NCBI GenBank assembly: GCA_904066235.2
Contig: CAJFCV020000001.1
Coordinates: forward strand, 1,798,001 to 1,862,000
Direction: 5' to 3'
DNA from: Bursaphelenchus xylophilus
Lineage: Eukaryota; Nematoda; Chromadorea; Rhabditida; Aphelenchoididae
Length of the DNA stretch: 64,000 bases
In this document: positions 1-64,000 of the stretch, in pieces
How the letters are laid out: the number at the start of each line of letters is the position of its first letter
Position numbering within the stretch: the first letter of the stretch is position 1
The notes under the pieces: model-generated
What the model was told of the DNA's origin: nothing
Database searches by the model: none
Seen by the model: only the letters and a program-made list of their open reading frames with translations
Made by a program: the position numbers and the translations under genes

Positions 1-666
1 AAATGGCAAGTGTTATACACCATTGGAAAGCCCTTGAAAAATGGTGAAAGGTACCATTTTCATTTTTTGCAGAATGCCTCAGGGCAAAAAATTATAAACG
101 GTTGATTTGTCCCTTAACTAATTGCAATATCTGCTGTGGGGCAAAATAAATCTTATTTCAAAACGCTAAATGGTAAATATTGCTACTAGGTTGGCCTAAG
201 AATCATTATGAAGTTTGGCGCTTACCAGTAAAACCATTTTACATATGATATTTACTGGTTTTAAGTTTAATAACGTGAAAAAACACTTTTCACTTTTTTT
301 AATTTTGAAAAACATGTAAGTTTGATGGTTTTAACCGTAATCGACCGTTTTCTAGAAGAATTGAAGCGTTTGTAAAAGTTTAACTCAAATATTATCCTAA
401 CTGTAAGAACGCAAAATGTTTTTGCCCAAGCTGGGAATCGAACCTAGCTTGGTTTGGCTTATCAGCCTGCACAGCAACCACTGCACTATTGAAGCAACCC
501 TCTTCGTGCGTGTCCGCCCAAGAGAAAGAAAGATTTTTGTTGCGAAATGACCTAAAAATAATGAAATTTACAGTATGTCGTCGCGGAAAGGCATTCTGCA
601 AAAAATGAAACTGGTATCTAGCACCATTTTTCAAGGGCTTTCCAATGGTGTATATCACTTGTCATT
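1..666. mobile_element. Inverted-repeat element with internal tRNA-like sequence
   Basis: The first ~80 bases reappear inverted at about 588-666 with few differences, so the interval is a foldback-type element whose left end may lie outside the window. The only recognisable content between the arms is a minus-strand tRNA-like sequence at 423-496. No transposase reading frame is seen, so it is non-autonomous. Confidence 0.75.
423..496 (-). pseudogene. tRNA-like sequence (decayed tRNA)
   Basis: Read on the minus strand this has an A-box-like TAGTGCAGTGGTTGC and a B box GGTTCGATTCC at tRNA spacing. The acceptor stem pairs badly (GCTTCAA against CTTGGGC) and the T stem has a mismatch, so it is tRNA-derived rather than a working tRNA. 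The internal RNA polymerase III promoter boxes look nearly intact. It lies in the middle of the 1-666 inverted-repeat element. Confidence 0.6.
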
Positions 667-797
667 TGGTGAGGGTTCGTTTGTACACTTCCCTAGTAAG
701 GTGGCATGAATTTTTTTTCATGTTCAAAATGAAAGGTGACATAATATACGATGAAAAATTTCCTTTTAATTTTCAGAATGAAAAGTAAAAAGATTTA

Positions 798-948
798 TCA
801 GTCTGTCGGGAAAATAATGAGCACTCTTTGTCGCATCGGAAATCGTATCGCTGAAGTAAAAAGCAATTTTATTTTGCGACACAATTCATTTTCTCGGTGG
901 TGTGATTTTCGATGCGACAGAGTCGTCATTATTTTCCCGACAGGCTGA
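798..948. mobile_element. MITE of family M1
   Basis: About 150 bp with terminal inverted repeats TCAGTCTGTCGGGAAAATAA and its complement. The inner sequence includes ATTCATTTTCTCGG and GATTTTCGATGCGAC. The same family recurs at about 8880, 10365, 10479, 13446, 14572, 17171, 17324, 21447, 54768 and 63631. No coding capacity is seen. Confidence 0.85.
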
Positions 949-1019
949 TTTAATATTTATTAAATTTCGAAAAATTTCACTTCCAAAAAATTAAATTCAA
1001 TGAGATTTTTTATATTATA

Positions 1020-1260
1020 CCAAAATTTGCCACTAAAAAAATTTTTTTTTTTTTGAATATGCAAATTTTTTAACAAAAAATTCAAATATGCAAATTTTTT
1101 AATTTCAAAAAAAATTTAAAAAATCTATTTTTTCCATTCTAAAAACCCAAATTCAAATCTCAAAAATTTGAATATTCAAATTTTTTATCAAAATTTGAAT
1201 ATTCAAACTTCTCAAAATTTTTTAAAAATTTGAAACCCATCGTTTATAACCCATGAAAAT
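1020..1260. repeat. AT-rich low-complexity tract with ATATGCAAAT
   Basis: Degenerate repetition of units such as TTTGAATATGCAAATTTTT. Similar tracts occur at 4440-5000, 8400-8720 and 21750-22000. No gene is visible in it. Confidence 0.6.
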
Positions 1261-1603
1261 TCAAAAATTTCAAATAAAAATTCGAAAATTATGCAGACTC
1301 TTCAAAAAAAAAGATGAAAGGCGACTTTTCGAAATCCGCCGGAAGATGAAGCCTCAAATTAAAAGGTTTGAAAATTCCCATTTCCGTTTTCGGTAGGCGC
1401 TTTTTATGTGAAATTACCTGGTCCAAGGCAGGAGGGAATCGATCCCTTTTTTCGTGGAGATGTTGGAGGTCTATTGGAAAAAAATTGAAGGCCGGCGATC
1501 GAGAAAAGAAACATCAAAACGGAATTTGAAGGCAAATTTTGCAGCAAAAATACAGTAAATATGATTCAAATTTTACAAGGAAACTGCTTTTTTCTATGAA
1601 GTA

Positions 1604-1881
1604 CAGGGTCTTACAAAAAACGTGAAGGAAAGGCTATAACTTCCGGCGGAGGCGGCGCAGAGACTTCGTATTTGAAATATGTATTTTTAAAAGACGTTAG
1701 TTTTTGTCTACAAAATAGCAAGCTTTTAAAGTGCAAACTGAGGTCGCTACGACCTTCTGAAGTAGAGGCATTCCTACCCCGAAAACCAGGTCTTTTAAAA
1801 ATCCATATTTCAAATACGAAGTCTCTGCGCCGCCTCCGCCGGAAGTTATAGCCTTTCCTTCGCGTTTTTTGTTAGACCCTG
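1604..1881. mobile_element. Mariner-like MITE, TA target site
   Basis: Inverted repeats of about 85 bp start CAGGGTCT and contain a GC-rich core (CCGGCGGAGGCGGCGCAGAG). Both ends abut TA (1602-1603 and 1882-1883). A TA target site and CAGGG-type ends are typical of Tc1/mariner-derived MITEs. The interior is about 110 bp with no transposase. Confidence 0.7.
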
Positions 1882-2365
1882 TAAAATTTTCGGTAAATTT
1901 GCACATTCAAATTTTATATCCTCAAAATAATTTGCAGGCAGACACCCAAAAAAAAGTTATAGAAACTACCTACAAGGGTTGGCAAAGCCGTTGGATGGCC
2001 AGCGGACGCTGTGCGAAGGCTCGGCGGAGACTTGGCGAAAGCTTACAATACGACCACTCTTCCTAATTTTAGCTACTACTAACGTTACTTTTATCTACAA
2101 TTGTAACATACACTCCGTTACGAAAGTATACCTACCCTATGGAAAATTGCAGTATCTAAAGTTTGGTAAGAGATATCAAAAAACTGCCAATGCCATTCGA
2201 AAGAACATGTCTTAAAACCTATTGAAGCATGGAATCAGCCCGTGGAAAAAAATTTGATCGCTTTGGGGACTATTTTAATATTGTTGGCCGTTTCAAAGTA
2301 TATATACCTACCCCTGACGGTTTTTTTACCGAAATTCGCTGCAAAAACAAAGATCTGCAACGTCG

Positions 2366-2404
2366 AAAAGTAGGAGCCCCCATAAAAGTAGTTTGCTTGT
2401 TAGT
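2366..2404. repeat. Solo end of the ACAAGGAAAGTACTT element family
   Basis: The stretch AAAGTAGGAGCCCCCATAAA followed by AGTAGTTTGCTTGTT matches the right end of the large palindromic element at 36389-38500 with a few changes. No partner end is visible nearby, so it is a fragment. Confidence 0.55.
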
Positions 2405-2611
2405 TAAATTTTTAATATCAGTTTGTCGGAAAAATAATGATTCTCTTTTACTTCAGTGGTGCGGTCAGCCCAGCGGCATTATGCACATTATTTTCCATAC
2501 AGTTTGTGGGCAAAATAGAGAATAAAGTATTTCTGAGTGTCGACTCTCACTTTTCAATCAATGCTTGGGAGTCGCACCTTGCGCAGTTTCCGTGTTGTTC
2601 CTCGGACTCAC

Positions 2612-3059
2612 AGGGGAAGTGCTCCAAGTGCGACGCTCAGATTTTCTTTAAATTTTGCACACACGTCGAGTACGGACTAAATATGAATTTCTGAAAGTTT
2701 TAGCTCGCGCTTTGCGGGCGCCGCTGACATATCGAACGATTTTTGCCGCCGAGAGAGCACGCTAAACGTGGAGAGCGGTCAGAGAGAAAACACCTTTTAG
2801 GCCATAACTTTGGCAGTTTCGTGCGGAAAATTTTGATTTTTTGTAGAAACATTATCCTTTACGGTACAAATAGGCATGAAACTTTTCGTGCCAAAATTCG
2901 GCAAAAAGTCCTAAAATTTGGCCGACTTTCCATCAAAAAATCTCGGTTGTTTCTCCAAAGCGCGAGCTAGGATTTTCGCATATATCTTAGAAAAAATTGT
3001 TCTAAATTTGGGCCAAGTTTTATCAAAATCTGAGCGTCGCACTTGGAGTACTTCCCCTT
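2612..3059. mobile_element. Inverted-repeat element, family M3
   Basis: About 450 bp ending in AGGGGAAGTGCTCCAAGTGC and its near complement. Inner arms carry GCTCGCGCTTTGC and GAGAGCGGTCAGAGAGAAAA. A second copy in opposite orientation lies at 13953-14401. Short reading frames inside it match no known protein. Confidence 0.75.
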
Positions 3060-3529
3060 CTCGGTTCCACAATGCATCGTCAAAAACGATTACTCAATAT
3101 GTAGGTGGTAGTCCAACTAGTCCGTTCGCAAAGTCGCTGAAATGATTTTGGCAACATGCTGAAAGATTTTTTACAGTGGGCGTCGCCTATTTCAGTCCGA
3201 CGACTTTTCGGAAGGCCTAGTGAAAGACTACTCAATATCTCGCAAGGCCTTGTAGATTCTGAGCTCTAACTTTCCGCAACTGATTTCGACCTGGTACCCC
3301 TTTATTTACGCCAAATTTCCGGACCATCCGACTACATATTCTACTGACAAGGGAAGTCACTTTTTTCGCAGACGGACTTCGGAACGGGACCTAGTAGGTT
3401 TCAAACCTGAAGCGTCTACGATCATACAACTGATTTCCAAAAGTGTTTACGGGGCTTCTCGGCCGAGAAAATCGACCACAAAGTTTAGCCGAAATGAGCG
3501 AATAGCCTCCTCAAAAGAAACAGCTTATT

Positions 3530-3606
3530 TCATCTGCAGTGGTGGCCGAGTGGTCAGCGCGCTCGCTTTTTGCGCCAGAAGAGGCGGGTTCGATCCCTTG
3601 CGCAGT
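3530..3606 (+). pseudogene. tRNA-like sequence, left arm of foldback
   Basis: Contains the A box TGGCCGAGTGGTCAGCGCG, typical of type II (Ser/Leu) tRNAs, and the B box GGGTTCGATCCC. The outer stem is only about four pairs (CTGC with GCAG), so a working tRNA is unlikely. An inverted copy at about 3851-3930 has a more diverged B box (AGTTCGACTTC). Confidence 0.55.
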
Positions 3607-3850
3607 TTATTTTCTTTTTTGGTTCGTAAATATTGATTTAGTATGTAAACATAAAATGTATACACTTTTGTAATTTTTTACAGTAATTTAAACATAAATT
3701 CAAACCTGAATGTTCATGAATATTGTAAAGTCAAAACAGGGCTGGGTTGATGAACATATACTTTCTAAATTTGTGTTTTATTAAAAATTGCTAATAATTA
3801 GGTTATGTGATGTTAACGGCATCTCTCTATTTGATTCAATTGTCAAAAGA

Positions 3851-3930
3851 AATGCATCCGCAGACGACCGAAGTCGAACTCACGTCTTCTGGCGCAAAAA
3901 GCGAGCGCGCTGACCACTCGGCCACCACTG
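3851..3930 (-). pseudogene. tRNA-like sequence, right arm of foldback
   Basis: Minus-strand partner of the sequence at 3530-3606, with an identical A-box region and a B box altered to AGTTCGACTTC. It is part of the inverted arm, not an independent gene. Confidence 0.5.
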
Positions 3931-4439
3931 CAGATGAAATAAGCTGTTTCTTTTGAGGAGGCTATTCGCTCATTTCGGCTAAACCTTTGTGGTCGATTTT
4001 CTCGGCCGAGAAGCCCCGTAAACACTTTTGGAAATCAGTTTTATGATCGCAGACACTTCACGTTTGAAACCTACTAGGTGCCGTTCCAAAGTCCGTCTGC
4101 GAAAAAAGTGACTTCCCTTGTGAGGCAACTCGACAAACCCGAATAAACTCGGAAACTTTTGTGCGGACAAAAGGAACTCGTGACTTGTTTTGCAAATCAA
4201 AGCCAGGAGGTAAAAATGGCTTTTTCCAACAAAATTTCGTCTGAAAGGACTACCGTACTCCTCGCTTTGGTAACATATTGCGTGGTGGCGACACGCTCCT
4301 AGAGTGCGAAAAAAACCCCATTACCCGCGCCGAGGCCATAAAAAATCGAGGGCGCAGCGATTTTTTTCCAAACAAAGGAAATACCCAATCCAGTGGAAAA
4401 TTGCATGCTCAATTTGCAGTAAACCTTCTGACAATGAGT

Positions 4440-5000
4440 TTTTTGGTGAAATATGCAAATTTAGAAGGTGAAAATTTGAATATGCAAATTTCTTGGAATT
4501 TTGAAAATGCTTGATTCAGATTCTTTGGAAACGCCATAAGCTCAAATTTCAATTTTTTGAATATGCAAATTTTTTCGCAAATTTAAAATTTGGATATGCA
4601 AATTTTGAAAAATTTTTTAGACCTTTGAAATACTGATTCTGATGTTTTTTTGGCAATAAAATTAAATATGCAAATTTTTTGAATAAGCAAATTTTTGAAA
4701 ATAAAACATTTGAATATGCAAATTAAGATAAGCGTAAAATGTGAATGTGAAAATTTTGAAAAAAATTGAGCCTCAAGAAATACATAATTTTATGTCTATC
4801 TTGCACATAAAATGCTCAAATTTTAATTTTCACAAAATGAAAATTTTTGAAAAAATTTGAATATTCAAATTTTTGTAATCATCGATAAAATAGAATCAGG
4901 GTGATTACATTTTTTTTATTTCAAACATTCGATTCTTCAAAAAAAAAATTAAATATGCAAATTTTTTTATCATAAAATTTGAATATGCAAATTTACCAAA
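4440..5000. repeat. ATATGCAAAT-rich tract
   Basis: Irregular repetition of AATTTGAATATGCAAATTT. It resembles the tracts at 1020-1260 and 8400-8720. No gene is seen. Confidence 0.55.
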
Positions 5001-5059
5001 AACTTCATTGCGTAAAAATCCCCATTCCCCAAAAAAAATTTCACTGTTTTCTATGCAAA

Positions 5060-6185
5060 TTCCCGTTGAGGGGAATGTTTTCCAACTCGTCTTTGTTTTC
5101 TTAACTTTATTTGAATTAATAATCATGAACAAGGTACTTGGTTGAATAAATAAACTGATAAGGATACTCTGGTCGCTGTTGATATCAGTAGTGTTATTGC
5201 GGAAAGACTGGGTTCGTTTTGCGGAAAGAGCGGAAGTTTAGGAGCGTTGGTTGACAGAGGCAGATTTTACCGTGCTGATAATTGGAGATGAAGAAGAAAC
5301 TTGAAAAATAAGATAATGGCTATGACAAAGAAATGAATTTTAGCAACTTTTCGAAGCGTTGAGAGTACAGTAACTTTATAAAAATAGGATGAAAACGGGT
5401 GAAAATGTATTTGGCAGAAGATTTGGGGATAGCTAGTATGAATTGCTTGTTATGGCAAGCACCTCATCGCTAGTAGCAAACTTCTTAGTGCGGATCTTAG
5501 AACATGACTGTTGCTATTTTTTACCATAAAGTTAATAACGATTGCGACTACACCGCCTATGATACTACAGCAACTTTACAAAGTCCAACACTTGCCAATA
5601 CCTAGTATAATATCGCTTTTTATCAAAACTTCTCCAAAGCCAGTAGGAAATGTTTTAGTACAAGTGATAGACTAGTCTTTCAGCTATAAATTGATGCATA
5701 CTGTATGCTTTTATCTTAAATGGCGCACAGGATATTACATAAACACTAAAAAAGTCCAAACTCGTAAAGGTGTCTAGTACAATATCGGTTTCTGTGGACT
5801 GACTGTTTCCGTTCAAACTAATTAACATGCAGCAGAAGATTGCATATATGTTTAGCTTCTATTTGATGTACATCTCATATTTCTTGATACAGTACCCTCG
5901 AAGATATTGAACTTTCTTTAGAAACCACCAAAATTGCCGGAAAATCGAATTTTCAAAAGTTCTCCCCAAATTTCCTAAGAAAACCTCTATCCTCCTGTTA
6001 TTTCAACCCCATTGATGTCTAATGGATCCAATGGTAAAGCTACTGTACTATTCAACACATCAAAAATTGCAAAAATTCGCCAAAAGTCGGAAAAAATTAT
6101 AATATATAGGACAAACATGACGGAAAGCACAATATACAAATAAATTATATATAATTGATGATTGTAGAAGGTCACGGTGAAAAAT
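5060..6185. other. Non-coding stretch, nothing recognised
   Basis: No open frame of convincing length, no inverted repeat and no RNA gene was seen. The sequence looks less repetitive than its surroundings. Confidence 0.4.
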
Positions 6186-6189
6186 TGTA

Positions 6190-6610
6190 GCGAAAAAACG
6201 GATTGATAAGCTATTGGGAGGTCAAAAAGTCAATTTTGAATTTTTTTTAAAAATTCAAATTTCCCGCCAAAAATCTACCGTAGTCAAAAATGATTACATT
6301 AAGGCGAGAGGTGGTAAATTTTGTAGCGTCAAAAATAAGTTGTAGCTAAAATTCAGAGAAAAAAATCGATTTCCAGATCTTCGATTTTTTGAAATTTCAA
6401 ATTTCCCGCCAAAAATCTACCGTATCCAAAAATGATTACACCAAGGTGAGGTGGTAAACTTTTAGTAATATTGTGGCTTCACAACTAATTTTTAGTCAAA
6501 ATTCAGCCAAAAAATCGATTTTCAAACCTTTGATTTTTTCGAAAATTCAAATCTCCCGCCAAAAAATTAATTTTTCAAATTTCAAATTTCCCGCCAAAAT
6601 CCTACCGTAA
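6190..6610. repeat. Tandem repeat of about 140 bp
   Basis: The unit carries TCAAATTTCCCGCCAAAAAT followed by CTACCGTA and GATTACA, seen at about 6250, 6393, 6541 and (partly) 6574. It lies just beyond the 3' end of the ground-like gene. Confidence 0.6.
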
Positions 6611-6682
6611 CCCTCTAATCACTAAACGGCAAAAACATGAAAATAATAGTCATAAAAAAGTCATAATATGGTCTACAGCTGC

Positions 6683-9225
6683 TCAGTCCTCCCATGTTAG
6701 CGAGTGGCGGTCGTTGACTCGGAGCTGACAATTCCTCTTCCCATACCAGTTCACGTACGCAAACTCCGAGTTCGAAACGATCGAATTGAACCGTCCGCCG
6801 AACTTGGCCGCCGCTTCGGACTCGATTTTGCGCGCCGCGTCCAGGTTGTCGCCCGACGACACTAGCGCCGTCTCGACGATTTTGCGCAAGTCGGCGTCCT
6901 CGCAGTTCAGCGACGCCTCGTCCACTTCGACGTTCACGTTGTTCGTGGCGGCCGCGTCTTCGGTGGCTTCGGATGTGTAGCCAGTGTCCGTGGGAGGCTT
7001 ACCCTCGTAGTTGGGCTTCTGCTCCGGAGCCGGTGGAGGAGGAGGCGGCTCGTGGACGGTGTAGTCGGTGGAGGCGGGAGTGGACGCGGTGAACGCTGCA
7101 AAATAGAAGTTTTGAAAAATATGATGAAGAAGATGGGAAGGAAACTGAATTGTAAGATTGGAAATGCTTCAAAAAGTCTAGTAGACATTAAATTTTAAGC
7201 CTAAATACAGTTGATATATAAAAATTGCGTTTTTTCCACGTTTAAGTCAGCATTTTTTTCATCTTCAGGTAGAACTACTAGATTTTTACGTAACTTGGCA
7301 AAAATTAAGAATTGACTTTTCTATGGCATATTCGAGATTTTTGGCTTATGTTTTGAAGCTAAAAATCTCAAACCAAGCGCCTTCTGGACTAAAAAATCAA
7401 AACAAATCCGAAAGACTATCTGATATGCGAAGAGTCGGCCAGCGAAAGCAAAAAATTGAAAAAATAGGATGTGACATGTTATACGATGAAGATTTTTTTC
7501 CAAATTATGCGGGCTGTAGTTATTCCCGTTTTTATTTTTCAACTTTTAAAAAAATTTTCATCGCATAGCATACACCTATAATATGTTTCAAGTTCAAAAA
7601 ATTTTCCATCGTATAACATGTCACACCTTATTTTTTCAATTTTCAAAAAAATTTCAATCGTATAACATGTCACCCTTTGCTTTTTGAATTTTCTAAGAAC
7701 TTTTTGTCGTATAACATGTCACACCTTATTTTTCTATTTTTCAAAAAAATTTCCATCGTATAACATGTCACCCCTTGTTTTTTCAATTTTCTGGGAAGTT
7801 TTTGTCGTATAAAATGTCACACCTTAATTTTTCAATTTTCAAAAAAATTTCCATCGTATAACATGTCACAAAGATTCAAAACATTTTTCATCGTATAAAA
7901 CGTCACACCTTAATTTTTCAACTTTCTAAAAACGGGAGGAGTCCAATGAACAAAATCCAACTTACATCCTTGATCATAGCTATTGGGCTTTCCGTAGATT
8001 CCTCCCGCACCGTTCGTTGCGTGCTGCTCCTCGCGGAAGTCGTCGTAGCTGCTCTCGATTTCGCTGGCCGGGTCCGGGGGTGGCAGATTTTGCGGGACAT
8101 AAGCGCCCGCCCCGCCCGTCGGCTGGTTGTTGTAGCTGGGCTGGCTGTTGTAGTTGGGCGCCGGAACGTAGCGTGGTGGTGGCGGTGGTGGAGGCGGTGG
8201 GGGCTGGGCAAGAGGCGGCGAGATTATGCTGATTTGAGGCGCTGGGATTGAAGCGCCGCAACCGCCGCTGGAGGCGCCACAGCCCGGCGATGGCGCGGGC
8301 AGAGGGCGGGGATAGCTGGCCTGCGGTGCGGCGTAGGAGCCGCCGGCGTAGGAGGAGGCGTAGCTGAAAGCGTTTGGGTGAATATGGAAATTTTGCAAGG
8401 GAAATTTTAATATGCAAATTACGGGAAAGGAAATTTTAATTTTCAAATTTTTTAAAATTAGAATTTTTTTACAGAAATAGTTTCTCTCTTATAGTTTCTA
8501 TAAGAGATTTTTAGAAATTTCTAGAAATTTGAATATTCAAATTTTAGAAAGGTGAATTTGAATATGTAAATTTTTGAAAATGAATTTTTTTTAGAAAAAC
8601 TTGTTATTAGCGACTTCGAAAAATTTTTGAAAAATTGAATATGCAAATTTTTTGAAGCATAAATTTGAATAATTTTGAATATTCAAATTTTTCAAGGTAG
8701 ATTTTTTAGCAAATTTTTTTGAATTTGAAATAACTCCAGAATAACATACAGCAAACTCTCAAAAAAATATTAATATTTAGGCATGCAAATTTTTCTAAAC
8801 TATGTGCGAAATTTCAAAAAAATCCTTTTTTGTGTTGAAAATTGTCAGTTAGAAGACCCTAAGCATCCATATTTTTCACTCTGTCGGGAAAATAATGAGC
8901 ACAATATCGTTACGCCGATCGTGTCGCTGAAGTGAAAATCAATTTGATTTTGTCGCAACACAATTCATTTTCTCGGCGGCGATGCGATTTTCGCTGCGAC
9001 ATTGTGCTCATTATTTTCCCAACAAACTGACACATCAAACAAACTGAGTTTTCAATCTCAAACCCTTCCTCACCTCCCACCAGGACAAACGGGGACCGAC
9101 GGGGCACAGGAGGCAGCGGCCGACGGACAACATGCCGCGCCGCCGCCACCGCCGCCTATGCAGGCCAACGAGCAGCCTATCATCATGTTCAGGAACGCGA
9201 GCCGTCTGTAGAAGGCTTTGGGCAT
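6683..9225 (-). CDS. Ground-like (GRL) domain secreted protein
   Basis: Three exons, 9225-9074, 8363-7966 and 7095-6683, join in frame (phases 2 then 1) to give 320 residues. The N-terminus has a short hydrophobic stretch (LAFLNMMIGCSLA), then glycines and a Cys/Pro segment with CCPS. The middle is Pro-, Gly-, Tyr- and Ser-rich with a run of ten prolines. The last ~85 residues match the ground-like domain: a Cys before DLRKIVE, then AARKIESEAAAKFGGRF, EFAYVNW and a further Cys. In known nematodes GRL proteins are hedgehog-related secreted proteins of cuticle and epithelia. The second intron holds a ~50-bp tandem repeat and the first holds an M1 element. The ATG at 9225 lies 15 bases after a good acceptor (TTTTGCAG), so an upstream exon is possible. 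Confidence 0.85.
7470..7915. repeat. Tandem ~50-bp repeat in a GRL intron
   Basis: About seven copies of a unit containing CGTATAACATGTCACACCTT and a TTTTTCAATTTTC spacer. One unit at the left edge (near 7471) is inverted relative to the rest, so the array could fold back. A single diverged unit also occurs near 740. Confidence 0.75.
8880..9030. mobile_element. MITE of family M1 (in GRL intron 1)
   Basis: Ends CTGTCGGGAAAATAATGAGC and, at the right, the slightly mutated TTATTTTCCCAACAAACTGA. It sits inside the first intron of the ground-like gene. Confidence 0.8.
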
Positions 9226-9339
9226 GTTGCCGGGGATCTGCAAAAGACGAAATATTGGGTGTTTCGGGAGTGAAATGTTACCGCGAAAAATTTTTTTTAT
9301 AACTCGAAGTAATAAATTGTAGGAGAAAAAATTGTAAAA

Positions 9340-9790
9340 TTCGAGAAAGTCCGCTCTGTTCGTCGTTGTATAGATGAGGGAAGCTAAAAGAAGGCTTAAT
9401 TATAATACTATAAATAATAAGATTGATTGGGTCCTAGTATAGCTTTATCACCTATTTTGAGGCGTTTTACATGTACTCACATCAATAATGTCTAGATGAA
9501 AGTAACGGATCATCCTTTTTTTCTGAAATTTTGGTTTTTTATATGTTACAATGACTCAGAGTAAAGAAAACTAACGTTAGAAATAGCTAAAATTAGCGAA
9601 AGTGGGCATATTGCAAGTCTTCGCCGAGCATTCGCCGAGCCTTCGCCGAGCATCCAACGGCTTTGTGAGGCCTCGTAGACACTTACTATAACCCTTTTTT
9701 TGGGGGGTCCACCTGCCCTACGCCCCGTACCGATCGATTTTTTGTTGACCCGAACTGTCGCCGACCCGAAAGAAAAGTCATAAGGCGGGG
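9340..9790. repeat. Dispersed repeat R3 (single arm)
   Basis: Matches the arms of the inverted repeat at 18065-19765. Shared segments include CTTCGCCGAGC repeats, CAACGGCTTTG and TTGACCCGAACTGTCG. A shorter, more diverged piece lies at about 1958-2060. No protein is recognised. Confidence 0.65.
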
Positions 9791-9951
9791 AAAAAATTGT
9801 AAAATACGGTGCTTCTAATTCTAATCCAAAGTTTTTTTTAGACCGATAGAAGTGACAAGTCAAGTCTAAAAATACAATGTAACCTGTGTATAACAAACCC
9901 CGTTCATAACAGAAGATTTATGAGATCCCTAGCTTCTTGTCCCCCCTTACC

Positions 9952-10226
9952 CCAACCCTCCTCAAAATCGACCGCAAAATAAATAATTTATCGTCCAAAA
10001 CGCTCATCAACACCGCAACCAAAACCAATTCGACTCCGCGACGCCAACTCTCGGCGATGTGACGCCTCTTGAAGCCGGGCGGCGGCTTCAACGACACCCT
10101 CCCCTCTTCGGCATTAGCGAACCGCATCAAGCACCTCTTTCGCTGCGTGTTCAACAAGCCGCCTCTGCCGCAGTTTTGTTCTCGACGATTGTTTTTTTTG
10201 TTCGGCATGATCCAAGAGCTTCGCAA
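9952..10226 (-). CDS. Candidate 5' exon of the GRL gene
   Basis: A GC-rich minus-strand open frame (with ATGs from 10226 to about 10130) ends at a consensus donor GTAAGG near 9951. Joined in phase 0 to the acceptor at about 9241, it reads through IPGN into the GRL start. It contains FKRRHIAESWRRG and a hydrophobic stretch VELVLVAVLMSVL. No family is recognised. The same DNA is also open on the plus strand, so this exon is only a possibility. Confidence 0.3.
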
Positions 10227-10364
10227 AAATACGAGAAAAGAAGCGCGAGAAGTGGGGGAGAGTCAAGAGGTTCAATATTTCGTTACGTTCTGGATTTGAA
10301 TTTATTTTTAATTTAGATTTAAAGTAAATATTACAAAATTGGAATAGATTGGAGATTATGTATT

Positions 10365-10476
10365 AGTCTGTCGGGAAAATAATGAGCACTCTGTCGCAGC
10401 GAAAGTCGCAATGTGCTAGCGAAAAAATCAGCGAAATTTCGCTCATTATTTCTCATTATTTTCCCGACAAATTGAT
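10365..10476. mobile_element. Short M1 element
   Basis: M1 left end AGTCTGTCGGGAAAATAATG and a right end TTATTTTCCCGACAAATTGA, internally shortened to ~112 bp. It is directly followed by a full copy. Confidence 0.75.
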
Positions 10477-10478
10477 AT

Positions 10479-10626
10479 CAGTCTGTCGGGAAAATAATAA
10501 GCACTCTGTCGCTGCGAAAATCGCATGAGAAAATGAATGGCGTCGCGACAAAATCAAATTGCTTTTCACTTCGGTGATGCGATTGGCGATGCGATATTGT
10601 GCTCATTATTTTCCCGACAGACTGAT
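10479..10626. mobile_element. M1 element
   Basis: Full-length M1 copy with both terminal repeats, three bases from the short copy on its left. Confidence 0.85.
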
Positions 10627-10699
10627 ACTACGCCGTTTCGCACTTGGGGTATATTGCTTGTAAGGCAATGTTGCTACTTACAAATCCTTGCAGAAAGTC

Positions 10700-10930
10700 G
10701 CTGGAACGATTTCGGCGACGTGCACTGTGCAAAAACAAAAGTTCATTCTGCACTGTGCAATTTGTTGTTTTTGCACCGTGCAGTATTCACATTTTCATAA
10801 AACGCCTGGATTTTTCGTCGAGTTCCGCACTGTGCAGGAAGAAAGGTCAACTGCACAGTGCATTTGATTTTTCAAACAAAATCGCTGCAATTGCAAGCTT
10901 TTAGCGAATTGCACGGTGCAAATGTCCACG
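10700..10930. repeat. GCACTGTGC palindrome cluster
   Basis: Several copies of TGCACTGTGCAA and its variants (GCACGGTGC, GCACAGTGC) in both orientations. The same short palindromes occur at 14510-14560, 15600-15720, 41250-41285, 52555-52810 and 63390-63480. They look like parts of degraded inverted-repeat elements. Confidence 0.55.
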
Positions 10931-10999
10931 CACTTTATGAAAATGCTAATAGTAAATTCCAGGGTAAATGATGAAAAAACAAAGTCTGTAAAAATCATG

Positions 11000-11900
11000 C
11001 AGCCAACAAAGTTAGCAATGTAAAAATACGTAGCCAAAAATGGAGATTTGACTTGTTCTCGGAGAAAGAAATATTCATAAAAAGGAAGTGCTCGCTCACA
11101 TGTTCTATTAATCCACGCGCAGCAGCCTTCACCCATTATTTTCCCGACAGCCCTATAAAAAATCAAAAAAAAATAATTCCTTCTTCGCAGACAAACATAT
11201 TCAAATTTCCCGTCGAAATCCCGCAAAACCGCATCCCTCCGGCTAAAAACACCTCGCCTCTCCAGCGGCGGGAACCCGCTCTCCACCCCAAAAATGACCT
11301 ATACCAATAAATTTTAATTACAATCGGAACAAAACAATAATTTTCCAGTTTGGTCCACCCCTTCGCTCGGATCTTAATTAGACAGTGCGGACGGCGGAGA
11401 AACCAGCTTAAAACACAATATTGGATATTCTAATTGGTGGGCAGTAACGGCGCAGAAAATGGGGATCACAAACGAATGTCATCAAATGATAATATTCCGT
11501 CTGGAAGCCGATGAAACATTAAGCGTTTAATTGGTCGTTTAGTGGAGGAGACGAGGGAAAAATGTGTGGAAAAGTTTTGTAGAGCGAGGTTCTATAATTT
11601 TTAAGGAAACAGTAAATTAAATTAAAGTTAATATTTGGCGCAAAAAGACCTGAGAATTTGCACAGTGCGAGTTTGTTGGGTTTTGGCATGTCGCGACAGA
11701 AAAGTCTGCCGCATTTTTGTTTTTTTTTAGCCTTACGTCGCGCGATTCTCATTTTTCGCAGCGACAAGTCATTACTTTCAGAGTGCGCCGGAATTTGGGC
11801 CGCGAAAAATTCTCAGGACTTTTTCCGCCGAGCTCGATTTTTTCAATTGTCATCGGGAAGTTTATACTGCTCCTTACAATAAGTATCTATATTTTCTGAA
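11000..11900. other. Non-coding, mostly unclassified
   Basis: A solo M1 end (CATTATTTTCCCGACAGCC) lies at about 11136-11155. Otherwise only short uninformative frames were seen. Confidence 0.4.
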
Positions 11901-11909
11901 AGCCAGCTT

Positions 11910-12050
11910 TTTACTCTACTGCCATGCCAAACTTCAGCCTTCTAGCGCAAACGGCTAGCGAGATATTGAGAGATAAAGCAAGCGCATTCCGAAAAAAATT
12001 GAAAAAGTCGCGGAGACCGGTTGTGTCCCAAAAGTACAGAATGCCGTGCC
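11910..12050. repeat. Dispersed repeat R4
   Basis: Matches 42175-42300 in inverted orientation, including AGCGCAAACGGCTAGCGAGA against the complement of GCTAGCCGTTTGAGCTAGAA. It precedes a GC-rich tract at 12080-12200 containing CCCGTCGCGGCGCGCGGCAA. No coding sequence is seen. Confidence 0.65.
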
Positions 12051-12229
12051 GCGTAGTACTAGTCGCGCCGTAAAGTCAACATGTAGTACTAAATACTCGC
12101 GCCATAAAGGCGCTGTGCGCTTTTTTCTTTTTCCGGACCCGTCGCGGCGCGCGGCAACCCAGGGAGTCTCCCGCCTCGTTTAGGCGCGTCGCCCACCTAG
12201 TACGGGTTGAAATCAAACAAAATGTCAAA

Positions 12230-13440
12230 AATGAATTTTTCATGTAGCTTGCCGACCGAAAAATATTTTTCTCGGAATTATTTTATATTTCTTTTCTGAA
12301 TTTTGACACTTCGTTTGGACGAAATTCAAAAGTGGGCGGGAGACTTTTGTTCTATTATTTTGGGTTGCCGTGCGGTCAGCTGCTTTTTCGCCTGTGCAAA
12401 AAAATTTGAAAAGTTGATGTGGCTTAGCCTCGGCATATTGAAAAATTTGACAAAATCCCAAGCCGCGGCGATTCGTGCATGTCATTGCACGACATGCACT
12501 TTTGCGCGAGCTGACTCCAATTTTCGTGCGCGACGTCCGCGGTTAAATATGTTGGGAACTTACAGCACGATTAGTATTCGCAGAAGTGCTAAGTGCGACT
12601 CTCAGAATTTCACAAACGTTGACACAAATTTAAACCAAACTTTTCTGCAAAATTTGGAGAAAACGTGAGCACCGGCCTAATGAACTTCGAAAAACGCGAG
12701 CTAAAGGCTTGAATGCTTTGCTGACCAAAAATGGCGGCGCATGCAATAGGGGAGGTCACCATGTGAAAAATGCTAAGCAAAGCGCCGCTAAAATTACCTT
12801 GCTCCCCCTTACCATTAGGTCTCTCCCCCACCCCTTAGCTGCACCCCCAACTGGGCCTATATACGCCCAACGCATGTACAATCTTTTAAAAAAACCTTAA
12901 AGTCCAACCTGGCACCCTTGGCACAGTCCAGCTTGCGAAATCAAAGTAAAATATAATAACTAAACTCTAAGCCCAAAGGATTAATAATATCCCCTCATCC
13001 CTTCAGCCCCCACAACACCTCAGCTATGACACAACAGCCATCAGAGCCTCGGAATGTCCGAAAACCGGCCCCGGCGGGGCAATAAAAATGTTTTTGGAAT
13101 TTCCATATTTGGATCCACCCCTTCTCCCGGTGAATAGCCGCCTTTCTTTAGGCGCAGGCTTGCGCCTTCAGGGAGAGAGCGGCGCGCGGTCACGGTCCCA
13201 CGCACAAAAGCAGCGCGACTTCAACTGGATGAAATGTCAAATGAAGTTGACATTAACAGTCCCCGCTGTGTGCCAATGGGGATTTGAAAGGGAAGGAGGG
13301 AGGGGAAAAGAAAGTGCGGAGACCGGTTCTGCGACAAGTTTCAAAATGGATTATGACTAAATTTACGTGACACTACAGTGGATATGTCACGTAGCCGGAG
13401 GGAGGATCAAAAATTGTAGATAATATACGACATAGACAGT
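12230..13440. other. Non-coding stretch with repeat fragments
   Basis: Contains pieces resembling 13810-13870 (AAAAAATTTGAAAAGTTGATGTGGCTTAG-type sequence near 12405) and short frames only. No supported gene. Confidence 0.4.
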
Positions 13441-13445
13441 GATAT

Positions 13446-13585
13446 CAGTCTGTCGGGAAAATAATGTGGATTTGTCGCGCATCATCGTTTTGCGACGGAT
13501 CGCCGCGACTACCGATATGGAGAGCGGCAGCGAAGAGGCTAGAATTTTTTCCACGACAAATCCACATTATTTTCCCGACAGAGTG
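13446..13585. mobile_element. M1 element
   Basis: Ends TCAGTCTGTCGGGAAAATAA and TTATTTTCCCGACAGAGTGA. The interior differs from other copies and is less conserved. Confidence 0.8.
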
Positions 13586-13952
13586 ATAAAAATTCAAAAT
13601 TTGGCAAACGGCAATTTCTCGCGGGCCAATTGTCAGTTTCTCTTGAAATTTTGCTTGATCGATCTGTCTAGGCCGCAAAACGATGGCTGAAAATTTCAGC
13701 TCATTATATGTAAGGAGAGCCGAGATATTCGCAGATCGTTATAGACGAGAGATTATGGGAAATGATGAGGGTCGGTTAGAGAAGAGCTGATTTTTCGCCT
13801 GTCCAAAAAATTTTTAAAGTTGATGTGGCTTAGAGTCGGCATATTGCAAAATTTGACGGAATCCCAAGCCCCACACTTGCAACACTTCCCTTATAAAAAG
13901 AATTTGTATAAAAGCCAAAAAAATTTGTCAAATACGCGATGTCTGAAATTAA

Positions 13953-14401
13953 CAGGGAAGTACTCCAAGTGCGATGCTCAGATTTTGATGAAACTTGGCA
14001 CAAATTTAGAATGATATTTTCTAAGATGTATGCGAGAATCCTAGCTCGCGCTTTGCAGAAACAACCGAGATTTTTGGATCGAAAGTCGGCCAAAATTTAG
14101 GACTTTTTGCCGAATTTCGGCACGAAAAGTTTCATGTCTATTTCTACCGTAAAGGATAATGTTTCTACAAAAAATCAAATTTTTCCGCACAAAACTGCCA
14201 AAGTTATGGCCAAAAAGCGGTTTTCTCTCTGACCGCTCTCCGCGTTGAGCGTGCTCTCTCGGCGGCATAAACCGTTCGATATCTCGGCGGCGCCTGCAAA
14301 GCGCGAGCTAAAACTTTCAGGAATTGATATTTAGTCCATACCCGATGTGTGTGCAAAGTTTAAAGAAAATCCGAGCGTCGCACTTGGGGTACTTCCCCTG
14401 T
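13953..14401. mobile_element. Inverted-repeat element, family M3
   Basis: Second M3 copy, opposite in orientation to 2612-3059 and about the same length. Ends AGGGAAGTACTCCAAGTGCG and GGGGTACTTCCCCTG. Confidence 0.75.
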
Positions 14402-14571
14402 CAGTTAACCTAGTAAAACTCCACACAAAAATTTTTGAAACTTTTGAGATGACATTTCAAAAGTAGTGCAAGTGGCATTTTCAAACATTGCATTGTTCAA
14501 AAAGCGAGAAATGCACAGTGCGTTGACGACAACAGGGCGGAATAAAGTCAACGCACTTTATGAAATATATG

Positions 14572-14727
14572 AGTCTGTCGGGAAAATAATGAGCACGCTA
14601 TCGTATCGAAAATGGTGATCGCCGCCGAGAAAATGAATCGTGTCGCGGAAAAAATCAAAATTTTTTTCAGTACAGCGACGCGATTGGCGCAGCGACATTG
14701 TCCTCACAATTTTCCCGACGGACTGAT
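14572..14727. mobile_element. M1 element
   Basis: Left end AGTCTGTCGGGAAAATAATG, right end AATTTTCCCGACGGACTGAT, typical interior. Confidence 0.8.
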
Positions 14728-15203
14728 AGTATAACATAATGCCAATTTTCCAAACTACCGCTCCAAAAAAATCACTTGCTTTTTCGTTATTCCGCAGTAA
14801 AAATTACACAATTAAGAAATTTCTGATTTTTTCCCCAATTTTTCCAACTAAAAATCCCCCCTAAAATGGTGACAATGACTCTACCCTCCAATTCACGGTG
14901 CAATCTAAACTCCAAATAGTCTCCGACGAGCCTCATAAAAGACGTTTAAAACTCTCCCTTGAAGAGTACCCGGTGCGCGAGATCAGCTGGATACCCTGCG
15001 GATCCGGAAATTCCCAAAAAAAATTTGCAAAAATTTTTATTCTCTCCCACCAACCGCGCGAGTCTTCCACAAAACTTTCATCGGTGGATTAAGCGGATAA
15101 AGAAATCGAAAATTTAACGGGATTTTTTCAAGTTTTAATAGACTTCAGGATCTGCATTTTTGACAAATACCAAGGGTGTTATATAATATGTATAATACAT
15201 TAT

Positions 15204-15246
15204 TTTAGAGGGATTCATAATGGGAAAATCATGAATCCCTCTAAAA
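15204..15246. repeat. Short perfect hairpin
   Basis: Inverted repeat of 16 bp (TTTTAGAGGGATTCAT and its complement) around an 11-base loop. It could be a tiny element or an RNA hairpin; nothing nearby decides. Confidence 0.5.
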
Positions 15247-15259
15247 AAACATATTTGCC

Positions 15260-17160
15260 CGCCAAGTCACAGATCAAGTCCCAAAAATTTCAGCTCGCGC
15301 TTACCATGAATGCCCGGTCCTCGTCAGCGAGAGAGTATGCAAAATGAGGAGAGCGGTCAGAGAAAAACTGTTTTGCCTATAAACAGTTTTGGCCATATCT
15401 GTGAAAGCTTCGTAAATTCTTTTTTTGTGGCAACATTACTCTCTCCACAGCAGAAAAAGAGCGAAAATTGTTATGCTTAAATTGATAAAAAAGCATCACA
15501 ATTTTCCCGGCTTTTGATCTCAAAATCTCGGCCATTTCTGCAAAGCGCGATCTAGAAATTTTGCATAGTAGTCCTGAAAAATCGCCGAACTGATTTTTGG
15601 CGTTTGCACAGTGCGGAAAAATTCACGGTGCCAGCGGCAGCCTACCAAAGCCTATTAGGTCCGGGTGCCAGCGGCAGTCAAAAAAAGTCAATTGCAGAAT
15701 GCAAAAATCAAGAAACTGCACGCAGAAATAACATAAGCAACTTTGCGAACGGACTAGTATGTTCCAGAAAGAAAAGTCTAAACTTTTGCCAAGTTTTATC
15801 AAAGTCTGAGCATCTCATTATGATCGCTTTCCCCAAAAATTTTTACGTCTCCAAACGGAATAAATCCCTTCTAGCGTCTCCCTAACTAAAGTTATCGACG
15901 AAAATTTACGTCATATTCCACTAGGGGATACTTTCCTTCGGATGCCGCGCAAAGCAAAAACCAAATCGCAAAGAAATTCCAGAGCAGTTATAATATACCG
16001 AAGAAGAGGAAGTTATGGAGTTTATATAGTGGAATATTTGAGGGATGGGTAAGAAAGGAGTTCGGTTATTTCCAGCTGGGATTTGAGGCGGCGGATAACG
16101 CGTGGAAATGAGCAAAAAAGTGTTACAAGAGAGGGATCGGAATGTTGGGGTAGGAGAAAAAGGTTGCTGCTGACGAAACATGGGATTATGACGTAAGGGA
16201 CGGTAGATAGTAACAAAATCAACATTTTTGGCATAAAATGAAAGAAGAACACCTCCTCTTGCTAATAATAACTTACTTGACCACTTTTCAGTCCATCTTC
16301 ATGGAGAAACAGGCTGCACAATATGTGAAGAAAATAAAAATAATTATTTTCAGGAGAGAGAAACTTGACACATCAGGGAAAGACTTGGCGTCAGCCTGCA
16401 GTGCGTAGGCCAAACAGAATTGAGTCAAAGCTGTTTCAAATTTAGAACACCGTTTTCTAAAACATATCCGAGACCTTAGACCTTACAGGAACAACCTGTG
16501 TTTTACTTCGAAAGCTGTCAAACGGACAGTCCGCAAAATGCGGAGAGCGGCCAGAGAGAAAACCCCTTTTGGCCACATTTTTACCAACTCGTGCATGGTC
16601 CTTTGTGAAAAGATTACCCTATGAAACTTTTCATGCTAAATCTTTCATAGACCTAAAAATCTCGGTCGTTCTACAAGGTCGGACTTACGTAGATACTTAA
16701 AAACTTTTTAACCGCCTCTCAACTAGCTAGCGGACGTTTATAAAAAATCGCCAATTGGATTTTTGGTTCTGAAAAAAAAGAAAAACTTTTAAAAAACTCC
16801 AAATTTATGCCAATTCCAGTAAAAAAATTAGAGTCACCATTAGGCATTCGCCCCGCGCAAGCCAAAAGTAAAGCGGCATGAGGTGTGTTTAAAAAACAAT
16901 TGAAGGAATCAAGTTACTCCATCATGATGGATTCGGCATACAGCGCAAACATTGGTTAGCGTAGAACAACGAACCGCAGAAACCGTTCGCTAGAAACGAG
17001 GTTTCGCCGCGAGCGGTCTCCTTTTGTCTCTCTCTGTATGGGCGCGAGAACGCAAGAAATAATTTTCCCGAACGCAACCGGAAGAGAAAAGGTAAAGAAA
17101 CGTATCTTGGAATGTACTTTCGATCGTTGGAAACGAGAGATTATGGGGAATGAAGAGAGT
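15260..17160. other. Non-coding, repeat fragments only
   Basis: Segments near 15290-15560 and 16500-16690 resemble the inner part of the M3 element (GAGAGCGGTCAGAGA). Short frames on both strands show no recognisable domain or splice pattern. Confidence 0.4.
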
Positions 17161-17170
17161 CCGAAAAATT

Positions 17171-17320
17171 TCAGTCTGTCGGGAAAATAATGTGGATTTT
17201 TCGTGCCTTGGAAATCGCATATCATTGCTTTGTAACGGCTAGCCGAATCTTTGGTGTGCGACTACGACGAGGCGAGATATTTTGCTGCAAAAAATCCAGA
17301 TTATTTTCCAGACAGAATGA
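17171..17320. mobile_element. M1 element
   Basis: Left end TCAGTCTGTCGGGAAAATAA, right end TTATTTTCCAGACAGAATGA. Directly followed by another copy. Confidence 0.8.
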
Positions 17321-17323
17321 TGT

Positions 17324-17475
17324 TAGTCTGTCGGGAAAATAATGAGCACAATGACGCTGCGCCGATCGTGTTGCTGAAGTGAAAAGCAATTTGATTTTGT
17401 AACAACACAATTCATTTTCTCGGCGATGAGGCGTTTTGCTATGAAATATCCGCATTATTTTCCAGACAGTCTGAT
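17324..17475. mobile_element. M1 element
   Basis: Second of two adjacent copies; right end TTATTTTCCAGACAGTCTGA. Confidence 0.8.
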
Positions 17476-18064
17476 ATTTTTGTAGAAAAAAAGATTCGGC
17501 TATATTGGAAGATACAGCCAAATTTTAAAAAGGCTTTTTCTACGGCATGGGAAACAAATTGTCCAAAAAGTTTCGTCGTCTGCTGTCAAATAGCGAATGA
17601 AAAGATTATAATTACCTATAATCTTTATTCTCTTACATGCTTCCTAATAATGGAAAAAAACTGAATTTTCGGCACTTTTCAACGTAATAAGCCCGGTGCA
17701 CGTCAAACTGAGATAAGCTAAAACAGTCCGGTGAATGGATTGGCAATTTGCCAAAAAAAGACGCGAAAAAACGTTTTGTCGGCGAAGAAATGGGGAATTT
17801 TTGGGGCGAGAGAGTACGATTTTGCGCGTCTTTTTTCTCTCTTTCTCTGGAAATCAAGACGAAATGTAAAAAACCGATAGCGAAGAGTCTTTTCCGGTCA
17901 CCGGACTCATCCATTTGACGTGCGGTGGTTTTTGCAAAACGCGAGCGAAAAATCTCGCTTATCTTACATTGTTAGCAAATTATGATCCTGAGAATTTTAT
18001 CAAAATAAAAAAGTAAAAAAAACGGCTTCGTGGAGATTGTGGACTGACTATGAGTGATATTTGA

Positions 18065-19765
18065 CCACGTCCCAACTTTTCGGGTTGACGACAGTTGGGG
18101 TCAACGCAAAATCGATTGATACGGGGGGTAGGGCAGGTGGATACCCAAAAAGAGGTTGTAGGAAATGCCTACGAGGTCTGATTTTTTGGATGATCGGCGG
18201 ACGCTCAGCGAAGGCTTGGCAGAGACTCGGCGAAGACTTGCAATATGCTAATTTTTTCTAATTTTAGCTATAGCTATTTAACATTAGTTTTCTTTACCCT
18301 GAGTTATTGAAACATACAAAAGACCAAAATTTCGGAGAAAAAACGATGATGATCCGAAACTTTTATCTAGATGCTATTGATGTGAGTACATATAGGTGAT
18401 AAGCTATCAGAGGACCCGATCAATCTTATTATTTCTAAATAATAACTAAGCCTTCTGCTAGCCTCCCCAATGCATACAACGATGAACCGATGCGATCCAT
18501 AGTATCGTTGACCCGAAAAAAATAAAATTTTCTTGATTTTCAACACTTCCATAATCAAAAAAATCCCCAAAAAATGTGTCTAGGAAAACGGAATTCGTCG
18601 AAATTCGCAGACAAATCGCTCAAAACCCTCCGCTGCCTTCGAAAACGGCGTTCAAGAAGAGCTCACGCTGCTACAAAGATTCCATTTCGATTATTAAACT
18701 TTCTCCTCTGACCTTGTCGGCGAGGGTTTAAGGGGGAGAAATTGGAAATTAGACGCAAAAAAAAGAGGAAAAGTGGTGAGAAAAAAACGGATTCATAAAT
18801 AAGGGATCAAAAGTTTTGTAATCTTTTGTCTGGGATTTTGGGAAAACCCAAGGAAATCGCGTCATGACTGCGGGTCGGCGACAGTCCGGGTCAGCGCCAA
18901 ATCGATCGATTTGACGGGTGAGGGAGGTGGGAGCCAAAAAAATTGTTGTACGAAGGGCCTACAGGAGGCATGACTTTGGGTAAGGATTTCCAAATTCTTC
19001 GAACAACTTTAAGACTTTTCTTGGTACCCAGAGAATGAAGAAAATCCGGCAATGACGGTCTTAAAGGAAAACTTCCAAACTCAATAAATTACACAAGAAA
19101 CTTGACGCGGGCTTTCAAAATTCCGCAGACCCCGGGCTACAAGACCTGAAAAAGCACATAACGACAAATCGAGGCGACCCAAAGTATTATTTATCATCAC
19201 AAAAAAAATGTCCTAAAATAAATCTTTGAAGCCGTTTTTAGGCGCTACGACTTTTTGGGTCAGCGAATAAATTGTAGGAGAAAAAAATTGTAAAATTTGA
19301 GAATATAAAGAAAATTTAAATTTTTTCGTGTAAACGATACTATGGATCGTGTCGGTTCGCAGTGTTATGCATGGGGGAGGCTAGGGGAAGGTTTAGAAGA
19401 AATAATAAGATTGATCGGGTCCTAGGATAACCTATCACTTATTTTGAGGTATTTTACATGTATTCACATCAATGGTGTCTCGATAAAAAAATTACGGATC
19501 TTCGTTTTTTGTCGCAAATTTTGTTCTTTTATACGTTATAATAACTCAGGGCAAAGAAGACTAACGGTAGTAATAGTTGAAATTAAAAAAAGTGGACATA
19601 TTGCAAGTCTTCACCGAGCCTTCGCCGAGCGTCCAACTGAGCGTCCAACGGCTTTGCCAGCCCTCGTAGGCATTTCCTACAACCTTTTTTTTGGGTATCG
19701 ACCTGCCCTAAGCCATGTATCGATCATGTGTTGACCCGAACTGTCATCGACCCGAACGATCGGGA
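18065..19765. mobile_element. R3 inverted-repeat element, ~1.7 kb
   Basis: Arms at about 18065-18500 and 19370-19765 are inverted copies, sharing CTTCGCCGAGCC, GATTGATCGGGTCCTAG and the outer TTGACCCGAACTGTCATCGA. The ~870-bp interior has no transposase frame. Half a further arm copy lies near 18860-18960. Confidence 0.65.
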
Positions 19766-20249
19766 CGTTGTTTTTTATACCAATTATGCCACTGGCACAT
19801 TATAAATGCGTGTCATCGTGACATATTTTCTGGTTGCGCGAAAATTCATAAGTTTCGAGCCACATATGTCCCTGCGAAAAACGGATTTCCCTTTCCCTCG
19901 TTACCCAATAAACTTCCTCCCCCCGCCTCGCTTTCGTCGGAATCGCCCGCCGGTTTTGGGATTCGAAAAAATTACAAAAATTGGATTTGTTTTTTTGCGC
20001 CCCCTCCGCTTTCAACGCCCGGACGTCTTCAGCAATAAAATTTAATGCGCCGCGAGTCAAGTGGACTGGCTTAAACACCTGAATTACGCGCCGCGTTTTC
20101 CCCCCTTGCGAACACAACGAAACCGGCTTCGCATGCAAATTTCGGATGACCAAAGAAAGAAGGGGGAAAGACAAAGACGGAGTGGGAGCTGGTTTCGAAT
20201 ATGACGAGTTGGCGTCATATTCTCTATATGGGATTTTCGGAAAATTTGC

Positions 20250-20640
20250 ATATCGAAAAACAGAAAAAAAACAGTGGAAAATCAAAAACAGACGATTTTT
20301 TGGGAGTTTGTGGATATTCAAAAAATTGCATAATTTTAAAAAATAATATAAAATTTGCATAAACTTTTTTGAATATCGTAAAAAATTTGCATATCGAAAA
20401 AAGGAAAAACAGTGAAAATTCAGAAATAGGCGATTTTTTCGGAGTTTTTGGATATTCAAAAAATTGCATATATTAAAAAAAATGTAAAATTTGCATAAAT
20501 TTTTTAAAATATCATAAAAAATTTGCATGACGAAAAAGCCAAAAACAGTGAAAATTTAGAAATAGGCGATTTTTTCGGAGTTTTTGTTATTAAAAAAAAA
20601 GAAATTGTTATTAAAAAAACTTCGGTCGTTTTTCGAAAAA
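20250..20640. repeat. Tandem repeat of about 130 bp
   Basis: Three diverging copies of a unit with GGCGATTTTTTCGGAGTTTT and AAAAAATTTGCAT, just upstream of the DUF19-like gene. The long minus-strand frame over it is a repeat artefact. Confidence 0.65.
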
Positions 20641-20801
20641 TCCTATAAAATCCCATAATTTTTTTAAATAAAAATTTGCATAATTCCCAAAAATTTAGAT
20701 TTAAAAAAAATATTTCCCATTTCAATTTTCGATTATTGGTCATTTTTCTACCTTGTCTCGTTCTTGAACGGTTCCTTCGATTTTTCTGTACCACCTCGGA
20801 A

Positions 20802-22883
20802 ATGCCGTTTTATTGGCTGTTTCTGTTTGGAATAACCTTGGCGTGTCTCAACTCATCCGATTTTGTTATGTTGCAAAACCCGGAACCAAATGAACGAAAT
20901 GGTAATCCATTCTACAATTACAGTTGAACTTGTTTACAACGACCTCCAGTACTGTTACCAGTATTGTTTTCATAAAATTCGTAGACTTTTTTCCGCTTTT
21001 GGAAAAAGTTCCTTATTTTGGCCACAACAAAGGTACTCCGCGAACTGCGCCCAAGCTTGGGCACTAAAGTTAGGACAAAACGCTTCGACCTAGCTGGAAC
21101 TGAATTACTATAATAGCTCTATAATTTTAAGGGTACCTACGAAGGCTATGACGACTCATTTAGTCCATATGGATTCAATAAGTTTAGTTCCGGACATGTT
21201 TCATCGGATAAAGTGTAAAAGCACAGGCTGCAGCCGTTTTTGAAGGGTAAGGTGGTACGTGGAAAAGAAGGTACCTCGCTAACTAAATCCACTGTCCGGG
21301 CATCGACAACGATGAATTGGGCGTGCACGCTAAATTTGGGCCAATTCCGACCAGTTTCCGCAAGGTTATAAGTTGTGGCCAAAATAAGGAACTTTTACCC
21401 CGCTTTTTATTAAATATATCAAAAAAGGCTTGTCCGAGAGTATATCAGTCTGTCGGGAAAATAATGAGCATGTCGAGAAAATGAATTGCGTCGCGACAAA
21501 ATCAAATTGCTTTTCACTTCAGAAACGCGATTGACCCTGATTCATAGCCAAGAGCCAGTGGTCTGTGCGGACGACGGGCAAGACAGCGAGTTGACGATGG
21601 TCAAATGCTTTTATCGGTATACGGAGTGGTTCCGCAATACCTCCTACGACGACTTCACGGCCAACTTCGAGCGTTATACGTCCAAGACGCTTGCAGGCGA
21701 TTATGTTGAGGCTAAAAAGAACTGCAAGTGAGTCGATTTTGATGGGTAAAATTTGAATATGCAAATTCGAAAATTCAAAAATTTTTTTGAAAAAATTGAT
21801 AGTTGGAATTTTTTGGCCATAAATGCAAATTTATTCAAATTTCTTTAATTTATGCAAGTTTTTTTCAATTTATGCAAATTTTTTTAATTTATGCAAATTT
21901 TTTTATTTTTCCAAATGAAAAAATATACAAATTTTAATAAAACCAACTCTTAAATATGCAAATGTTTACAAAACCAATTCTTAAATATGCAAATTTCAGT
22001 TCTTTTGGCAAGATTATCGCCTGCGTCCGCCAATACGCCTGTGAATCCACCGACATCTTATTTGATGACCCTAATTTGCGCTATGCTTACTTCTACATGA
22101 CCGGTGTTTGCAAAGGGTCCAGCCAAAAGGAAGCGGAAGCCATTGGCACTTGCGGAATGGACACCGACCCCAAGCTTCATCTTGCTTCAACCAAAGGTTC
22201 TTGCAGGTAAATTTTGAGATTTTTTATACGGAAAAATTTTGATTTTTTTTTATGTCAGCCTTTATTAATATTGAAGCATCATGAAAATTGATGTTTTCCG
22301 AGCTTATTTAAAGATATAACAACAAGGTTTTTTGTCTCACCGTCTCTCCTCGTTTTGTATGCTCTCTCGCAAAAAAAGATGGCTTTATATCTCCGCCGCG
22401 GTTGTAAAGTTTTAACTAAAATTTTCAGGGATAAATAAATGGGTTACTGAGAGTAGATGGGAAACATTTGAAGTAAATAAATATGACAAAAAAAATTTAG
22501 AAAATTAAAAAAAAATTTTTTTGATGACTTTAATTTTTTTCCCCAAACTTCATAATAAGCTTGTATGACCCCTAATCTAAACAATTTTCAGCGAAGAATT
22601 CATCGCCGACCTCTTCCAACAGTTCAAAAGCTCCTGCCGCACACTCAAGCTGGAACAAGTTGTCTCTGTTTGCGAGTCGATCATATATTTGTTCCGAGGA
22701 TACTGCCTCTCAGGCATCTGTGAGAGAGTCGCCAACAAGGTGTGGAATAAGGACTCGTGGAAGGAAATGGAGGAATTCGAGGAATATGTCAACGATCTCA
22801 TCAAACAATATAATAAAGAACTGCCAGCCCTCTTTGAACAGGTCAAAAATGGCGATTACACGAATTTGATTACAAAGTTTTAA
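20802..22883 (+). CDS. DUF19/T20D4.11-like secreted protein
   Basis: Four exons, 20802-20901, 21523-21727, 22000-22206 and 22592-22883, join in frame (phases 1, 2, 2) for 267 residues. Residues 1-17 form a signal peptide (MPFYWLFLFGITLACLN). The mature part has many spaced cysteines (AC-V-x2-YAC, GVC, GTCG, SCR, SVCES, GYC, GIC), the pattern of the nematode DUF19/T20D4.11-like secreted family, whose biochemical role is not established. The acceptor of exon 2 (CACTTCAG at 21515-21522) lies inside a truncated M1 element, so the residues TRL after the junction appear to be element-derived. An AATAAA follows the stop at about 22928. The family assignment rests on cysteine pattern and size. Confidence 0.75.
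21445..21535. mobile_element. Truncated M1 element supplying a splice acceptor
   Basis: The left end and inner part of M1 (TCAGTCTGTCGGGAAAATAA, then AAATTGCTTTTCACTTCAG) stop within the second exon of the DUF19-like gene; the right end is missing. Other copies read CACTTCGG at this place, so a G-to-A change made the AG used as acceptor. Confidence 0.7.
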
Positions 22884-22954
22884 AATAATTATGTCTCTTC
22901 ATCGCTGGTGGAGCAATTTTTGATATAATAAATGGTGTTTTGGAAATTTTGGCA

Positions 22955-23480
22955 ATCGTTTATATATTACACTTGATTTCTGATGACTTAATGAATTTTC
23001 TGGTAAAAGAACTTATTTGGAAGCATACAAACTTTTTATTTATGCAAATTAAAGTCTACAAAACTTACACTGGGCGACTTAAGGCATCAGAAGGTCGTTT
23101 GATGACCTTATGGCCAATTTTTGTATTATACTAGACATCTGATGACTTAATGAATTTTCTGGTAAAAGAACTTATTTGGAAGGTCTTGAACTCTTTAAAT
23201 ATGCAAAATAGAGCCTACAAAACCACACACTGATCAAATTGAGACATCGGAAAATCATTTAACCACCTTACGGCCATTTTTTATATTACACTTGATATCT
23301 GATGACTTAATGAATTTTCTAGTAAATCGTCTTACCTGGAAGCACTGAAACTTTTCAAATAAATGAATTACGGTCTATGAAACCTCATACTGATCAAATT
23401 GAGGCATTGGAATCTAATTTAATGATCTTAAGACCAATTATTATATTATACTAGATATCTGATGACTTATCGATTTTCAT
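22955..23480. repeat. Tandem repeat of about 160 bp
   Basis: Units begin TATATTACACTTGATATCTG and continue ATGACTTAATGAATTTTC; copies start near 22962, 23123, 23281 and (partial) 23441. The unit carries the TATATTACACTAG motif found across 23-33.6 kb. Confidence 0.75.
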
Positions 23481-23699
23481 GTCAACAATTGTGTATACAC
23501 GACTTCAACCTTCTAATAATAGCTCAATATGGTCTAAAAAGGCAAATTATAACATATTCACAACTACAAACTTCAATTTATCCACTTCACCGCCTATTTT
23601 TATATAAACCAGAGATTAGAAATTTTTTATTATTTTCTCTAACCAAAGTTGCCAAATTTTCTACATACACACTACTGATGCTTATTACACCCCCTTAAA

Positions 23700-24990
23700 C
23701 CGAAAATCTCCTCTCAAACTTTTATTTTCCCATACTATCCCCAACTTTTATATTACACTACGCACCTGCAACAAATATTGCTGTATCCCCTCAATTTTTC
23801 CGTTCCAGAACCTCCAAATGCTTCTATGTCGAACCCCAACGCTACACTCGGCTGATTAGCATCGGTCATAGATATCCTTTCGAACTTTTAACTCGTTATT
23901 TCGGACCTTTTTTACCCTTTGCCTACTATAATATAGTTTTTTGCTCCCCGTTCCCTCAGAAATTTCCAGAGCCCCTCACATATTCTTCATACGTTTTCTC
24001 GCCGCTTTTTTGTTCTTCTTTCTCGTTTCCTATTCAAATTTTCGCTTTTTGAGGCCAAAAGGGAAAAGGGGGAGAGTTGACGCGGGTCAGGTCTTTTTCT
24101 CTCGAAATTTCTCCCGTATTTTTTACTTCTTTTCAACTTTTTTGCCGATGTTTCTTATCGTTTCTCGCTGATTTTCCACCGTAAAACTTTTGGGAAAGCC
24201 GTGCGAGGTTTTTGATTTTGCCTCCACCTGGCTTTACATTATTTTAGGCACCAAAAGTTCAATGAGAACAGGTTTAATGGGCTGCGAGAAACTCGCGAAT
24301 TACAGTCTTATTACGTACGCTTCGTTAGGTAGGCAACGAAATGAGAACAGATGTTGCAATGCAAATTCAGCATTGGGCGAAGATTTCTTGGGCTTCAAAA
24401 GCGTTTAATTCGATAAAATTAGGGAGTTGGCAGGTTGTAATTGATCACTATGGAAGCTAAGGAGCGTGAAATTGACTGTACTGTATTTTGGAAGGTTGAG
24501 GGATCAAAATAAACTGATCAACACAGTGTTTTGGGGGAGAATCGGTGAGAAGGTCATGTATAATATAATTTTTGATATTTTTGGGTATAAGTCTTTGTAA
24601 ACCGAGGGAATATGGACAGAATATGAAATGTGGACTCTGTATCTACGTAAAAATTGATTCGGAGGAGGAATATATTGCTTTAGAATATTAGAAAATTTGA
24701 AAAGTTAAGAAATCGCCGTGAATAATACAAAATGTTGTCCAAAACTCAAATTTCAAACTTAATAGGGCTGATTTAGTGTTTTTGAGGTTACCACAACATG
24801 ACTATTTAGTTTCGACACTAAAATTGTCCTTTTCAACATCTCGAACAGAATGCCAAACTTGGCGGGAATTTGAATTTTTTGACTTCCAAGTTCGATTTTT
24901 TTTTAAATCGTCATAATATGGCTTCTTAGATGTCAGGCAGTCTTTTTGGCCCTCTTTGTGGTGTTTTCTGAAAGCTTTTTAAATTATTTT
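23700..24990. other. Non-coding, nothing recognised
   Basis: Pyrimidine-rich in places (23760-24180). No supported gene, RNA or inverted repeat was found. Confidence 0.4.
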
Positions 24991-24995
24991 TGTCT

Positions 24996-25570
24996 AACAA
25001 GGAAAGTACTTCTATGGGGTGTGGAATTACCGGTCAAGATATATATCAAAAAATTCGCAAAAATTTTCTGATTCAGAATATATAAAAATTAGCTGCCTAA
25101 TTTTGGTCTATCAGCGAGTTTTTTCAATAAATGTTTTTCTCGAGGAAAAAAATCTGCGGCAACAAAAGCGCGCTCGGTCTCTTCCTTCGGAAGAGAGCGG
25201 TGTGGCCGAGTGGTTAGAGCGCTAGATTGGGAATCCGAGGGGAACGGGTTCCATTCCTTTTGCCACACTAGAACCCATTTTTTACATTGGAACTACTTTT
25301 AAGGTGTAGTTGTAATCTAATTTGATATTTTAAGGCTTGTCAAGGCCTCAGAATTTAGTTTAGCACAAAACAAAATTTTTTTATTGCTAAAAACACGGTC
25401 AAAAAGACACTTGCATGGTGTCGCGAGAAAACTTCTGAGGACAAAAACATGTCATGAGACCAAAATTAGGCAGCTAATTTATACATATTCTGAATCAGAA
25501 AATTTTTGCGAATTTTTTGATATATATCTCGACCGGTAATTCCACACCCCATAGAAGTACTTTCCTTGTA
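24996..25570. mobile_element. Inverted-repeat element with a tRNA-like core
   Basis: Both ends carry about 120 bp of inverted repeat beginning ACAAGGAAAGTACTTCTATG. A tRNA-like sequence lies at 25196-25269 near the centre. The end sequence is shared with the larger palindrome at 36389-38500 and with fragments at 2366 and 34437. Confidence 0.8.
25196..25269 (+). pseudogene. tRNA-like sequence (Ser/Leu type)
   Basis: Begins GTGTGGCCGAGTGGTTAGAG, a type II tRNA D arm and A box, and ends with GCCACAC that pairs with GTGTGGC. The B box is GGTTCCATTCC, one base from consensus. The anticodon stem is imperfect, so function is doubtful. It shares the GGGAATC anticodon-region sequence with the tRNA-like copy at 38212-38289. 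Confidence 0.6.
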
Positions 25571-26100
25571 AAACATCATTTTAGACACCAAAATCTCGGA
25601 TTTTACGCTCAAATTCCCTGTATTTTGTATTTTCTCCCCGAAAAAAACTCCTGTAATATTCTTTTTATTGCTTCCTCCAGACATTTCCTTTCCATTCGTT
25701 ACAACATATGGGAAATAAATAATAGCCGAACGGCCGAGTTTAACCGGGAGTCAAATTAAACTGGCGTGGGCTTATATGGTCGACAAAAAGTTGCTATGGA
25801 GATTTGCTGGAACATTCCGCAGACTCTATATTTTGTATTCTTTCGGTTTGGAGAGACTGTAACGTATTGTGTATTTATTTTTAACAAGATTTTCCACTTA
25901 CTTGAGAAAATTTTTCTGTAAAATTTTGTATGGATTTGACGTAAATCGAGAGTTTATTGCTACAATTTAAAAATCTGGTGATGTCTGCAAGAATTGAGAC
26001 AAAAAAATTGGGTTCAAGAGGGTCTTGAACGGTTTTATGGGAAATATGAAGTTTTGGGTGAAGTATCAAGTATGAAAAAAATGTTGAAAAATCAAACATT

Positions 26101-26990
26101 TATTGGGTTTTAGTGTTGCTATGGGTACTATGGGTACTGTAATTTAATTACAATTCCCTTGAGGCCTTTAAAAATAGTGTAATCTCGAAAATTCGATATT
26201 TTTGTCAAAAATCATCAATTTTTGATGGTTTTCTTTGAAAAATCCCGTGAATATCCGCAAAAAATACTGGAGACTTGGTCTAAAAGGCTAAAGACACATT
26301 TGGGTTACTGTAGGCTCAATTACAACATTTTAAAAACGAAAAATCTTAGTAAAGAGCTATTTCCATGTTGATGTGCAAGAAATGGTCCGAACGATCCGTG
26401 GGATTCGCAAATGAGACCTCGATATTCTGAAAGAGCAAGTAAAATTTTGTAGAAATCCTTTTTTCTGCATGCCGACTAAGTCTGTGCGACGAGAAATATC
26501 GTCAGAAAGTTTTCCTGGTTTCCTCACTTCATCGAGTAAGAGAATTGGTGAGGAAATCGGGCAAAACTTTCTGTTGATATTTCTCGTCGCACAGACTTAC
26601 TCGGCAAGTAGGAAAACGGATTTCTCCCAAACTTTACTTGCTCCTTCGGAATATCGAGGTCTCATTTGCGGATTCCGCGGATCGTTCGGACCATTTCCTG
26701 TACATCAACATGGGAAATAGCTCTTTACTAAGAATTTTTCGTTTTTAAAATGCTGTAATTAGCTCTACGGTAATCCAGCAGTGCATATGCCTTTTTTAGA
26801 CCAAGTCGTCAGTATTTTATGCCAATATGACGGCTTTTTCCAAAGAAAATCATCAAAAAATTATGATTTTTGACTAAAACATCGAATTTTTTGAGATTTC
26901 ACTATTTTTAAAGGCCGAAAATGGTTTGTAATTAAATTACAATACCAATAGTACCCATAGCAACACGAAAACCCACTGAATTGGGAAATA
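26101..26990. mobile_element. Foldback element of ~890 bp
   Basis: Two long arms (26101-26545 and 26560-26990) are inverted copies with almost no spacer. They share GACGAGAAATATC, CGATATTCTG and CATAGCAACAC segments. Part of the arm is duplicated again at 26977-27080. No coding capacity. Confidence 0.75.
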
Positions 26991-27099
26991 GCTCTTTACT
27001 AAGATTTTTTCGTTTTTAAAATTCTGTAATGAGCTCTGCAGAGATCTCGTTTGTGGATCCCACGATCGTTCGGACGTTTCCCATGTTAGGCATTTTTTC

Positions 27100-28180
27100 A
27101 AAGTTGATAGCGAAACATGTATCAAAGAGCCCGCCACTTTTCTCCACCCTGCTCCCCAGTTGTTTTGTCCACCGCAATTTGTCAACAAAATTTAGTCTAT
27201 CAGACCTCCTTATCCCCCACTCCATTATTTCATTGTTGGTGGCGGGTACAAAGTTTATGGTCTCCAAAGAAATTTCGTTTGAGTTAGATTGTTTCAAGAC
27301 CCGATAAAATGCTCAAGACAGGGTCAGCTGCGGGCTGGACTTTGCAATCAACCCTCTTTTCGCCGCTTGTTTTTTGTTTTCGCGGGTTTTTGAGCATTGA
27401 TTACTGTAAAATGCGAAAGAATCAATCTTTGAAGGGGAGTTTTTAGCGACAGCCTGCAAAGTCGGGCCGGAAATGAGTTGTTCTTTATGGGAGAACAGTT
27501 GTAGCTTGTTTTACAGAGCTTTTACCAACGTCTAGACAAAAAAATTACCTTGTTTTAGTCATTTTTCGTCATAAATTTCAATTTTTAATTGAAAAACAAA
27601 CGTGTTTCCTCAAAATATTGACACTATCTGAAGTTTGATGTCTTATACCTTGTCAACTATTTTGGAATTTCCCAAGTTTCTGCATAATTATGCATTTTTT
27701 CATAAACAAACAACAAAAACTAGGTCTTTGAGGGTGTTTTGATTATAAATAGTATAAAAACATCAATTTGTTCGTTCTTTCTCATTCTTTCACGTGAAGG
27801 GCCGTTTGAATTCCGATATAGCATGAGTCATTCCCACGAAATTGCTTTTTCCCATGGGTGCGACGTCAAATTTATATTACACTAGAGGTTTGAAGACTTT
27901 TGAGGAAGATTCTGGCTGAAAATGTTAAAAATTGGTCGCCTCTATTCGGTTTGGGTATTAACTAAAACTTGATTTGATGGTTAAAATAGAATTTGAGCCA
28001 CCGAACAAGTGTTCTTCCCGGATACCGACTGTTGTTATGTTATAGTAGACATTAAATGGGGCTTGATTTTTTTGGATGTTAGGCTTTTCTAAAAGTGCTG
28101 AAATTATTTAAGCGTACTGTTAAAGACTTGTTAAGGCAAACGAAATGTAGTTTTGCTTTCAAACCTTCATTTCCCATCCT
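27100..28180. other. Non-coding, nothing recognised
   Basis: Only short frames and isolated copies of TATATTACACTAG (near 27873) were seen. Confidence 0.4.
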
Positions 28181-28189
28181 TTTTATCAC

Positions 28190-29010
28190 TTTTTTATATT
28201 GCACTAGTCGTCAAGGATATTTTTTTGATTTTTATCTCTGAAATCCCTTTTCTGAGTGATCTTACCTTTCTAATATGCTAACCACGAGTTAAAAAGCCTG
28301 TAAAATAAAGCTGACTAAACTAGAATATTATTTACCCCGCCAACGATGAGTTTTTTATATTGTACTAGTCATCAAGGATCCTTCTTTGACTTTTATATCT
28401 AAAATCGTACTTCTAGTTAATTTTACTTTGCTAATATACTAATTACTAATTAAAAAGCCTATAAAATAAAGCTGAGTAGACTAGATTGTCATTTACCCTG
28501 CCAATGACCACTTTTTATATTGCACTAGTCATCAAACATATTTTTTGAATTTTAATATCTAAAATCCTATTTCTAGTTAATTTTACTTTGCTAATATACT
28601 AATTACTAATTAAAAAGCGTGTAAAATAAAGCTGACTAGACTAGACTGTCATTTACCTCGTCAACGACCACTTTTTATATTGCACTAGCCATCAAATATG
28701 TTTTTTTGATTTTTATACCTTATATCCTATTTCTAGTTAATTTTACTTTTCTAATATACTAATTACAAATTAAAAAGCCTATCAAATAAATCTGACTAGA
28801 CTAGACTGTCATTTACCTCGTCAACGACCACTTTTTATACTGCACTAGCCATCAAATATCTTTTTTTGATTTTTATACCTTATATCCTATTTCTAGTTAA
28901 TTTTACTTTTCTAATATACTAATTACAAATTAAAAAGCCTATCAAATAAAGCTGACTAGACTAGACTATCATTCACCCCTTCAACGATCACTTTTTTATA
29001 TTACACTAGA
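28190..29010. repeat. Tandem repeat of about 160 bp
   Basis: Five to six copies of a unit starting TTTTTATATTGCACTAG and containing CTAGTTAATTTTACTTT and TAAAGCTGACTAGACTAGA. Later copies (from 28509) are much more alike than earlier ones, suggesting recent growth at the 3' side. Confidence 0.8.
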
Positions 29011-29039
29011 CGGTAGATGTGGAAACCTCTTTATTCTGA

Positions 29040-30100
29040 CCGCGAACCGCATTCAAACTTCTAAAATTCGAAAAGCCCATCCTAATGCGTTACCGGTGGA
29101 AAGGTCGAAGCCATTAGACCTTGTCTTCCGACTTGTTTCGAACGTTTCGGCCTCCGTTTTTTCAATTTTTTCCGAGTGCTTTTTGAAAAGAAAACTTGGA
29201 AATGACGTCATGTTTGCGGTCAGTTCAAAAGATGCTCCGAAGAAAAAGTGTTGCCGCGGTGTCACCCACACCTTTTCCTTTGTTTACAGAGTTTCTTTTC
29301 TCCCGGCCATAGAGGGGAGTGGAGAAAAAATCCGCGAAATTTGATAATTTTTCCGTTCGGAATTCAAATTCTGGAGCAATCTGGAACGTGATACTGCGTT
29401 GTTTTTGTTTCTGCGGAGGTTTACGAGGAAAGAAACGTGATGTTTTTACAGAAGCTCACCAAAAATTATATTACTTTAGATAAGCCTTTGATAAAATCGA
29501 CTGTACACTTTTGAATTGAGATTGTTTTCTTGTTCCCTCGTGTTATTAGAGGCCTCAGGGGATTTCTCAATCATTATGAGGAAATTTTCCCCGGATTTTC
29601 ATCATTTCCTCGTCGGCAGCTCGCGCCCTGGCTAGTTTTAGAATGTTGGGTTTTGAAAAAAATAAGTTGGAATTTGTTTGTCAAATGTGTATGAATGCCG
29701 TATTACGCATTATTCAACGATTTTTTATATATAATCTTCCAAAAATTATATTATTTTAGATGATAGTTGGATAAAAAAAAATGAGTGTAATTTTTTTAAC
29801 CTGCGATCATTCCGATTTCCTTTTTTTTTATTAAATCCCTGAGGAAATTCTCGAGCCAGTATGACTCAAATTACCCGTATTATTTATTATTTTGTTTTTG
29901 GCAGCTCGCGCCCGACCTTTTTTTCAGAATTCGCTGATTTTTTGGATTTTTTTGTTGAGTACTGTAGATTAGGCTGTAGTGAGAATGAAAATGTCGTAGA
30001 AAAATTTATGGGCCCTCAGGGCATTTGAAAAAATGTTTTTTTTTAATATTTTTTTTTAGTTTTTCATCGTGGCAATTTTTTGGATTTTTTTTCAATTTTC
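29040..30100. other. Upstream region of the hydrolase gene
   Basis: Contains an 82-codon plus-strand frame at 29096-29344 with no recognisable domain. A U-rich tract and TTTTTTCCAG near 30110 precede the hydrolase start and could be a trans-splice acceptor. Confidence 0.35.
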
Positions 30101-30159
30101 ATTTTTTCCAGTTCAATTTCAAACAAACGGGCAGCTTCCAGAACGGGTGGTGAATAAAG

Positions 30160-33100
30160 ATGTATGACCTCGAATTAATGGTGGATCCGTTGTACGAGAT
30201 GGTGCCGAGCCCGGTGTTCGGCTGCTCAATGCTCCTGTTCTTCTTTCTGATCCGATTTCTCAAAGTCTTCTCGCATCCCGACACTCCCCGAGTCTACACG
30301 AAGGAAACGGAGGACCCGAAAAGCCCGTCCATCTTTCAAATCCTCAGAAATTGCCCGATTCTGAAGGAAAAGTGAGGATTTTTGGGGTTTTTGTTGAAGT
30401 TACTGGGTTAATTAAATTTTTGAAAAAGAAATTTATTCGATTTTTAGGATTTTTTGAGATTTTTTTATTATTTTAGGTAATTTTTGACGTTTTTTTAAAA
30501 ATTTTTGGAAGATTTTACGGATTTTCTAAAAATACAGTAATTTACAGATAATAATGCACTATTTGGAATCCAAAACAGTCTATTTTTAGTTTATTCGTTA
30601 GCTGTTTTATAAAGAAATTTTTTCAATTCTTTTGTCCTAAAATGATTTTTTTGCTGAGAGAAAGGAAAAAAGTATAACTAAAGAATGTTGCAGTAACCTG
30701 TGAGTGTATAGTCGTATTTTGAAAACAACAGACCTCATTTCACACAACTTTTTATATTAATTTAGCTATTTTTCCTCAATTTTTGTAAAAAAATCTTTTT
30801 TTTTATTTTCGAACAGACGACGTTTAAAATTAAATTTTTGAGATGTTACAGTAACCTATGGGTCCTGAGAGACTATTTCAGTTAGACATTTCTTTGATTT
30901 TTGCTACTTTTTTCCTTATTTTTGGAGATTTTTTTAATTTGTGGCTATAAAAATCAAAAAAAAAATTTTGAAAATCTTACTGTATTCCTACTGTAACATT
31001 TCCAGATACAACCCTCCCACTCTGTGGGGACGTAACGGCCATCTGCAGACCGCCGTTTACGGCGTTCTCGGCCATTCCTCGCTGAAACGCAGCTTCGACA
31101 AACGCCACACCGTGAAGCTTTCGGACGGAACCACCGTCTCTTTTGACGTCTTCGAGCCCACCAAACCCCATCCATCCGGCGAAGACTACACGATGGCCCT
31201 GTGCCCCGGGATTTGCAACCATTCCGAGTCGAATTACATCCGCACTTGCGTCCACAACGCGCAGGAGAATGGGTACAGATGCGCGGTCTTGAATCATCTT
31301 GGAGCGCTGGCCAACATACCGGTCACTTCGCCGCGATTGTTTTCGTATGGTAGGTTGGGGGAGGGGCATGGAAAGGGTATTTTTTGGGGGTGAAAAATAA
31401 AAAAAAATTTTTTTTTTTTGGAAATTTTTTTACTATGATAAATAAATGGAGATTATACTTTTTTAATACTTTTTTAAGGTCGAGTTTTACAAAAAAAAAC
31501 ATGATTTTTTTGTCGAAAATTCCCGAAATTTCAAAAAGAAAAATTTTTTTTTTGAAATTTTTTTTGAACTATGGTTTTTTTTTTTTTTTTTGAGATTTTT
31601 GAAAAAAATCTGCATGAAATTGGCGATATATCGATGAAAAACACTTTTTCTCTACCTATCTCCCTTTTTTTCGCAGTCTCTCGTTTTCAAAAAAAAATTT
31701 TTGGGTCGAATTGGCTCCAAAATTGTCGAGAAAAACATTATTTTAGATTCAAAAACCTCATCGCTAATCGATTTTCTGCTCCATTCATGAAGAAAAAATT
31801 GTAATCGCTATGGCATTTACACATTTTTCTCGTGACTTTACAAGTTTAATCTTTAGAAATCAAAGAATCAGAATTTTATGTAGTGAAATACTGTAAATTA
31901 ACCGAAAATTCGATTTTCATGGCTAGTTAAATTTGTGACTTATGGTCAAAAGTAACTGTTTTGCTTTCTAAAATTAATTTAAAGATGAAAAATGGAACCG
32001 GGATTCGAACTTGGGACCTTTGGATTATAAAGCGAAGCGGTTACCAGTTGCGCCATGGCAACACAGTATGTAAAATCGTTCAAGATCCATTTTTAGGGAT
32101 CTAAAAGTTGAAATATAAAATTCCAGAGCTTTTATATTGCAAATTCGACAATAAAATTGAAAAAAATGGTCGAAAATCGACAAAAAATTGATATTTTAAG
32201 CAAAAATTCGACTAAAATAAGGTCTTTCAAAATTAACAAAAAATTTTCAGGAAACACCGCCGAACTCAGCGCCATGATGGACACTCTGGCCCAGGTCTAC
32301 CCACAGACTCGTTTCATCCAGATTGGATTCAGTATGGGCGCCAATATCACGACTTTGTACTTGTTCCGCGCGCCGGAAGAAATCAAAAAACGAATCATAA
32401 TCGGGCTGTCGGTGTGCCAAGGATACGACGCCGAACGCTCTGGCCATCTCTTCCATGACTGGGAATGCGGCAGACGGGTCTACAATTACATTATCACGGA
32501 GAATGTGAAGAGGTTGTTGAGGAGAAATTTTGACGCAGTGGTCGCGCCACATATCAAGTCGGGCATTGTGGATGAGCAACGACTCTTTGCGGCCACTTCG
32601 GTCCTCGGGCTGGACGAACATTACACCAGGAGGATTTTGGTGAGATTTGAAGGGTTTTTTTGGGAAAAGTGACATTAATTTAGGTAGAAATTTTTTAAAT
32701 TTAGTGGCTTTCGGCAGCAAATAGTATTTGTATATACTAATTAGAGTGTAAAATGACGGAATAATGTGATTGGACATCAAAATTTTAATTTTTTCGACAA
32801 TTTTTTGAAGAAATTATATTACTTCAGGTCCGTCAGATAAAAAAGGTCAGAACTTTGCTAATTTTTTAAAGTTTTACTGTAAAGATGCATTTGATAGGTC
32901 ATAATTCAACCAAAGATTTCATTAGCCCAAAAATTTCGGTATAAATTTAATGTTTTGGTTGAGTTTTCACCAATTTTTCGATATATTACACTAGCTTAGA
33001 AATGATAATTTTTGATTAATCAGTCCGTTTCTAACTGACTTATTAGCTTATTTAAGCTATCTTTCGTCTATTAAAATCAAAAATTCGTGAATATACTTGG

Positions 33101-33518
33101 AGTTTGCTCCATTTTGGACCACTTTTTATATTGTACTAGACAAAATTTTTAAAAATCTCGATTTTCCTCGCAAAAACTATGTTTGATGAATACCCTGTTG
33201 TTTTTTCAGGGCTATAACTCAGTGCAAGACATGTACAAAGACGCCTCGTCGTTCGACAAAATCCCCCGAATCACAGTGCCAACAGTCTTTATCAACGCCG
33301 CCGACGATCCCCTGTTCCCTCAGCAGCTGTGGCAGCCAGTGAGGGATGTGTGCTCGGAAAGCAGCAAACACGCGTTCGTCTTGATGAAACACGGCGGGCA
33401 TTTGGGATTCCTCGAGGGCTGGTCGGTGAAACCCTCATCCGTGACCTGGCTCGACAAATTTATCGTTCAATTGGCCAATTCCGCGACTCAGACCCTCGGC
33501 GGTGTCGTTGAAAACTAA
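30160..33518 (+). CDS. ABHD2: Alpha/beta hydrolase, ABHD2 type
   Basis: Four exons, 30160-30371, 31006-31349, 32251-32639 and 33210-33518, join in frame (phases 2, 1, 0) to give 417 residues, close to the ~425 of vertebrate ABHD2. An N-terminal hydrophobic segment (about residues 22-38) suggests a membrane anchor. The fold is clear: GRNGHLQTA, the block CPGICNHSESNYIRT, GYRCAVLNHLGAL, the nucleophile elbow GFSMG (Ser213), NAADDPL (Asp347/348) and HGGHLGF (His379), giving a Ser-Asp-His triad. Vertebrate ABHD2 is a membrane lipase of monoacylglycerols; the same type of activity is inferred here. Intron 2 holds a minus-strand tRNA-like sequence. The symbol is the vertebrate name. Confidence 0.95.
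31992..32063 (-). pseudogene. tRNA-like sequence in hydrolase intron 2
   Basis: On the minus strand it has an A box TGGCGCAACTGGTAACC and a B box GTTCGAATCCC. Acceptor and T stems pair poorly. It is tRNA-derived, antisense to the host gene, and no flanking inverted repeat was noticed. Confidence 0.55.
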
Positions 33519-33901
33519 TTAAACAGTAAAGAAAGGACATACCGTCGAGGAATGTGGCGGAAATTCAATTTGGAAAGTTTTGAAGACCAGTTTTTATATT
33601 ATAGTAGACATCAACTTATATTGTATTAGACAAAAGGCCAAGTGTGACGGATTGACGTGAAAATTGGACAATGTGGTATGAAAGAGACACATATGAATCA
33701 CTAAAAATTTTAAATCACAACTGGCAAAAACAACTGAGATAATCCACGAGATTTTTTGAAACTTGTAAAGCTCATAACTCGGTCGATTCTGCATAACGCG
33801 GTCTCAGGTTTTCAGGGATTTTGTGGAATGTTGTAGGCGTTGTTTTTGCCAAGTTTCAACAAAATCGGTCGCACTTGGACTTTCTTATAAAGGGTAATTT
33901 A

Positions 33902-34032
33902 CAGTGGGGGACCTGATCCAGTCACAAAAAACGTATCACTTTGCATCCAGGAAGTATAAAAAATGTTGCAAAATACCTCCCTTTCCAACTAAAAAAATCG
34001 CGTTTTTTATGACTGGATCAGGTCCGCCATTG
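33902..34032. mobile_element. Small mariner-like MITE, TA target site
   Basis: 131 bp with ends CAGTGGGGGACCTGATCCAG and the near complement CTGGATCAGGTCCGCCATTG, flanked by TA on both sides (33900-33901 and 34033-34034). CAGTGG-type ends with a TA duplication are typical of Tc1/mariner-derived elements. Confidence 0.8.
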
Positions 34033-34219
34033 TACAGCCGATGACTTACCACATCATGAATAACTCGAATTTCTCGAAGATTGAGAAACCTTTTATCCAT
34101 CGTATATACTTATGACATTCTCTATATCCGGGGTAGCTCGTAATTTAGACGTTGATCTCGGTAGAACACTATATATATTTCTATTATATTGCTAATTATT
34201 GCGTAATAAATTTTTATGT

Positions 34220-34420
34220 AAAAGGAATTTTCGATTAGACAAGAGGACGACGACAATGGGGACAGAAGCTATTGTTGTGGTTTAGCGGCGAGAACAGATT
34301 TCGTCTCTGAAATGAAATGCAACATTTTCGAACCCAATCCAACGTATTTGATGCTATTTCCTGACCAGGATTTAATCAATTTGGCGTTTCGTCACAGAAA
34401 ATATTTTGGAGAAGAATAAA
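34220..34420 (+). other. Orphan open frame, unknown
   Basis: About 66 codons ending at a TAA near 34418, including the segment CNIFEPNPTYLMLFPDQDL. Composition looks protein-like but no ATG context, splice partner or family is recognised. Could be an isolated 3' exon or chance. Confidence 0.2.
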
Positions 34421-34436
34421 GTTTTTTACAATTGTA

Positions 34437-34500
34437 CTTTCCTTAGAAGTACTTCTATGGGGTATGGAGTTACCGGCCGAGACATATATTTATATAAATT
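34437..34500. repeat. Solo end of the ACAAGGAAAGTACTT element family
   Basis: Contains AGAAGTACTTCTATGGGGTA and GGAGTTACCGGCCGAGA, matching the left arm of the 24996-25570 element. No matching right arm. Confidence 0.6.
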
Positions 34501-34506
34501 ATACTT

Positions 34507-34748
34507 TCCACGTCAATCCAAAATAGAAGAAAAAAAATTCCCGCCCCTTTTTGGTGATTCGTTCAAAACGAAATGTCACTATCCGATAAAACGCATTTTC
34601 TTATCTTTTTCCTTCCTTTTCAAGAAAAAGCAATTATTTCGGGCGAGAAAAAGTGCCGATAACTTCGCGACATTTCATCTCTCTTTTAAATCAATGAAAA
34701 CGATACGAAGTTTCGAAACGGTTCAGGAAATGCGCTGGATTGTCGTGC
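34507..34748. mobile_element. MITE of family M2
   Basis: About 240 bp with ends resembling CCACGTCAATCCA and CTGGATTGACGTG. An inverted full copy is at 52908-53157 and a partial one at 61833-61965. Its right end runs into the position where BTB gene A would have its final exon. Confidence 0.75.
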
Positions 34749-35590
34749 TTTCCTTGTTTCCTTGATACATTTTTGCAGTAACTTACCGCCAGAATCAAGT
34801 GTATCAAAGTCCTTGAAGTAATGATACAGATACTCGTTGCATTTGGAAAATAAAAGTGAGAGTTCCAGCTCAACGGCTGTGAGTATCCCATCGATTGCAT
34901 CACTCACCGTGAGTTTGTCGATGAGTTCCAGTTCACATTGATCCTAAACAGTAGTGTCTTGACAAGTTGAAAAGGAACTATTTTTGAGACGCATAACATC
35001 GGGATGTGAGTCCATGAAATCTCAAAGAGCTTTTCGAGAATAGCTATTTACCTTGAGCTTACTGATTTCATAACGATGCGCAAGTTGAACAACCTCCCTC
35101 GCCAATTCGCTGCCTTCCACCTTTTTGTACATGTAGATGTATTTGAGCATGGCTTCCACGGCCTCTGGATCGTCGCAAAGTTCCAAGACACCCTCACACA
35201 CCACTTTTATGTCCGACTTGAACATTGCCGCAAAGACCTTGGACTCGAGGGCCAATTGATGTTTTGATACCTAAATTGCAAAATCGAAATGGGAAAACAC
35301 TGCTTACATGAAACATCCTGTCTCGAACTTTGATCGCAAAGTCGCCGTAACATGGATCGCCGAAAAAGCTATCCTCCTTCTCCAAGTTCTTGTTCACCTT
35401 CGCTGTAAGTGAAATTATCAATTTTGTATGGAACTTCAAAAATGTTTATAGTTTACAGCCAACAAACTAAAGGGTATTAAATACACCAAAAAATAGGATA
35501 TTCAACCAGAAATCTTTGGGTAAACATACCTCTCAATTGGTTAACCGACTCACGGAGAGCAATGTTTCCTGAGCAACAATTGTTCGACAT
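34686..35590 (-). CDS. BTB-domain protein A, last exon lost
   Basis: Exons 35590-35530, 35402-35308, 35270-35052 and 34943-34787 match the family plan. The start is MSNNCCSG. The BTB fold follows with FGDPCYGDF, KHQLALESKVFAAMF and LAHRYEISKLK. Exon 4 begins DQCELELIDKL and gives a BACK-like helical part. BTB proteins commonly bind cullin-3 as substrate adaptors; that role is inferred. The donor after exon 4 (GTAAGT) is intact, but no MSP-like exon follows: an M2 element and a fragment of another element lie there. Reading through the donor would add 33 codons, the last part M2-derived, to a stop at 34686 (about 210 residues). Probably truncated, possibly still made. Confidence 0.75.
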
Positions 35591-35646
35591 TCTGTCTGCG
35601 GGCAAACTTGAACCTAGATGGAGTGAAACAAAACTTGTCCCAAATG

Positions 35647-36163
35647 CAGGGGTGGTCACCGGGCCGGGCTGGCCCGGGCCGGCCCGGCCCAAACGGGCCG
35701 GCCGGCCTCAAAAATGGAAATTGACAAACGGGCCGGGCCCGTCACGGGCCGGGCCGCGGGCCTGGGGTTTTTTCCGGCCCGGCCCGGCCCGTCTAAAATA
35801 CAATGCCAAACCGTTGGCATTCATTGTTTTCGCGCCGGGAAAATTAATTGATGTTGTTATAGTTGCTGTTTCTCAAGTTCTAAAACGTTTACAAGTCTAT
35901 AGTTCAATTATAGAACCAAAAAACAATCACATTGATCCTTTACTAGCTAGATCAACGCCTTTTTTGCCTCAGTTTAGATCCGAGCCTGGGCGCAGTTCGC
36001 AGAACCCTCTATAGACGGGCCTGCACGGGCCGGGCCGGGCCGGGCCAGGCCCGTCACGGGCCGGGCCTGGAAAAAGACTAGACGGGCCGGGCCGGGCCGG
36101 TCAATTAGACGGGCCGGGCCGCGGGCCGAAAATCGGAAAAATAGGGTCCGCTGACCACCCCTG
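35647..36163. mobile_element. hAT-like GC-rich element H1
   Basis: 517 bp ending CAGGGGTGGTC and GACCACCCCTG, flanked by a perfect 8-bp duplication CCCAAATG (35639-35646 and 36164-36171). CAGGG ends and 8-bp duplications are hAT hallmarks. Both sides carry arrays of GGGCC, and the centre is AT-rich (GTTGGCATTCATTGTTTTCG). It lies 57 bp before the start codon of BTB gene A, between it and a promoter motif at 36182-36206. Confidence 0.9.
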
Positions 36164-36181
36164 CCCAAATGTTTGAAAAGT

Positions 36182-36206
36182 AACACTTGACACCGGGACA
36201 AGTCTT
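36182..36206. promoter_or_regulatory. TTGAC-type upstream motif of gene A (displaced)
   Basis: ACTTGACACCGGGACAAGTC resembles the motif found 60-80 bp before other genes of the cluster. Here it is about 590 bp from the start codon because H1 inserted between them. Confidence 0.4.
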
Positions 36207-36957
36207 CACTTTTAGTCATTTTCGTAGCAAAAAACGGAACTTCGGATTCGAAATCGCAAAAGCCAGCCAAATAACTGAACGTAAATAAATAATATGGACT
36301 TGACTTATAACATTCTCCACATGTGAATAAATTTTGATGCAACAATATACATTTTTATTAATTCGGCAATTATTGTGTAACAAATTTTACAAGGAAAGTA
36401 CTTTTATGGGGGCTCCTACTTTTTGACGGGACATATCTTAAAAAATCAGAAAAAATGTGCTGATCAAGGATATATAAATCTTAGCTGCCCATTTTTGGTT
36501 TTTAGAGGTGAAAACTCAATCGGAAGTTGACTTAAAGTACGCACTTCCGCTAAGCCAAAATTGGCTTTCTCCCAGCAAAGAAAATTTTCGTTGCGGGACC
36601 CGCAACCGGTGGGCGTGTCAATAAAAATAAAAATATTTTTGGGTATTCCAATGTAAAACTGTTGTTCGAATGGAATTTTTACAAAGGTAAGTCTGTTTTT
36701 ACACCTAGTTTAGCTTGAAAATGCAATAATTGTTCTTATTTGTCCAATTTTTCGATATTTTTCGCAATGTTACATGATTTTGATGCAAATCAGGGTTGGC
36801 TGTGGAGAATTTTAGTTTTCTGGTTGTAATTTCAGAAATAAGCGCAAAATCGTCCATCCCGACACCGGAGTCACTCCAAGGTCATGAACATCGATGTTTT
36901 TTTGAACCGATCGGTATGTTGTTTTAGATCATTATTGAATTATTTTTTTTTTAGATT

Positions 36958-37163
36958 TTTGGGTAAATCTTTGGACTCCTCACTGCTAAAGCCTCTCGCA
37001 TCCTCCAGTTGAAGAGTTGCTCCACTATCTCCACGCGGAGTCCGGATGTTGTTCCGTCTGATCTTGCCCAGGCCATGAACAATGTTTCCGAAGACACCAA
37101 GACCATCATCAAATACACCTCTTCCAAGGAAGATGGATTGCTTTCACACATTACTGATCCCTA
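36958..37163 (+). pseudogene. Exon-like fragment carried in the palindrome
   Basis: Preceded by a U-rich acceptor (TTTTTTTTAG), this frame includes SPDVVPSDLAQAMNNVSEDT and ends at a TAA near 37163. An in-frame TAA shortly after the acceptor breaks it. The inverted arm has the same segment (minus strand, about 37385-37600) with differences. An upstream piece (near 36837-36930) also has exon-like edges. It looks like captured host sequence; the source gene is not recognised. Confidence 0.4.
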
Positions 37164-38211
37164 ACGGCCCTCTTTAGGGCCACATTTCTTTGATCTGCCT
37201 TGAGCGTGAATAAAGAATTTGTCTTGTTAGTGGATTGTAGAAGATAATCCTGGCAAATACGACTAAAAAAGCAACAACTGGTCAAGAATCCTTCATTATA
37301 AGCTCCAAACCATCTAAAATACGACAAATTGAAATAAAAATATTTATACCTAAAACATCAAAAACAGGTTAAAAAATTAGTGTAATATGTGGCCCTAAAG
37401 AGGGCCGTTTGGGATCAGCAACATGTGAAGGGGGGCTAGGAGACCAATCCATTTTCGTCGGCAGAGGAGTACTTGGTGATGGCTTGGTGTCTTCGGGAAC
37501 ATTCTTCATGGCCTGGGCAAGATCAGACGGAACAACATCCGGACTCCGCTTGGAGATAGCGGAGCAACTCTTCAACTGGAGGATGCGAGAGGCTTTAGCA
37601 GTGGGGAGTCCAAAGATTTACCCAAAAATCTAAAAAAAAAATAATTCAATAATGATCTAAAACAACATACCGATCGGTTCAAAAAAACATCGATGTTCAT
37701 GACCTTGGAGTGACTCCGGTGTCGGGATGGACGATTTTGCGCTTATTCCTGAAATTACAACCATAAAACTAAAATTCTCCATAGCCAACCCTGATTTGCA
37801 TCAAAATCATGTAACATTGCGAAAAATATCGAAAAATTGGACAAATAAGAACAATTATTGCATTTTCAAGCTAAACTAGGTGTAAAAACAGACTTACCTT
37901 TGTAAAAATTCCATTCGAACAACAGTTTTACATTGGAATACCCAAAAATATTTTTATTTTTACTGACACGCCCACCGGTTGCGGGTCCCGCAACGAAAAA
38001 TTTCTTTGCTGGGAGAAAGCCAATTTTGGCTTAGCGGAAGTGCGTACTTTAAAGTCCTATATGAACCCCTTTTCACTTAATTTTTCACAGGTTTACAATT
38101 TTTATTTTGGCTTAAAATGGTGTTTATTCAGTTTCTAAGATGTAATAAATCAGTCTTGGCCCAAAAATTTATTTTTCCGAACTTCAACTTCAAAAAAAGT
38201 TGATTCGGCCC

Positions 38212-38289
38212 AAAAGGGAAATCGAACCCGTGCGGCGTCCTCCCTCTTGATTCCCGGACTACGGCACTAACCACTCGGCCACACTGCTC
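38212..38289 (-). pseudogene. tRNA-like sequence (Ser type) in palindrome right arm
   Basis: Minus-strand A box TGGCCGAGTGGTTAGTGCC, a possible variable arm, and B box GGTTCGATTTCC. Acceptor pairing is poor. Only the right arm has it. It shares GGGAATC with the tRNA-like sequence at 25196-25269. Confidence 0.55.
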
Positions 38290-38540
38290 TCTTCCGAAGG
38301 AAGAGACCGTCTGCGCTTTTTATCGTTTCGAATGCCTGCGCCTTTTGTAGGGAAATTAGCCGGTTTTTGGGCATTTTCACCCATAAAAACCTAAAATGGG
38401 CAGCTAAGATTTATATATCCTTGATCAGCACATTTTTTCTGATTTTTTGAGATATGTCTCGTCAAAAAGTAGGAGCCCCCATAAAAGTACTTTCCTTGTT
38501 AAATATATTTTTTGAGAGTGAGAAAGTAAAATAAAAGGGA

Positions 38541-39679
38541 TTACGAGTGGTTACTAAAATAATAAAACTTTCGACAGTTTTTGTCTAAATAATCGGAATC
38601 ATGATCATATTTTCCATACCAAATTCCACACGTTTTTCTGGACTCGGAAGGTAACTCATTGGCTTGAATCTTTACGCGCCAACTCATCGTAGGTTCAAGT
38701 GTTGCACAGGACCACTTGCCAACGCAATATGAAGCCGGGTAAACAGCGTAACATATTTTGAATTTACTATTGTTGACAATCAAATACTCGGATGAAATCC
38801 CATTGGTTGTACGATCACCCACGGGTGTGATGGAGACATTTAAAATGGCCTCTAAAAGCAGAAAGTAACGTTAATTTCATGACTTTCGTACCTTTTGGTT
38901 CCAAATCTTCAAAGTCATTCAACTTGTAATACAGGATTTCGTTGCATTTCACGAACAAGAGTGGTAATTCCAGTTTATCGGCCACTCGCAAGCTCTCACG
39001 GGCTCCTTCTTTTGTCAATTGATCAATCATTTCCAGCTCGCACTGATCCTAAAGACCAAGAAATTAATGTAAAACAAAAATACCATGGCAATATGAGAAA
39101 CCAGCCAACGATCAGAATTTTCGACCATTGACCCAAAAAAAAATTTTTATCCCATCTCCAGGTCACAGCGAGGCTACTAAACGAAAAAAACCAATCGTTT
39201 TACGCAATACTCACTTTGAGTTCATTTATTTCGTAACGATGTGCGAGATGAACAACTTTCCTCGCCAATGTGTTTCCTTTCACCTTTTTGTGCATGTAAA
39301 TATATCTGAGCATCGCCCTCACGGATTCTGCGTCATCCTGCAGCTCCAAGACGCCTTCATTCGCCTCCTTCATATCAGAATTGAACATTCTCTCGAAGAC
39401 CTCGGACTTCAGAGCCAACTGATGTTTTGTTACCTAAATTTGGGAATAAGGCAACGAGAAAAACGGCTTACATGGAACGTCTTGGGTCCTGTTTTGATTT
39501 GAAAGTCGCTGAACCTGGGATTATTGAATAAACGATCCTCCTTCTCCGTGTGCTTGTTCACCCTCGCTGCAAGACAAGATTATGAATAAAAAGATTAATT
39601 TGTGATGGTAACACTTACCTCTCAAAGCGTTTACATGGTTCTTTACTTCCCGTTTACGCGAACAGCAATTGTTCGACAT
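38541..39679 (-). CDS. BTB protein B with C-terminal MSP-like domain
   Basis: Five exons, 39679-39619, 39566-39472, 39433-39215, 39048-38892 and 38851-38541, join in frame for 280 residues. It starts MSNNCCSRKRE. The BTB region spans about residues 27-125 (FNNPRFSDFQIK, KHQLALKSEVFERMF, LAHRYEINELK). Exon 4 begins DQCELEMIDQL, a BACK-like helical part. The last ~100 residues (LNVSITP, YLIVNNSKFKICYAV, VKIQANELP) resemble the MSP immunoglobulin-like beta-sandwich by pattern, not by confirmed match. It is the best preserved minus-strand member and lies next to a GT31 gene copied with it. A perfect palindrome sits 76 bp before the start. A cullin-3 adaptor role is inferred. Confidence 0.88.
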
Positions 39680-39754
39680 TCTGACAGAAACGATCGTACG
39701 AGATCAATTTGCCGAAAAAATCGCTCAACTTTTAGGGAAAATTCGCAGAGCAAC

Positions 39755-39776
39755 AGTTGACTCAATTGAGTCAACT
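39755..39776. promoter_or_regulatory. Palindromic upstream motif of BTB gene B
   Basis: A perfect 22-bp palindrome with core GTTGACTCAATTGAGTCAAC, 76 bp before the start codon. The identical palindrome precedes pseudogene C, and looser TTGAC/GTCAA pairs precede other cluster genes. Probably a dimeric transcription-factor site; this is inference. Confidence 0.6.
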
Positions 39777-39941
39777 CTCTTTCTCCACTCAACGAAAGGT
39801 CAATAAACTGCTTTTGCAACCTCCTAGAAAGTTTGCAAGATCGCCAATAGAGGGAAACAGCGGGAATATTCAATTTAACCTCAAATTCCAACATAGTCTC
39901 ACACCAATTTCTTGATATCAACAAATTACATTACACCGCAG

Positions 39942-42108
39942 TTATAAAGTTTTATTTCCTTTACAAGTTCTATTTTTAATCGCAAAAAATTCTTTTTGCA
40001 TATCTGCGCGATTACAATGCTTGGAAATGTAGTACGGGAGGCCATCATTTGAACATCCGTTTCCTGGATTGTCAATCCCATGAAATCCATAGAGCCCAAC
40101 ACCGGCTTCAACTCTCACGATACCGGTGTAAAAGGCGTCATCAACGGGCTCGAACCTCACTTTCTCCTGGGTTTTTATCAGTTTGGCGACAGTTTCATTT
40201 GTTGTAATCACAGCGGGTCCAGAGCAGTATCGAACAAAGTTTTTATCAAGTTGTTCGTAGGAGACAAACCCGAAAAAAAAAATTTTTTTAATGGTCTAAA
40301 AGCTTTTCTATCCTAACTTCTACATTTAGCAACCTTTCATGTTGTGAAAAATTCAAATTTTAGAAATTCCGCCATTCTTGGCATTCTGTTTCAAGTGGTG
40401 TAAACGAGTCAAAACTCCATAAAATTGTGGGGAAGAACGACAAAACATACTCAACTAGAATCTATGTTCCATAGAACGACCTCATACTCCAAACTAGACA
40501 GCAAAACTTATATTATTCATCATGTATAATATAATATATTATATTCTTCAAAACGGCGGTAGGTCATCCTTACACGCCCAAACTGCGAATTGAATAGAAA
40601 TTCCAGCTAGTTTATGATCTCTTCCAGTGCTTCGGAGTTAAGAAAAATCTTATTTTTAAATTCCCGCCATTTTTTGGCATTCCGTTGCAAGGTATAATAA
40701 TCTGCCGAAATCAGGCAAAAACACAAAATAATGAAAAAATACAGCTAGAAGAGTGTAAATTAACCATTAAACTAACTATAATCCCATTTTGACAACTATA
40801 TTTATCTTATCTATCATGGCTAACATACCATTTATATTACTCACGAATGTAATGCTCTACTGGGCGCTGAATCAGTCGAAAGTGCGTTGCACACAAAATA
40901 CTCGGTCGTGTTTTTAATTATCCCTCCAAAATCGCGGTCCAGCCATTGGAAAGTGCGCTTCAAATAAATCGCGGTATCATCGTCGATTTTGATGAAAGTC
41001 TTGGCTTGCGGGCAGTGTTTCATGTGCCATTCGTGCATTGCATGCCATTTGATGTAGTTCTTGCCGTACACTTCTTCGTAATTGACAAAAATAATGTCGT
41101 CATGCGCTTTCATCTCGTCGATCAAATTTTGTTGATATTTTCGGTTCGCCGGGTATCTGCCCACAACATAACGATGAATAACATTGTGGTTGGAGGGGAG
41201 ATTTGCCTGGAAATGCGTTAAAAATAAGGGCAAATAAGGGCCAAACGCACGGTGCAGGGATCTTTTTTGCGTTGCACGGTGCGGAACTGTTTTAGTTGGT
41301 TTAAACAAACTTCAATTATTATAAAAAAAAACTCTCAAATGGTTGATAAGACATGTCAGACCCAAATTATGCAATATTAACCCAAAAAAATACTGTAGAA
41401 TTAAGTTGAGACAAAAATCATCTTATCCATCATGGATAATATAAATTTTCTGTCCAAAACAAACTCCAAAACTTACAATTTTTTTCTTATAGTTAGAAAC
41501 AGACAAAACAGGTCTCACTCTACCTAACAGTGGCAATTGCAGCCTATTCCCTTGATAAATCATCAATTTATACGGAAAAAAACAAAATGTCACAAGTTTT
41601 GGACGAAAAGTCACAAATTTTGAACGAAATGTCACAAATTTTGAACGAAATGTCACAAATCCTTGCCTTGTCGAATAACAACTTTCTCATCAATTTCCGA
41701 CGTTCCGTGTCGTCCGTAGTCAACATAGTCATGATATAAACGACCGCATCCACTCCATCGCAAACATTCTCCTTGCTCGGCCTGGTCATCTGATATTCCA
41801 CTTGATGATCTTTCAATTTCAACAGCCCGCTTTCCATTAGATTAGCCAGAAATGGATCCAATGGTCGTTCATACCGGAAGACGGACGACCATGCTCGCTC
41901 TAGAGCAAAAGGCCACAGTTCATGCTGCGTTATGCTGAGAGGAATTGAGGAAGAAGTCCAGGGAACCGAAATATAGACCACAAGTAGAATGATGCCTGAA
42001 AAAATGCTAATTAAAGCGACTAGTGATGTATGCTTCAATGTAAAGAGAAAAGTTTTGCATTTTCCACCTACCGATCAAAGGAATCAGCAAAATTTTGTTC
42101 GGATACAT
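39942..42108 (-). pseudogene. GT31 glycosyltransferase copy 1, decaying
   Basis: Same gene as the intact copy at 43914-46098. Exons 42108-42072 and 41995-41667 are preserved, as is the catalytic exon starting 41206 (KIDDDTAIYL). Two lesions follow. A ~40-bp deletion removes the exon-3 donor and the VDSKW codons; a GTGAGT nearby would keep the phase. The acceptor of the last exon has changed from CAGG to CGGG, so the exon at about 40280-39942 has no usable AG at its edge. The protein-level sequence otherwise stays close to copy 2, so the damage is recent. Confidence 0.75.
41585..41665. repeat. 21-bp tandem repeat at an intron start
   Basis: About three and a half copies of GTCACAAATTTTGAACGAAA (plus one base) directly downstream of the GC-type donor of GT31 copy 1. 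Copy 2 has one unit fewer (about 45597-45650). In frame the unit would encode a seven-residue repeat, but the domain alignment favours intron. Confidence 0.6.
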
Positions 42109-42174
42109 TTCAACGACCGGAAAAATGAAGAAAATAAAGAAAGAATTCCAATTCCAATGCGTCACACGACATTC

Positions 42175-42300
42175 TGTACTTTTGGGGCACAACCGATCTC
42201 CGCAACTTTTTCAATTTTTTTCGGAATGCGCTTGCTTTATCTCTCAACATCCCGCTAGCCGTTTGAGCTAGAAGGCTGAAATTTGGTACACGGAATATTC
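42175..42300. repeat. Dispersed repeat R4
   Basis: Inverted match of 11910-12050. It begins where the two duplicated GT31 units stop matching (about 42168), so it marks a rearrangement or insertion edge. Confidence 0.65.
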
Positions 42301-42730
42301 TTGCCAAAACGGCTCAGACACATTCACAATCGAGAGTTCGATTGCCGGACTTTCAACGAGGAAAACTCGAAGAAATCCGTTTGCTCAGAGGCAAAACGCT
42401 TGAGCGATCAATCCACGAACCGAAGACGAGTGTTCGACGGCGTGGCCGCCAAATAGGTGCTCTTCCGGTATCACAGATCACCGAAAGCACCTCACAAATA
42501 CCCAACGGTCCTCTTGACCCTTTTCCAATCAATCCCCAGCCAAGTATTCAACAATACTTTATCCTCAAAAATACCACAAACACCAAACTACAGAATACAA
42601 CCGACACGTGAGTTCTCTCCCGCCAAACTGACTTCCTTCCAACGATCTCTTCCACGTATTTGGGGATTCGGAAGCATTGTTTTCGTTGCGGGACCAATGG
42701 CAGCTGTCGTTGTTGCTTCCTGGGTCTGTC
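42300..42730. other. Unmatched segment with fragmentary frames
   Basis: Lies between the duplicated units. A plus frame 42342-42611 ends at a good donor (ACACGTGAGT), and an overlapping frame has a membrane-like stretch (SIVFVAGPMAAVVVASWVC). No family is recognised; possibly a fragment of a mobile element or captured gene. Confidence 0.25.
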
Positions 42731-42750
42731 CGTTTTCACGACTTTCGTAC

Positions 42751-43288
42751 CTTTGGGTTCCAAATCTTCAAAGTCCTTGAACTTGTAATCAGAAAAAAAA
42801 CCAGCCGTATTACGCAATACTCACCTTGAGTTCATTGATTTCGTAACGACGTGCGAGATGAATAACCTTTCTTGCCAATTTGTTTCCTTTCACTTTTTTA
42901 GACATGTAGATATACCGTAGCATCGCTTTCACGGCTTCTGCATCATCCTGCAGCTCCAAGACGCCCTCAATCGTTTCCTTCATATCAGAATTGAACATTC
43001 TCTCGAAGACCTCGGACTCGAGAGCCAACTGATGTTTTGTTACCTAAATTTGGGAATAAAGCAACGAGAAAAACGGCTTACATGGAACGTCTTGGGTCCT
43101 GCTTTGATTGGAAGTCGCTGAACCTGGGATTATTGAACAAACGATCCTCCTTCTCCGGGTTCTTGTTCACCTTCTCTGCAAATCAAGATTATGAATAAAA
43201 AGACTAATTTCTTGTGGTAAAACTCACCTCTCAAAGCCTTTATTTGGTCCTCAACTTCTAGTTTACGTGAACAACAATTGTTCGACAT
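42751..43288 (-). pseudogene. BTB pseudogene C
   Basis: Copy of BTB gene B. Exon 1 (43288-43228) starts MSNNCCSRKLE and exon 3 (43043-42825) is an intact 219-nt BTB exon. Exon 2 (43175-43082) is 94 instead of 95 nt: one base is missing, which shifts the frame after SDFQ. Only the last ~40 bases of exon 4 remain (42790-42751) and the MSP-like exon is absent. It has the same upstream palindrome as gene B, and hAT-like element H2 lies just beyond that. Confidence 0.85.
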
Positions 43289-43361
43289 TCTGACAGCAGA
43301 AATGAGATAAATTTGTCGAAAAAATTGCCAAACTTTCCGATTTTAATTTTCGCAGAGCAAC

Positions 43362-43383
43362 AGTTGACTCAATTGAGTCAACT
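43362..43383. promoter_or_regulatory. Palindromic upstream motif of pseudogene C
   Basis: Identical to the 22-bp palindrome of gene B and at the same distance (74 bp) from the start codon. The H2 element begins 31 bp further upstream. Confidence 0.55.
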
Positions 43384-43413
43384 CTTTCTCCACTCAATGA
43401 AAGATCAATAAAC

Positions 43414-43790
43414 CAGGGGTGGTCAGCGGGCCGGGCTGGCCCGGGCCGGCCCAAACGGGCCGGCCGGCCTCAAAAATGGAAATTGACAAACGGGCCGGGC
43501 CCGTCACGGGCCGGGCCGGGCCGCGGGCCTGGGGTTTTTTCCGGCCCGGCCCGTCTAAAATACAATGCCAAACCGTTGGCATTCATTGTTTTCGCGCCGG
43601 GAAAATTAATTGATGTTGTTATAGTTGCTGTTTCTCAAATTATAAAACGTTTACAAGTCTATAGTTCAATTATAGAACCACAAAACGGCCGGGCCGGGCC
43701 TGGAAAAAGACTAGACGGGCCGGGCCGGTAATTAGACGGGCCGGGCCGCGGGCCGAAAATCGGAAAAATAGGGTCCGCTGACCACCCCTG
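43414..43790. mobile_element. hAT-like GC-rich element H2
   Basis: 377 bp, same ends and GGGCC arrays as H1, flanked by a perfect 8-bp duplication CAATAAAC (43406-43413 and 43791-43798). The paralogous site near gene B has a single uninterrupted CAATAAAC, so the empty site is known and the insertion came after the duplication. Part of the AT-rich core is deleted. Confidence 0.92.
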
Positions 43791-43913
43791 CAATAAACTG
43801 CTGCTGTAGCCTCCAGGAAAGTTTGCAAGATCTCCAGTAGCGGAATTCAACCTCAAATTCCAACAAATTCTCACACCAATTTTTTGAAATCAACAAATTA
43901 CATTACACCTCAG

Positions 43914-46098
43914 CTATAAACTTTTATTTCCTTTACAAGTTCTATTTTTAATCGCAAAAAAGTCTTTTTGCATATCTGCGCGATTACAATGCTTGGAAAT
44001 GTAGAACGGGAGGCCATCATTTGAACATCCGTTTCCTGGATTGTCAATCCCATGAAATCCATAGAGCCCAACACCGGCTTCTTCTCTCACGATACCGGTG
44101 TAAAAGGCGTCATCAACGGGCTCGAACCTCACTTTCTCCTGGGTTTTTATCAGTTTGGCGACAGTTTCATTCGTTGTAATCACAGCGGGTCCAGAGCAGT
44201 ATCGAACAAAGTTTTTATCAAGTTGTTCGTAGGAGACAAACCTGAAAAAAAATTTTTTTTAATGGTCTAAAAGCTTTTTCTATCCTAATTTCTACATTTA
44301 GCAACCTTTCATGTTGTGAAAAATTCAAATTTTAGAAATTCTGCAATTCTTGGCATTGTGTTGCAAGTGGTTTAAACGAGTCAAAACTCCATAAAATTGT
44401 GGGGAATAACAACAAAACATACTCAACTAGAATCTATGTTCTATAGAACGACCTCATACTCCAAACTAGACAGCAAAACTTATATTATTCATCATGTATA
44501 ATATAATATACTATATTCTTCAAAACGGCGGTAGGTCATCCTTACACGCCCAAACTGCGAATTGAATAGAAATTCCAGCTAGTTTATGATCTCTTCCAGT
44601 GCTTCGGAGTGAAGAAAAATCTTATTTTTAAATTCCCGCCATTTTTTGGCATTCCGTTGCAAGGTATAATAATCTGCCGAAATCAGGCAAAAACACAAAA
44701 TAATGATAAAATACAGCTAGAAGAGTGTAAATTAACCATTAAACTAACTATAATCCCATTTTGATAACTATATTTATCTTATCTATCATGGCTAACATAA
44801 CATTTACATTACTCACGAATGTAATGCCAAGACAAACAAAATAAACCTACCATTTGCTGTCGACATCTCTAATGGGCGGTGAATCAGTCGAAAATGCGTT
44901 GCACACAAAATACTCGGTCGTGTTTTTAATTATCCCTCCAAAATCGCGGTCCAGCCATTGGAAAGTGCGCTTCAAATAAATCGCGGTATCATCGTCGATT
45001 TTGATGAAAGTCTTGGCTTGCGGGCAGTGTTTCATGTGCCATTCGTGCATTGCATGCCATTTGATGTAGTTCTTGCCGTACACTTCTTCGTAATTGACAA
45101 AAATAATGTCGTCATGCGCTTTCATCTCGTCGATCAAATTTTGTTGATATGTTCGGTTCGCCGGGTATCTGCCCACAACATAACGATGAATAACATTGTG
45201 GTTGGAGGGGAGATTTGCCTGGAAATGCGTTAAAAATAAGGGCAAATAAGGGCCAAACGCACGGTGCAGGGATCTTTTTTGCGTTGCACGGTGCGGAACT
45301 GTTTTAGTTGGTTGAAACAAACTTCAATTATTATAAAAAAAATTCTCAAATGGTTGATAAGACATGTCAGACCCAAATTATGCAATATTGACCCAAAAAA
45401 AATACTGTAGAATTAAGTTGAGACAAAAATCATCTTATCCATCATGGATAATATAAATTTTCTGTCCAAAACAAACTCCAAAACTTACAATTTTTTTCTT
45501 ATAGTTAGAAACAGACAAAACAGGTCTCACTCTACCTAACAGTGGCAATTACAGCCTATTCCCTTGATAAATCATCAATTTATACGGAAAAAACAAAATG
45601 TCACAAATTTTGGACGAAATGTCACAAATTTTGAACGAAATGTCACAAATCCTTGCCTTGTCGAATAACAACTTTCTCATCACTTTCCGACGTTCCGTGT
45701 CGTCCGTAGTCAACATAGTCATGATATAAACGACCGCATCCACTCCATCGCAAACATTCTCCTTGCTCGGCCTGGTCATCTGATATTCCACTTGATGATC
45801 TTTCAATTTCAACAGCCCGCTTTCCATTAGATTAGCCAGAAATGGATCCAATGGTCGTTCATACCGGAAGACGGACGACCATGCTCGCTCTAGAGCAAAA
45901 GGCCACAGTTCATGCTGCGTTATGCTGAGAGGAATTGAGGAAGAAGTCCAGGGAACCGAAATATAGACCACAAGTAGAATGATGCCTGAAAAAATGCTAA
46001 TTAAAGCGACTAGTGATGTATGCTTCAATGTAAAGAGAAAAGTTTTGCATTTTCCACCTACCGATCAAAGGAATCAGCAAAATTTTGTTCGGATACAT
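43914..46098 (-). CDS. GT31-family glycosyltransferase (copy 2, intact)
   Basis: Four exons, 46098-46062, 45985-45657, 45218-44851 and 44241-43914, join in frame for 353 residues. Residues 1-25 form a type II membrane anchor (MYPNKILLIPLIG then IILLVVYISVPW), as in Golgi glycosyltransferases. Hallmarks of the beta-1,3-galactosyltransferase-type family follow: the DIIFVNYEEVYGKNYIKWHA block, the metal-binding DDD (residues 197-199, KIDDDTAIYL), KWFVSYEQLDKNFV, YCSGPAVI and the EPVDDAFYTGIV motif. Donor and sugar specificity cannot be told. The second intron starts with GC instead of GT (ACAAG then GCAAGG), also in copy 1. It lies in a tandem duplication with BTB genes B and C. Confidence 0.88.
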
Positions 46099-46226
46099 TT
46101 CAACGACCGGAAAAATGAAGAAAATAAAGAAAGAATTCCAATTCCAATGCGTCAGTCATTATGTGAAGTCAGACTACCTTCATTTCAGGCTGTAACGGAA
46201 GTTTACACGTTGCAACGCGTTGTTTC

Positions 46227-46653
46227 CAGGGGTGGTCAGTGGGCCGGGCCGGCCCGTGACGGGCCGGCCGGGCTCAAAAATGGAAAATTACAAACGGGCC
46301 GGGCCCGTCTAAATTACAATGCCAAACCGTTGGCATTCATTGCTTTCGCGCCGGGAAAATTAATTGATGTTGTTATAGTTGCTTTTTCTCAAGTTCTAAA
46401 ACGTTTACAAGTCTATAGTTCCATTATAAAACCACAAAACTATCACATTGATCCTTTACTAGCTATATCAACGCCTTTTTTGCCTAAGTTTAGATCCCAA
46501 GCTTGGGCGCAGTTCGCAGAACCCTCTATAAACGGGCCTGCACGGGCCGGGCCGGGCCTGGAAAAAGACTAGACGGGCCGGGCCGGGCCGGTAATTAGAC
46601 GGGCCGGGCCGCGGGCCGAAAATCGGAAAAATAGGGTCCGCTGACCACCCCTG
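46227..46653. mobile_element. hAT-like GC-rich element H3
   Basis: 427 bp, same ends and interior as H1 and H2, flanked by a perfect 8-bp duplication GTTGTTTC (46219-46226 and 46654-46661). It lies 113 bp before the start codon of BTB gene E and just outside its TTGAC motif. Confidence 0.92.
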
Positions 46654-46766
46654 GTTGTTTCTGGAGTAGGAAAAGACTTGACCCATTGCGTTAAGTGTTT
46701 CTTTTGACGTAATTCTGCGAACGATCTCGGTAAAATCGCGGAATTGCGCAATCCTCTCGATGAAAC

Positions 46767-48013
46767 ATGGCTGAAAAGTATAAGTGCGAGCGCAAAGCAC
46801 ACCTGAAGTATCAAATCAAGCTTCTGCGAGGTGAGCTAAAGTTTTCTCTTATGTTTTTATTTTAGAGAAGGTGGAGAAGATTCCCGAGACTCCGAACGAA
46901 ATCTACGGAAATCCAGCGTTCAGCGACTTCAGAATCCAAGCTGGAGACGAGACCTTTTATGTGGGTTGTATATAACTTATTTTTATTTTTATTTTAGGTT
47001 ACAAAATACCAATTGGCGTTGAAGTCGAAGGTGTTCAACAGAATGTTCGTTTCCGGAATGAAAGAGGTGGACGAAGGCGTTGTACAGATTGATGATGATC
47101 CTGAAGCGGTCGGAGCAATGCTCAAGTTCCTCTATTTGGGCAAAAGAGTGAAAGGCGTGGAAATGGCGAAGAACGTTGTTCAACTCGCCGATCGTTACGA
47201 AATGACTGAACTCAAGGTGAATATGATGTAATCTTTGGGGAATGTTTAATTGGCCAGGAGCCTCATAAGTTTAGAAATATTGTCTGATCCGTTTAAAAGT
47301 GAAATTTTAGCGATAATTGGATCTTTTGATCATTTTTGATATTATCCATGAGGTCATTTTTTAAAGTAATGTTTCTTTTGATTTTAAGTGAAAGTTTTGT
47401 ACGGTTTATGGAAATTTAGATGGGATAGAGTGTTAACTAAAGTATTTATGGTATGCTCCTTTGAATGTTGGCAGAAAATTAAATCTTTTTCTGATCTATA
47501 CTACCACTAACTAGGACCAATGTGAACTGGAGCTTTTGGACAATCTGACCGTAGCAGGTTCCCAAGATGCTTTCATATTCGCCTCACAGTTCCAGTTGTC
47601 TCATCTTTTCCTCATGGCCACCGCTCTCCTCTACTACAACTTCAAAGGCTTCGGCAACGACAAACTCGAGGGTAGGTTGCCCTAAATTTTTTTTTGTTTT
47701 TGGGATGTTTGGGACTGGCTACAGAATCGACGGCCACGAGAACACGGACGTCATCAAAAACATCAGCGACATCGACATCTATTACCAAGTTTATTCGGGC
47801 AGCAAGCTGCAGCCTTACACTAGTTTCAAAATGCTCAAGGCCGGGGAGGAGGATCGATTGGTCCGCAACTCCTTTCCTCACCCCATCTTGCTGTCCCATT
47901 CCCCTCGGATTTACTACACGCCGGCGAATGTCGTTGGTTACCAGGATCTTCATCAAGTTCCGGACGCCAGGATCCTTTATCTTCGAGGAGATTCTTCCGA
48001 CAAAATTGAGTAA
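46767..48013 (+). CDS. BTB protein E with MSP-like C-terminus
   Basis: Exons 46767-46830, 46866-46960, 46998-47216, 47515-47675 and 47725-48013 give 275 residues. The BTB parts match the family (GNPAFSDFRIQAGDETFY, KYQLALKSKVFNRMF, LADRYEMTELK), and exon 4 begins DQCELELLDNL. The MSP-like exon (VIKNISDIDIYYQVYSGS) is open but out of frame if the usual phase-1 donor (GTAGGT at 47672) is used. A donor four bases later (GTTGCC) restores the frame, so either that weak site is used or the gene has lost its C-terminus. The N-terminus (MAEKYKCERK) lacks the paired cysteines of its relatives. Confidence 0.82.
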
Positions 48014-48180
48014 ATATCAGGTTTTTGGGTAGATGTTGATACTTATGTTATTTTTTATTGTTTTAGATAAATTTTTTGACAAAAAGTCATTGTGTTTTGA
48101 AAAAATGGATAGTTAATTGTATCTCAAAACCTAATTGGGCCAGAACCACCGCATTTCTTCGGTAATCTTGCGAGAGCAAC

Positions 48181-48203
48181 ACTTGACACAAGTGTGTCAA
48201 CTA
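48181..48203. promoter_or_regulatory. TTGAC/GTCAA motif upstream of BTB gene F
   Basis: ACTTGACACAAGTGTGTCAA is a near-palindrome 70 bp before the start codon, placed like the palindromes of genes B and C. Confidence 0.5.
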
Positions 48204-48271
48204 TCTCCCTAAAAGGAAATGTTCGGCGAATTCGGCAGGAATTAATTAATGTCGGCCAGTAGTCTGCAACC

Positions 48272-49598
48272 ATGCCGGACTGTTGCGCCACGTGCAAGAA
48301 AGAACTTGAAGAACAGATAAACAGGTTACGAGGTGGTTTTTTGTTGTGAATAATATTTTTTTAGACAAGGTGAGTCAAATTCCCGAAGTTTCAACGCATT
48401 TGTTTGGAAATCCGAGCTTCAGCGACCTCCGAGTGAAAGCGGGAAACACAACTTTTTACGTAAGCCATTCTTCAACATATTTTTTTTACACTTTTAGGTT
48501 ACAAAATACCTAATGGGACTCAAGTCCAAGATCTTCGAGGAAACTATTCTTGAAGGATCGAGAGATGGGGCTGATAACGTTTTGAGGCTGCATGAAGATC
48601 CTGCTGTGGTCGAGGCAATGCTGGAGTACATATGCTTGCAGAAGAAGGTGAAGGGAAGCGAGTTAGCGGCAAAGGTTGTGCAACTGGCCAATCGTTACGG
48701 AATCGATGATCTCAAAGTGAGTATTGAAGAATTATTTGTTGAAGTTTAGGTTTATAGATGCTCGAATACTTGAAAAATCCTATAAATGCGTTTCTATCCT
48801 AGTCGTAACACGGTGTTTTTGGTTTCAATCAGTTTTTATATTATCCATGGGTAAAGTTATTGTTTCTTTGTAAACTATTTTTTCTGCTGTTGAAAACAGG
48901 CCGTTTCTTTTTTAATGAGCAAGAATAGGTCTTAATAAGATTTGTGGCTTTAGTTTCGACTAAATTCTTTGCTTATAATTTATTTATTTGAGGTGATTTT
49001 AAACGACCACCTAAAATAATGTTTTTTGATTTGTTAGGATCAATGTGAATTGGAGCTGCTGGATAATTTGACGTTCGAAGATGCCCATGCTAATCTGCAA
49101 ATCGCGTATCAAGAAGGTCTCTCGGTTTTGTATTGGAAATGCAGCGAGCTCATCTACCACAACTTCACAGGACTGGAGAAATATTCCGTAGAAAGCGAGA
49201 TTGTGGAACAACCTGAACCAGGTAGGGCGTGGAGGGCATTTGAAATTATTTTTGAGCATATTTTCAGTTCCGATTGGTCCTATTTTCACCTTCACGCCAG
49301 ACACCGTCATCCTTACTACGATCCACGGAAAAGTTGCTTCTGACCATAGAGAACTAACCATAGTTCCGTCGACATTGTCTACAAAGTTTATGGATCCGTG
49401 ACTTCGTCCAGAGGCTTCGAAATTCTGGGCCCAGGCGAAACTTTTCGACTTGGCCCACACTCTCTAAATCAACTTACATTTCGGTCCGATGAGGCTTTCG
49501 TTTACTACGCACCATACGTCAAAGACCCTACGATCGACTACCAACGACTTCATCTGCTCCCAAACGCTCAATTTCTACGTTTGAAAGTCAGGAGATAA
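48272..49598 (+). CDS. BTB protein F, frameshifted in MSP-like exon
   Basis: Exons 48272-48332, 48365-48459, 48498-48716, 49038-49221 and 49268-49598. The start is MPDCCATCKKE. The BTB region is intact (GNPSFSDLRVKAG, KYLMGLKSKIFEE, LANRYGIDDLK), and exon 4 begins DQCELELLDNLTF. The last exon starts in frame as a MSP-like domain (PIGPIFTFTP), but one base is missing near 49345. The original frame hits TGA at 49399-49401; the shifted frame continues the domain (NHSSVDIVYKVYGS onward) to TAA at 49596-49598. Either a recent 1-nt deletion or an assembly error. If real, the product is a BTB protein with half a MSP-like domain. AATAAA follows near 49688. Confidence 0.8.
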
Positions 49599-49760
49599 GA
49601 TTTTGGTTAATTTATGTTGTTATGATGTTTGATATCGCTATTTTTGCTGTTTGTCTAACTTCTCAATTATCCATTTTTACATATTTTCAATAAATATATT
49701 GTCTGAGTGGATTTGAGCTGTTTTTTGGTAGAATTCCTGGTCATACTGTAGGGGGGTCAG

Positions 49761-49792
49761 AGTTGACCCAAAATGCAGAAACGAGTCAAGTG
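49761..49792. promoter_or_regulatory. TTGAC/GTCAA motif upstream of gene G
   Basis: AGTTGACCC and GAGTCAAGTG lie in inverted orientation about 15 bp apart, 62 bp before the start codon. Weaker than the sites of B, C and F. Confidence 0.35.
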
Positions 49793-49853
49793 TTTCTCTA
49801 CAGGAAGTTGTTGAGAAGAACAAGGTTTGGGTGTGTTATTGCCCGAGATAGCA

Positions 49854-52800
49854 ATGCCAGGCTGTTGTTCTAGCGCCTGTGCGCGTAAACCGCTGCTAGA
49901 TGAGCGGATTCAATCTTTGAGGAGTAAGTTTTGCCAAAATTTGACATATGATATTATCCATGACGAGTTTATTGTAAAAACTAGCGTGAATCTTTGGTTA
50001 AGCGCTATGATTCGCTGCAAAATGATGTAAAAAATTTCAATGAACAGTGTAGGATGAATTAGGCCTCTTTTTTCTGTTGAGTTGTGATGTTTTTTTTTAT
50101 TATAGATAAGGTCAATGCAAGACAAGAGATTCGGAACGATTTGGTTGGAGATCCTGCCTTTAGCGATTTCCAAATCCGGGCCCAAGGCGTCACCTTTTAT
50201 GTGAGTTGTATTCTATTCGTTTTTATCTTGATTTTTAGGTTGTCAAGTATCAATTAGCCTTGAAGTCGAAGGTGTTTAAAGATCTATTCAAATCGAACAG
50301 CAATGAAGTCCTGCAAGGAGTATTGGAGCTGCATGATGACCCTGATGCAGTGAAAGCTGTGCTCGATTACATCTTTCTGTACAAAAAGGTCGAGGGATGC
50401 GAATTGGCTGCAAAAGCTCTTCAACTTGCGCATCGTGGCGAAATGATTGAACTCAAGGTAGGTATAGCGTAAAATTGCATGTATTTTTGCTTGGAATAGA
50501 GCTTTTGGGTGGTAAAGAATGTTTTGAAATCGATTTTGAGCCAGAATTACATCACATTTTTGAGTTACGAAGATTTTGCTATATTGTTCATGCCTAGAAT
50601 AAAAAAATTCTTTTTTAGGAGCAATGCGAATTGGAGCTGTTGGATCATTTGACACTCAGAGATGCCCCGTACGTCCTGGAGTTGGCTCGTAGCTATGGGT
50701 TGTCAATTTTGTTCGCAAAATGCGTCGAATTTCTTTTCTACAACTTTGAAGAGTTCGAGGTATTCGAACCAGAAAGTAAGTGTTTAGCCTATTAATTTTT
50801 TGGCTTTTAGATAAAACAGTGATTTGGTTGGTTGATGTATGATCTGAGCTTTAATATAATGCCATAATTTCAGTTCATCCCGCTCCATTGGCTCGTCCGC
50901 AACCAGGTGAAGGTAGGAGAACATAATTTTTTTGATGGAGCTACCTGAATTTTGATTTTCTTTGGATTAACTGTTTGAAGTAGCCAAATATTGTGTGATC
51001 GCTACTTTAAAGCGTATTTTACTCGAATATTTTTAGCTCGTCCAGCTCCGCCAGCCGGTCCGCCACCTGTTCGAGGTAGGGTAATATAATTGCTTCTAGC
51101 TGCCTAAAATCGTCCTTGCTGTTGGGGTTTTTTGGGCTGATTGCCTAGAATATTATCTAATCTGTTGTTTGGATGGTATTTAGGGCTGAAATTTTGATTT
51201 TTTGCATTAGAAAAAAGGGTAATATAACTTTTCGCTCAAAACTCGACGAACCTCGATTTTTATTGGCTGATTTGCTAATATAAGTTAGAATATGATATAT
51301 TGAATAGTTTAAAAACGTAATGGACCTCATAATTTCAGAGAATCAGAGGCCACAGCCAGTTTTTGAACCTCATGGTAAGCTGATGTTATTCTGAATAGAA
51401 ATATGTGATTTTAATCTGAAACCCCTTGATTCCCTGGTAATTCGAATTTAAATTTCTAGCCCGACGCATGATGGATCCGTTCCAGGACGCGGAAGGACTG
51501 GCTGCCGCTTATGATCACTTTGAAATCCAATTTTTACCTCAAGAAGAAGGTAAAATGTTGTGATTTTGGTAGAAAAGGTTGATGAAATTTTTGTGCGAAA
51601 TAGAAGGGAGAGGGGGTTATTTGCGGTATTAAAAGAATTTGCTTAATGAGAGCTCGAATTGGATCATTTTATATTGACCATGATGGATAATATAATTTTT
51701 GTTATAGAATGGTTTAGTGTTGCTTTATTGATGCTTAGTTGATCGAATTAAGTCCATTGAAATTTATTTTTGGTTTTAAATTGAATCTTATTTAGTAGAA
51801 AATTTAGTTATATTATCCATGATGGATAAGATAGTTGGTGTCATAAATAAGGTCGCGGATTTTTTTAATCGCAAAACATGTTAATATAAGCCGGTTGACA
51901 ACTTATTTGAAGAAAATTTTATGTGGAAGGAGGTTATTTCAAGTTTTGACAAACAAAATATTATTCATGATGGATAAGTTCATTTTTGTTGAGATTTTAG
52001 CCCGTAGACAAGCCTATGTTGACTTGAATAATCCGGAAGGTGAACAAATCAATGAGCCGCAAGATGAGAGTGATATTTTTGAGGATTTGAGAGGCGAAAA
52101 TGTTCAAGGATTGGATGAATTAGGTCCTGAAGAGGAGGCAGAAAACGATGAATCTGAGGAAGAAGAGGATGGCAATGAAAATGAACAAGCTTGTAGGATT
52201 ATTTTTGACCTTTTTTTTTGACTGGTTCGAATTGTATTAGAAGGTATTGATTTTTTAGATTCTCCTGAAGATCTTCTGGTCGCTGCGCTTGTTGAAGGTA
52301 AGTTTTTTCTCTTTGATTTTTTTTGGTTTTTAGGGAGATGATCTTTACTATTGAGGTCCGCAAAATGTTCCACGCAAAAGTCGCAAAGATATACGAGCAT
52401 TTTTTCGCTACCCGTCTCTCTTCATTCTGCGTGTTCTATCAAAAAATTATTGCATGGCGTCTTTGCGGAAGGTGAGTCCCACGAGCTCAAATTTTGTCGG
52501 GATCAATGTCAGACCAATACTAGTCCGTTCGTAAAGTCGCTGAAGTGATTTTTGACGTTTGCACTGTGTAAAAAAAAGTCAGAGTGCGAGTGACAGCCCA
52601 AAAAAGCCTATTGCACGGTGCAAAAAACAAGAAATTGCACAGTGCAAAGTGAACTTTTGTTTTTGCACACTTGCTGGAGTGATTTCGGCGACATGCACTG
52701 TGCGAAAACAAAATTTTACTTTGCACTGTGCAATTTCTTGCTTTTTGCACCGTGCAATAGGCTTTTTCGGGCTGTCGCTCGCACCTCTAATTTTTCGCAC

Positions 52801-55800
52801 AGTGCAGACGCCAAAAATCCCTTCAGCGACTTTGCGTACGGACTAGTATTCGTCAGACATTGATCCTCACAAAATTTGAGCTGTGAGACTTATCTTCCGC
52901 TGAGATACCACGCACGTCAATCCAGCGCATTTCCTGAACCGTTTCGAAACTTCGTGTCATCTTCATTGATTTAATTAGAGAGACGAAATGTCGCGAAGTT
53001 ATCGGCACTTTCTCTCGCCCGAAATAATTGCTTCTTCTCGAAAAGAAAGAAAAAAGATAAGAAAATGCTTTTTTATCGGATAGTGACATTTCGTTTTGAA
53101 CGAATCTCCAAAAAGGGGCGGGAAATTTTTTCTTCTATTTTGGATTGACGTGCCACGCAATATTTTTTCGAGAGAACACGCAGAATGAAGAGAGACGGGT
53201 AGAGAAAAAAATGTTATTATTTCTTTGCGATTTTTGATGATTGGAAGGAAAATTTTGCGGACGTTATTTCTATTTTTTGAGGAATCGACCAAAACGAAAA
53301 GGATAAAATCGCTGAAGAAATCAATGATGATAACAAAGAAGTATCTGACGGACCAAATCACAGTGGTTTCAGAGAGCATCTCAAAAAAGTTGAAGAAAAT
53401 GCCGAATTGGATGCTGATCATGACAAAGAACAGTTTTCCGGGGAATGTATTGAGAACGAGGAGCAAAAAGAAGGTGAAATTTTTATATTATTCATGAAGG
53501 AGAAGGTATTTTTTATGGGGGAAATGGTTATAATTTGATGATTGAGTGGCAAGCGAGTGTGAAATAATGTATAGGAGGACTTGTGAACATTTTTTTTAGG
53601 AATTTTGTGTCGAAGCATGGAAGAACTTCATATTGATGACTCTTTGAAAGAAAAAACAGAGAATGATGGAAAACAGGATGATGAGAGCGACTCCGGCGAA
53701 GCCGCGGACTTTGAGGATGAAGATGAGGAAGAAAGTTAGTTGTTGGGATATCGAATTTTGGGGCGATGTTATACTAGATCTGGAGATGACAAAAAATTTT
53801 TTTGAAGACGGTTTTTTTTTTGTTATAAGGATCGAAAATAGCCATGGTTAGATGTAGTAAATGTTTTTGGGGGTTTTTAAAGAGGTTACGGAGTAATTTT
53901 GTCGAAATTTTTTAGCTCCTCCCACCTCACCACTCACCGATAAATTCGAGGAAAATCAAGTTTTGGACTCTCAAAATCAAGCTCAGAACCAAGATAAAAC
54001 CCTCGAAGCAGTCGATGAAGACCGAACTCCTTATGTTTCGCTGTGCAATTTGCCTTCCCCGCCCGTCAAGGGTAGGATAATATATTTTTTTTTTATGAAA
54101 ATTTGATTTTTTTCTTTTTTTTTTTTTTTTTTTTTTTTTTGAAGATTAGTGGATTTTGGAAGCAGAAATTCACTAAAATTTTCCAGGAGATGATAAGGAG
54201 AATATTGAAGAGAAGACTGACGATCAAGAATATGGAGATTTTTTTACTTTCAACGGAGAAAAAGTGAAGGGTAAGATGAGGGGAAATTGGAAGTGAAAAC
54301 TGAGGAGTTGGTTGAAAAAATTGGCCAGGATGCCTTTCAATTTGACATTCGGTGTTTTGAGATTTTTTATTATTTTTTTAGTTTTTATTTTTATTTTTTT
54401 TTATTTTTGTTTTATTTTGTTATGTTGATTTCAGTGTCCCCCGTGAGGTTTGCCAAAGTTGAATCAGGTAGGATCATTTTTATTTTTTCCGTTTTTAGAT
54501 ATTTTTTTATTTTTTGAATTTTTTGTTCAGTCCGGCCGAGAGCTTTGGTCTTCCCGGACACCACGGAAGAAAGTCAAACCCACTCGGAGCAAGACGCCTC
54601 CGAAGAAATTCCACCGGTTTTGGAGGATGAAAAAGGTATAAAAAGTCAGACTTTTTTGGTCAAGCGTTGAAAAAAAAATGAAAAATTTTTCCGTATTTTG
54701 TAGATGTTAGGCCTAAAAGATGACAAAAAAATCCGATTTTTCTTCGATTTGTGAGGCTAATTTTTTTGTCTGTCGGGAAAATAATGTGCACTCTGTCGCA
54801 TCGAAAATCGCGTCGCCGTCGAGAAAACGAATTTTGTCTCGGCAGGAGAAAATTGATTTTTCACTTCGGCGACACGATTTTCGATGCGACAAAGTGCTCA
54901 TTATTTTTCCGACAGACAGAAAGTTTGCGTCACAAATCGAAAAAATCGGTTTTTTGTCATTGTTTAGGCCTAACATGTACAAAACACGGGCAATTTTTTT
55001 CATTTTTTTTTTTTTTTTTTTTGCAGAAGGTGAGCATTCGGACGATGAAAAAGCCACACCTTTTGTTCGGCAAATCAGAGAAAGGTACGATAACCCTGCG
55101 ACGAATTTCCGAACCGACGAAGAGGGTCTGGACAGTTCGCCGGACGATATTGAAGAAGAATTTCTGAGATTCTACGAGGGAAATTTTCCTGGTAAATTTT
55201 GGAGAATTTTTTTTTTTTTTTGAATTTTTTTTTTTTTTTTTAAATATTTTTTCAACGCCAATCGATGATTTCGCAGACGAGAATGAAGCCAGCGCCATTG
55301 AGGGCGACGAAATGTACGCAAATATTGACAAATGGAACCTCGTCGAAATGACATTTGAAGAATATCAAAAGTACTCGGATTGGAAGGAAAGAAAGGACCA
55401 ACAAATGAAGTCGAAAACTCCTAAAACAGGTAAGAGGTTTGGAAAGGAGGAAATTTATTTTTGATTTTTTTTTTTGAAAAATTTTTTTGGAGTACCTAAA
55501 ATTTGATGAGGATTACTTTTCGACAAACTTGGCCTAAATTTTTTATGCATTTTTTGGCAAATTGGGAATTTTTAGCTATTGATTTGCTAAGTTTCGGAGA
55601 TCTAGGGGGTTTTTTTGAGATTTATTTTTTCCGAGGTACCTGAAATTTGATGGGATTTAATTTTCAACAGACTTGGCCTCATTTTTTTTATGGATTATGG
55701 GCATTTTGGAAATTTTTGGCTATTGATTTGCTAAATTTTCCGGCATTTTTAGACGAAAAATTTTTACAAATTTCGGATTTTTTTTTTGCGATTTTTGACT

Positions 55801-57697
55801 TGGAAATGTTTGGGTTAACAAGAGCTCATCGGTTATCTAATTGTGTAAAAAATCGCTTTTCCCCGGGCAAAATGCAAAAAGTTATAGCGAAAAGAAGTTT
55901 TTGTCTGACCACTCTCCGCATTTTGTATACTCTCTCGTAAAAAGCTTGATGAAAATCACAGCGCTTGGCGAAGAGCAGGTCTAAATTTTTAGGGAATAAT
56001 ATATGGGCTAGTCAGAGTATAGGTTTAGAGTTTGAAGAGAATTGGGGAGTCGCAATGGGTTACTGTAACAGAATTACAGATATAAAATGAAAAGTTTATG
56101 TCAAAAAATGATGATCTTTCAGCTTTCGCTGGACTCTACAAGTCGAAAACCAGCCGCAAGTCCAAACCCAAGCCCAGCAATGCGAGGCCGGTCGAACAGC
56201 CCCAACCGAAAGTTGAGGCAAATAATGTAAAAGGTAGGCCAAGCTGAAAAGAAGTGATTTTCTGATTGGTCGAGGGAGAAATAGGTAATAAGAAGAGGAA
56301 TGGGATGCAGTAGAACTGAGAAAAAATATAAATTGAAATAATGCGACTGGAAAAGGATATAGGAATTTTAAGATATTACTTTAGGCAGTGTGGTCATGAA
56401 TAATATAGAAAATGGTAACAAAGCTTGGAAATTTTTGGTAAGACGTAAGGTAAATTGCCTGAAAAGCCATATTGAAGCTTTTGGAGGGGATAAAAATTAG
56501 GTGTGCTAGAGAAAATATCGTTTTAGACGAGTATGTCATGGATAATATAAAATTCATCATGTTGGGTTAGGTAATAAAAAAGATAGTATTTTCAATTTGA
56601 CACTGGTCCTAAGAGGAATTTAGCACCTAATTTAAGTTTAATTTCAGCATCCGCGGCTTCCATGTTTGCGCCAGCGCCAGATGCTTCAGCTCAAGGTAGG
56701 AAAATATATTTTTTTTTTGAAAAAATAGCCCTTTCGATCGGTTTTTCGACGCATTGCTGGTTCAGTAATAAGTTTTGTTGCTTGAAAAGTAATATGGAAG
56801 CTTTTGGTGGGGGTGTAAAACCAGGGGGTACTTGGCAAAATATTGTTTTAGACAACTATGTCATGGATAATATAAAATTTATCGTAGTGGGTGAAGTAAT
56901 AAAAAAAGATAATATTTTTTATTTTACACAGATCCTAAGAGTAATTTAGAACCTAATTTAACCTTAATTTCAGCTTCGACGTCTTCTAGGTTTGCGCCAG
57001 CGCCAGTTCATCCAGGTCAAGGTAGGATAATATAAAATCCATCATATTGAGTGAAGTAATGAAAAATGATAATATTTTTAATTTTACACTGGTCCTACAT
57101 GTATTTTCGAGCCTAATTTAACTTTAATTTCAGCTTCGACGTCTTGTAGGTTTGCGCCAGCGCCAGTCGCTCCGACCCAAGGTAGGATAATATAAAATTT
57201 ATCGTAGTGGGTGTCGTAATAAAAAAATATTGTATTTTTAATGTTACACTGGCCCTAAGGGGAATTTAGAGCCTAATTTAACTTTAATTTTAGCATCGAC
57301 GTCTTCCAGTTTTGCGCCATTAACAGTTGATCCGGATAAAGGTAGTGTAATATTATTTTTTATTTTTCATTCATTCGAATGTTTGACCCACTCTTAATTA
57401 TAACCCGTTTCAGCACCCCCTCTGCTCACTGCCTCCAGAAGAGGTCAGTCCATTGTGAAATCGCGCCTCAGCGGCTTTTCTGTCAAGAATCAGAACACCT
57501 ATCCGCTCGTCTACCAACTCTACAGGACAAACAACAACCCCTCCCAATTTTACATCATCCAACCAACGCGCAGTCAATCCGTCATAACCGACGAAGGCAC
57601 CATATTTTTCGCGAAGTACGAAGCGAACGGAAATTATGACTATAGCCGACTTTGTGACCATCCAAACGCAAAAGTTTTGCAGCTGAAGAAAGATTAG
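49854..57697 (+). CDS. Giant BTB / MSP-like protein G (24 exons)
   Basis: The family exons come first: 49854-49923 (MPGCCSSACARK), 50106-50200, 50239-50457 and 50619-50775, giving BTB and BACK-like parts to about residue 180. Then 19 exons: 50874-50912, 51037-51075, 51339-51374, 51460-51549, 52001-52192, 52259-52297, 53282-53473, 53600-53734, 53916-54071, 54187-54270, 54435-54467, 54531-54635, 55027-55191, 55277-55429, 56123-56233, 56648-56695, 56974-57021, 57134-57181 and 57294-57341. Each is a multiple of three and starts and ends in phase 1. Exon 57414-57697 adds the MSP-like domain. Total 861 residues. The linker is Pro-rich first, then strongly acidic, then basic and PAP-rich, with no known domain, probably disordered. 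Introns hold M1, M2 and M4 elements. Exon choice is mine; no transcript evidence is available. Confidence 0.82.
52513..52853. mobile_element. Inverted-repeat element M4 in gene G intron
   Basis: About 340 bp with ends ATACTAGTCCGTTCGTAAAG and its near complement, and several GCACTGTGC palindromes inside. Fragments of the same ends occur near 3112 and 15740. Confidence 0.75.
52908..53157. mobile_element. MITE of family M2 in gene G intron
   Basis: 250 bp with ends CCACGCACGTCAATCCA and TGGATTGACGTGCCACGC. Inverted copy of the M2 element at 34507-34748. Confidence 0.8.
54708..54977. mobile_element. M1 core inside longer inverted repeat, gene G intron
   Basis: An M1 core at about 54768-54918 is flanked on both sides by a further ~55-bp inverted repeat (GTTAGGCCTAAA, then GATGACAAAAAAATCCGATT on the left). 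It is either a nested insertion or a longer relative of M1. Confidence 0.7.
56648..57341 (+). repeat. Array of four 48-bp exon copies in gene G
   Basis: Exons 56648-56695, 56974-57021, 57134-57181 and 57294-57341 are each 48 bp and encode variants of ASTSSRFAPAPVxPxQ. The last three start exactly 160 bp apart and their introns are alike too (TAATTTAACTTTAATTTCAG before each). The unit is exon plus intron, so growth was by tandem duplication. Confidence 0.88.
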
Positions 57698-57928
57698 AGG
57701 AAAGAGTTTTTTGGTCCTCGGTTATCTCAGAACTACCTCAACATATTTGTTTTACTTGTTTTTGTTAATATCCAATATTTGTTTTGTGGTTAATATAATA
57801 AAATTTTAAAAAAGCGTCATGGATAATATAATGGGTTTGAAAGGTTGATAAAATTTTTGCGTTTCGAGTTTTGAAATCGCTTTAGGGCACGATTACTGTA
57901 GTTTCGTTGTAAAACCAGGGAGTGAAAG

Positions 57929-57949
57929 ACTTGACCCGAGCTGTCAACT
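57929..57949. promoter_or_regulatory. TTGAC/GTCAA motif upstream of gene H
   Basis: ACTTGACCCGAGCTGTCAAC, an inverted TTGAC/GTCAA pair 60 bp before the start codon. Confidence 0.45.
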
Positions 57950-58008
57950 GTTGCGTTTGACCAAAAAGTTGGTGCAATTTTGGGCGTTGCTCAGTTGCTT
58001 GCCGCAGA

Positions 58009-59813
58009 ATGAACAAGAAATGCTGTTCACGAAAACGTGAAGTGCAGTATCAAATAAGCGCTTTGAGAGGTAATCCTTTACAGCAAGCCCGGTTAGATAA
58101 TGACCCTAGCGAAAATTGGTTGCTCAATCTTACTTGATCGATCCCGATGATCGATTATGATGTAGATAGGACAACCAGGAGATCTCCGATGATTTTAACA
58201 GGTTTTATAGATAATATTCAATATTTTCAGTCGTTTTATTGATAATCTTGTTTTACAGCGAAGGTGAACAAGAACCGGAGAAGGAGGATCGATTCTTCAA
58301 TAATCCCACGTTCAGCGACTTTCGAATCAAAGCCGGAAGCGAGACCTTTTATGTAAGTCGTATTTTATAGTTTTCTATTCCAAATTTAGACTACAAAACA
58401 TCAATTGGCTTTGCAATCCGAGGTCTTTGCAAGAATGTTTGAATCAAAGATGAAGGAGGCGACTGAAGGCGTCTTGGAACTTCCCGACGATCCAGAGGCA
58501 GTGGAAGCGATGTTGAAACACATTTCGATGTACAAAAAGGTGGAAGGAGGCCAATTGGCAAGAAAGGTTCTTCAAATCGCACATCGTTATGAACTTTCTG
58601 AACTCAAGGTTTGTATTGTGCAATATTATTGGGTTTTCTTGTTGAAAAGTTTCGTTATTAGGTGTACAAAGAGACTAATCAGTTTCTGGGGCCGAACTCA
58701 GTCGGTATTTTTAGTTCTCGGTCTTTTTTAATGTTATACTAGGCCATTTTTGTGTTACATTGATTTTTTGGATATTTAGGACCAATGCGAGCTGGAAATC
58801 ATTGATAAATTGTCGGCGGAAGATGTCCGAGAGAGTTTTCGAGTGGCCGATCAACTGGAACTCCCGCTTTTGCTCTTGAAATGCTGTGAATTCATCTATT
58901 ACGGCAGTCAAACCGACAACACGAAGACCGAAGGTATGGTGTTGATTTTTGGATGAAGTGAATTTTGCAGTGATTTAAAATTTCATTTCAGTTGTGGATT
59001 TTACGGTTAGTCGCCACCAGAATGGTATTGAGTACAATGTTACCAACAATTCTGATGTTACTGTCGGCGCACGTCAAGAAAAAATAAAACAAAAGCGCTC
59101 AAGCAATGAAAAATTCTTGGCATTCTGTTTGATCTCAAAGACAATTTTTTGCGATAAAGATAGCCTGATTACACGATGAAGATGGGGTAGAATGGGGTTA
59201 TTGCATACATAAATTTGAAGCTGGGCTCCTGCTTAACCTGAACATATATATTTCATATAAAAAATCGGTCGTCTTCTATCTGTTTGAAGCCTAAACTAAC
59301 AACGCCTAAAAAATGTTGCGATTTCGAGGATTTCTCTAAGATTTTCCCTCGCCCCTATTTGAAGTTTCGTGGAAACATAGTCTGGAACAAGGCGGATTTT
59401 TTGAGCCTAAAACGAAAAAATCAAATGAGCCAGTTTCGAGATAGAAAATCTCTTCATTTTGCGCAATATTTCGCCTTTCCTCTGACCTCGTCCAAAAAAA
59501 CTGTCATTGAGACGGATTTTTTGGACACTTCCGTAAGCGGAAACAGAATGCCAACTTTCGTGTTGATACATAACCCTTTGAGCGCAAAATCTTGACGTGC
59601 GGCGTTTTACGTCCGGAAAGTGAAAATCGTTTAGATAACCCTAAATTCTACTCCTTTCACCCACATGTAACTTATGCTTTACATTACGACCGTTTGTCAA
59701 GACGAGGAGATCAAATTGGATTTTTTTATGTTTCATACGAAATTGCTTCGCAGGGTTACAATTACCACGAACTTTTATCAAAAGCACAGTTCATGCCTGT
59801 AGTGGAGGCCTGA
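58009..59813 (+). pseudogene. BTB gene H, interrupted by an element
   Basis: Exons 58009-58069 (MNKKCCSRKRE), 58259-58352, 58390-58608, 58780-58933, then a last exon from about 58992 to 59813. Exon 2 is 94 instead of 95 nt because one C is missing after AACC. Using an AG five bases downstream of the normal acceptor would restore the frame (R-GEQEPEKEDRF). The BTB exon is intact (KHQLALQSEVFARMF). The MSP-like exon is split after DVTVG by a 530-bp insertion at 59070-59599. Without it the frame would continue to the TGA at 59811-59813; with it a stop comes near 59179. The donor of exon 3 is weak (GTTTGT). Best seen as a recent pseudogene that may still make a BTB-only protein. Confidence 0.82.
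59070..59599. mobile_element. 530-bp insertion with 5-bp target duplication
   Basis: Ends CACGTCAAGA and TCTTGACGTG, flanked by CGGCG on both sides (59065-59069 and 59600-59604). Removing one duplication plus the element restores the MSP-like reading frame of gene H. The ends resemble those of M2 (CACGTCAATCC), so the families may be related. The longest inner frame is part of no known protein. Confidence 0.85.
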
Positions 59814-60007
59814 GCTTTTTACCCTTTCATACATTTTATATATTTTTTGAACTCACAAAAATATTTTTTAATTCTCACCTGATGAATAAAGTGATTTTTT
59901 AACCGTTTGGAAAGTAAAATTTTATTGTATTTAACGACCTGATCTACAAAAGTCAGGAATACAGTAACCTCAGGTACCGATTGAAAGCAAACGGTAAAAA
60001 AGAGAGA

Positions 60008-60027
60008 GTTGGCTCAAGTGTCAATTG
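60008..60027. promoter_or_regulatory. Degenerate TTGAC-type motif upstream of gene I
   Basis: GTTGGCTCAAGTGTCAATTG, about 46 bp before the start codon chosen here. Only partly palindromic. Confidence 0.35.
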
Positions 60028-60072
60028 TTGCGCTCGACATAATTCTTGACAATTTTTTGTAAATTTGCACCG

Positions 60073-61657
60073 ATGGCGGGCAAAATGCGATCTTCTGTTG
60101 TGTCGGTGGACCTGTCCGTCTCCTCGGACTGTTGTTCGCGTAAAAGAGACGTGGAAGGAAGGCTTAAAGCGCTTAAAGGTAAGTTTTGACGTCTCATGTT
60201 ATCCATGGTAAAGTAGATCAAAATATCCTTTGTCTCAAAGGTTTATAGGGCGGAAATGGTTTTCTAGAGTATTTTTAGGTATTTGCTACTATATAGATTA
60301 AAAGTTCACAGGATTTAGCCGATTTGTTTTGATTTTTAGTAGTTGTTTTATTTTTCAGAGAAGGTGATCAAGAATCCCGAGAAAGAAGACCGTTTGTTCG
60401 GCGATCCGTACTATGCCGACTTCAAAATTAAAGCTGGACGCAGAGTCTTTCATGTAAGTTGTATTTCACTGATTTTTATTCCAATTTTAGATCGCAAAAT
60501 ACCAATTGGCGCTGAAGTCCGTGGTCTTTGAAAGGCTGCTGAAATCGGACATGAGAGAGTCGAATGAAGGTGTTCTCAAGCTCGACGATGGTGCTGATGC
60601 GGTGGAGGCCATGCTCAAGTTTGTCTACATGTATACCCCAGTGAAAGGAGGCGAGTTGGCGAGGAAAGTTATTCAACTTGCACACCGATACGAGTTGGAG
60701 GAACTGAAGGTGAGTGTTTTACGCAATATTATTGATTCTTAGAGAAGATTTGGTGTGTTATTGTCTATAGAAAGTCATGACGTCCCTTTTGAGCTTGTGT
60801 TTGGTGGGAATTTTTGACATTTCATTTTTTATATTGTACATGACTAAGTTTGGAAAAATGAGAAATTTAAGTTTGTTAATTTGAGTGAAGTCGTTTAGAA
60901 GCTAGCCCACTGGACTAGAGTGTACTTGAAAAAAACTAGATTTTTTGGTTTTTGCGCATTTACGATGTTATATTACACATGATAATTTTTGATACCAAAT
61001 TTTGTTATATTGGGCTTCTAGCAAGAAAGATATGGTGCAATTTCCTGTATTTGCATTTCAACATCATTTCCCACCTCTTCAGGTTCGCTTTAAATTATTT
61101 ATGAGAATTTTTTATATTACACTTGACATTGAACTCAAATTTTCGAATTTCAGGACCAATGCGAGCTGGAGATTATCGAAACACTAACCATGGAGGACGC
61201 CAGAGACAGTCTTTTGCTCGCAAATCAGTTGGAACTCCCACTTTTGTTCACCAAGTGCAACGAATTCCTCTACTTCAACTTCGACGACTTCAATAACAAC
61301 AACGATGTGGTTGTGGTCGACCTGGAGGCGCCGCTCAAAATCTCGGTCGAACCGAACGAAATCCTCCTGGTCCAGGGCCAACCCAAATCCCATCACAAGA
61401 TCAAGAATCACAGCAGTGTGGAGATTGCCTACAAATTTTGCGTCCGCTCCCCCGGCTTCAACGGCTCCATTTTCAAGGTGGTTGGGCCGAAAAAGGCGCA
61501 CGACTTTTATTTCACCGACTTTTTGGCCTTCAACTTTGTCCACAAGGTCGGGATTTATTATGTGGAGCATGTGAAGAACAAGTGCATCGACTACACCAAA
61601 CTGGATGCCTTCCCAGACGCCAAATTCATCCCCTTGCATCTGAAACTTGCCTATTAA
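60073..61657 (+). CDS. BTB protein I with C-terminal MSP-like domain
   Basis: Four exons, 60073-60178, 60359-60453, 60491-60709 and 61154-61657, give 307 residues. The first exon has ~18 extra N-terminal residues before the family motif CCSRKRD. BTB spans about residues 40-140 (FGDPYYADFKIKAG, KYQLALKSVVFERLL, LAHRYELEELK), and a BACK-like part starts DQCELEIIETL. The MSP-like part is about residues 200-307, with ISVEPNEILLVQGQ, HHKIKNHSSVEIAYKF and VGIYYVEHV. Here the last two family exons are fused, so the intron before the MSP-like part has been lost. This is the cleanest complete member and the best reference for the family. Confidence 0.9.
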
Positions 61658-61832
61658 TAACCACTGTTGTTATATTGTTCATATTTCTAATATTTTCCAA
61701 CGATAAAGTCTGTTTGCCCGTCATGATGAAGGTAATGATAAAGTATTGGAATTTTCGTGTAAAGTTAGTAGCAATAATGTCGTATTCGTCATCTACAGTG
61801 CTTTTCCTCCCTCCATTTGCCGATTCCCGCCT

Positions 61833-61965
61833 GCACGTCAATCCAAACTGGAAGAAAAAATTTCCCGCCCCTTTTTGGTGATTCGTTCAAAACGAAATGT
61901 CACTACCCGATAAAAAGCATTTTCTTATCTTTTTTCTTCCTTTTCGAGAAAAAGCAATTACATGT
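61833..61965. mobile_element. Partial MITE of family M2
   Basis: Left half of M2 (GCACGTCAATCCAAACTGGA to GAAAAAGCAATTAC), closely matching 34507-34640. The right end is missing. Confidence 0.7.
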
Positions 61966-62311
61966 CGTGTGGTATCACAAACAGATATAAATCTTAATTT
62001 TTGGAGAGCACATGTGAGTTTTTGCGTGGAAATTGCGTGATCGGTTGTGTAACGCCATTGTGTAACGGGTAATTATCCAAATCCTCGAAAATAATTGAAA
62101 CCGCTCGAAAGAACTCGTTCGGAAGCCCAATTTACGGTGATTCTTTGTCGAAAAAGGATGTTATAAAAGCCGGAATCCGCTAAATATCCGGTGACTTCTC
62201 CATCCTTCGTTTTGCAAAATTTTGGACCGACCTTTTCCTGGAAATTTTTGGATTTTTCACTAAAATTCGAGTTTTTCCAAAAGTTTTTTTTCTATATTTT
62301 GTATTTTAGCC

Positions 62312-64000
62312 ATGGTGGAAGTGGAGTCGCTGACGTTGATTTCAACGAGTTGCTCAGTCCTCTCATTGATCCTCTGCATCCTAATTATGCCAGAATTGTA
62401 CTCAAATATTGATTTGTTGCGAGATGAAGTGGCCGACGGCGTGAATCAGTATCGGCTGGAGACGGACGCTGCTTGGATTGAATTGTTGGGTATGCAACTT
62501 AATCTGGGCCCACTGACGAGGCGGCGCGAGAACCCATTCGCGTCTGTGTTTCGGCGAAAACGACAGGCCGAGGGTTTGCCGGTAGGTGGTCATGGATAAT
62601 ATAAAATTAAAATTTCGGCTTGATATTGTGAGAAACATTGAAAATTTTTGAAAATCTATGTATTAGGGGTTATTACACGTAACTTCCAATAATTTTTAAT
62701 CGTTTCAAATCATCTTTGCCAAAATTTGGGTCCCACCACGAAAACTTGAAAAGTCCTGGAAATCTGTGTAAACCGGCGGAAATGAGATTTTTCACCTTCG
62801 GGAGGCTGTTAGAAAGCATTCTACTGCCATTAAGCCGGTCTATAGCATATTATACATTAAAATTTGGGTCCCACCACGAAAACTTGAAAAGCCCTGGAAA
62901 CCCATCTAAATCGACGGAAGATTTTCTATGATCGGAAGGCTCTTAGAAGACGTTTGACTTCCATCAAGCCGCTCTATACCATATTATACATAATTTATTT
63001 TGTCAAGACACCATCAATTTACATTTTACCCCCCAAAAAAATTCAATTTTCCAGGCGTGGTGTCAATGTGAGCTATCGAAACCGCATTGCGCCCCAGGAC
63101 CAGCCGGTCCTCCTGGCCCCACCGGTCCAAAGGGCCGGCCGGGAGAACCTGGCACACCAGGCGAAGACTTTTTGTCCACCACAACTGTGGAAATTTGTGA
63201 TCCACCGGAGAAGTCGTGTATTCAGTGCCCACATGGAGCACCTGGCCCAGTTGGAGAAGATGGAATTGCTGGTCCGAAGGGCCCTGAGGGTAAATATTTT
63301 TTTAATTTAAGAGAAGCTTTTATTTGAGAGGAATTTTTGAAATATTTTTTATTCGCGAAAAAAGACGTTGGGATTTCTGCGACTCCGCACCGTGCATTTT
63401 GCGCGATAATTGCGTCGCTCTCCGAAAAAAATCATTTTGCACCGTGCAACAGCCGAAAAAGTGAGTTTGCACAGTGCAATTTCGTTTTTTTTGCGCTATG
63501 TCGCGCGCGACTCCCATTTATCGCAGCGATAACTTCAACGCGACGTACGATGTCGCGGTCCGAGCAGACATGAGAATTTGTCGCGGTCGGGGTCCGCGAC
63601 AAATTCCCAGGACTTTTTTGTCGCATCTATCGGTCTGTCGGGAAAATAATGAGCACCCTGTCGCATCGCCGCCGAGAAAACGAATTTTGTCGCGAAAAAA
63701 TCAAAGCTCTTTTTCTCTTCAGCGACACGATTGGCGATACGACATTGTGCTCAATATTTTCCCGACAGACTTCTAAAAACATCTTTTCAGGAGAGCCCGG
63801 AGTCCCAGGCCCTCCGGGAAACAACGGCAATCCCGGCGCCGCCGGCCCGCCTGGCGACACGGGCTCAACAGGCGAGCGCGGCGACCCAGGAGAAGCCGGC
63901 CACGATGGCGACGATGGAATCACCGTGATTCGTCGAGCCGGCCCCAAAGGTGAGCCGGGCGCGCCCGGCAGGCCGGGCCGTCGCGGAGTGGTGGGGCCGG
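62312..64000 (+). CDS. Nematode cuticle collagen (5' part)
   Basis: Exons 62312-62581, 63055-63289 and 63791 onward, in frame, running off the window. The N-terminal part has a hydrophobic segment (about residues 8-30: [21 protein letters not shown]) and then the cuticle-collagen N-terminal domain. RRKRQ near residue 83 fits the furin-like cleavage site of these collagens. Cysteine knots (WCQCE, PHC, then [12 protein letters not shown]) flank Gly-X-Y blocks ([13 protein letters not shown] and later [13 protein letters not shown]). Such collagens are secreted by the hypodermis, trimerise and are cross-linked into the cuticle. Intron 1 has a duplicated 142-bp unit and intron 2 an M1 element. 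The gene name cannot be told from this part. Confidence 0.95.
62722..62992. repeat. Two-copy 142-bp tandem duplication in collagen intron 1
   Basis: The units share GGGTCCCACCACGAAAACTT near 62727 and 62868 and end in similar CATATTATACAT sequence. They differ at many places, so the duplication is not recent. Confidence 0.75.
63631..63772. mobile_element. M1 element in collagen intron 2
   Basis: Left end GGTCTGTCGGGAAAATAATG, right end ATATTTTCCCGACAGACTTC. GCACCGTGCA palindromes lie just upstream (63390-63480). Confidence 0.8.

What the first reader, a model, noticed from the sequence alone, without database searches (positions are those of the whole stretch)
49854..57697. A BTB gene swollen by about 19 phase-1 exons between its BTB and MSP-like ends
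Gene G keeps the family's first four exons and last exon, but 19 further exons lie between them. All are multiples of three (33 to 192 nt) and in phase 1 at both ends, so any can be added or lost without breaking the frame. The family's usual BTB/MSP boundary is itself phase 1, so it could accept such exons. This looks like growth of a long acidic, disordered linker by exon duplication and recruitment in one paralog. I know of no described protein with this layout, though that is not proof of novelty.
Basis: partly seen in the sequence, partly recalled or inferred. Interest (0 to 1): 0.85.

Follow-up and report, generated by a model that had tools for sequence, protein, structure and literature searches.

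The report
Protein tether grown inside one intron
In an assembly that matches the pine-wood nematode, one gene of a small family reads as 24 exons instead of about five; the 19 extra exons all keep the reading frame and likely arose inside a single intron, giving a protein predicted to carry a 587-residue acidic, flexible tether between two binding domains, so the gene would be a readable record of how a protein linker grows.

Summary
Gene G (49854-57697) reads as 24 GT-AG exons and 861 residues; exons 5-23 (33-192 nt) are multiples of three and phase 1 at both ends. A splice and codon model trained on relatives, free to choose phases, returned 19 of 19 (18 at the strictest setting); score 150.5 against at most 38.2 in 100 shuffles. 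The genome fits Bursaphelenchus xylophilus Ka4C1, whose genes average 4.5 exons. No second copy of the linker was found. Exons 20-23 lie in a 160-bp tandem array; donors of exons 5, 6, 13 and 20-23 share a rare 15-mer, so these seven likely share descent; the other 12 are untraced. The array unit starts at a genome-wide intronic motif resembling the donor: likely microhomology. Sibling F, grouped with G on the tree, has a 46-nt intron there. G and F lack the hydrophobic Cul3-contact residue; 17 of 21 rows keep the motif, so G is likely no ordinary Cul3 adaptor. The C-terminal domain is MSP-like in predicted fold; Pfam does not confirm it. No RNA evidence: two genes, or a decaying gene, remain possible.

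The parts
49854..49923 (+). G exon 1 (start codon; N-terminus MPGCC)
   Evidence: homologous to exon 1 of siblings
50106..50200 (+). G exon 2 (95 nt, as in most siblings)
50239..50457 (+). G exon 3 (219 nt), BTB core; Cul3-contact position reads S-N-E
50619..50775 (+). G exon 4 (157 nt), end of BTB and 3-box-like part; ends in phase 1
50874..50912 (+). linker exon 5, phase 1-1, Pro-rich; donor of the shared 15-mer clan
51037..51075 (+). linker exon 6, phase 1-1, Pro-rich; donor of the shared clan; weakest exon (dropped at penalty 8)
51339..51374 (+). linker exon 7, phase 1-1
51460..51549 (+). linker exon 8, phase 1-1; holds ATGATG, a possible alternative start
52001..52192 (+). linker exon 9, phase 1-1, acidic
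52259..52297 (+). linker exon 10, phase 1-1
53282..53473 (+). linker exon 11, phase 1-1, acidic
53600..53734 (+). linker exon 12, phase 1-1, acidic
53916..54071 (+). linker exon 13, phase 1-1; donor of the shared 15-mer clan
54187..54270 (+). linker exon 14, phase 1-1
54435..54467 (+). linker exon 15, phase 1-1 (33 nt)
54531..54635 (+). linker exon 16, phase 1-1
55027..55191 (+). linker exon 17, phase 1-1
55277..55429 (+). linker exon 18, phase 1-1
56123..56233 (+). linker exon 19, phase 1-1
56648..56695 (+). linker exon 20, first copy of the 48-nt duplicated exon
56974..57021 (+). linker exon 21, 48-nt copy
57134..57181 (+). linker exon 22, 48-nt copy
57294..57341 (+). linker exon 23, 48-nt copy
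57414..57697 (+). G exon 24, MSP-like C-terminal domain and stop codon
56539..57353 (+). four repeat units (spacing 326, 160, 160 bp), each intron tail + 48-nt exon + donor; a search with one unit matched only these four places
56446..56906 (+). duplication with 323-325 bp spacing (56446-56581 and 56769-56906) that brackets exon 20
   Evidence: D11, D13
51669..51970 (.). three copies of the genome-wide intronic motif (TTATATTATCCATGA type, up to 3 mismatches) at 139 and 148 bp spacing in intron 8
   Evidence: (D10)
57797..57802 (+). AATAAA 100 nt after the stop; others on this strand of the gene lie in introns 3, 19, 20 and 22, none from exon 4 to exon 19

Best explanation
Gene G reads as one 24-exon member of a BTB/MSP-like gene family, most likely of Bursaphelenchus xylophilus, whose 19 extra exons, all phase 1 at both ends, likely arose inside the single phase-1 intron that separates the BTB part from the last exon in some sibling genes. 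Shown: the exon chain in the sequence, its phases, the 160-bp tandem array of exons 20-23, the shared donor 15-mer of exons 5, 6, 13 and 20-23, and that no second copy of the linker was found. Inferred: the array grew by unequal exchange or slippage at a microhomology (8 of 9 bases) between the exon donor (GTAGGAAAATAT) and a genome-wide intronic motif just upstream (CATGGATAATAT), so each step copied one acceptor, one exon and one donor and could not break the frame. Inferred: the product is a BTB dimer with two MSP-like domains on long acidic, flexible tethers. As the hydrophobic Cul3-contact residue is lost, it would act as a scaffold or sequestering protein rather than as an ordinary Cul3 substrate adaptor. 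Untested: transcription, alternative exon use, partners.
For: Exon model and phases. 19 of 19 exons recovered without a phase constraint by a model trained on relatives, far above shuffles and the reverse strand. Linker exon GC 0.47 against 0.32 in introns. No other linker locus at E below 0.7. Array matched only in G. Donor 15-mer at 2 mismatches or fewer: 391 in 78.25 Mb (backward control 292), about 0.03 expected in 6.6 kb by that density; 7 are G linker donors, 7 of the window's 8 hits; array copies reduce this to four independent donors (exons 5, 6, 13, 20). Donor-flank pairs at 60% or more: 13 of 120 in G with array copies collapsed, against 1 of 252 sibling pairs of different introns. 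Motif CATGGATAATATAA: 1204 genome copies against 1 for the backward control, in tandem units of about 135-146 bp in loci read. Siblings B and F have 40- and 46-nt introns at the site; F groups with G (95/88). BTB: Pfam 40.6 bits, SPOP E 6e-7. phi-x-E kept in 17 of 21 rows; G reads SNE, F SRD; phi buries the most surface of any residue at the Cul3 interface (PMC3616122, passages).
Against: No transcript evidence. Exons 5-7 and 21-22 lack a codon-frame signal, and chains forced through other phases at both ends score nearly as well (146.7 and 140.4 against 150.5). Among exons 21-23 exons are no more alike than their introns (71-83% against 81-84%); in the three pairs with exon 20 they are more alike than the ungapped introns (69-77% against 63-68%, a one-base offset lowering the latter); dN exceeds dS in 2 of 6 pairs, so selection on these exons is not shown. 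12 of 19 exons show no common descent with any other. The 15-mer was taken from G itself, after the fact. The microhomology is read from one array, and the motif is in only 5 of 23 introns at 3 mismatches or fewer. By plain identity G's BTB is nearest to A (56%), with F at 50%; G and F are long branches and 8 of 18 inner branches are open. The C-terminal domain falls just on the disordered side by charge-hydropathy. Only one genome was available, so gain against loss rests on parsimony. Cul3 binding was not tested.
Confidence: 0.65

Rival explanations
1. Two genes: a short BTB gene (exons 1-4, perhaps to 7) and a separate acidic gene that starts at ATGATG in exon 8 and ends with the MSP-like exon.
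For: Exons 5-7 are short and without codon-frame signal, and the first exons of the chain can be exchanged at small cost; exon 8 holds ATGATG near its start, and read-through of exon 4 meets a stop after six codons.
Against: The two ends match the first four and the last exon of one family, in family order. Donors of exons 5 and 6 belong to the same clan as those of exons 13 and 20-23, so the clan spans the would-be boundary. No AATAAA from exon 4 to exon 19 (other signals not sought). The chain keeps exons 5 and 7 even at penalty 8, with low scores of 2.0 and 1.8.
Confidence: 0.15
2. Intron insertion: the linker was once one or a few long exons, later cut up by introner-like elements that carry the shared donor and the dispersed motif.
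For: The shared similarity is strongest at intron starts, and a dispersed intronic motif exists genome-wide.
Against: The introns around and between the linker exons are all phase 1; at the share of two phase-1 introns in four seen in siblings A, B and F that is, by arithmetic, of the order of one in a million. Exons 20-23 are duplicated together with their introns. Introns between linker exons run from 63 to 984 nt. No long uninterrupted linker was seen in the relatives read.
Confidence: 0.08
3. The long linker is ancestral and was lost from the other family members, perhaps through reverse-transcribed or recombined copies.
For: Only one genome was examined; some members (I, the C1:5.08-Mb cluster) have no intron at all at the site, so intron gain or loss occurs in the family.
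Against: Siblings B and F have short introns and no linker; no linker trace was found elsewhere in the genome.
Confidence: 0.06
4. G is a decaying gene: the last exons multiply neutrally and the protein is not used.
For: Near-neutral exons 20-23; siblings C and H have one-base losses in exon 2 and F a frame change in its last exon; loss of the Cul3 contact.
Against: All 24 exons are open with GT-AG sites; coding signal is strong in the longer linker exons; the C-terminal domain still folds in prediction (pLDDT 83). Sibling indels may be assembly errors (Nanopore with Pilon).
Confidence: 0.12

Closest known systems
SPOP and other BTB + 3-box Cul3 substrate adaptors
   Same: BTB plus following helices align to SPOP chains (E 6e-7 for G, 1e-8 for sibling I).
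   Different: No MATH domain found; C-terminal MSP-like domain; phi of phi-x-E replaced by Ser in G; 587-residue linker.
MSP/VAP domain proteins (nematode MSP, SSP-19, WR4; VAP, MOSPD2)
Schistosome micro-exon genes and the composite VAL-6
   Same: Many small symmetrical exons; VAL-6 has a portion of such exons beside its VAL part (PMC4350168, passages).
   Different: Micro-exon genes are described there as restricted to platyhelminths and as secreted or membrane-anchored; G is a nematode BTB gene with exons up to 192 nt.
Titin PEVK segment (recalled, not from a call)
   Same: Disordered elastic linker built from many small symmetrical exons by duplication.
   Different: Muscle giant protein; no relation in sequence is claimed; here the growth sits in one small family gene.

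Membership tests
BTB/POZ (PF00651) | Pfam match above the curated cut-off | tested here: met
   40.6 bits against 20.5, residues 41-137
Cul3 BTB adaptor of SPOP/KLHL type | BTB followed by a 3-box/BACK-like helical part | tested here: met
   PDB sequence match to SPOP over query 39-171, E 6.2e-7
Cul3 BTB adaptor of SPOP/KLHL type | phi-x-E Cul3-contact motif | tested here: not met
   G reads S-N-E, F S-R-D; 17 of 21 rows keep it; motif as in PMC3616122 (passages)
Cul3 BTB adaptor of SPOP/KLHL type | MATH or Kelch substrate domain | tested here: not met
   BTB is the only Pfam family listed for G at E up to 10
MSP domain (PF00635) | Pfam match above the curated cut-off | tested here: not met
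   no match in the last exon of G; sibling I 17.3 and 16.2 bits, one other relative 14.5, against 25.9; two further relatives none
MSP domain (PF00635) | MSP fold | tested here: inconclusive
Micro-exon gene (schistosome MEG) | most of the coding region in very small symmetrical exons | tested here: inconclusive
   19 of 24 exons symmetrical phase 1-1, but 33-192 nt
Micro-exon gene (schistosome MEG) | signal peptide, secreted or membrane-anchored | not tested
   no signal-peptide program was run; the N-terminus MPGCCSSACARK shows no obvious hydrophobic stretch
Micro-exon gene (schistosome MEG) | alternative splicing of the small exons | not testable with these tools
   no RNA data

The most novel reading that the evidence does not exclude
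The splice donor of the linker exons and a genome-wide intronic repeat motif of this nematode share a microhomology, so the process that lengthens introns by units of about 140 bp in many genes also makes new in-frame exons whenever a unit includes one: an intron repeat acting as an exon factory that turns intron growth into protein-linker growth, caught in the act in gene G.
Probability: 0.22. Interest if true: 0.78.

Novelty: new variant of a known kind. Interest (0 to 1): 0.6.

Why it matters
B. xylophilus is reported to average 4.5 exons per gene, the fewest of the nematodes compared (PMC3164644, passages), so a 24-exon member of a family with about five exons is extreme. If confirmed, it is a stepwise case of a protein gaining a disordered linker: the short intron of siblings, related but diverged donors, a middle duplication and a tandem array can all be seen in one locus. 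It would make the origin of long linkers testable by comparing strains and sister species, and would show how a BTB adaptor family can lose its Cul3 contact and take on another role.

Tried and rejected
The protein database timed out four times; the fifth ask, with the last exon alone, found no candidate. The linker as recruited from other genes: no second locus found (query exon 6 to the end; only best candidates are scored, and short exons of G itself were missed; the one off-locus row, C2:5967377, has E 0.77 and matches the C-terminal part). The dispersed motif as special to G: rejected, it is genome-wide. RNA families: none reach the gathering score in 49700-58000. Bacterial promoter scan of 50700-51600: not meaningful for a nematode, not used. 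Foldseek of both models gave no match at E 0.001 or below, and its first row for G was a designed protein, with MSP chains from rank 16; the MSP reading rests on VIA-align and on models from 5-row alignments. Tree rows: 21 products typed by hand; near copies or partial places (the second genes of L031 and L033, the first of L026, the middle one of L024, L027) were left out, and C, L024c, L025a and L026b had exon 3 only. Papers, listings only unless said: BTB with 'major sperm protein domain' and nematode, 0 papers; B. xylophilus with BTB, 11, none on such a gene by title; BTB with 'MSP domain' and nematode, 2, both on C. elegans; symmetrical exons, 8; Cul3 motif, 5; micro-exons, 54 with 8 listed; titin PEVK, 0; MATH-BTB selection, 3; intron and exon duplication terms, 84 with 8 listed; genome size, 3. 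Read: PMC7561696 whole; passages of PMC3616122, PMC4350168 and PMC3164644. On re-checking, the confidence went from 0.66 to 0.65, because the plain identities and the forced-phase scores were weaker than I had first written.
Full report
Setting. The window is G000:C1:1798001-1862000 of an assembly of 78,253,340 bases with a largest contig seen of 15,101,617. These numbers fit B. xylophilus Ka4C1 v5: 78.3 Mb, largest scaffold 15,101 kb, N90 12,140 kb (C2 here is 12,140,115), built from Nanopore reads with Pilon polishing (PMC7561696, whole text). The species name is my inference from the numbers.

The observation. One search gives 24 exons and 861 residues. Exons 1-4 (70, 95, 219, 157 nt) match the first four exons of the siblings in order and closely in size, and exon 24 (284 nt) aligns with their last exon. 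The 19 exons between them are 33-192 nt, all multiples of three and all phase 1 on both sides.

Is it chance or reading bias? I trained codon scores on 65 BTB-family segments (5,572 codons; the background counts used the whole window, G included) and splice scores on 26 donors and 23 acceptors of sibling genes. A chain of exons was then sought between the donor of exon 4 and the acceptor of exon 24, with all internal phases free. The score of 150.5 (penalty 6) compares with a mean of 19.4 and a maximum of 38.2 in 100 dinucleotide shuffles, and with 12.9 on the reverse strand. Forced to start and end in phase 0 or 2, the best chain switches into phase 1 for 15 of 21 and 16 of 22 exons; its scores, 146.7 and 140.4, are close to 150.5, so the outermost two or three exons on each side are weakly fixed while the middle is firm. 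In the frame test the model's frame is best in 14 of 19 linker exons (8-20 and 23); exons 5, 6, 7, 21 and 22 are not decided. Exon GC is 0.47, intron GC 0.32.

Only this gene, as far as tested. The sequence from exon 6 to the end (668 residues) finds no other place in the genome at E below 0.7; the search scores best candidates only and missed several short exons of G itself. Relatives of the BTB part lie in the window, at C1:5.08-5.11 Mb and at a few places on C1, C2, C3, C5 and C6. After exon 4 the donor is phase 1 in A, B and F; the intron is 40 nt in B and 46 nt in F, and A's last exon was not found. E and H came out in another phase as typed, C was not modelled to its end. On a tree of 21 BTB rows G and F group together (95/88), but both are long branches, 8 of 18 inner branches are open, and by plain identity G is nearest to A (56%) with F at 50%.

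How the exons arose. Exons 20-23 lie in four units with spacings of 326, 160 and 160 bp; a search with one unit matched only these four places. A duplication with 323-325 bp spacing brackets exon 20. The donors of exons 5, 6, 13 and 20-23 match AAGGTAGGATAATAT at 2 mismatches or fewer: 7 of the 8 hits of the window and 7 of 391 in the genome (backward control 292), where about 0.03 would be expected in 6.6 kb. At 1 mismatch or fewer it is 4 of 51 (control 8). The word was taken from G after the fact, and array copies reduce the seven to four independent donors. Donor flanks of different linker exons are alike at 60% or more in 13 of 120 pairs, against 1 of 252 pairs of sibling introns at different positions. 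An unbroken run of phase-1 introns is what growth within one phase-1 intron must give, and what scattered intron insertion would not. For the other 12 linker exons I have no trace of origin.

A likely mechanism. The array unit begins with GGATAATATAAAAT. Upstream of exons 20 and 21 this is preceded by TCAT (a copy of a motif, CATGGATAATATAA, with 1204 genome copies against 1 for the backward control); after exons 21 and 22 it is preceded by GTA of the donor. The donor of exon 20 (GTAGGAAAATATAT) and the motif agree at 8 of the 9 bases GGATAATAT. The joint of the duplication therefore lies where donor and motif agree, which is what unequal exchange or slippage at a microhomology would leave. 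Four loci were picked because the motif recurs there: L038, L040 and L041 show it in tandem within what look like introns, L039 the same spacing without an evident gene. Of the first 100 of the 1204 places, all on C1, 13 same-strand neighbours lie within 600 bp, and 8 of these are 134-146 bp apart. This step is inferred from one array; G carries the motif in 5 of 23 introns at 3 mismatches or fewer.

Against this reading. There is no RNA. Among exons 21-23 the exons are no more alike than the upstream introns (71-83% against 81-84%); in the three pairs with exon 20 they are more alike (69-77% against 63-68%, ungapped and offset by one base). dN exceeds dS in 2 of 6 pairs. Several siblings are out of frame (C, H, F), through decay or assembly error. 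Two genes remain possible because exon 8 has an ATGATG. I give this 0.15.

Known or new. Growth of a protein by small symmetrical exons is a known kind: schistosome micro-exon genes and VAL-6 (PMC4350168, passages), and titin PEVK (recalled). A BTB/MSP-like gene with such a linker was not found in the searches. I file it as a new variant of a known kind.

Noticed in passing
genome-wide; window 51669-51970, 56394-57195, 60829-61130; L038, L039, L040, L041: Motif TTATATTATCCATGA / TCATGGATAATATAA: the 14-mer CATGGATAATATAA occurs 1204 times in the genome against 1 for the backward control, often in tandem units of about 135-146 bp, in three of four loci read within apparent introns; the spacing is close to nucleosome size. 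Function unknown.
   Followed up: partly
L031 2347-3081 and 6296-7129 (C3:10.949-10.954 Mb): Two BTB relatives end in a zinc-finger-like part instead of the MSP-like domain; the one scanned matches Pfam zf-UBP (E 9e-10): a C-terminal domain swap within the same BTB family.
   Followed up: partly
window 43175-43082, 58259-58352, 49268-49598, 58992-59813: Siblings C and H are one base short in exon 2, F changes frame in its last exon, and the last exon of H seems split by about 500 bp; decay or residual assembly error cannot be told apart here.
   Followed up: partly
window 52375-53240 and 54650-55010: Nested inverted repeats (foldback, MITE-like elements) sit in introns 10 and 16 of G, outside the exons.
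   Followed up: no
window 39900-42260 and 43900-46230: Two nearly identical segments with a galactosyltransferase-like open frame (name recalled, not tested) beside siblings B and C: a segmental duplication, seen in the ORF list.
   Followed up: no
exon 1 of A, B, C, F, G, H, I (for example 35590, 39679, 48272, 49854, 58009): In 7 of 8 window members (not E) the N-terminal exon carries a Cys-Cys pair (MSNNCC, MPDCC, MPGCC, MNKKCC), which could be a lipidation site.
   Followed up: no
window about 35.6-35.8, 43.4-43.5 and 46.6 kb; L026 4370-4600: A GC-rich GGGCCGGGCC-type repeat lies next to several of the BTB genes.
   Followed up: no
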